Source of the DNA: Bacteroidota bacterium
Lineage (GTDB): Bacteria > Bacteroidota > Bacteroidia > Bacteroidales > GCA-2748055
Direction: 5' to 3'
Length of the DNA stretch: 33,284 nucleotides
NCBI GenBank assembly: GCA_003648635.1
Contig: QMPQ01000010.1
Coordinates: forward strand, 1 to 33,284
The notes under the pieces are model-generated. The model saw only the letters and a list, made by a program, of their open reading frames with translations. It ran no database searches and was not told the DNA's origin. The translations under genes were made by a program, and so were the position numbers. Positions 1 through 33,284 of this stretch are shown piece after piece (the stretch's first letter is position 1; each line of letters starts with the position of its first letter).

Positions 1-210
1 GAGATCAACTTCTCCAGGAAACTTTTTTGGACAACCTTTCTGCAGTACAATACCCAGGAGGATAATTTTAACATAAACAGCCGGATCCAGTGGCGCTTCC
101 AGCCCATGTCGGATCTCTATATCGTCTATACCGATAATTATGCGGTAGAATTCTGGGGACCCAAACACCGGGCCCTGGTTATCAAACTGAATTACTGGTT
201 TAACTTTTAA
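1..210 (+). CDS. C-terminus of DUF5916-type outer-membrane protein (partial)
   Basis: This is the last 69 codons of a gene that begins outside the window. The reading frame is open from base 1 and stops at TAA 208-210. The sequence has alternating hydrophobic and polar residues and ends in aromatics (ALVIKLNYWFNF), as the final strands of an outer-membrane beta-barrel do. The segments INSRIQWRFQPMSDLYIVY and RALVIKLNYWF resemble the end of DUF5916 proteins. These are large Bacteroidota proteins with an N-terminal carbohydrate-binding-like domain and a C-terminal barrel, of unknown function. Only 10 bases separate it from the next gene, so the two may be co-transcribed. The family call comes from memory of the motif and cannot be checked on the missing N-terminus. 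Confidence 0.6.
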   Translation, partial: EINFSRKLFWTTFLQYNTQEDNFNINSRIQWRFQPMSDLYIVYTDNYAVEFWGPKHRALVIKLNYWFNF

Positions 211-220
211 ACACCACCAA

Positions 221-1711
221 ATGAAAAAGAACAACAGCAAATCCGGAAATAGTCTCTCACGAAGAGCCTTTATCGGGAAAACTGCAGCGGCAACAGCTGC
301 TTTTACCATTGTGCCTCGCCATGTGCTTGGAGGACCGGGATTTACCGCTCCCAGCGATATGGTGAATGTTGCAGGAATCGGACTGGGGAACCAGGGCGGA
401 AGCGATATCCAGAACATTGCATCTCCCGATGTTCCCATCAAACGCAGCGGAGGACTGCCCGGTATGAAGTTCTACCGCTATCCCGGAATAAGACCTGAAA
501 GAAGGAGGCCAACTGCAGCCAGGGCTTCCGACAATCCCAACCAGATGGGTGATGCTGGTGGTGATAAAACCTTCAAGCACGCAAATATCTATGCCTTGTG
601 CGATGTTGACTCAGTGTATGCCGGTCATATCTTTGCCGGATACCCAAAGGCCAAGGTGTATGACGATTTCCGCAAAATGATTGACAAGGAGAAAGAGCTG
701 GATGCCGTGGTGATCGGAACCCCCGACCATACACATGCGGTCATAGCAGCCTATGCCATGAATGCAGGCTTAAATGTCTTTGTGGAGAAGCCCATGGCCA
801 AAACCATTCACGAGGTTCGTTTCCTGAAAGAGCTGGCCAAAAAGACCGGCGTAGTGACCCAGATGGGAAATCAGGGACACAACATTGAAGGAACCATGCA
901 AACTGTAGAATGGATTCAGTCCGGTGCCATCGGTAATGTCAGAGAAGTGCAAATGTGGTCGAACCGGCCGGTATGGGCTCAGGGGCCTCTGGAGCGTCCC
1001 GCTGGAGTAGATGTACCCTCCAACCTGAATTATGATGTCTGGCTGGGACCGGCTCCGGAGAAACCTTATAGCCCGGAGACCACCCATTTTGCATGGCGTG
1101 GCTTATGGGATTATGGAACCGGAGCCATGGGAGATATGGGAGCACATACCTTTGATGCACCTATCTGGGCCCTCGAATTGGGTATGCCCACAAAAATCCA
1201 GGCCACTACCTCTCCATACACAACCGAATACCTGCCCCAGGCCGAGAATGTTATGTATGAGTTTCCTGCCAGGGGAGATAAGCCTCCTGTAAAAGTTACC
1301 TGGTCCGATGGAGGAATCAAGCCTTTCCGTCCGGCTGAACTGGAAGCAGACCGCAGGCTCAGGGAAGCTCTTTATATTGGAGACAAGGGAATGCTTCAGC
1401 ATGGAACCCACGGCGCTAGGCCCGAGCTGATCCCTGAGGATCCTGGTTTTGTAGCTCCAGAGAAGTCATTGAATCGTCCAAGTAGTGTATATGTGGACTT
1501 TATTGAAGCCATCAAAGAGGGTCGGAAAGCGGCCAATGATTTTGAGATCTCTTCCGTACTGACCGAGATTATGCTTCTGACCAATATAGCTGTGGCTTCA
1601 CAACAGGTGAATAAAACTCTGGAGTATGATGCAGAGAACATGAGGATCACTAATCTTGAAGGAGCCAATGAATACTTCCACTACGAATACCGTGATGGCT
1701 GGAAATTATAA
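221..1711 (+). CDS. Tat-exported Gfo/Idh/MocA family oxidoreductase
   Basis: This is a 496-residue NAD(P)-dependent sugar or polyol oxidoreductase. Residues 12-40 form a twin-arginine signal (LSRRAFIGK, then an Ala-rich stretch), so the folded protein with its cofactor is probably exported to the periplasm. The nucleotide-binding loop is GIGLGNQGG (about 52-60). The family motif EKPMAKT is at 189-195 and supplies the catalytic lysine. A later GDMGAHTFD segment with His309 matches the usual catalytic histidine region. The length and the Tat signal are typical of the Bacteroidota subfamily with a bacterial-type C-terminal domain. The next gene, 25 bases downstream, encodes an exported isomerase-like protein, so both may act on the same periplasmic sugar. 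The family is secure, but the substrate is unknown. Confidence 0.9.
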   Translation: MKKNNSKSGNSLSRRAFIGKTAAATAAFTIVPRHVLGGPGFTAPSDMVNVAGIGLGNQGGSDIQNIASPDVPIKRSGGLPGMKFYRYPGIRPERRRPTAARASDNPNQMGDAGGDKTFKHANIYALCDVDSVYAGHIFAGYPKAKVYDDFRKMIDKEKELDAVVIGTPDHTHAVIAAYAMNAGLNVFVEKPMAKTIHEVRFLKELAKKTGVVTQMGNQGHNIEGTMQTVEWIQSGAIGNVREVQMWSNRPVWAQGPLERPAGVDVPSNLNYDVWLGPAPEKPYSPETTHFAWRGLWDYGTGAMGDMGAHTFDAPIWALELGMPTKIQATTSPYTTEYLPQAENVMYEFPARGDKPPVKVTWSDGGIKPFRPAELEADRRLREALYIGDKGMLQHGTHGARPELIPEDPGFVAPEKSLNRPSSVYVDFIEAIKEGRKAANDFEISSVLTEIMLLTNIAVASQQVNKTLEYDAENMRITNLEGANEYFHYEYRDGWKL

Positions 1712-1736
1712 TAACTGACTTAACAACATAACAAAG

Positions 1737-2717
1737 ATGAAAAACAAGAAAATCAAATCAACTCTATCCATCCTGGCCATGGCCGTAGTGATGGTTTTGA
1801 GTTCCTTTTCCGCTGATGGACAGGAGCCCATCAACTCCAATTATGGAGGGGTGCAGATCGGTGCCATTACCTATAGTTTCAGGAGCATACGTGAAGTAGA
1901 TGCAGTCCTACAGGCCTGTGTGGAAGCAGGCCTCAGCTCGGTGGAGCTGATGGGAACCGGTGTTGAAGCCTATCTGGGAGCTCCTGAGAGTACTGTTTCA
2001 AGGAGAAGAATGAGAGCCAGCGATCTGACCGATGAAGAAAAAGCGGCCATAGAAAAATACCAGAAGGATATCAAGGTATGGCGCTATTCGGATGAGACCA
2101 TGGATAAATATGTGGCGTTCAAGCAAAAGTTCAATGATGCCGGAGTGAATATCCATATTTACAAGTGGACCGCCGGAATGAGTGATGAGGACCTGGATTA
2201 TTCCTTCAAGGTGGCCAAAACACTGGGCGCCATCGGGATCACCACAGAGATTGGTGAAGAGAACTGCACAAAAGTAGGTGCCGCGGCAGAACGCGCCGGA
2301 ATGGTGGCCATCTTCCACAATCATTACCAGTATGCTGATGAGGATTTTGATGTGGATAAACTCCTTGCTCTTAATCCCGCCAACAGGCTGAATTTTGATA
2401 TTGGCCACTACCTGGGATCAACTGGTAAAGATCCAGTAGCATTTATCGAAAAATACCACGAGCAGATTGCAAGTATTCACGTGAAGGATAAGACAGCCAA
2501 GGACAACGAAGTCAAGGGCAATGTCAACAAGCCGTTTGGACAGGGCGATACCCCCGTCAATGAAGTACTGCAACTGATCCAGAAGAATCAATGGCCCATT
2601 TACTGTGACATTGAACTGGAATACAAGATTCCTGAAGGATCTGATGCCGTGAAGGAGACAGCAATATGCAGGGAGTATTGCAGGAAGGCCCTCGAACCAG
2701 CAGTAGCTATGGATTAA
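1737..2717 (+). CDS. Exported sugar phosphate isomerase/epimerase-like TIM-barrel protein
   Basis: This is a 326-residue protein of the xylose-isomerase-like TIM-barrel superfamily (AP endonuclease 2 family). Residues 1-29 are a signal peptide: a Lys-rich start, a hydrophobic core (ILAMAVVMVL) and a cut near SADGQ. Segments typical of the metal-binding barrel strands are present: TTEIGEE, IFHNHYQY, NFDIGHYLG, SIHVKDK and CDIELEY, which carry the usual Glu, His, Asp and Glu ligands. It follows the Tat-exported oxidoreductase by 25 bases and is probably in the same transcript. A perfect hairpin follows its stop codon. Oxidoreductase plus isomerase pairs of this kind are common in Bacteroidota sugar-catabolic clusters, some of which pass through 3-keto sugars. 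The actual reaction is not known. Confidence 0.85.
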   Translation: MKNKKIKSTLSILAMAVVMVLSSFSADGQEPINSNYGGVQIGAITYSFRSIREVDAVLQACVEAGLSSVELMGTGVEAYLGAPESTVSRRRMRASDLTDEEKAAIEKYQKDIKVWRYSDETMDKYVAFKQKFNDAGVNIHIYKWTAGMSDEDLDYSFKVAKTLGAIGITTEIGEENCTKVGAAAERAGMVAIFHNHYQYADEDFDVDKLLALNPANRLNFDIGHYLGSTGKDPVAFIEKYHEQIASIHVKDKTAKDNEVKGNVNKPFGQGDTPVNEVLQLIQKNQWPIYCDIELEYKIPEGSDAVKETAICREYCRKALEPAVAMD

Positions 2718-2741
2718 TTCCTTCCCTTGTTATCTTCATTT

Positions 2742-2772
2742 ACAAAAGCTCCTCCGGGAGCTTTTGTATTTT
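2742..2772 (+). terminator. Rho-independent terminator-like hairpin
   Basis: A perfect 11-bp stem (ACAAAAGCTCC, 2742-2752, with GGAGCTTTTGT, 2757-2767) closes a 4-base TCCG loop. T-rich sequence follows. It lies 24 bases after the stop of the isomerase-like gene and 20 bases before the ATG at 2788. It could end the first transcript or act as a partial terminator within a longer one. Confidence 0.75.
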
Positions 2773-2787
2773 CATTACCTTAGTTAC

Positions 2788-3786
2788 ATGACTAAAAAAA
2801 CAATCCGTTGGGGCATGATCGGCACCGGTAATGTTACCGAGCTCAAGAGTGCTCCATCCTTTAATAAGATCGTGAACTCACGGCTGGTAGCCGTTGGGAA
2901 CCGGACACCTAAGAAGGCAGAAGACTATGCAGCAAGGCATGGCATCCCCACTGTCCACAGAGACCCCTTTGATGTGATCCGCGATCCGGAGGTGGACATT
3001 GTCTATATCGCCACGCCTCCAGGTTCACACATGGACTATGCTCTTGAGACCATTAAAGCAGGCAAAGCTCTATACATTGAGAAGCCCATGGCCCGTACCT
3101 GGGAAGAGTGTAAGATCATCAATGAGGCCGCAGAAAAAGTCGGGTTGCCCGTTTTTGTGGCCTATTACCGTCGATCGCTGGATTATTTTAAGAAGGTGAA
3201 GTCCATTATCGAAAGTGGAAGCCTGGGTAAGATCCTTCATATCAACATGCAGCAGTATTACGCTGCCCGTCCTGAAGATTACGATCCTAAAAACCTGCCG
3301 TGGCGGGTGATCCCGGAAGATGCCGGCGGCGGATATTTCCACGATCTGGGCTGCCATGCCCTGGACATTCTCTTTCACATATTTGGTGATCCCCTGGAGG
3401 TATCTGGAAAAGCAACTAATATCGGTGGATTGTATGCTGCAGAAGATACCCTCTCTGCCACACTGGTCCTGCCTAAGAACATAATGGTAAGCGGCAGCTG
3501 GAATTTTGTAACTCCTGAGCCATTCACGAAGGATCAAGTGGAGGTTGTCGGAGAAAAGGGAAAGTTGAAATTCTCCATCTTCAGCTTTAAACCCATGACC
3601 CTCTCTTCAGGTTTACATCAGGAGACTAAGGCAACCCTTCAGCCGCAACATATACAGATGCCCCATATCAAATCGATCGTCTCAGAATTGAATGGAACAG
3701 GTCATTGTCCCGCAACAGGAGAAAGCTCAGCTGTTACGAGCCGGGTTATGGACATCATTACGGGCAAAATCAAGTCAAATATCTAA
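2788..3786 (+). CDS. Cytosolic Gfo/Idh/MocA family oxidoreductase
   Basis: This is a 332-residue NAD(P)-dependent oxidoreductase without a signal peptide, so it should act in the cytoplasm. The ATG at 2788 is preferred over an in-frame TTG at 2764, because the TTG lies inside the hairpin and adds a non-conserved extension. The Rossmann loop is MIGTGN (about 10-15). The catalytic-lysine motif EKPMART is at 98-104. A GGGYFHDLGCHALD segment carries the conserved histidine near the active site. It is much shorter than the Tat-exported paralogue upstream and belongs to the ordinary dehydrogenase branch. The next gene, a GH32 hydrolase, starts 10 bases after its stop, so the two are co-transcribed. 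The substrate is likely a sugar, but which one is unknown. Confidence 0.9.
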   Translation: MTKKTIRWGMIGTGNVTELKSAPSFNKIVNSRLVAVGNRTPKKAEDYAARHGIPTVHRDPFDVIRDPEVDIVYIATPPGSHMDYALETIKAGKALYIEKPMARTWEECKIINEAAEKVGLPVFVAYYRRSLDYFKKVKSIIESGSLGKILHINMQQYYAARPEDYDPKNLPWRVIPEDAGGGYFHDLGCHALDILFHIFGDPLEVSGKATNIGGLYAAEDTLSATLVLPKNIMVSGSWNFVTPEPFTKDQVEVVGEKGKLKFSIFSFKPMTLSSGLHQETKATLQPQHIQMPHIKSIVSELNGTGHCPATGESSAVTSRVMDIITGKIKSNI

Positions 3787-3796
3787 TTTTTTATAC

Positions 3797-5380
3797 ATGC
3801 GAACAGTAGGAAGAATTTTCAGGGTCTTGATCATGCTGCCTATTGCATTTTCATCCTGTACCATCAACAAGCCTGATGAATCCCAAACCCAAAAGGCCTA
3901 CTACACGGAACAGTACCGTCCACAGTTTCATTTTTCTCCCGATTCCATGTGGATGAACGATCCCAACGGGATGGTCTACTATGAAGGTGAATATCACCTT
4001 TTCTATCAATATCATCCCCACAGCACTGTATGGGGCCCTATGCACTGGGGACATGCCATCACCACCGACCTGGTCCACTGGGAACATTTGCCTATTGCAC
4101 TTTATCCTGACAGTCTGGGAACAATATTTTCAGGCAGTGCAGTGATTGATTGGAACAACAGCTCGGGCCTCGGCAGCGGTGAGAATCCGCCAATGGTAGC
4201 CATTTTTACACACCACAACCATGCCCTGGAAAAAACCGAAAGCAATCTGTTCCAGTACCAGAGCATTGCCTACAGCCTGGACAAAGGTAGAAGCTGGACT
4301 AAATACGCCGGGAATCCTGTAATACCGAACCCTGGATTAAGAGATTTCAGGGATCCCAAGGTGAGCTGGTATGAAGCAGGGCAAAAATGGATCATGGTAC
4401 TTGCCGCCCAGGACCGGATCATGTTCTACTCCTCACCCGACCTGATACAATGGACCAAGGAGAGTGAATTTAATGCTGATCTTGGCCCGGATGAGGGTGT
4501 CTGGGAGTGCCCTGATTTCTTTCCACTCCCCTATGGAGAGGAGACAAAATGGGTTTTGTTTGTGAGCATCGGAGACGGTGGTCCCAATGGTGGTTCTGGC
4601 ACTAAGTATTATATCGGGGATTTCGATGGCTCAGAATTTACCAGCGATGATCCCACAGGCGGTACCCGGTGGCTTGATTATGGAAAGGACAACTACGCCG
4701 GGGTCACCTGGTCCGATGTTCCTTCAGAAGATGGCAGGAGGATCTTTTTAGGCTGGATGAGCAACTGGCAGTATGCCGGTCATGTTCCCTCTGAACGCTG
4801 GAGAAGTGCCATGACACTACCCAGGGAACTCAAATTGGGAAAGGATGAACGGGGCTACCTGCTGAGCTCAATTCCTGTACATGAAACTGAACAGCTAAGG
4901 ACTGAGCACTACAAGCTGGAGCCAGGAGCCTTAAAAGAACGAAATAATGTGGGACCTGCTATTGAAGATGAATATCCCCTGTATGAGATTGATCTGGTAT
5001 TTGAACTTAATCCGGAGGAGGAGGAAGAAATTGAATTCGGGATTATTTTGGAGAGCGAGCAGCATGAAAAGCTGCTAGCAGCATTTAATACCCGGACCCA
5101 GGAGGTATCTATCGCCCGCCAGGAATCGGGCAGAACTGATTTCTCTGTGCATTTCCCAGGAATACATACAGCACCCTATCAGCTTTCAGAAGCAGGAGAG
5201 ATCAGGTTTCATGCCTTCATTGACCTCTCTTCTGTTGAGTTGTTTGTAGACAATGGTGCCGTGGTAATGACCGAATTATGCTTCCCCGAATCCGGATTTG
5301 AAAGCATTCATTTATATTCCAGTCAGGAATCCGTCCTCCTGAAGGAGGGGATGATCTACAGCCTGAAAAGAGTCTGGTGA
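3797..5380 (+). CDS. GH32 fructan hydrolase (levanase/inulinase/invertase type), lipoprotein
   Basis: This 527-residue enzyme hydrolyses beta-fructosides such as levan, inulin or sucrose with retention of configuration. The three hallmark motifs are visible: WMNDPNG (52-58, nucleophile Asp55), FRDP (Arg185-Asp186, transition-state stabiliser) and ECPD (acid/base Glu237). A C-terminal beta-sandwich follows from about residue 385. The start at 3797 gives a short signal peptide ending at Cys21 (IAFSSC), an imperfect lipobox that suggests anchoring on the outer membrane or periplasmic side. An in-frame ATG further upstream would overlap the previous gene by 95 bases and bury the signal peptide, so it is not used. 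No SusC/SusD pair is in the window, so the transporter for the released sugar is elsewhere. Confidence 0.93.
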   Translation: MRTVGRIFRVLIMLPIAFSSCTINKPDESQTQKAYYTEQYRPQFHFSPDSMWMNDPNGMVYYEGEYHLFYQYHPHSTVWGPMHWGHAITTDLVHWEHLPIALYPDSLGTIFSGSAVIDWNNSSGLGSGENPPMVAIFTHHNHALEKTESNLFQYQSIAYSLDKGRSWTKYAGNPVIPNPGLRDFRDPKVSWYEAGQKWIMVLAAQDRIMFYSSPDLIQWTKESEFNADLGPDEGVWECPDFFPLPYGEETKWVLFVSIGDGGPNGGSGTKYYIGDFDGSEFTSDDPTGGTRWLDYGKDNYAGVTWSDVPSEDGRRIFLGWMSNWQYAGHVPSERWRSAMTLPRELKLGKDERGYLLSSIPVHETEQLRTEHYKLEPGALKERNNVGPAIEDEYPLYEIDLVFELNPEEEEEIEFGIILESEQHEKLLAAFNTRTQEVSIARQESGRTDFSVHFPGIHTAPYQLSEAGEIRFHAFIDLSSVELFVDNGAVVMTELCFPESGFESIHLYSSQESVLLKEGMIYSLKRVW

Positions 5381-5637
5381 GGATTTCTTGCAATTTGTTA
5401 ATAACTACATGCGAATTGTTAAATCTTCAACTCTAAAAAGCCTTCTAAACGAGCTTTCCGGATTAGGATAGACTTTTTAAAATACTGAACTTTATGTTGG
5501 AAAACTCCTATAGGTCAATGGGGTTTGGCGTGGTTATTGCATCCTAATAATAACAGATCAGGTGCTGTAGCAAAATCGTAATGAAAAATTAACAGGATCG
5601 ACGCATCCTATTTAGAAATAAGTTGTCTTTTTAGTAT

Positions 5638-6417
5638 ATGAATACACCGTACACCATATTACTGGGAGCTGAAGGCGAATTGGGAAGGGCACTGGCCCGC
5701 GAAGTTGCTCGTAAAGGATGCAATCTGCTCATTGTATCAACAACATCTATTGATTTGCTGAGATTTGCCATTGGATTACAGCTAAAACATGATATCCAGG
5801 TCCATGCAATCAAACTTGATCTCTCCAACCAGGAAGAGATCCAGGCTTTGACAAAGCGCATTAAGGATCAATACGAGGTAAGGGCCCTGATTAATAATAT
5901 TACATGTGATTGGTCGTCGAGAGAAAATAAGAGTATTTCAGAGTTGGCCAAAGATGACTTCCAGACCCGTTTCAGAGGAGCAGCTATGCTTACAATGAAT
6001 CTCCTCCCCCAGATGAGGAATCACTCCACCTTCGTTCAACACATTATTCCTTTCCCTTTCAGGAAGGAGCAATTCAGTACAGACCTGCAGCATTCGGTGG
6101 CAAAAATGTATTCGTTTACTAAAGAGCTTGAAGAGGAATTAAAGCACTCAGGAGTATCGGTTAGCATGGTCCATACTGCGCCCATGAAGAACATCATGCA
6201 GAAGATGGAAAACATCGGCAGGATTTTCGAGGAAGACTTTCAAACTCTTGCCCCCGGATTTATAGCCATGAAGGCTATCAACGGTATGCTTCGTGGTGAC
6301 CACCTGATTATCCCGGGGCTTCGCAATAAGATACAGTTCTTTCTGAACCGGCAAGCCACTTCCTGGTTCAGAGCAACTGAAGAATCCTTTGACTCGGGCC
6401 TCCAGCCTTCCATGTAG
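5638..6417 (+). CDS. SDR-family (short-chain dehydrogenase-like) protein
   Basis: This is a 259-residue Rossmann-fold protein related to short-chain dehydrogenases/reductases. The N-terminal nucleotide-binding loop is GAEGELG (10-16), a variant of the usual TGxxxGIG. The LDLS segment at 60-63 matches the conserved adenine-binding Asp region. The catalytic YxxxK pair is present (Tyr158, Lys162). The NNAG motif is altered to NNIT (86-89), and no serine sits about 13 residues before the tyrosine, so activity is uncertain. It may be a divergent reductase or a non-catalytic member. The 257 bases in front of it hold no clear promoter or RNA gene. Its stop codon is 2 bases from the end of the convergent permease gene. 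Confidence 0.75.
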   Translation: MNTPYTILLGAEGELGRALAREVARKGCNLLIVSTTSIDLLRFAIGLQLKHDIQVHAIKLDLSNQEEIQALTKRIKDQYEVRALINNITCDWSSRENKSISELAKDDFQTRFRGAAMLTMNLLPQMRNHSTFVQHIIPFPFRKEQFSTDLQHSVAKMYSFTKELEEELKHSGVSVSMVHTAPMKNIMQKMENIGRIFEEDFQTLAPGFIAMKAINGMLRGDHLIIPGLRNKIQFFLNRQATSWFRATEESFDSGLQPSM

Positions 6418-6419
6418 GA

Positions 6420-8804
6420 TTATTCGTAACGGAGCGACATGCTGGGATTTTGACGGCTCGCCCTCACCGCATGGAAACTTACCGTTGCCATGGCAATCAG
6501 AAAGGCCAGAATTCCTGCCACAAAAAAGATCCATAAGGGAATCTCCACCCTGTAGGCGAAGCTCTCAAGCCACTTCTTCATGGCGAACCAGGTCAGGGGC
6601 CAGGCAATAATATTGGCCAGCAATACCCACTTGGTAAAATCGAGGGATAGCAGCCTTAGGATATTCGACGTGGTGGCCCCATTGGTTTTCCGGATCCCGA
6701 TTTCCTTGGTTTTTCGTTCGGCCATAAAAGAAGCCAGACCAAATAGACCAAGACAAGAGATTAAAATGGCGATCACCGAAAAAATGGTGAGCAGGGAACG
6801 GGTCTGTTTTTCATTCTTATAGATACCATCATAATGCTTATCCAGGATCTCATACTCAAAGGGTATGGCAGGTACATATTTCTCCCAATCCTTCTGCAGG
6901 GTTTTAATTATTTTCTGATAATCAGAACCGGCAAACCTTACACTGAGATAATAAGGAGACCTGAACCTTTCAGCCAGGAGCATCAATGCATGTGGCCGGA
7001 CCTCCATATGCTTGGATTCCCAGTGGTAATCCTTTACCACTCCAATTACCTCGTATGGTAGGGTCCGATCGTTCCACAAATAGGTAATCTTTCCGATAGG
7101 ATCGTCCATCTCCAGCAGTTTAACTGCGGTTTCATTAAGCACAATCTTTCCTGTATCGGCTTTAAATTCCTCTGAGAAGTATCTGCCACTGACCATTTCC
7201 ATGCCCATGGTTTCCACATAGCTTTCGTCGGTGAGATTTGCATTTAGACTAAATCCTTGCTCCACCCCTTCGGCACCAAAACCCCAGTTAGTTATTTTAT
7301 CACCCGGAACCCATGCGGAAGCAGAAACCTGGATCACTTCGGGCAGGGTCCGCAACTCATCCTTATAGGCTTCCAGATTTTCCATATAGACAATATTTTC
7401 TACCAGGACCACCTGCTCCTTGTTGAATCCCAGAGAATTTTCCATGATCAGGTTCATCTGCTTCTGTACAAGTATTGTAGCTGCAATCAGAAATATGGCC
7501 ACAGAAAACTGGAACAAAACCAGGATATTACGGAACCAGCTTTTGGACTGCTTTACACCTTTAAAACCCAGGGAATCGATGGCTGAAAAGTTGCTCATAT
7601 ACAGTGCAGGATAGATCCCTGACAACAATCCAACTATTATTGAAAGCGCCAGTAATCCAGGGATTACCAGGAAGTTATCCAGGTAGTGAATCTCAATCTC
7701 TCCACCTGTGAAATTCCTGTATGGCCCCATGAAGGATTCAACCAGTCCCATGGCCAGGATCAGGGCCAGAATACTGATGATAATCGCTTCACTAAAGAAT
7801 TGATGCCGAAGCTTTTTCCGACTGGCCCCGTTTGTCTTTCTTACGCCCACCTCCCTGGCCCTGATGGAGGAGCTGGCGGTGGTCAGATTCATAAAATTGA
7901 TACAGGCTACAAGCAGTAAAAGGAAGGCGACAATGGAAAATATCCTGACGTAGGCAATGTTGCCATTTGGCTCAAACTCCCCATTCAGATCAGATCCCAG
8001 GTGGATCTCCTTGATATGTTGCAGATAGAGGATCCAGAAATTTTCATCATCGGAGCGCTCCTCATAAGATCCCTCAAACAGGTACTTGTCCACAAAAGCG
8101 GGTAGTTTGGCTTCCAGTTGATCTTCCGGGAATCCGGGTTCCAGCCTCATATAGGTTTCAAAGTTATTGGCAAACCAGTTCTGATTGTTATACAAGCCAT
8201 CTATTGACACCAAAGAGATAAGCATGCTAAAATGAAAATGTGATTGCGCTGGAAAATCCTCAAAGACTCCCATTACTGTTAATGGAATAGTATCGTAAAC
8301 CATAATCACCTTTCCGTAGGCTGTTTCATCCCCGAAATACTTACGGGAAGTGGTCCGGTCAAGCAACACCTGCCCGGGCTCATTAAGTACTTTTCCCGGT
8401 GAACCCTCCAGATAATTCAAGGTGAAAACCTCAGTAAAGGTTGAGTCCACCGCAGCGGCTAAATCCTCATTATACACCAGATCCCCCAGGGTAACTTTCA
8501 TGGACCGGTCAGCGATCCGGGTTATGGCCATGATCTCAGGATACTCATCGTACATAGCAAGGGGCATTCGAGCCGGGGTCCAGGTCTGACGAATCACTGT
8601 GTTTCCTATCTTGGCATCCACTGCTACCCGGTAGATATCATCAAAGTGCTCATTGTACCGGTCGTAATTAAGCTCATGGTTTACATATAGCATAATCAAA
8701 ACGAAACTGGCAATACCAATAGCCAGTCCGGCAATATTCAATATGGAGATCAGAAGGTACTTCTTGATATGACGAAAAGTAAGTTTGAAATAATGCTTTA
8801 CCAT
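6420..8804 (-). CDS. FtsX/MacB-type ABC transporter permease
   Basis: This is a 794-residue inner-membrane permease of the MacB/FtsX class. It has an N-terminal membrane helix (about 18-40), a large periplasmic domain, a group of three helices around 280-400, a helix near 420, a second periplasmic domain and a last group of three helices. The duplicated FtsX cores are seen in ARSSSIRAREVGVRKTNGAS-like and AERKTKEIGIRKTNGA segments. Such Bacteroidota permeases usually work with a separate ATPase in mechanotransmission, or export of peptides or lipoproteins. No ATPase gene is in the window. ATG 8804 is chosen because the in-frame codon at 8813 is TTG and would leave almost no leader behind the sigma-54 promoter at 8828-8843. 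Control by the divergent sigma-54 regulator is likely. Confidence 0.92.
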   Translation of the reverse strand: MVKHYFKLTFRHIKKYLLISILNIAGLAIGIASFVLIMLYVNHELNYDRYNEHFDDIYRVAVDAKIGNTVIRQTWTPARMPLAMYDEYPEIMAITRIADRSMKVTLGDLVYNEDLAAAVDSTFTEVFTLNYLEGSPGKVLNEPGQVLLDRTTSRKYFGDETAYGKVIMVYDTIPLTVMGVFEDFPAQSHFHFSMLISLVSIDGLYNNQNWFANNFETYMRLEPGFPEDQLEAKLPAFVDKYLFEGSYEERSDDENFWILYLQHIKEIHLGSDLNGEFEPNGNIAYVRIFSIVAFLLLLVACINFMNLTTASSSIRAREVGVRKTNGASRKKLRHQFFSEAIIISILALILAMGLVESFMGPYRNFTGGEIEIHYLDNFLVIPGLLALSIIVGLLSGIYPALYMSNFSAIDSLGFKGVKQSKSWFRNILVLFQFSVAIFLIAATILVQKQMNLIMENSLGFNKEQVVLVENIVYMENLEAYKDELRTLPEVIQVSASAWVPGDKITNWGFGAEGVEQGFSLNANLTDESYVETMGMEMVSGRYFSEEFKADTGKIVLNETAVKLLEMDDPIGKITYLWNDRTLPYEVIGVVKDYHWESKHMEVRPHALMLLAERFRSPYYLSVRFAGSDYQKIIKTLQKDWEKYVPAIPFEYEILDKHYDGIYKNEKQTRSLLTIFSVIAILISCLGLFGLASFMAERKTKEIGIRKTNGATTSNILRLLSLDFTKWVLLANIIAWPLTWFAMKKWLESFAYRVEIPLWIFFVAGILAFLIAMATVSFHAVRASRQNPSMSLRYE

Positions 8805-8827
8805 TGTAGACAATTTTCCAATTGTTT

Positions 8828-8843
8828 TGCAATAGATATGCCA
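8828..8843 (-). promoter_or_regulatory. Sigma-54 (-24/-12) promoter of the ABC permease
   Basis: Read on the minus strand the site is TGGCATATCTATTGCA, against the sigma-54 consensus TGGCAC-N5-TTGCW. Only the sixth base differs. GG and GC are separated by exactly 10 bases, as required. Transcription would begin near 8817, about 13 bases before the permease ATG at 8804. The gene on the other side encodes an NtrC-type activator with the GSFTGA sigma-54 contact loop, which strongly supports the site. Confidence 0.8.
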
Positions 8844-8881
8844 TATCTATTATCTTGCTCACTTTATGCTCATTATGGAAT

Positions 8882-8896
8882 TGTTAGGGTTTAACA
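8882..8896. promoter_or_regulatory. Possible activator-binding inverted repeat
   Basis: TGTTA-GGGTT-TAACA is a 5-bp inverted repeat with a 5-base spacer. It is centred about 72 bases upstream of the predicted sigma-54 start on the minus strand. Enhancer sites for NtrC-type activators often sit 80-150 bases upstream, so the place is roughly right. The repeat is short and could occur by chance. Confidence 0.2.
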
Positions 8897-8933
8897 GATC
8901 CATATAAACGCTCGTTTTTAATGCAGCTGTGCG

Positions 8934-8963
8934 TTCGTTATTGTTGCAGTTTGCTTACATTTG
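8934..8963 (+). promoter_or_regulatory. Bacteroidota housekeeping promoter of the response regulator
   Basis: TACATTTG at 8956-8963 matches the Bacteroidota -7 consensus TAnnTTTG exactly. A TTCG at 8934-8937, 18 bases upstream, is close to the -33 TTTG element. The regulator's ATG at 8983 lies 20 bases downstream. This suggests the regulator/kinase operon is transcribed by the housekeeping sigma factor while the permease uses sigma-54. Confidence 0.6.
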
Positions 8964-8982
8964 GGATTAAATGCTAGTATAC

Positions 8983-10338
8983 ATGAGCCATAAAATTCTG
9001 ATCATTGACGATGATCACGACATACTGCTTACAGCCCGTATGTTTCTGGAACAATTGGAATTTGATGTTACTGTAATGTCCGATCCGGCACAGGTGCTCA
9101 CCCGATTAAGCAAAGAACATTTTGATGTGGTACTTCTTGATATGAATTTTCAAAGGGGGCAGACCGAAGGTGTGGAAGGCTTGCAGTGGCTTGAGCAAAT
9201 CAGGAAACATGATTCGGAGATGGTGGTTATCCTTATGACCGCATTTGGAGATGTGGAGCTGGCTGTGAAAGGGATCAGGGCAGGTGCTTTTGATTTCATC
9301 CTGAAACCATGGCAAAACGCAAAACTTCATGCATCCATTCTATCCGCATTAAAGCTAAAGCATACCCACCAGGAGAAGGAGAAATACCGGAATGTGGCCA
9401 GGACCCTGGAAGGGGATGTGGATATGCCCTTCATGCATATCCTGGGCGAATCAAATGCCATTGAAAAACTGAAAGAAAACATCAGGATTATCGCCCCCAC
9501 AGATGCTTCTGTACTTATTCTCGGTGAAAACGGGACCGGCAAGGAGTTGGTGGCCCGAAGCATCCACAGACTTTCCACGCGTGAAGAGGGAAGTTTTATC
9601 GGGGTGGATATGGGCGCTATCCCGGAAACACTTTTCGAATCGGAACTTTTCGGTCACCAGAAGGGGTCATTCACAGGAGCCATTCAGGACAAACCTGGTA
9701 GATTCGAGCTGGCGGAAAAAGGAAGCCTGTTCCTGGATGAAATCGGCAACTTGCCGGTCACCATGCAAACCAAATTGCTCACCGTACTTGAACAAAGGAC
9801 CATCAGGAGAATTGGTGCAGGTAGCGATATTCCCATTGATATCCGGCTGATCTCAGCAACCAATCAAAAGGTTCACCAGATGGTGGAAAAAGGATCCTTC
9901 CGGCAGGACTTACTCTATCGCCTCAATACAATTGAGTTGCTCATTCCTCCATTGAGGGAACGGGCGGATGACATCCCTCTGCTGGCAGAGCATTTCCTGA
10001 TTGAGGCCGGTCGGAAATATGGGAAAACGGGACTTGAGATTGGTAAAAGGAGTATGAAACAGCTTCAACACTACCACTGGCCGGGAAATGTGCGTGAGCT
10101 ACAGAACACTATGGCAAGGGCAGTGATCATGAGTGAGGATAAACAGATCCGCTTCGATCAGTTGGGCTCAAGCGCAGGAGGAAGTCCTACCGGGATTACA
10201 TTGAACATAGAGGACAATGAGAAGTCCTTGATACAAAAAGCTTTGCTTACCAATAAGGGAAATGTTACCAGGGCAGCCTCTGACCTTGGTATTGACAGGA
10301 ATGCACTTTACAGGAGAATGAAGAAATATGGCATTTAA
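8983..10338 (+). CDS. NtrC-family sigma-54-dependent response regulator
   Basis: This 451-residue transcription activator has three domains. The receiver has acidic residues at 9-11, phospho-acceptor Asp53 and the conserved Lys in FILKPW. The AAA+ sigma-54 activation domain has Walker A GENGTGKE (181-188) and the sigma-54 contact loop GSFTGA (228-233), a Ser variant of GAFTGA. A C-terminal Fis-type helix-turn-helix (NVTRAASDLGIDRNALYRR) binds upstream DNA. ATG 8983 is preferred over the in-frame ATG at 8971 because receiver domains usually begin with the KILIIDDD strand almost at once. It overlaps the kinase gene by 11 bases, so the two form a coupled two-component pair. The likely target is the divergent permease. 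Confidence 0.95.
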   Translation: MSHKILIIDDDHDILLTARMFLEQLEFDVTVMSDPAQVLTRLSKEHFDVVLLDMNFQRGQTEGVEGLQWLEQIRKHDSEMVVILMTAFGDVELAVKGIRAGAFDFILKPWQNAKLHASILSALKLKHTHQEKEKYRNVARTLEGDVDMPFMHILGESNAIEKLKENIRIIAPTDASVLILGENGTGKELVARSIHRLSTREEGSFIGVDMGAIPETLFESELFGHQKGSFTGAIQDKPGRFELAEKGSLFLDEIGNLPVTMQTKLLTVLEQRTIRRIGAGSDIPIDIRLISATNQKVHQMVEKGSFRQDLLYRLNTIELLIPPLRERADDIPLLAEHFLIEAGRKYGKTGLEIGKRSMKQLQHYHWPGNVRELQNTMARAVIMSEDKQIRFDQLGSSAGGSPTGITLNIEDNEKSLIQKALLTNKGNVTRAASDLGIDRNALYRRMKKYGI

Positions 10339-11695
10339 TAAATATACACTCCGAATTTCAGTTCGGCTGGTCCTGATCTTTATGGCCATGCTGGCTCTGA
10401 CACTGGTCATAGGACAGCAGGCCAGGCTGTTCACTGTTCTTGGCGTAAGCCTGATCCTGATTGCCTTTATCGTGGAGCTCTTCAGGACCATTGCCCGCAC
10501 CAACAGCATTGTGGAATCTCTTCTTGACTCTATCCGTTATGGCGACTATAATAAAACCATCCGGAACAAGGCTGCAGGGCTTGGTTTTGAAGGACTCGCA
10601 GATTCTGCACAAGCCATTATCCGGGCCATTGCCTCGGCCAGGATCGAGAAAGAAACACAGTACCAGTACCTCCAAACCATTCTTGAACATATCCACACCG
10701 GGGTATTGACAATCAATGAAGCCCATGAGCCTGAATTGATCAATCCACTTGCTTTGAATACCCTGGGGCTGTACAATACCAAAAATCCTTCGTGGGCCGA
10801 GATAGAAAAGAGAACTCCTCTTTTTACAAGTGCAGTGGAAGCCATGGGCGAATCGGGCAGACAAATGATCCGGCTAAGCACCACTCCCACAGGAAAACAA
10901 CTGCTGGTGCTTATCAATACTGTGAAAATCGGGGGAGCGCCCATAAAGATTATCACATTCCAGGACATTGAGCCTGAGATAGAGCAGAAGGAGATGGAAT
11001 CCTGGCAGACCATCAGCCGCATCATGGCCCATGAGATCATGAATAGCCTTACTCCACTCTCCTCCCTTACAGAAACAGGGATTATGCTTCTTGAAAGTGA
11101 AGGAAATCCCAAGGACGTAAGCGGGATCTCTCAAAAGACCATCGATAACCTTTATACCGCACTTAAAACTATCTCCAGCAGGAACCGTGCATTAGCAGAA
11201 TTTATTGGTAGTTATCGCCAGTTGTCACGCTTGCCATTGCCAGAAAAAAAGGAGTTACAGGTGACCGGGTTATTGGAGGAGCTCAGGGAGCTGTATGAGA
11301 TTCCTTGTAAGGAAAAGGGAATTTCCTGCTCCTTCAATTATGGACCGGAGAATCTGAGGATCATGGCAGATGATGCACAATTAAAGCAGGTATTGATCAA
11401 TCTCATAAAGAATGCTACCGAAGCTTTGGACAAGCAAATGGATCCCGTCATCGGTATCTCAGTTAAAAGAATCCTCCATCAGGTTTCCATTGAAATTTAC
11501 AACACCGGGCCGGCCATCCCTTCCGATGTGCTGGAAAAAATCTTTGTGCCATTCTACTCCACAAAACCGGAGGGATCTGGAATAGGCTTAAGCCTTTCGC
11601 GACAGATTATCCACAATCATGGAGGACAGATTGCAGTTGAATCTGAAGAGGGGAAAGGGACCACTTTTAAGCTTATGCTTCCTGTGCTCGAATAA
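10328..11695 (+). CDS. NtrY-like membrane sensor histidine kinase
   Basis: This 455-residue sensor kinase is the probable partner of the upstream sigma-54 regulator, with which it overlaps by 11 bases. Two membrane helices lie at about 12-30 and 33-52 with almost no periplasmic loop, so it probably senses a signal in the membrane or cytoplasm. A PAS-like region follows (about 110-215). The phospho-acceptor is His235 in ISRIMAHEIMNSLTPLSSL. The ATPase has the N box (LINLIKNATEAL, about 355) and the glycine-rich GSGIGLSLSRQI (about 418). The arrangement resembles NtrY-type kinases. The signal is unknown. Confidence 0.92.
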   Translation: MAFNKYTLRISVRLVLIFMAMLALTLVIGQQARLFTVLGVSLILIAFIVELFRTIARTNSIVESLLDSIRYGDYNKTIRNKAAGLGFEGLADSAQAIIRAIASARIEKETQYQYLQTILEHIHTGVLTINEAHEPELINPLALNTLGLYNTKNPSWAEIEKRTPLFTSAVEAMGESGRQMIRLSTTPTGKQLLVLINTVKIGGAPIKIITFQDIEPEIEQKEMESWQTISRIMAHEIMNSLTPLSSLTETGIMLLESEGNPKDVSGISQKTIDNLYTALKTISSRNRALAEFIGSYRQLSRLPLPEKKELQVTGLLEELRELYEIPCKEKGISCSFNYGPENLRIMADDAQLKQVLINLIKNATEALDKQMDPVIGISVKRILHQVSIEIYNTGPAIPSDVLEKIFVPFYSTKPEGSGIGLSLSRQIIHNHGGQIAVESEEGKGTTFKLMLPVLE

Positions 11696-11750
11696 GGTTT
11701 GGAGATGCCCTGCAATCTTCGTAAATTATATCTCCAAAAAATTCCAAATT

Positions 11751-12377
11751 ATGAGTAACGAAAGCATCGATTTTAAGAAGATTCTGAAAGATTCCCGGGA
11801 AACATTGCTGAATCCCAAAGCTTATTTTCAGTCCATGCCCCTCACAGGGGGATTAACCGAACCTCTGATCAAAGCAGCCGTATATGGAGTGCTTGCTGGT
11901 CTATTTGCACTCTTATGGAGTGTTCTGGGTATGTCGGCAGTAGGTGCCGGATTATTAGGCGGTGCGGTTGGGATCATGTCCCTGATCTGGTCTGTCATAG
12001 CTGCGATAATTGGGCTATTCATAGGTGGTGTCATCATGCTTGTGATCTCAGCGATCTGTGGCGGCAATACCGATTTTGAAGCCAACCTGAGAGTATCAGC
12101 ATCCTTAATGGTGATATATCCCATTAATGCCTTTCTTGCCTTATTTTATGGGATCAACTTCACCCTGGGTGGCGTGATCGCACTGGCTGTAAGCCTTTTC
12201 GGCATCTACCTGCTTTACCATGCTATCATCCAGGCCCTGAAAGGAAAGGAGTCCTCTGTGAAAATAGTGGCTATTGTACTCTTAGTTCTGGCCCTGGTGG
12301 GTTTCTTCGGAGGAAGAAGGGCATCAAATTCGATCAGGGATTTCTCTGAGATGTATGAAGAAGAGCTGGTGGATTAG
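11751..12377 (+). CDS. Yip1-family integral membrane protein
   Basis: This 208-residue membrane protein has a short soluble N-terminus containing DSRETLLNPKAYFQSMP, which is typical at the start of bacterial Yip1-domain proteins. Five hydrophobic segments follow, rich in Gly and Ala (for example AAVYGVLAGLFALLW and LLGGAVGIMSLIW). The ATG at 11751 is chosen over longer in-frame starts inside the kinase gene because the conserved N-terminus begins here. It lies 55 bases after the kinase and may belong to the same transcript. The function of bacterial Yip1 proteins is not known. Eleven bases separate it from the convergent DUF2202 gene. Confidence 0.8.
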   Translation: MSNESIDFKKILKDSRETLLNPKAYFQSMPLTGGLTEPLIKAAVYGVLAGLFALLWSVLGMSAVGAGLLGGAVGIMSLIWSVIAAIIGLFIGGVIMLVISAICGGNTDFEANLRVSASLMVIYPINAFLALFYGINFTLGGVIALAVSLFGIYLLYHAIIQALKGKESSVKIVAIVLLVLALVGFFGGRRASNSIRDFSEMYEEELVD

Positions 12378-12388
12378 ATATTCTACGA

Positions 12389-13039
12389 TTAATCGGCCAT
12401 GATCCTGTCAAACTCCTCCTGGCTTAGTTTGACGGGGGCATACTCCACCCCATATAAAGCCAGGACCCCGGTGAATGCCCTCAAATGGGCTTCAGAAGCC
12501 TTGCATAAATTGGTGTAGACCCTGATCACATCTTCATTGCTTGCAATGGAATCTAATTCGGTCCGAAGATCAATGATATCTACCTCTTCAATCAGGGCCG
12601 CGACTCTCAGCGCCTCCTCCCTGGAGGTGCTGCCTTTTTCAATCAGCGCATCATATAGCTCCTGTAACTCTTCATTCTGGAACACCCCCTCAGGATTCTC
12701 TCCTACGGGATCTTCAATATCAAACGCATCAATTAAATATTTGATGGCATCCATATGGGCTTGTTCACTTTTAGAAATGTTCAGGAAGGGTCTCAGTGGA
12801 TGGATCTCATAAAGATAAATATATACATCCCGGGCTACCTTCTCCTCCTCCCTCATAAACCTGATCCCATCAATTTCGGCTTCTGTGAGTTCGGACCCCT
12901 GAATGCCCGATTCGTTCTTTTCACTTCCGGGTGTCATTTGATCATCCAACCCGTTGGATTCTGTACATTGCGTAATTGAAAGTAAAATAGCTATCGCAAC
13001 AACCCACCATCCTGACAATCTGTAACTAATTTTTTTCAT
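12389..13039 (-). CDS. DUF2202 ferritin-like lipoprotein
   Basis: This 216-residue exported protein has a signal segment (residues 1-24) ending at Cys25 (SITQC), so it is possibly a lipoprotein, although the residue before the Cys is unusual. The mature part is helical and acidic, with GIRFMREEEKVARDVY, a SEQAHMDAIKYLID helix and an ASEAHLRAF helix. These Glu and ExxH-type positions on successive helices match the DUF2202 ferritin-like fold, which could bind a di-metal centre. The biological role is unknown. It lies downstream of, and on the same strand as, an AraC-type regulator with a heavy-metal-associated-like N-terminus, so a link to metal handling is possible but unproven. Confidence 0.8.
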   Translation of the reverse strand: MKKISYRLSGWWVVAIAILLSITQCTESNGLDDQMTPGSEKNESGIQGSELTEAEIDGIRFMREEEKVARDVYIYLYEIHPLRPFLNISKSEQAHMDAIKYLIDAFDIEDPVGENPEGVFQNEELQELYDALIEKGSTSREEALRVAALIEEVDIIDLRTELDSIASNEDVIRVYTNLCKASEAHLRAFTGVLALYGVEYAPVKLSQEEFDRIMAD

Positions 13040-13079
13040 AACTCAGACTTTTATATTCATATATCTATATAATTCGATA

Positions 13080-13087
13080 CAAATATC
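13080..13087 (-). promoter_or_regulatory. Possible -7 element for the DUF2202 gene
   Basis: On the minus strand the sequence is GATATTTG, one base away from TAnnTTTG, 41 bases in front of the ATG. No good -33 element is visible at the expected distance. The context GGATATTTGTA resembles GGATCTTTGTA in front of the PqqD-like gene, so the same promoter class may serve both. Confidence 0.3.
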
Positions 13088-13145
13088 CGTACTAATACCC
13101 AGGGACCTGTTATGAAATACGGGAATAATGTAACGAAATTCCTAC

Positions 13146-13751
13146 CTAATATAACTGATCAATGGGCTTTTTGGAAGAACGGTCACTTTCTCTGTACTCA
13201 CTCACTGTCAACCCGGTACTCTGCTTGAACTGGCTGGATAGGTACTGAACGCTGTTGTAATCCATTCTAAAAGCTATCTCGCTCAGGGTGAGCTCCTCCT
13301 GGTCGATAAGCTCTTTGATCCTCTCAATCTTATTCAGGATGATAAATTTCTCCAGAGTTATGTGTTCCTGCGACGAAAAGATTCTGGAGAGATATGAGTA
13401 AGAGAGACCCGTCTTCTCAACCAGGTATTCCGATTTCCTTACAATAGAGTCCACATTATTCATATAATGAATCAGTTCGACTACTGCCAGTTTGATCTGC
13501 TCGACCAATCGGCTATCTCGTGTTACAATGAGATCCATACCCAAATCAACCAGTAAGGTCCGGATATAGTCGTAGCTAATTTCCTGCTCATCATAGCTGA
13601 TGGTGGCCTTTCCCAGGCCTATCTCATCCACTCCTATCCCTGCTGCCTCAAGCTCCTCCTTGATCACACGGATGCAACAGTGGCTGATCATATTCTTAAT
13701 ATGAATGGTAGTAGTAATCAATTTCCCGGCTATTACAATGACTAACCGCAT
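13146..13751 (-). CDS. AraC-type regulator with degenerate HMA-like N-terminus
   Basis: This is a 201-residue transcription regulator. The C-terminal half is an AraC double helix-turn-helix (TGLSYSYLSRIFS near 115-127, and LSEIAFRMDYNSVQYLSSQF near 157-176). The N-terminal part (IHIKNMISHCCIRVIKEEL, 16-34, then a beta-alpha-beta pattern) resembles a known Bacteroidota AraC group whose N-terminus looks like a heavy-metal-associated domain with NMVCxRC. Here the first Cys of CxxC is Ser23, and Cys25-Cys26 form a vicinal pair. The first ATG (13751) is used, but a TTG at 13721 would give a more family-like start. It is divergent from the PqqD operon across 118 bases and may control it. Confidence 0.75.
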   Translation of the reverse strand: MRLVIVIAGKLITTTIHIKNMISHCCIRVIKEELEAAGIGVDEIGLGKATISYDEQEISYDYIRTLLVDLGMDLIVTRDSRLVEQIKLAVVELIHYMNNVDSIVRKSEYLVEKTGLSYSYLSRIFSSQEHITLEKFIILNKIERIKELIDQEELTLSEIAFRMDYNSVQYLSSQFKQSTGLTVSEYRESDRSSKKPIDQLY

Positions 13752-13804
13752 AAAGGCGCTCCTACCCTACTTAATAACTCAAATTATGTAACATTTTAAC
13801 AGAA

Positions 13805-13823
13805 AAGTATAACAGCTATACTT
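13805..13823. promoter_or_regulatory. Inverted repeat, candidate operator between the AraC gene and the PqqD operon
   Basis: AAGTATA-ACAGC-TATACTT is a perfect 7-bp inverted repeat with a 5-base spacer. It sits in the divergent promoter region, 11 bases before the putative -7 element at 13835. The 8-mer AGTATAAC occurs in it (13806-13813) and again at 13854-13861, just before the first gene. This fits a regulator-binding site, possibly for the adjacent AraC protein. Confidence 0.4.
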
Positions 13824-13834
13824 CCTGGAACCTG

Positions 13835-13842
13835 GATCTTTG
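13835..13842 (+). promoter_or_regulatory. Possible -7 element of the PqqD operon
   Basis: GATCTTTG differs at one base from the Bacteroidota consensus TAnnTTTG and lies 27 bases before the ATG at 13870. No clear -33 TTTG is found about 19 bases upstream; the inverted repeat occupies that place. This suggests an activator-dependent promoter, but the call is tentative. Confidence 0.35.
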
Positions 13843-13869
13843 TACGATAAACTAGTATAACTGTTCATT

Positions 13870-14124
13870 ATGCAAATCAAAAAAAACATTGCCGTGAGCG
13901 AAACAGGGTTTGTGTTCAACCCTACCACCGGTGACTCATATTCCCTTAATCAAGTTGGACAGGAGATTCTGGGCCATCTTGGCGAGAACAGATCGCCGGC
14001 TGAAATCACCTCCCTGATGACCAGCACCTACGATATTGATCCCCCCAGCTTTGAGAAGTACTTTTTCGACTTCATCAGCATGCTGAGGCAATTTGAACTT
14101 CTGGACGAAGAGAATGAAAACTAA
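13870..14124 (+). CDS. PqqD-like protein (RiPP recognition element fold)
   Basis: This 84-residue small protein matches the PqqD family pattern: an N-terminal beta-hairpin (IAVSETGFVFNPTTGDSYSLNQVG, only part of it conserved), a helix with the typical VGQEILGHL and then SPAEITSLMTSTYDID, and a final helix with FFDFISMLRQFELL. PqqD-type domains bind leader peptides of ribosomally made peptides and hand them to a modifying enzyme. Related stand-alone members are also found with kinases and ligases. It is the first gene of a six-gene operon and overlaps the ATP-grasp gene by 11 bases, which argues that it serves that ligase. No precursor peptide gene is obvious nearby. Its acidic tail (DEENEN) is unusual. 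Confidence 0.8.
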   Translation: MQIKKNIAVSETGFVFNPTTGDSYSLNQVGQEILGHLGENRSPAEITSLMTSTYDIDPPSFEKYFFDFISMLRQFELLDEENEN

Positions 14125-15157
14125 AATCACAGTAGCCCTTACAGGATTAAACAACACGGATAATCCCGGACCAGGGGTCCCGGTGATACGTGGCATCAGG
14201 GATTCAAAAGAATTTGATCCCCGGATCATAGGTCTGGCCTATGAGAACCTCGAACCAGCTATTTATATGGATGGAATAGTCGATAAAACTTACCAGGTTC
14301 CCTACCCCTCAGAAGGATCAGATGTGTTGTTACAGCGGATCCTGGATATCCATGAAAAAGATCCCATTGATGTACTGATTCCCAACTTTGATGCAGAGCT
14401 CTATGCATTTATGCGGTCGGAAAAGATATTGGAGAAGGCAGGCATTAAGACATTCCTCCCCACCCTGGAGCAGTTTGAAGAGCGCCACAAATCCAACCTC
14501 CCTGAATTCGGTGAGAGGTACGGTCTTTCGGTTCCTTTCAGTAAACCCATTATGCGGATCGATGAGATAGAAACACTCAAAGACGATTTTGAATACCCTT
14601 TGATGGTCAAAGGGAAGTTTTATGATGCTTTCCTGGCCTACAACGAGGAGCAGGTAAGGATGAATTACAATAAGATCAGCGCCAAGTGGGGACTCCCCGT
14701 CATTATACAGGAGTTTATCAAAGGCACTGAGGTCAATGTAGTGGCACTGGGAGACGGAGAGGGCAATACCATCGGTGCCGTCCCCATGCGTAAACATTAC
14801 ATCACCGATAAGGGAAAAGCCTGGTCTGGGGTAACCCTGGATGACCCAAAGCTGCTCGATCTGACCAACAAAATCATTAAAGCCATGAAATGGCGAGGCG
14901 GTATGGAGCTGGAGCTGGTAAAATCCAACAAGAACGAACTGTTCATCATCGAGATCAATCCAAGGATACCTGCATGGGTCTATCTAGCCGTTGGAGCCGG
15001 CCAAAACCTGCCCGAAGCACTGGTTAAACTGGCACTGGGAGAAGAGGTGAAACCCTACACCAGTTATGAGGTAGGGACCATGTTTGTCCGTTACTCATAT
15101 GACCTGATTACCAACCTGAAAGAATTTGAAAAACTCTCCACACTTGGGGAACTATAA
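14114..15157 (+). CDS. ATP-grasp ligase (CarB/PylC-like)
   Basis: This is a 347-residue cytosolic ATP-grasp enzyme that would form an amide or peptide bond through an acyl phosphate. The N-terminal Rossmann-like domain (1-110) includes DVLIPNFDAEL. The central ATP-grasp domain includes YPLMVKGKFYDA (ATP-binding Lys), VIIQEFIKGTEVNVVAL and a C-terminal metal-binding segment (MELELVKSNKNELFIIEINPR) whose Glu and Asn residues should hold Mg-ATP. It resembles carbamoyl-phosphate-synthase-like ligases, including PylC. ATG 14114 overlaps the PqqD-like gene; an in-frame ATG at 14093 has no conserved sequence. The PLP decarboxylase gene follows after 12 bases. The acceptor and donor are unknown. Confidence 0.88.
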   Translation: MKTKITVALTGLNNTDNPGPGVPVIRGIRDSKEFDPRIIGLAYENLEPAIYMDGIVDKTYQVPYPSEGSDVLLQRILDIHEKDPIDVLIPNFDAELYAFMRSEKILEKAGIKTFLPTLEQFEERHKSNLPEFGERYGLSVPFSKPIMRIDEIETLKDDFEYPLMVKGKFYDAFLAYNEEQVRMNYNKISAKWGLPVIIQEFIKGTEVNVVALGDGEGNTIGAVPMRKHYITDKGKAWSGVTLDDPKLLDLTNKIIKAMKWRGGMELELVKSNKNELFIIEINPRIPAWVYLAVGAGQNLPEALVKLALGEEVKPYTSYEVGTMFVRYSYDLITNLKEFEKLSTLGEL

Positions 15158-15169
15158 TATAGGAATATC

Positions 15170-16516
15170 ATGGAAAAGAGACCGTTTGAAAGACCATTTA
15201 TAAAAAAACTGCAGGCCGGGATGCCAAGCAAATTTGGCATGAAAACCCAGGCTGAACCCATCACACATATTGACGAAAATGCAGTGCCTGAGCTACTGGC
15301 CAAACATGGATCACCACTCTATGTGATCTCAGAGAATACCATCCGGGAAAAATACAAGAAGGCCAGGCATGCTTTTACCACCCGCTATCCGAAAGTCCAG
15401 TTTGCCTGGTCCTATAAGACCAACTACCTGGATGCAGTGTGCCGGGTCTTTCACCAGGAAGGCTCCTGGGCTGAAGTGGTTTCGGGATTTGAATATGACA
15501 AGGCCATCAATAACGGTGTGAAGGGAAGCCAAATTATCTTCAATGGTCCAGACAAAACCGATGAGGATCTGAAAAAAGCCATCGAAAACGACTCTCTGAT
15601 CCACATCGACCATTTCGATGAGATGTATTCAATCATCGCCATTTCCGAAAACTCTGGGAAGCGACCCAAAGTTGCCATTCGTGTCAACATGGATACCGGT
15701 ATATACCCCATGTGGGACCGCTTCGGTTTTAATTATGAGAACGGGGATGCCTGGGATGCCATCAACCGGATCATGATCAGTGAGAAAATGGAACTTGTGG
15801 GTCTTCACACCCACATAGGAACTTACATGCTTGCTTCCAATGCTTACAAAGTGGCTGCCGGGAAGCTGGCCGACCTGGCTTTTGGTATTGAGAGAAAGTA
15901 CGGAGTGAATATCAAATACCTGGATCTCGGTGGAGGATTTGCTTCCCAAAATACTCTGAAAGGGGCCTACTACCCCGGATCCGATACCGTACCTTCCGTT
16001 GATGAATATGCGGACGCCATCTCTTCGGCCATCCTGAATTCAGAACTGAATCCCAAAAACCTGCCCACACTGATCCTGGAGAGCGGAAGGGCCCTGATCG
16101 ACGATGCCGGGTACCTGCTTGGTACGGTTATCGCCAACAAACGCCTTTCCAATGGCAATCGGGCCACCATCGTGGATGTGGGGATCAACCTGCTCTTTAC
16201 CTCCTTCTGGTACGAACATGAAGTCTACCCCGCAGCCGCCGTTTCCGAACATATGGAAGAGACCACCATTTATGGTCCCCTGTGCATGAACATCGATGTG
16301 ATCAGAGAAGCCATTCAATTCCCTTTACTTAAAAAAGGGGACCAGTTTGTGATCAAACGAATCGGTGCTTACAACATGACCCAGTGGATGCAGTTTATTA
16401 CCCTGCGCCCCAATGTGGTTCTAATCGATACCAAAGGGAATGACCATGTGATCAGAAAGCAGGAAAACATGGAGCTTATCCGCCAGCAAGAGGTGATCCC
16501 CGACCATCTGAAGTAG
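15170..16516 (+). CDS. Fold-type III PLP decarboxylase (DAP/Orn/Arg decarboxylase family)
   Basis: This is a 448-residue pyridoxal-phosphate enzyme of the alanine-racemase/diaminopimelate-decarboxylase fold. PLP would bind Lys83 in WSYKTNY. HTHIG (213-217) and DLGGGF (252-257) form the cofactor phosphate and ring contacts, ESGR (304-307) replaces the usual EPGR, and the C-terminal domain gives catalytic Cys372 (GPLCMNID) and Tyr401 (GAYNM). In DAP decarboxylases the segment after the Cys is CESxD and in ornithine decarboxylases CDGxD. Here it is CMNID, so the substrate is probably neither. It lies between the ATP-grasp ligase and the channel fusion in one operon. It may make an amine or D/L-amino-acid building block for the ligase, but this is inference. 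Confidence 0.88.
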   Translation: MEKRPFERPFIKKLQAGMPSKFGMKTQAEPITHIDENAVPELLAKHGSPLYVISENTIREKYKKARHAFTTRYPKVQFAWSYKTNYLDAVCRVFHQEGSWAEVVSGFEYDKAINNGVKGSQIIFNGPDKTDEDLKKAIENDSLIHIDHFDEMYSIIAISENSGKRPKVAIRVNMDTGIYPMWDRFGFNYENGDAWDAINRIMISEKMELVGLHTHIGTYMLASNAYKVAAGKLADLAFGIERKYGVNIKYLDLGGGFASQNTLKGAYYPGSDTVPSVDEYADAISSAILNSELNPKNLPTLILESGRALIDDAGYLLGTVIANKRLSNGNRATIVDVGINLLFTSFWYEHEVYPAAAVSEHMEETTIYGPLCMNIDVIREAIQFPLLKKGDQFVIKRIGAYNMTQWMQFITLRPNVVLIDTKGNDHVIRKQENMELIRQQEVIPDHLK

Positions 16517-16542
16517 TCTGGATATAAACCTAAAAATCAGCT

Positions 16543-18735
16543 TTGAAGCAATCTGATGACATTAAACTATTCCTGAAAGCCATACCCAACAGCTATGGTC
16601 AGGTGTTCTTCTCGGACCAGCGTCTGTTTGCAGGAATCCTTTTAGTAGTGACCTTTTTTGATCTCTATGCAGGAGTGTTTGGATTGCTTTCGGTGATCAT
16701 CACCAATCTGGTGGGCTTCCTTCTGGGATTTGATAAAAAGACCATCTCAAAAGGGGTATTTGGATTCAACAGCTTACTTGTGGGATTGGGGCTTGGAGTC
16801 TATTTCGAACCCAGCTTATACCTGGTACTGGTCATCCTCATGGGGGCCATTCTGACCCTTTTAATCGCAGTATCGCTTCAAGGGGTGATTGGAAAATATG
16901 CCCTGCCCTATCTCTCCATTCCCTTCCTGCTTTCCATCTGGGTCATGACCCTGGCTACCAAGGAATTTACAGCACTGGGAATCAGCGAACGGGGCATCTA
17001 TACCTTTAATGACCTCTATACCATTGGGGGTGATCCCCTGGTCAGGATTTATGAATGGTGGAACGACCTGCAGCTGCCCAAATCCCTCCGGGTTTATTTT
17101 ATCTCCCTGGGGGCCATTCTTTTCCAGTACAACCTGCTTTCAGGAATCATCCTCAGCATTGGTTTATTGCTGTTTTCCAGGATCTCATTTTCACTGTCGC
17201 TTATCGGATTCTATACCGCATACCTCTTCTATGAAATCATCGGTGCCGATATATCAGAATTAAGCTACAGCTATATTGGCTTCAACTACATACTTACCTC
17301 CATTGCAATAGGCGGATTTTTTATTATACCTTCCAAAAGATCGTATCTCTGGGTGGTATTGCTGATCCCTATTGTGGCCATGATTACCATCAGCCTTTCC
17401 AGGGTGTTTGCCATATTCAGCCTGCCCATCTATTCCCTGCCCTTTAACCTGGTGGTACTTTTGTTCCTGTATGCATTGAAATTCAGGCTCAGACCTTCTG
17501 TAAAGCTCTCCGAGGTTCTCATTCAACACAATTCGCCTGAGAAAAACCTCTATGCCTTTCACAACGATTTGGTGCGGTTCAGGCAGCATGAACAGAAGCC
17601 TGTCATATTGCCTTTCCTGGGGACCTGGACCATATCCCAGGGCCATGACGGGGAGCATACCCATAAAGATGAATTCCGGCATGCCTGGGATTTTGTGATC
17701 ACCAACATGGAGGAGAAGCAATTTATGGGGAGTGGTGACCTGCTGACCGATTACTTCTGCTACGACAAGATGGTCCTGGCCCCCGCCGACGGAACAGTGG
17801 AATTTGTGGCGGACCGCATCCCCGACAATGTGGTGGGAGAGGTCAACCTCAAAGAGAATTGGGGAAATACAGTCATCATCAAACATGATGAACATCTGTA
17901 TACTTCCCTGAGTCATTTAAAAGAGGGCTCAATCAAGGTAAAGGAAGGTGACACCATCAAAGAGGGTGTTGAGATCGGACGTTGCGGAAACTCGGGAAGG
18001 TCCCCTTATCCCCATCTCCATTTTCAGATCCAGGAAACCCCCTACATCGGATCGGTCACAAAGGAGTATCCAATCTCTTATCACATCCTGCACCATGAAA
18101 ACAGCTTTGACCTGAAATCATTTGAGGTCCCTGGATTGGGCGATCAGATATCGAACATTGAGCGAAACGAACTACTTTACAACGCTTTTCATTTCATTCC
18201 GGGCAAGCGGTTCCATTTCGATGTAATCCTCAATGGGGAGCAGAGCGAATGCACCTGGGAAGTAAATACCGATCCCTACAACAATGCCTACATCCGGTGT
18301 CAGCAGTCAGGCGCCATGGCCTACTTTGTCAACGATGGCAACCTGCTGTTCTTTACTCACTATTCAGGCCATAAGAAAGATCTGCTTTACTACTTTTTCA
18401 TGTCTACATTCCAGGTTCAGCAGGGCTTTTATCAGGACCTCACCATCACTGACAGCTACCCGCTAAACCTGATCTTCAACCAGCCCCTGCTGGGTGTGCA
18501 GGACCTGGTAGCTCCGTTCTGGAAATTCCTTCGCTCTGATTTCAAATGCACATATGATTGGATCGACAGTGACATGGCCCCTACAAAGATCAGGCTGGCC
18601 TCTTCAGCAAAGAATTCCATGGCAGGAAAAACGGTAAGAACATTCGAATTCACCGTGGTCATCAATGAAAAAGGGATTCGCAAACTGACCGTGAATTCGA
18701 AAAACCTGAAGCTGGAGGCCACATGTACAGGATAA
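16543..18735 (+). CDS. Urea-transporter-like channel fused to an M23 peptidase domain
   Basis: This is a 730-residue inner-membrane protein with two parts. Residues about 20-320 form some ten hydrophobic helices with features of the urea transporter family (GFNSLLVGLGLG, a YLSIPFLLS helix, and an internal repeat with GFNYILTSIAIGG), a passive channel fold. Residues about 350-500 form an M23 (LytM-like) zinc peptidase domain: His372, His374, His380 and Asp383 before the first strand, His458 in SLSHLKEG and the HLHF motif (His491, His493). A further beta-rich region of about 220 residues follows. The start is TTG 16543, since an in-frame stop precedes it and no ATG occurs before the first helix. 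Its last 13 bases overlap the next gene. The peptidase domain probably faces the periplasm. Confidence 0.85.
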   Translation: MKQSDDIKLFLKAIPNSYGQVFFSDQRLFAGILLVVTFFDLYAGVFGLLSVIITNLVGFLLGFDKKTISKGVFGFNSLLVGLGLGVYFEPSLYLVLVILMGAILTLLIAVSLQGVIGKYALPYLSIPFLLSIWVMTLATKEFTALGISERGIYTFNDLYTIGGDPLVRIYEWWNDLQLPKSLRVYFISLGAILFQYNLLSGIILSIGLLLFSRISFSLSLIGFYTAYLFYEIIGADISELSYSYIGFNYILTSIAIGGFFIIPSKRSYLWVVLLIPIVAMITISLSRVFAIFSLPIYSLPFNLVVLLFLYALKFRLRPSVKLSEVLIQHNSPEKNLYAFHNDLVRFRQHEQKPVILPFLGTWTISQGHDGEHTHKDEFRHAWDFVITNMEEKQFMGSGDLLTDYFCYDKMVLAPADGTVEFVADRIPDNVVGEVNLKENWGNTVIIKHDEHLYTSLSHLKEGSIKVKEGDTIKEGVEIGRCGNSGRSPYPHLHFQIQETPYIGSVTKEYPISYHILHHENSFDLKSFEVPGLGDQISNIERNELLYNAFHFIPGKRFHFDVILNGEQSECTWEVNTDPYNNAYIRCQQSGAMAYFVNDGNLLFFTHYSGHKKDLLYYFFMSTFQVQQGFYQDLTITDSYPLNLIFNQPLLGVQDLVAPFWKFLRSDFKCTYDWIDSDMAPTKIRLASSAKNSMAGKTVRTFEFTVVINEKGIRKLTVNSKNLKLEATCTG

Positions 18736-20075
18736 TTATCTCTATATGGCTTTTGGGGTTTGTCTCCTTGGGTATCAAGGCACAGGAACCGGCAGATTTT
18801 AACACCATCAACAGGAAAACCTATCAGCTTTACCTTTCCCAGAAATGGGATAGTGTGATTATTATGGGGAAGCAGGCTCTTAAGCAGGAGATGGACTTCT
18901 ACTACCTGAGGATGAGAATTGGGATCGCCTATTACAGCAAAAAACATTATCGAACTGCGGCACGTCATTTCTCTGCCGCACTGGAACAGAACCAGGGCGA
19001 TCCTGTAGCCCTGGAATACCTGTATTTCTCAAGGCTCTATTCGGGACAATCTGAACAGGCCGGGTGGACCAGGGAAGAGTTCAAAGGAGAGCTGGCCCGT
19101 AAGCTGCCTCCCCTGGCACCCAGGTTTTTTGAAAATCTCTCGCTTGAGTACCTCTACAACAAAGGAGTGGATGATGATATTTTTAAGGATCCCGCAGAGC
19201 TATATCCCCTGAGTACCTCAGGTCAACAATCAACCACGAGGCACTTCTCTAATGCCTCCCTTGCATTTACCAACCGCATCGCACCAGGTGTTCGGCTATC
19301 CCATGCTTTTACATATCTGTCAAAATCCAACCACTATTTTTCCAGTGACGGAATAACCGCGATCTATATGTCAGAGCAGCAAGTCAGACAGTATCAGTAT
19401 TACCTTTCACCTGAATTTGCCACCCGTACGGGTTCTCTCTTTACGCCCATGTTACATATCATCGGTATCAGTTCTCAGGTGCCATATGACTCCAACCAGG
19501 CATTCCAGGGAGGTTCCAGTATAAGGCTGGGCTACTTGAAGCAAACTGATATTGTTACCGGATTGGGATTTGTCCAGGAGCTGGGTAAGGTGAACCTGCA
19601 CCTTGGAGCATACTACAGCAAGCTTAACCAGGCAGACCAGTTCCAAAACAGATTGGGTATTACCTGGTTCCCAATGGGAAACCTCAATCTCTATGCAGGT
19701 GGCTATGTAAACAGCCAGTATGAAATTAATCCGGGATTGGATGGTGTCATCAGGATCATCCCAGAACTTATGTTTGGATTTACCATTGCTGAAAAGGTGT
19801 GGATCGATATGAATGGAAGCATGGGAGATATGACCAATTATCTTGAAAACAACGGCATGATTGTTCACAACAGCTTTGCCGAGGTGATTGAAAAGAAAAT
19901 AAAATTATCACTTTCCATTCCAATAACAGAGGGGAAGTCAATGTTTTATATGGGTGGGATGTGGACCTCAAATAGAAGTGACTTCAGTGCTTCGGATCCG
20001 GGTACAACTGATGTAAGCAATACGATATACTATAATGCAATCTCAATATACGGAGGACTAACATGGAAATTTTAA
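18723..20075 (+). CDS. TPR plus outer-membrane beta-barrel protein
   Basis: This is a 450-residue exported protein. Residues 1-20 are a signal peptide ending near IKAQ. Residues about 30-115 contain TPR-like helix pairs (YLSQKWDSVIIMGKQAL, then RIGIAYYSKKHYRTAARHF). From about residue 135 the sequence changes to amphipathic beta strands with aromatic girdles and ends in GGLTWKF, with the terminal Phe expected for an outer-membrane barrel of about 14-16 strands. It is not a clear member of a named family; YaiO-type proteins are a possible relative. Its ATG overlaps the end of the channel gene by 13 bases and its own end overlaps the next gene by 13 bases, so it is translated with the operon and is presumably its outer-membrane component. 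Confidence 0.75.
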   Translation: MYRIIISIWLLGFVSLGIKAQEPADFNTINRKTYQLYLSQKWDSVIIMGKQALKQEMDFYYLRMRIGIAYYSKKHYRTAARHFSAALEQNQGDPVALEYLYFSRLYSGQSEQAGWTREEFKGELARKLPPLAPRFFENLSLEYLYNKGVDDDIFKDPAELYPLSTSGQQSTTRHFSNASLAFTNRIAPGVRLSHAFTYLSKSNHYFSSDGITAIYMSEQQVRQYQYYLSPEFATRTGSLFTPMLHIIGISSQVPYDSNQAFQGGSSIRLGYLKQTDIVTGLGFVQELGKVNLHLGAYYSKLNQADQFQNRLGITWFPMGNLNLYAGGYVNSQYEINPGLDGVIRIIPELMFGFTIAEKVWIDMNGSMGDMTNYLENNGMIVHNSFAEVIEKKIKLSLSIPITEGKSMFYMGGMWTSNRSDFSASDPGTTDVSNTIYYNAISIYGGLTWKF

Positions 20076-20695
20076 GACATTACATACTGCTGTTTTTGTT
20101 CAGCATGATGATCCCTGCAACTACTGTTTCAGGTCAGAGTTTCACAGAAACCAAAAATGCTTTTCAGCAAAGCTACATCCAGGAAGCCACAGGTGAAACC
20201 AGCGGTGCCATCACCAGTTTGAAAAATGTATATAGCGAAAAATCTTATGAAGTCAACTTGCGTCTGGGCTGGCTAAGTTACCAGGCAGGCAGCTTCACCG
20301 AATCCACGGCCTACTATAACAGGGCCATAGACCTGATGCCCTATGCCATCGAACCCAGGTTTGGAGTGGTCTACCCGGGAGCAGCCATGGGCAACTGGAC
20401 CATGGTAATGGCCCAATATGAGAAGATCCTGGAGATAAGTCCCAACAACTCCATCGCCATGCACAGGCTGGGTTTGATCCTATATGGGAAGGCAGATTAT
20501 GAATCGTCCAGAAAATATTTCGAAAAGGTGGTCAATTTATACCCATTTGATTATGACGCCCTGAGCATGCTGGCCTGGTCCCATTTCAAATTGAACAATT
20601 TCCGGGAGGCGAAAGTACTTTTCCAGAAAGCCCTGCTGCATACCCCGGGTGGAACTTCAGCCATGGAGGGACTTGAGCTATTAGATATGCCTTAG
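20063..20695 (+). CDS. Periplasmic TPR-repeat protein
   Basis: This is a 210-residue exported TPR protein. Residues 1-25 are a signal peptide (hydrophobic core YILLFLFSMMI, cut near TVSGQ). TPR helix pairs follow, for example LRLGWLSYQAGSFTESTAYYNRAIDL, then AMHRLGLILYGKADYESSRKYFEKVV and ALSMLAWSHFKLNNFREAKVLFQKAL, each shown here only in part as conserved. It probably works as a protein-interaction scaffold in the periplasm beside the barrel protein. The ATG is preceded by a good ribosome binding site (GGAGG, 20052-20056) inside the previous gene. It is the last gene of the operon. No terminator hairpin is visible behind it. Confidence 0.85.
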   Translation: MEILRHYILLFLFSMMIPATTVSGQSFTETKNAFQQSYIQEATGETSGAITSLKNVYSEKSYEVNLRLGWLSYQAGSFTESTAYYNRAIDLMPYAIEPRFGVVYPGAAMGNWTMVMAQYEKILEISPNNSIAMHRLGLILYGKADYESSRKYFEKVVNLYPFDYDALSMLAWSHFKLNNFREAKVLFQKALLHTPGGTSAMEGLELLDMP

Positions 20696-20696
20696 T

Positions 20697-20727
20697 TTTA
20701 ATCTGACAGAAAGCTGGGATAATTTTC
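20697..20727 (+). promoter_or_regulatory. Possible promoter of the GH116 gene
   Basis: TTTA (20697-20700) and TAATTTTC (20720-20727) are separated by exactly 19 bases, the spacing of Bacteroidota promoters. Each differs by one base from TTTG and TAnnTTTG. A palindrome TTTCCA-TT-TGGAAA (20724-20737) overlaps the -7 element and could be an operator. The site is weak, and read-through from the upstream operon is also possible. Confidence 0.3.
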
Positions 20728-20775
20728 CATTTGGAAAGAATGAATTTCATAACTTGGGAATTCAATCTTCCCAAC

Positions 20776-23343
20776 ATGAAAACTTCGCATCTGTTCTTAT
20801 GGATAGCCCTCACCGGTCTGGCCAGTGCTTGCAGTAACTCCCGACCGGAAAAAGAGGATACTGTATTTAACACCACTTATACAGGAGAGCGCCTGAACCG
20901 TGTGGCTTTCCCCATGGGGGGAATGGGTGCCGGAATGATCTGTCTGGAGGGTACCGGAGCCATCTCTCATGTTTCGGTCAGGCATAAACCTGATGTATTC
21001 AATGAGCCCTTTATGTTCGGGGCCATCGCTGTAGAAGGCCTGGAAAACGGTTCCAAAGTTCTGGAGGGCCCGGTACCCGAACGCAAGTTGTATGGTGCCC
21101 CCTATACAGGAAACGGAAGTTCTAATAGTAGCTATGGATTTCCCAGGTTTGATCATGCTGAATTCCTGGCAAGATTCCCTTTTGCATCAGTGAAGCTTCA
21201 AGATGATGACCTCCCCCTTGATGTAGAAATTAAAGGCTGGAGTCCCTTCAGCCCAGGCGAGGAAGATCTATCCTCCATGCCCATGGCCGCACTTGAGTAT
21301 ACCTTTGTCAACCGGACTGACTCAGTTTTAAAAATGGTGTTTTCATACCATGCCGAGAACTTTATGCGGATCCGCGGGGCGAATGAATGGGGAATGACTT
21401 ATGAAAATAAGGGACATAGTATAGAGAAGACCCGGAACGGATTTATTCTGGCGCAGTCCTGCTTCCCTGATAAGCCACATTACAAAGGTGATTTTGCCAT
21501 CTCCACCCTGGAGGATGCCACGGTGGATCACCGGTGGTTCAGGGGGGGCTGGTACGATGCCCGCACCATGCTATGGAAAGATATTGAACAAGCCCAGGCG
21601 GTTTCTGATACAGCTGTCTCCGGGTCTGCCAATGCCTCACTGTATGTTCCATTTTCATTGCATCCAGGAGATTCAAAAACCATACACCTTCTGATGTCGT
21701 GGTATGTTCCCCATTCGGATCAGAGGTTTGGAGGCATTCCTGCAGTACAAGAGGATGCTTTCGCCTGTGATCCTGCCACCGCTTGTTGTTCGCCAGAATA
21801 TACATCCCAATTCTATGAGCCCTGGTACTCCCAAAAGTTTGCAGACATCTATGAAGTATCTCAATTCCTGGTATCAAATTACAAAGAACTGCGAGATCAA
21901 TCTGATCTGTTCAGCCAGACCTTCTATGCTTCTGATCTTCCTCCGGAGGTCCTTGAGGCGGTTTCTGCTAACCTGGGGATATTAAAATCCCCCACGGTGC
22001 TCAGACAGAAAAACGGGGCTTTATGGGCATTTGAGGGTTGTTTTGATGCAGGCAGCGGATGTTGTATCGGATCCTGTACACATGTGTGGAATTATGCTCA
22101 GGCCATTCCCCACCTCTTCCCTCGTCTGGAACGAAGTCTACGGGAAACAGAATTTCTGCAAAGCCAGGATGAAGCGGGTCACCAGAACTTCCGGTCTGCC
22201 CTGCCTATCCAGTACACCGATCATGGCTTTCATGCAGCAGCCGATGGCCAGCTGGGGGGAATGATGAAGGTTTACCGCGACTGGCGTATCTCAGGAGATA
22301 CACAATGGCTACAGGCCCTCTGGCCAAAAATCAAGTCGAGCTATGAATTTTGTTCACACAGCTGGGATCCTGACAGGATAGGGGTACTGGTAGAGCCTCA
22401 CCACAACACCTATGATATAGAATTCTGGGGACCCGATGGAATGTGTAGCAGCATCTATCTGGGTGCAACCCTGGCCATGATAGAAATGGCAGAAGCCCTC
22501 GGCGAGGATATCACTTCTTTCCGGAATATCCTGGACAATGGAATCAGGTATATGGTGGATAATCTTTATAACGGGGAATATTTTATCCAAAAAACCACCT
22601 GGAAAGGCCTGAGAACTCCTCCTCCCGATGAACACCTGGAGGCCAACTGGAATATCAATTACAGCAAGGAAGCCTTTGACATTCTGAAAAAGGAGGGCCC
22701 CAAATACCAGTATGGGAACGGGTGCCTTGCAGATGGTATAATCGGTGCGTGGTTTAATGCTGTATGCGGACTGCCGGAGTTCCTGGACCGAGAAAAGGTT
22801 CATAGTCACCTGAATTCCATTCACCAGTACAATTTCAGAACCGATCTGTCTGATCATGTAAATCCGCAACGGCCCGGATTTGGAGCAGGAAAGGACGGTG
22901 GACTGCTTCTTTGTACCTGGCCACAGGGTGATCAACCCTCACTACCCTTCGTTTACAGCAATGAGGTATGGACCGGCATTGAATACCAGGTGGCTTCCCA
23001 CCTGATGATGCATGGCGAGGTGGAAAAGGGACTGGAAATCGTTCAGGAAGTAAGAAAACGGTATGATGGTACCTTTAGAAACCCTTTTAATGAATACGAG
23101 TGTGGTCACTGGTATGCAAGGGCATTGTCAAGTTATGCATTAATGCAAGGTCTTACCGGTCTCTTTTATGATGCTATAGATAAAACACTTTATATAAATT
23201 CGCAGTTGGGTAACAATTTTCAATGCTTTATTTCCACCGAAACCGGTTATGGATTGGCCGGACTACGAAACGGCGAGCCATTCGTAGAGGTGGTTGTTGG
23301 ACATATTGAGGTTGAAAGGTTTGAAAACAGAACCAGTCAATAA
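20776..23343 (+). CDS. GH116-family beta-glycosidase lipoprotein
   Basis: This is an 855-residue glycosidase related to non-lysosomal glucosylceramidase/bile-acid beta-glucosidase (GH116), which cleaves beta-glucosides or beta-xylosides. ATG 20776 gives a signal peptide with a good lipobox (LASAC, Cys19), so it is lipid-anchored. The N-terminal beta domain starts with RVAFPMGGMGAGMICLEGTG, typical of the family. The alpha-barrel domain contains CTHVWNYAQAIPHLFP, ADGQLGGMMKVYRDWRISGD, HNTYDIEFWG and the C-terminal GHWYARALSSYALMQGLTG stretch. The exact catalytic Glu and Asp cannot be assigned safely without an alignment. It lies 80 bases after the TPR gene and 15 bases from the end of the convergent fkp gene. 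It is more likely a glycan-use gene than part of the upstream operon. Confidence 0.85.
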   Translation: MKTSHLFLWIALTGLASACSNSRPEKEDTVFNTTYTGERLNRVAFPMGGMGAGMICLEGTGAISHVSVRHKPDVFNEPFMFGAIAVEGLENGSKVLEGPVPERKLYGAPYTGNGSSNSSYGFPRFDHAEFLARFPFASVKLQDDDLPLDVEIKGWSPFSPGEEDLSSMPMAALEYTFVNRTDSVLKMVFSYHAENFMRIRGANEWGMTYENKGHSIEKTRNGFILAQSCFPDKPHYKGDFAISTLEDATVDHRWFRGGWYDARTMLWKDIEQAQAVSDTAVSGSANASLYVPFSLHPGDSKTIHLLMSWYVPHSDQRFGGIPAVQEDAFACDPATACCSPEYTSQFYEPWYSQKFADIYEVSQFLVSNYKELRDQSDLFSQTFYASDLPPEVLEAVSANLGILKSPTVLRQKNGALWAFEGCFDAGSGCCIGSCTHVWNYAQAIPHLFPRLERSLRETEFLQSQDEAGHQNFRSALPIQYTDHGFHAAADGQLGGMMKVYRDWRISGDTQWLQALWPKIKSSYEFCSHSWDPDRIGVLVEPHHNTYDIEFWGPDGMCSSIYLGATLAMIEMAEALGEDITSFRNILDNGIRYMVDNLYNGEYFIQKTTWKGLRTPPPDEHLEANWNINYSKEAFDILKKEGPKYQYGNGCLADGIIGAWFNAVCGLPEFLDREKVHSHLNSIHQYNFRTDLSDHVNPQRPGFGAGKDGGLLLCTWPQGDQPSLPFVYSNEVWTGIEYQVASHLMMHGEVEKGLEIVQEVRKRYDGTFRNPFNEYECGHWYARALSSYALMQGLTGLFYDAIDKTLYINSQLGNNFQCFISTETGYGLAGLRNGEPFVEVVVGHIEVERFENRTSQ

Positions 23344-23358
23344 TTTCTTAGGAACAGA

Positions 23359-26238
23359 TCAGGAACGGGAGACCTGGAAACCGGTTTTTGAAATGGTGAA
23401 ATCCACAAACCTGGCACGGGCATTGGGTGGATTTGATTCCAAATTCTGCTTTGTCCTCAGGGCTGCTTCTGCAGATTTGGCAAACATCATCAGATAGCCG
23501 CCACCACCTGCTCCCAGCAATTTGTATCCCAGCAGGTAATCATCCACCCTCTCAATAATCTTACGAATCACCTCCGGATTGGTGCCTTCGTCCAAACGCT
23601 GATTCATGGCCCAGCTGTTGGCCACCCTTTCGGCCAGACCCTCATAATCATTTCCAAGGATGGTATCAAAGGTCTCCCGGGCATGGACCTTCATCTCACT
23701 GAAAATCTCCAGGTGCTTTGAAGAATTCAGGAACATGGCTTTTACAATCTCTCCCAGTATGTCATGGGCCACCCTGGTGACACCTGTATAATACAGCAGC
23801 ATCATCTCACGGGTTTCACGAGAGGTAAAGAGCTGATCGGGTAACCATTTCACACCTGGATTTTGCCTGATCCCCGCTTCAGTTTCCAGCAACTTAACTC
23901 CTTCAAAAATCCCTCCAAACTGGTCCTGCCAGCCACCTCCGGTGGTCAGCATCTGTTCCAGGATCAGCGTACGATAGGCTATAGCATGTTTGTCCCAGTT
24001 CAGATCACAAAATTCGCTCAAGGTTCCCAGAACCGTGGCAGCCAGGTTTGAACTTGTTCCCAGTCCCGATCCCTTGGGGATAGCAGCCAGCAAAGACATC
24101 TCTATGCCACAGCCAAAGGCCTTCAACTGCGTGGCCAGGTCGGGATACTGCTTCTGCGAAAACAGGGGGCCGAATCCGGCCAGTACAAGGGCCGCCTTTG
24201 GAATGGAGAATCCGCCTCCCAGTTGATCATAGTTATTTAAATCTTCAAAACTTTTGATCTCTGTCTTCTCTCCCAGATCAATGGACCGCAGCACAATTTT
24301 TGGCTCCTCAATGGGCCTTGCATAAACCTGCAGGGGAAGTTGTCCATTCAACTCCACTGAAAGGTTGACCACCTTACCTCCCTCCATAATACAGTAGGGT
24401 GGTGTATCTGTCCATCCTCCTGCAAGATCCAGCCTTACCGGGCTTCTTCCCCAGAGTATCTGATCATCCAGAATGTTCCTTGAGGGACTTACAGGTTCCG
24501 TTCGCAAAGTTTCGATCATCTCCTGACGAAGTATGTCAAATGCCTGTTTTTCGTAGAAAGCCGACTGTTCCCTGTTACCGACTACTCTGGCCCGGAACAT
24601 GGAATCGTTAATCCTTTTAATAAGCCCGTCGGTGATGGAAAGATCCGCAGGCAGTTCCAGAAGTGATCTTCTGTACTCGGTCGATGTCTTCTCCAGATCG
24701 AGGAAATAGAAGATGCTCTTGTTATGATTGGCAACCAGTTTCGGGAGAACCAGGAGCTTCAGTTCATCTCGCTGCTGGTATAGTTTTTCCACATTGGCCC
24801 TGTCAGATAACTCTTTTGCGGAAAGCCGTTCCGAGTCAAGCCAAAGTGATCCCTTCCTGGCTCCACCCAGCATTTCCAGCAAAACCATTTCCAGCTTGTC
24901 AACAGTCCCAATGGGAAAAAGAGCCAGCTTATATATGGAAACATCCTTTGCAAATCCTGCTGCTTCAGGGGATATACCACGTTCAGCCAACCATTGCTCA
25001 AGGCTCTGGTGCATCCAGATGGCTCCCTTATCCAGTGAATCTCTGAATCCATCGTCGTAGCCATAGATCCGCATGCCATATTCGTCTCCCTGCAGCGGTA
25101 CAAAATCAAGACAGATATTAGCAGGTAATTCCACATCCCAGGAATTTGAGGGAATCCCGGTGAGAATATGATGGTGATTCAGTTTCCAGCTATTGGGAAT
25201 ATGACTGTTTTCAATCCAGATATGGTGTTTGTCGCTTTCTAAACTTTTTAGCTTTACATCTGCATTTTGTTGAAAAATGGATGGATGATATTCTTTCTCC
25301 CGAGCGTGATTCAGGCGCTGATCCATAAACCTGTTCTGGAGCCTCAAACAAGATTCAATCATATCACTGTTGCTGCCGAAATGATAAAACTCTCCCTCTT
25401 GTAATGGAACCAGCTTAACGGTAAGCTCAGACAGTTCCGGGTCTGTTGATTCCGACTCATCACCAAAGGCCGTTAACATATCACTGTACAGATCATAATG
25501 CTCAGGTACACCTCCCGAAAATGATTGGCTACCCTCCTCCCAGCCTGAAAGCTTCATCAGTTTCCGGGTTGCCCGATTATTCATCATCACTATCCCCGAA
25601 TCCATCAGGTACAGATATTCCTGTGCCAGGTCTCTCAACTCTTCAACACTTGGCTTTTGTTTTACAAAAGAGAGCCTGTCTTCCTGATGGCGACGGCTGA
25701 AAAACACCCCATGACGTGATGCAATGCTGTCTTCCACCCAGATTCCAAATAGCAGCACATCTGCTTCAGGCAGCTTCCTGAAGCGGTCCGAAGAGATAAA
25801 CATCACATCGCCGCTGCCAATGAGTGTTGTATAAGTCTCAGGGGCATTCTCAAGAATTTTCTGATAAAACCCAGCTTGAAAATCAAGCAGCTTCTGATCC
25901 AGGTGCTGTCCTTTCGTCCACCTGAATACTGGCAATGGCAAAAGCGATTTTCCATATGGAGCATAGGCAGGTAACCTTCGGCTCTCACCTCCGGAATGAA
26001 TTACCATGTGCTTTCGAAGCCTCAACCACTCCTCCATGGAGCCTTCGAATCCGGATTGCTGCCAGGCCGACCACAAGATGTGGGCTGTCCCTCCGCCTGA
26101 CCCAAGTTTCATCCCCTCCGGATCTGAATCACAAAACCACTCCTTAGCATTCTTATTTTCAAGTTCATGGAAAACAGAGGGCATCCCGGCAGGCAGGCTG
26201 ATTAATCTCTGTATGGGTATGTGAGGATTTCTTTCCAA
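23359..26238 (-). CDS. fkp: Bifunctional L-fucokinase / GDP-L-fucose pyrophosphorylase
   Basis: This 959-residue cytosolic enzyme turns L-fucose into fucose-1-phosphate and then GDP-fucose, the salvage route that lets Bacteroidota fucosylate capsules and glycoproteins. The length is close to that of Bacteroides fragilis Fkp. The N-terminal pyrophosphorylase half has GSGGGTAHILW (46-56) and HSGGESRRLPAYAPYGKSL (81-99), the nucleotide-binding signature. The C-terminal GHMP kinase half has the first motif GRSPVRLDLAGGWTDTPP (about 595-613), the ATP loop PKGSGLGTSSNLAAT (about 720-735) and GAGGGGYLMMF (about 905-915). Both halves look complete. A TATCTTTA element upstream may be its promoter. Confidence 0.95.
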   Translation of the reverse strand: MERNPHIPIQRLISLPAGMPSVFHELENKNAKEWFCDSDPEGMKLGSGGGTAHILWSAWQQSGFEGSMEEWLRLRKHMVIHSGGESRRLPAYAPYGKSLLPLPVFRWTKGQHLDQKLLDFQAGFYQKILENAPETYTTLIGSGDVMFISSDRFRKLPEADVLLFGIWVEDSIASRHGVFFSRRHQEDRLSFVKQKPSVEELRDLAQEYLYLMDSGIVMMNNRATRKLMKLSGWEEGSQSFSGGVPEHYDLYSDMLTAFGDESESTDPELSELTVKLVPLQEGEFYHFGSNSDMIESCLRLQNRFMDQRLNHAREKEYHPSIFQQNADVKLKSLESDKHHIWIENSHIPNSWKLNHHHILTGIPSNSWDVELPANICLDFVPLQGDEYGMRIYGYDDGFRDSLDKGAIWMHQSLEQWLAERGISPEAAGFAKDVSIYKLALFPIGTVDKLEMVLLEMLGGARKGSLWLDSERLSAKELSDRANVEKLYQQRDELKLLVLPKLVANHNKSIFYFLDLEKTSTEYRRSLLELPADLSITDGLIKRINDSMFRARVVGNREQSAFYEKQAFDILRQEMIETLRTEPVSPSRNILDDQILWGRSPVRLDLAGGWTDTPPYCIMEGGKVVNLSVELNGQLPLQVYARPIEEPKIVLRSIDLGEKTEIKSFEDLNNYDQLGGGFSIPKAALVLAGFGPLFSQKQYPDLATQLKAFGCGIEMSLLAAIPKGSGLGTSSNLAATVLGTLSEFCDLNWDKHAIAYRTLILEQMLTTGGGWQDQFGGIFEGVKLLETEAGIRQNPGVKWLPDQLFTSRETREMMLLYYTGVTRVAHDILGEIVKAMFLNSSKHLEIFSEMKVHARETFDTILGNDYEGLAERVANSWAMNQRLDEGTNPEVIRKIIERVDDYLLGYKLLGAGGGGYLMMFAKSAEAALRTKQNLESNPPNARARFVDFTISKTGFQVSRS

Positions 26239-26281
26239 GACGCCTTAGGCTTTTACTTATGATATATAATGTGAAGGATAG

Positions 26282-26289
26282 TAAAGATA
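26282..26289 (-). promoter_or_regulatory. Possible -7 element of fkp
   Basis: On the minus strand TATCTTTA differs only at the last base from TAnnTTTG and lies 43 bases upstream of the fkp start. No convincing -33 element was found. It sits in the 113-base divergent gap before the isomerase-like gene, for which no clear promoter was seen. Confidence 0.35.
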
Positions 26290-26351
26290 CTTTTTTCGAG
26301 TTGTGAATAAAATAGTTCATAGGGATTTCCATTTTGTACTAATATTAGTTT

Positions 26352-27236
26352 ATGAAAAGACGATCTTTTATAAAGGCATCATCCTTTGCTATGGTGGGGG
26401 CTGCTGGCCTTCCATCTTCCAAAGCAGAAGCCCAAAGTTCCTCCGGATACGGAATTACCCCTTCCCTCAATGCCTACAGTTTCAATAAAGCATTACTGGA
26501 AGAAGGAATGAGTCTTGACAAACTGTTCATCTTCGCTGCCCAGGTGGGTTTTACAGCTGTTGATCTCACCGCCTATTACATACCGGGATACCCTGAAGTT
26601 CCTGACGACCTTACTCTCTATGAGATAAAAAGAGATGCCTTCAGGACAGGAATCTCCTTTTCCGGAACGGGTGTTCGGAACGATTTTACGGTACGTGGTG
26701 CCGAAGCCCTGGCAAAAGAGATTGATCTCGTTAAGCAATGGATCGTTGCAGCCTCCAAACTGGGTGCCCCCAATATCAGGGTCTTCGACGGAAAAGCCCC
26801 TTCAGCAGCTTATAGTACGAGTACTACCCACCAGCAGGTGGTGGACGCCTTTCGTGAATGTGCCAGGTTCGGGGCCAGGTATGGAGTTTATGTGGCATTT
26901 CAGAATCACCATGATTTCTTCATAAGGACAGACGAAATCATTGATATGATCCAACGAGTCGATTCGGAATGGTTTGGCCTAATGCTGGATACCGGCAGCG
27001 TAGCCGGACCCGATCCCTACAGGGAAATTGAAAAGCTAATCCCCTATGCGGTCACCTGGCAGGTAAAGGAGCAAATACGCACCGCCGATGGCAATGAAGC
27101 CATAGATGTCGGTCGATTGATTAACATTCTCCATAAACATCAGTTTCATGGCTTCCTACCCCTGGAGACCCTGGGTGATGGAGATCCACGCACCAAGGTG
27201 AAAGCCTTATTCCAGAAAGTGGCCAATAAACTGTAG
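26352..27236 (+). CDS. Tat-exported sugar phosphate isomerase/epimerase-like protein
   Basis: This is a 294-residue TIM-barrel protein of the xylose-isomerase-like superfamily. It begins with a twin-arginine signal (KRRSFIKASSFAM, cut near AEAQ at 25-28), so it probably works folded in the periplasm. Barrel-strand segments are FTAVDLTAYY, IRVFDGK, VAFQNHHDF, GLMLDTGSVAGPDP, TWQVKEQI and FLPLETLGDGD, giving Asp, His and Glu residues suited to a divalent metal site. It is a second exported member besides the one at 1737, but shorter and Tat-dependent rather than Sec-dependent. The neighbours are fkp (divergent) and a BamA-like gene (convergent, 10 bases apart), so it appears to be transcribed alone. 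The substrate is unknown. Confidence 0.85.
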   Translation: MKRRSFIKASSFAMVGAAGLPSSKAEAQSSSGYGITPSLNAYSFNKALLEEGMSLDKLFIFAAQVGFTAVDLTAYYIPGYPEVPDDLTLYEIKRDAFRTGISFSGTGVRNDFTVRGAEALAKEIDLVKQWIVAASKLGAPNIRVFDGKAPSAAYSTSTTHQQVVDAFRECARFGARYGVYVAFQNHHDFFIRTDEIIDMIQRVDSEWFGLMLDTGSVAGPDPYREIEKLIPYAVTWQVKEQIRTADGNEAIDVGRLINILHKHQFHGFLPLETLGDGDPRTKVKALFQKVANKL

Positions 27237-27246
27237 GGGCTTAATG

Positions 27247-28329
27247 CTAAAAGGCTTCCCCGATCTGGAAATAGATGCCCCAGTCATCCACGCCAGCAGC
27301 CACATCAAGGCCCACTGAAAAATTGGTCTCCGGGAAAGCCCTGAAGCGAATCCCTGTACCAATACCCGGTAAGAGCTTCCCATTGTCAGCTTCATTAATG
27401 GCCTCAAACACCGTAGCAACACCGGCAAAGCCCACGGCGCCCCATCTATCGTTAAAGTTCCAGCGATACTCTCCCTGAAGCGCCAGCAGGTAATTCCCCC
27501 GAAAAGCCCCCTGGGTATATCCCCTGATATCTTTCCCATTGACAATGAACTGCTGGCTAAAGGCCAGGTCACCCAGTCCAAATCCACTGTAGAACCTTGC
27601 CGCCACCACGTCTATATCACGCCTGGTAGAAAAATAGTGGTTGGTTTCTAATTCTATCTTCTTGGAAATATTCTCATTTCCAAGAAACTCCGGGTAAGTA
27701 TTGTATTTCAGACTTGTAAGGGAACCACTCCGGGGGTAGTACGGATTGTCTCTTTTGTCGAAGGAAAGATTAAATCCCACACCATGAAGGGTCAGGCTGT
27801 CGCTCAATGGCAGGTTTTCAGTTGAAGTTATTACATCTGCAAAAATGTAGCTTACACCACCATAGAGCTTTTTATATAAGCGGCGTTCCAGCTTGAACAT
27901 AAAGAAACTGGCCTCACTCTGGTAAGGGATCCAGCCCCCCACAATATCATCCAGGTAGAACTGAAAATTAACGTTTCCGATACCTCCTGCAGTTGTGATC
28001 CTCCAGTTGTCCTCTCCAAGGTAAAACATTCCAAAACCCATCAGGAACCAGGTTTTATTGGTAGTATACAATCCCAATCCTCCAACAATAGAAGAGGGAG
28101 AGATGGTATCCTTTTCTGAAGGATTAAACATGAGCAGGGGAACTGCTCCCAGGCTAAATCCCATGGAGCGATCATAATTCAAATATGGGATGGGCATAAA
28201 CTTATACTTGCCATCGATTCGCGTGCCACTACCCTGACCAATACCCTGCCCGGAAATATCTGCCTGGTTGAAAAGGAGAGCTACTATTGTCAGACAGAGA
28301 AGCAGTAATCTACTAGATTGTGGTGCCAT
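27247..28329 (-). CDS. BamA/TamA-like outer-membrane barrel protein
   Basis: This is a 360-residue outer-membrane protein with a signal peptide (1-28, LLLLCLTIVALLF core). The rest consists of alternating beta strands. It ends in a terminal Phe (GIYFQIGEAF) and contains NGKDIRGYTQGAFRGNYLL, a segment typical of the surface-antigen (D15/BamA/TamA) barrel near its conserved RGF/Y loop. The POTRA domains of true BamA are absent, so this is the short, barrel-only type common in Bacteroidota. Its role is not known; a lipase-linked or transport role is possible. It is divergent from a small barrel protein gene with only 38 bases between the two starts. Confidence 0.8.
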   Translation of the reverse strand: MAPQSSRLLLLCLTIVALLFNQADISGQGIGQGSGTRIDGKYKFMPIPYLNYDRSMGFSLGAVPLLMFNPSEKDTISPSSIVGGLGLYTTNKTWFLMGFGMFYLGEDNWRITTAGGIGNVNFQFYLDDIVGGWIPYQSEASFFMFKLERRLYKKLYGGVSYIFADVITSTENLPLSDSLTLHGVGFNLSFDKRDNPYYPRSGSLTSLKYNTYPEFLGNENISKKIELETNHYFSTRRDIDVVAARFYSGFGLGDLAFSQQFIVNGKDIRGYTQGAFRGNYLLALQGEYRWNFNDRWGAVGFAGVATVFEAINEADNGKLLPGIGTGIRFRAFPETNFSVGLDVAAGVDDWGIYFQIGEAF

Positions 28330-28367
28330 GGTTCTAAAATTACATAAAATCCTAGTATCTTTCCGTC

Positions 28368-28895
28368 ATGCAAAGTTTATTAGGAATTTTCCGCAAGATT
28401 CTGCCGCTCCTGCTACTGTTTGTCCTGGTAAATATGGCAGGCCAGGAACAAAAGGAGCATAAGCATCTGCTGGGAGCAGGTTTTGGGTTTACATTTGTTC
28501 CACTGGGTGACCAGCTCAGGGATACAGATGCACGTGGAGTGTTTACCAAAACTGTTGGGCTCGACTATTTCTATAACTTCCATCCCAGGTGGGGAGCAGG
28601 TTTTCTGGGCGCCCTCGAATTGGATCATTATATGGTCACCGATGAGCAGGTCGAAAGGGAAAATGCCATAATCCTCACACTTGTGGGGATGTACAGCGCT
28701 ACCAAATACCTGGACCTGTTTGTGGGAGGTGGTATTGAAGTGGAACAGCATGATAACCTGGCTGTTTTAAGACTGGGACTGCAGTATTCCATTGATGTAG
28801 GCAAACACTGGGCCCTGGTTCCCAAGCTTCACTTCGACTTCAAAGAGAACTACAATACCTGGTCTTTTGCTCTTAGCTTTGCAAGGAGATTATAA
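28368..28895 (+). CDS. Small outer-membrane beta-barrel protein (hypothetical)
   Basis: This 175-residue exported protein of unknown function has a signal peptide (1-25; hydrophobic ILPLLLLFVLVNM, cut near MAGQ). About eight amphipathic beta strands follow, with glycine-rich GAGFGFTFVP and GAGFLGALELD repeats. It ends in WSFALSFARRL, so an eight-stranded OmpA/OmpW-like barrel is likely, although no named family was recognised. A TATCTTTC (28356-28363) lies just before the ATG but is too close to be a usual promoter. Its stop overlaps the convergent ABM-like gene by 6 bases. Confidence 0.65.
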   Translation: MQSLLGIFRKILPLLLLFVLVNMAGQEQKEHKHLLGAGFGFTFVPLGDQLRDTDARGVFTKTVGLDYFYNFHPRWGAGFLGALELDHYMVTDEQVERENAIILTLVGMYSATKYLDLFVGGGIEVEQHDNLAVLRLGLQYSIDVGKHWALVPKLHFDFKENYNTWSFALSFARRL

Positions 28896-29219
28896 TAATC
28901 TGTGAACCCTCTTTTCTATGGCCTCAAAATGAGTAGCCACCTTGTCCCAGCGTTTCAATACCTTCTGAGCAGCATCCGGAACATAACATTTTTCATAATC
29001 CTCTCCCTGAAACTCAATGACATCCTGCAGTGAATCGAAGGTCATGATGGTGACAAATTCAACTTCATCTTCCAGGTCCCGCCTGAACACTTCCACACAA
29101 TGGTAACCCTGAATCTCTTTGGCTTCGATCCCCGGAAAGATCTTCCGGTGCAACAATTCCTGGTAAATCTCAGCATTTTTGGGTGTGGTCCACCCATGCC
29201 AGATGCGTTTTACAGACAT
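28890..29219 (-). CDS. Antibiotic-biosynthesis-monooxygenase-fold (ABM) protein
   Basis: This is a 109-residue small cytosolic protein with the dimeric alpha/beta-barrel (ABM/Dabb-like) pattern: SVKRIWHGWTTPKNAEIYQ, a helix, then GYHCVEVFRRDLEDEVEFVTIMTF with FDSLQDVIEFQ, shown here only in conserved parts. ABM proteins include small monooxygenases and heme-degrading or stress proteins, and many have no known substrate. ATG 29219 is used because it begins the first strand and sits 25 bases from a well-spaced promoter; an in-frame upstream start at 29273 would lie before that promoter. It overlaps the convergent barrel gene by 6 bases. Confidence 0.7.
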   Translation of the reverse strand: MSVKRIWHGWTTPKNAEIYQELLHRKIFPGIEAKEIQGYHCVEVFRRDLEDEVEFVTIMTFDSLQDVIEFQGEDYEKCYVPDAAQKVLKRWDKVATHFEAIEKRVHRLL

Positions 29220-29243
29220 GGTGTTGATGGTTTGGTGTAAAGC

Positions 29244-29275
29244 TAAAAATACGGGATTCGCAGATGAAATCAAAA
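29244..29275 (-). promoter_or_regulatory. Bacteroidota promoter of the ABM gene
   Basis: On the minus strand TTTTG (29271-29275) and TATTTTTA (29244-29251) are separated by exactly 19 bases. This is the spacing of the TTTG and TAnnTTTG elements, with a single mismatch at the last base of the -7. The start codon at 29219 is 25 bases further on. The site also helps to exclude the longer upstream start. Confidence 0.55.
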
Positions 29276-29323
29276 GGCAAAGAGATTAGTGATTTCATTA
29301 TCTTGAGGCAAAATTTCTGAAGC

Positions 29324-30643
29324 TTGAATAAGAAGATCCTGAACCTGGCCATACCCAACATCATCAGCAACATCTCCATTCCCACGCTGGGCATTGTGGA
29401 TATGGCATTGATGGGACACATGGATTCGGATGCTTATATCGGAGCCATTGCCCTGGGATCCCTGATCTTCAACTTTATATACTGGAGCCTGGGATTCCTG
29501 AGGATGGGTACCAGTGGATTCACGGCACAGGCCCGGGGCAGAAGGGATCTGCCAGAGACCATCCTGGTTTTTTCACGGGCAGCCTTTATTGCCATCATTA
29601 TGAGCATTGTGCTGCTGTTGCTGCAAGGGCCCATCGAAAGTATGAGTTTCCTGGTTCTTAAAGGTGAAACCCGTGTGGAGGAACTGGCCATGACCTATTT
29701 CCGGATCAGGGTCTGGGCCGCCCCTGCAGCGTTAGGGCAATTTGCATTGCTCGGTTTTTTTCTGGGGATGCAAAATGCACGACTACCCATGGTGGTTCTG
29801 GTACTCACCAATCTGATTAATATTATCTGCAACTATATTTTTGTGATGAAGCTGGGAATGGGATCCGATGGTGTGGCACTGGGAACTGTGATTGCACAAT
29901 ACAGCGGGCTTTTTACAGCGATCTTCTTTTTCAGAAAGTACTTCAGAAGATTATTCAAGTACTGGTCGCTAAAAGCCACCATCCAATGGGATAAGCTAAA
30001 ACACTTCCTTCTGATCAACAGTGATATCTTTATCCGCACCATGTGCCTCGTGGTGGTCTTTTCTATATTCACTGCCCGATCGGCCAGCGTTGATCTGCAC
30101 AACGAGGGAGAGGATACCATACTGGCAGTGAATTCGATCCTGATGCAGTTCTTTATGTTCTTCTCCTTCCTGATTGATGGTTTTGCCCATGCATCGGAAG
30201 CACTTACCGGCAAACTTATTGGTGCCAACAATCGGCAGGGGCTTGTCCGTTCTATTAAACTGCTCTTCCTCTGGGGCACCGGTATCAGTATGCTCTTTAC
30301 CCTGATTTATCTGCTAGGGGGAGATGCTATTTTCAGGGCACTGACCAACAATCCGGAGGTAATTGCCAATGCCAAACCTTATTTCTTCTGGGTAGTTATG
30401 ATCCCCATGCTCTCCTATACAGCCTTCCTGTGGGATGGCATTTTTATCGGGGCCACTGCAGGACCAGAGATGCGAAATGCTATGCTAATATCCGCCTTGC
30501 TTGTGTTTTTTCCAGCGTACGTGCTGGCAGGGAAATATATGGGTAACCATGGACTCTGGCTAGCCTTCATACTCTTTATGATTGCCCGTGGCGTCACCAT
30601 GCAGTTGATGGCCCGAAAGGCCGTCTATTCGAAAGTCTCTTAA
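29324..30643 (+). CDS. MATE-family efflux transporter
   Basis: This is a 439-residue multidrug and toxin extrusion transporter of the inner membrane with about twelve hydrophobic helices. It exports organic cations or drugs in exchange for H+ or Na+. Family features are the N-terminal NLAIPNIISNISIPTLGIVD with MALMGHM, the FLRMGTSGFTAQARGR segment and the helix LGFFLGMQNARLPMVV, the last resembling the DinF-like branch. The start is a TTG at 29324: the frame is closed by TGA six bases upstream, and the protein begins with the usual family residues LNKKILNLA. It ends 15 bases before the convergent typA gene. Confidence 0.9.
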   Translation: MNKKILNLAIPNIISNISIPTLGIVDMALMGHMDSDAYIGAIALGSLIFNFIYWSLGFLRMGTSGFTAQARGRRDLPETILVFSRAAFIAIIMSIVLLLLQGPIESMSFLVLKGETRVEELAMTYFRIRVWAAPAALGQFALLGFFLGMQNARLPMVVLVLTNLINIICNYIFVMKLGMGSDGVALGTVIAQYSGLFTAIFFFRKYFRRLFKYWSLKATIQWDKLKHFLLINSDIFIRTMCLVVVFSIFTARSASVDLHNEGEDTILAVNSILMQFFMFFSFLIDGFAHASEALTGKLIGANNRQGLVRSIKLLFLWGTGISMLFTLIYLLGGDAIFRALTNNPEVIANAKPYFFWVVMIPMLSYTAFLWDGIFIGATAGPEMRNAMLISALLVFFPAYVLAGKYMGNHGLWLAFILFMIARGVTMQLMARKAVYSKVS

Positions 30644-30658
30644 GGAAGAAGTTGCCCT

Positions 30659-32458
30659 TTAGGCATTTTTCTCCCGCTTGCGCTCATGTTCGGCCAGCAG
30701 AATCTTTCGAATGCGAATCGATTTGGGAGTCACCTCCACATATTCGTCCGCTCCCACATATTCGAGAGACTCTTCCAATGAAAAGTTGATAGCAGGTGCA
30801 ATGGATACTTTCTCATCGGAACCGGAGGCCCGCATGTTGGTCTGCTTCTTTGTTTTGGTCACATTGATTACCAGGTCATCCTGCTTGGTATGCTCCCCGA
30901 TCACCTGTCCGGCATAGATCGATACCATGGGATCAATGAAAAACTTGCCCCTGTCCTGCAGCTTATCTATGGAGTAGGAGATGGAAGTACCGGTCTCCAT
31001 GGCAATCAGGGCTCCGTTGCGTTTGCGTACCAGCTCACCTTTCCATGGTTCATATCCTGAAAAACGGTGGGATATAACCGCACTTCCCTCCGTGGATGTC
31101 AGGATGGGCTGCCTCAGTCCAATCAGGCCCCTTGCTGTAATTTTGAACTCCAGGTTCACCCGGTCATCTTTTTTCTCAATATTCAGGATATCACCCTTAC
31201 GACCCGTAACAATCTCGATCACCTTTCCCGAGAACTCCTCATCCACATTGATGTAGAGCAGCTCCACCGGTTCGTGCTTGAATCCGTCAATTTCTTTGAT
31301 TACCACCTTGGGCTGTCCCAGCTGCAGTTCGTAGCCCTCCCTACGCATGGTCTCGATTAATATGGAGAGATGAAGAATCCCCCTGCCAAATACCATCATG
31401 CGATCGGGTGAATCGGTGTCTTCCACTCGCAGAGCCAGGTTCTTTTCGGTCTCCTTGTATAAGCGGTCCCTCAAATGCCTGGAGGTCACAAATTTCCCTT
31501 CTTTACCGAAAAACGGAGAGTTATTAATGGTGAAGAGCATGCTCATGGAGGGCTCATCAATGGATATAGGAGGCATGGCCTCCGGATTCTCAAAATCGGC
31601 GATGGTATCCCCGATATCAAAATCTTCCAGTCCCAGTACTGCTACAATTTCGCCAGAGCCAACGGATTCTTTAGTTTTCTCTTTGCCCAATCCTTCGAAG
31701 GTGTAAAGCTCCTTCACCGTGGATTTATGATTTAGTCCGTTTCGCTGCACAATGGAGATCTGGTCGCCCATCTTGATGCTACCACGATGCACTTTCCCCA
31801 CGGCAATCCGTCCGGTATAGGAAGAGTAGTCCAGCGAAGAGATCTGCAGTTGCAGGGTTCCCGGGTTTTCAACGGGCGCATCAAAATAATCCACAATGGT
31901 ATCCAGCAGATGTGCCATGTCGTCGGTGGGATTTTTCCAATCGGAACCCATCCACCCCTCTTTTGAAGAGCCGTAAACAGTGGGATATTCCAGCTGATCT
32001 TCGGTGGCGTCGAGGGCAAACATCAGTTCAAAAACCAGTTCATTGGTCTCATCCGGTCTGCAATTGGGCTTATCCACCTTGTTGATTACTACGATCACTT
32101 TCTTCCCCAGATCTAATGCTTTCTGAAGCACAAAACGTGTCTGGGGCATGGGACCCTCAAAAGCATCCACCAACAGGAGCACTCCTTCAGCCATATTCAA
32201 TACCCGTTCCACCTCTCCGCCAAAATCGGAGTGGCCCGGGGTATCAATGATATTGATTTTGGTCCCCTTGTAGGATACGGATACATTCTTGGAGAGGATG
32301 GTTATGCCCCGTTCCCGTTCCAGATCGTTGGAGTCGAGGATCAGGTCGCCCATCTCCTGGTTATCTCTGAAAAGGTTTACCTGGTGTAAGATACGGTCAA
32401 CCATGGTGGTTTTTCCGTGGTCGACGTGTGCGATGATCGCTATATTTCTTAAATCCAT
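30659..32458 (-). CDS. typA: Translational GTPase TypA/BipA
   Basis: This is a 599-residue ribosome-associated GTPase of the EF-G family that helps late steps of 50S subunit assembly, especially at low temperature or under stress. The G domain is complete: P-loop AHVDHGKTT (10-18), the effector ERGITI segment, DTPGH and NKVDKP. Domains II, III and V follow, with the TypA-specific C-terminus ([22 protein letters not shown] region, conserved in part). Length and order match the family. The minus-strand promoter element TACCTTTG lies 28 bases upstream. It is divergent from a DEAD-box helicase gene, another ribosome or RNA-structure factor. Confidence 0.97.
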
Positions 32459-32485
32459 GCTGCTCTGCTCTAGTTAAAAAGTGCG

Positions 32486-32493
32486 CAAAGGTA
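32486..32493 (-). promoter_or_regulatory. -7 element of the typA promoter
   Basis: On the minus strand the sequence is TACCTTTG, an exact match to TAnnTTTG, 28 bases before the typA ATG. The -33 region is A/T-rich without a clear TTTG. The same 8-mer occurs in front of the divergent helicase gene. Confidence 0.6.
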
Positions 32494-32579
32494 GCATAAT
32501 AAAAGCACACTAAAAAACTGATTTAATGCGCATAGGAACAAAATATCTCCGAAACCAAAGCTGGCTTTATCAACACTAA

Positions 32580-32786
32580 TCGTTAAGGAGGCTCCCTGGT
32601 GCTAAGAATGACATTGAAAGGCCTTTTCCGGATTACGAGGGCACTACCAATGAATACCTCCATATGTTTAATCCCAAAAAAATGGACCCGAAAGTCTATG
32701 AGGCCGGAGAAGGAGAAAAATTATGGTCCCGGTCCATGGATCTTCTCAAAGCGATCGATGAGGATCATAAGGTCTTGGTAAGTTAA
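32580..32786 (+). pseudogene. Apparent coding remnant in the typA-helicase gap
   Basis: A frame of 68 sense codons is open from 32580 to TAA 32784-32786. It reads like real protein in this genome's codon usage, for example DIERPFPDYEGTTNEYLHMF and VYEAGEGEKLWSRSMDLL. It has no ATG until 32664, which would leave only 40 residues, and an in-frame stop sits just before 32580. A strong AAGGAGG (32585-32591) precedes a GTG at 32599, but that GTG is in another frame giving an unlikely basic peptide. It may be the 3' end of a lost or frameshifted gene, or a small gene with a rare start. No family was recognised. Confidence 0.4.
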
Positions 32787-32792
32787 TTATCG

Positions 32793-32800
32793 TACCTTTG
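32793..32800 (+). promoter_or_regulatory. -7 element of the DEAD-box helicase promoter
   Basis: TACCTTTG matches TAnnTTTG exactly and lies 17 bases before the ATG at 32818. A TTGG at 32775-32778 is only about 15 bases upstream, shorter than the usual 19-21, so the -33 element is uncertain. The rest of the 359-base gap between typA and this gene holds the typA promoter and the coding remnant. Confidence 0.6.
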
Positions 32801-32817
32801 CGGCCTAATTTAAGAAT

Positions 32818-33284
32818 ATGGAATTTAAGGACTTAGGATTGCCCAAAGAGATTCTGAAAGCAGTCACAAAATTAGGGTTTGAGAGCCCTTCGGAGATTCA
32901 GGAAAAAGCAATCCCTATCCTTTCGGAAGGCAAGCAGGATTTTGTGGGACTGGCTCAGACAGGCACAGGGAAGACCGCTGCATTCGGATTGCCCCTGATC
33001 CAGCATATCGATTTTGATGACCGGACTACCCAGGCCCTGATCGTCTGCCCCACCAGGGAGCTTTGTATGCAGATTACGCGCGACCTGGATACATTTGCCA
33101 TCTATCAGAACAATCCCAATATCACCGCCGTTTACGGGGGAGCCAACATAAGCGATCAGATTCGCAAGCTTAAGAAGGGAGCCCAGATTGTAGTGGCCAC
33201 TCCGGGTAGACTACTCGACCTGATCAACCGGAAAGCGGTTAAACTAAAATCGGTTCAGCGGGTGGTGCTGGATGAAGCAGACGA
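32818..33284 (+). CDS. DEAD-box ATP-dependent RNA helicase (partial, N-terminal)
   Basis: These are the first 155 codons of a DEAD-box RNA helicase cut by the window end. Motifs of the first RecA-like domain appear in order: the Q motif (FESPSEIQEKAIPIL, 21-35), motif I/Walker A AQTGTGKT (43-50), motif Ia PTRELCMQI (80-88), GG (107-108), motif Ib TPGRLLDL (about 124-131) and motif II VLDEAD at the very end. These enzymes unwind RNA during ribosome assembly, decay or cold adaptation. Which paralogue (RhlE-, DeaD- or CsdA-like) cannot be decided without the C-terminal part. The divergent typA gene has a related ribosome role. Confidence 0.95.
   Translation, partial: MEFKDLGLPKEILKAVTKLGFESPSEIQEKAIPILSEGKQDFVGLAQTGTGKTAAFGLPLIQHIDFDDRTTQALIVCPTRELCMQITRDLDTFAIYQNNPNITAVYGGANISDQIRKLKKGAQIVVATPGRLLDLINRKAVKLKSVQRVVLDEAD

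Follow-up and report, generated by a model that had tools for sequence, protein, structure and literature searches.

The window, the whole 33,284-nucleotide stretch of Bacteroidota DNA analysed here, holds six co-directional open reading frames on the forward strand, and their positions, taken from a first-pass annotation, were confirmed. They are listed below together with a divergent neighbour and two features within the decarboxylase gene.

13146 to 13751, reverse strand: AraC-family regulator, divergent (Pfam HTH_18, 9.3e-14).
13870 to 14124, forward strand: PqqD-like protein of 84 amino acids, a discrete lasso-type RRE (Pfam PqqD).
14114 to 15157, forward strand: ATP-grasp ligase of the PRK12767 type, 347 amino acids from the ATG at 14114 (Pfam/NCBIfam).
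15170 to 16516, forward strand: PLP decarboxylase of fold-type III, FigC/LysA-like, 448 amino acids (Pfam, nearest PDB chain).
15185 to 15238, forward strand: leader-like tail, decarboxylase residues 6-23, F-E-R-P-F-I-K-K-L-Q-A-G-M-P-S-K-F-G.
15185 to 15202, forward strand: [Y/F]xxPx[I/L/V] motif within this tail, a RiPP-leader motif.
16543 to 18735, forward strand: UT-M23 fusion of a urea transporter, an M23 zinc peptidase and a C-terminal beta domain (Pfam, AF2).
18723 to 20075, forward strand: TPR-barrel protein, predicted to be a beta-barrel of the outer membrane, with a signal peptide and N-terminal TPR (from sequence).
20063 to 20695, forward strand: TPR protein, secreted or periplasmic (Pfam TPR_2, 8e-21), which closes the conserved block.

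At the gene junctions, three overlaps (11, 13 and 13 bases) and two gaps (12 and 26 bases) were described earlier, and all are exact. The mechanical reading frame of the ligase begins further upstream, at TTG 14093. The UT-M23 gene starts with TTG, a position taken by ATG in the relatives L035 and L036. About 120 bases are free upstream of the PqqD gene. A GH116 neighbour, considered as a seventh operon gene, was ruled out, as it lies outside the conserved block.

These six genes form one system, and chance falls far short of explaining their arrangement. In 35 of the 39 loci sampled across the taxonomic order of the window, the genes follow one another as PqqD, ATP-grasp, PLP decarboxylase, UT-M23, barrel and TPR, and distant loci from other classes show the same gene order at about 40% identity. 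Counted over 247 genomes, the co-occurrence of the three large genes has a pairwise phi of 0.925-0.95 (Fisher p from about 1e-57 to 1e-61). Carriers of the operon make up 42% of the sampled genomes of the window's order, and it is widespread in Bacteroidota and their relatives; Cyclobacterium, Algoriphagus, Labilibaculum and Ancylomarina are among the carriers that have been cultured. Split operons are interrupted between the decarboxylase and the UT gene, which separates a cytoplasmic trio from an envelope trio; both halves are still present in these genomes, and the barrel gene adjoins UT-M23 in two of the four cases. The first-pass annotation had proposed a single system and suggested checking gene order and co-occurrence in other Bacteroidota. 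Adjacency proved common rather than rare, and the proposal is borne out by an order shared across many families, near-perfect co-occurrence and the retention of both halves after splitting. Extra genes vary by locus, encoding a T9SS-sorted secreted protein, an HGSNAT/acyltransferase-3 protein, an IF-2B-like protein or a PKD protein, and no common reaction that could serve as a clue to the chemistry was found among them.

The PqqD-like protein belongs to the PqqD-type winged-helix proteins by its match to Pfam PqqD (PF05402, E 7.7e-8). Its nearest solved structures are the lasso RREs TbiB1 (2.9e-9) and TfuB1 (1.7e-6), for which leader complexes are deposited in the PDB. Structure and mutation have established that D70 of the related LppB bonds the leader Tyr, and PbaB1 carries in that place Q79, which binds Trp (PMC13381572). 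Alignment sets residue 64 of the PqqD-like protein (codon 14059-14061) at LppB D70 and N27 (codon 13948-13950), invariant in 176/176 sequences, at LppB N33 (PMC13381572). Both are predicted to contact a peptide, and the cleft looks like that of an RRE, with the Asn present and either Asp or a covarying replacement at residue 64. The domain is the same as in the RREs of the lasso, LPP and PQQ pathways (TbiB1, TfuB1/FusB1, LppB, PqqD), and the likeness extends to the YxxPx[L/I/V] recognition motif, the Asp-Tyr rule at residue 64 and the invariant Asn at 27. Here, however, the motif is carried N-terminally by a PLP decarboxylase and not by a precursor peptide, and unlike those pathways the operon has no macrocyclase, kinase or radical-SAM enzyme.

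The motif is present in 127/127 decarboxylases, and the tail residues P9 and K21 are kept in 176/176, with fixed spacing and zero indels over the 176 sequences. Other open reading frames contain the loose motif in 19/1238 cases and the strict motif in 0/1238, and the genome's own LysA-like paralogue is without it. A search across the genome of the window found no second copy of the tail sequence, and a relaxed search of the short reading frames of the loci for a precursor with the motif returned, apart from a piece of the decarboxylase at a contig edge, only one unrelated antisense frame. A nearby precursor with leader and core, as expected of a RiPP cluster, was thus not found; the motif sits on the decarboxylase.

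Covariation links this tail to the RRE. Among 127,555 inter-protein pairs, the one formed by PqqD residue 64 and decarboxylase residue 6 ranks first (z 15.0, runner-up 10.6). Asp or Asn at PqqD residue 64 goes with Tyr6 in 94/94 sequences, and Tyr, Ser or Ala with Phe6 in 80/80; the rule holds in 49/49 informative cases among held-out sequences that were fetched later. On the tree the covariation amounts to about 9 switches; simulation of independent traits on the ligase tree gave an agreement of at most 164/176. When a strict sign test was confined to well-supported branches, the pairs were too few to reach significance, and the mean covariation of the whole tail was not enriched over that of the body; single residue pairs alone stand out. 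The tail motif, the likeness to RREs and the covariation between residues 64 and 6 together make it very probable that PqqD docks on the N-terminal tail of the decarboxylase, an enzyme rather than a precursor. The peptide-binding role assigned to PqqD from the first reading is therefore supported, although in place of a separate peptide substrate its partner is very probably the decarboxylase tail.

The ATP-grasp ligase matches Pfam PF15632 (1.6e-11), and its AF2 model (pLDDT 90) resembles 2pn1 (Z 29.2), PylC (Z 26.9) and the amino acid ligase 3vot (Z 25.4). K166, E265, E267, E280 and N282 are invariant among 137 sequences. It shares its fold and NCBIfam PRK12767 similarity with PylC and PRK12767-type ligases but has only 16-19% identity to them and NCBIfam scores far under the cutoffs, and the ATP-grasp fold is too general for naming its substrate. 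A graspetide cluster was rejected because no precursor was found; the ligase, moreover, is of the PRK12767/ATPgrasp_Ter type and not a graspetide macrocyclase.

The decarboxylase matches Pfam Orn_Arg_deC_N (3e-30) and Orn_DAP_Arg_deC (8.9e-13), and the closest PDB chain is the N-citrylornithine decarboxylase 7kh2 (1.8e-58). It keeps the Schiff-base Lys, the PLP contacts and the catalytic Cys of the AR fold (fold-type III), with K83, H213, E304, R307, C372 and D376 invariant in 127 sequences. Its pocket has a FigC-like Met where ODC and DAPDC have an acidic residue, and its specificity helix carries T344/W347/Y348. Two identities were tried and rejected. Against LysA, the stretch C372-M373-N374-I375-D376 places Met373 instead of the acidic residue beside the Cys, no equivalent of DAPDC R343 exists, and the NCBIfam lysA score is 222 bits versus a cutoff of 298. 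Against an N-citrylornithine/rhizoferrin decarboxylase, the citrate ligands H357/R387 are replaced by I375/Q405 in 127/127, and NF041039 (FslC/FigC) scores 238 bits versus a cutoff of 500. FigC/FslC of rhizoferrin synthesis, with SbnH, AcsE, MccE and BtrK, is alike in fold, catalytic residues and the Met beside the catalytic Cys; it differs in that the FigC alignment begins at residue 34, so that the tail lies outside it, and an ATP-grasp ligase here takes the place of the NIS synthetase. As the active sites of ligase and decarboxylase are intact, amide formation plus decarboxylation would be a reasonable assignment for the two enzymes. Similar logic is seen in butirosin biosynthesis, where BtrJ is an ATP-grasp ligase. 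BtrJ attaches Glu to BtrI, a small carrier, and BtrK decarboxylates the amino acid while it is carrier-bound (PMC7857480). In the present operon, however, the small protein is an RRE and not an acyl carrier, and a phosphopantetheine carrier is absent.

Turning to the envelope trio, the UT-M23 fusion matches Pfam UT (2.8e-64) and Peptidase_M23 (2.6e-17), with UT at residues 12-312, M23 at about 350-515 and the beta domain at about 540-730. Its AF2 model (pLDDT 91) resembles UT-B (Z 37.3), dvUT (Z 36.8) and LytM/M23 (Z about 14); the C-terminal beta domain is covered by none of the PDB matches listed. Two LPxx[TS]xPF signatures of the UT fold are present (L121, P122, S125, P127, F128; S298, P300, F301), and the zinc ligands and catalytic His of M23 (H374, D383, H458, H491, H493) are intact in 104/104. 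Each half keeps the fold, signatures and zinc ligands of its family, urea transporters (UT-B, dvUT) or LytM/M23 endopeptidases, but here they form one fused chain with an additional beta domain, and open-access papers tying such a fusion to any pathway were not found. The urea transporter family consists of passive channels, and by homology to UT-B and dvUT both termini of UT are presumably cytoplasmic. With this classical topology M23 would lie on the cytoplasmic side, a poor fit with a simple periplasmic wall enzyme. The UT C-terminal linker is rich in Lys and Arg (3.4 per sequence), and the loop charges point to neither orientation clearly. The barrel protein, as read from its sequence, has a signal peptide, a beta-rich C-terminus and a terminal Phe; compared with YaiO/PgaA-like TPR porins, it gives weak TPR matches only in Pfam and none to a barrel family. 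Its position within the operon is conserved, and in distant loci the barrel occurs without TPR, in one case with weak Porin_OmpG similarity.

On balance, we lean towards reading the six proteins as one envelope-linked pathway of two modules. In the cytoplasm, PqqD would grip the decarboxylase tail through the YxxPxL lock, and the bound decarboxylase would be held beside the ligase. The ligase would form an amide bond between two molecules of amino-acid type, or between an amino acid and a small acid. From this conjugate the tethered decarboxylase might then strip the alpha-carboxylate. Our best guess for the product is a decarboxylated amino-acid amide, which would be neutral. In the envelope, product or precursor would cross the inner membrane through the UT channel. 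The M23 peptidase fused to this channel might trim a peptide partner, and at the outer membrane the same compound would be handled by the barrel and TPR proteins. The UT pore may also pass something other than the product of the enzymes.

Import or salvage, with barrel and UT admitting a small amide or wall compound, M23 trimming it, and ligase and decarboxylase metabolising it, appears unlikely to us. It would suit the passive channels related to UT, the M23 relatives that act on peptidoglycan, the DAP decarboxylases within the decarboxylase family and the two-module operon, but the pocket lacks DAP-binding residues (Met373; no R343 equivalent), and the pairing of an ATP-consuming ligase with a decarboxylase is met more typically in biosynthesis.

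Somewhat more doubtful still is that the tail is itself a substrate, which PqqD would present to the ligase for modification, for example at K21, and which M23 may cut later. Past the motif, K21 (176/176) and G23 are the only tail residues conserved to at least 98%, and with the motif Tyr as -17 they fall on lasso positions -2 and +1 (PMC10368454), the 176 sequences being free of indels. This match, however, covers just 2 of about 19 positions, and both residues could have a structural role or belong to the contact with the RRE. We know of no ATP-grasp enzyme of the PRK12767-like type that modifies Lys on a folded enzyme. We give equally low credence to the decarboxylase being enzyme and RiPP-like substrate in one, with a built-in leader and a short core K21-F22-G23 (lasso -2, -1, +1), possibly modified by the ligase and later cut by the membrane-tethered M23. 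If true, such a self-carried modified peptide borne by an enzyme would be a new class of post-translational pathway.

A classical RiPP system, in which PqqD binds a separate precursor and the decarboxylase motif is an inhibitory mimic or coincidence, is very improbable: precursor peptides are the usual partners of discrete RREs (PMC7470986, PMC12710340), but the loci hold no plausible short reading frame and the genome no further tail copy, the gap upstream of PqqD spans only some 120 bases, and the covariation indicates the decarboxylase tail.

The preferred reading, with PqqD docked on the decarboxylase, suggests a cell-envelope pathway not described before, in which the RRE docking lock is put to a new use; open-access papers yielded nothing relevant on the gene set or on a link between RRE and decarboxylase. 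RRE domains serve as markers for finding RiPP clusters. Since a bona fide RRE that has the canonical lock appears here to serve an enzyme, discrete RREs without a precursor may mark enzyme scaffolds, which genome mining would skip for lack of that precursor. As the operon is widespread, its probable role is to make or handle an envelope compound that is common but still undescribed. The divergent AraC-family gene, syntenic within the genus and in 11/39 loci of the order, is a possible regulator of the operon.

ORF coordinates place the six genes on one strand at the positions given in the first-pass annotation and agree with its overlaps of 11, 13 and 13 bases and its gaps of 12 and 26 bases. 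Pfam matches among the window's proteins identified PqqD, ATP-grasp, an alanine-racemase-fold PLP decarboxylase, a urea transporter fused to an M23 peptidase (UT-M23) and TPR; the barrel protein matched no domain model of its own and gave weak TPR matches only. Within the window's family UT-M23 occurs in 17 of 28 genomes, and the six genes lie together and in order on every contig long enough. The 11 family genomes without a strong UT-M23 match were checked: ten have no match and the eleventh an M23-type match only. Across the order, ATP-grasp, decarboxylase and UT-M23 are each detected in 101-104 of 247 genomes with pairwise phi values of 0.925-0.95, and several of the few exceptions to co-occurrence are incomplete genomes. 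With the fast-evolving barrel at the limit of detection, 35 of 39 loci fetched across the order show the full or nearly full gene order, which is also retained at identities as low as about 40% in other classes of the phylum. Among the cultured carriers are Cyclobacterium, Algoriphagus, Ancylomarina and Labilibaculum. Conserved order and co-occurrence thus bear out the earlier proposal that the six genes form one system; the observation holds up, and the set is coherent and widely conserved. A search of the open-access literature returned no described pathway matching the operon.

In the most distant copies the barrel lacks the fused TPR, and in two of them no TPR gene was detected and a small secreted protein lies 5' of PqqD instead:
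L221, 8109-8564, minus strand: small secreted protein directly upstream of PqqD
L223, 10275-10766, minus strand: small secreted protein directly upstream of PqqD
Neither protein has a Pfam match. In three of the 39 loci the operon breaks off behind the decarboxylase, and a fourth locus is cut by a contig end behind the ligase; all four genomes retain UT-M23 elsewhere, adjoined by the barrel in two. Since the split separates a cytoplasmic trio (PqqD, ligase, decarboxylase) from an envelope trio (UT-M23, barrel, TPR), it supports a division into two modules, one making or processing a compound and the other moving it.

PqqD-type domains are peptide binders. A search of the loci for motif-bearing short ORFs yielded no plausible precursor peptide, only a contig-edge decarboxylase fragment and one unrelated antisense ORF. 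The decarboxylase itself carries about 30 N-terminal residues outside the FigC alignment and missing from the genome's own LysA-like paralogue. This tail has the consensus K-x-x-[F/Y]-E-[R/K]-P-x-I-x-[K/R]-...-G-x-P-x-K-F-G. A [YFW]xxPx[LIV] motif is present in 127/127 decarboxylase sequences, and P9 and K21 are found in 176/176 at constant spacing; of 1238 other ORFs in these loci, 1.5% have the loose motif and none has the strict form. Lasso, LPP and PQQ leaders are recognized through YxxPx[L/V/I] (PMC12710340, PMC10368454, PMC13381572).

Covariation between all columns of PqqD, decarboxylase and ligase was analyzed in 113 and then 176 operons. The strongest inter-protein pair in both sets joins PqqD residue 64 to decarboxylase residue 6, the motif aromatic (z 12.6 and 15.0; next pair 9.0 and 10.6). 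Asp or Asn at residue 64 pairs with Tyr in 94/94 cases and Tyr, Ser or Ala with Phe in 80/80, while His occurs once with each. Fifty sequences were added once the rule had been recognized, and all 49 informative ones follow it; they are 61-87% identical to the nearest earlier sequence and hence not independent in descent. Each trait switches nine times on the ligase tree. In simulations of independent traits on this tree, agreement never exceeded 164/176; restricted to well-supported branches, a strict sign test had too few pairs for significance.

The solved structures nearest to PqqD are the peptide-binding RRE domains TbiB1 and TfuB1, followed by PbaB1. Residue 64 aligns with an Asp of TbiB1 and TfuB1 and a Gln of PbaB1, and residue 27, an Asn in 176/176, with a Gly of PbaB1. 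In a 2026 study of RRE complexes, LppB D70 bonds the leader Tyr and N33 holds in place the kink that the leader makes at its Pro, while PbaB1, with Q79 and G42, prefers Trp (PMC13381572). Because these positions coincide with PqqD 64 and 27, the covarying and the conserved contact residue are the two defined by structure and mutation. Taken together, PqqD very probably docks on the decarboxylase tail. The proteins of the operon come from known families and the docking lock is already known; the new element is the use of this lock on an enzyme. In the simplest model PqqD would be a tether clamping the decarboxylase to the ligase, which it would also contact by analogy with RRE systems, and the tethered decarboxylase would act at once on the ligated intermediate. 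A bolder model, in which the tail itself is the substrate, seems improbable: past the motif only K21 and G23 reach at least 98% within the tail, matching lasso positions -2 and +1, but a coincidence at two of about 19 positions could be chance.

Alignments of 104-137 non-identical sequences per enzyme domain show that the decarboxylase retains K83, H213, E304, R307, C372 and D376, the ligase K166, E265, E267, E280 and N282, and the M23 domain H374, D383, H458, H491 and H493, so that no domain appears dead. The decarboxylase pocket was mapped through the FigC alignment and published structure (PMC7857480). It has Met373 at the position of the acidic residue of ODC and DAPDC; the DAPDC Arg is absent, and the FigC citrate ligands H357 and R387 are replaced by Ile375 and Gln405, both invariant. 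These replacements point to a substrate that is likely bulky and neutral, for example an amino acid that is N-acylated or conjugated; the conjugate decarboxylases FigC, SbnH, AcsE, MccE and BtrK belong to the same clade. The predicted ligase model (pLDDT 90) matches 2pn1 most closely, with PylC and an L-amino-acid ligase also among its top matches, which would fit the joining of amino-acid-type substrates by an amide bond without being specific for it.

Structural comparison pairs the UT half with human UT-B (Z 37.3) and the Desulfovibrio channel (Z 36.8) and the M23 half with LytM domains (Z about 14); none of the matches listed covers the C-terminal beta domain, which is confidently predicted. 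In known UT channels both termini are cytoplasmic, and the linker after the last UT helix is K/R-rich here; on this reading the M23 half may lie in the cytoplasm, which would speak against a simple wall hydrolase.

Several genera carry a secreted protein of about 220-300 residues between ligase and decarboxylase, read in L041, L045, L084, L088 and L097 and inferred from the gap alone in L042, L043 and L046. In L045 and L084 it has a confirmed C-terminal sorting domain for type IX secretion, and the insert is a possible surface-exposed partner. Two genera have an acyltransferase, which may acylate the product:
L081, 6408-7448, minus strand: membrane acyltransferase (HGSNAT_cat / Acyl_transf_3) between decarboxylase and UT-M23
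L083, 6550-7584, plus strand: membrane acyltransferase (HGSNAT_cat / Acyl_transf_3) between decarboxylase and UT-M23
In one genome (L041, G026:C33, 3394-8794) ligase, decarboxylase and UT-M23 each contain one in-frame stop, so either the whole operon is decaying together or its assembly is faulty.

In the window, a GH116 glycosidase (20731-23340, plus strand) starts 35 bases past the operon and is not conserved as a neighbour; the 959-residue protein beyond it (23362-26238, minus strand) is syntenic within the genus. A divergent AraC-type regulator (13146-13751, minus strand) keeps its position in the genus and in some further families; a stretch at its N-terminus resembles a heavy-metal-associated domain, with weak matches to CopZ/MerP. 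At another locus (L119, G091:C58, 5294-6346 as oriented), an ATP-grasp paralogue, 28% identical and without PqqD or decarboxylase, lies beside a large TPR protein and a secreted protein predicted to form a barrel.
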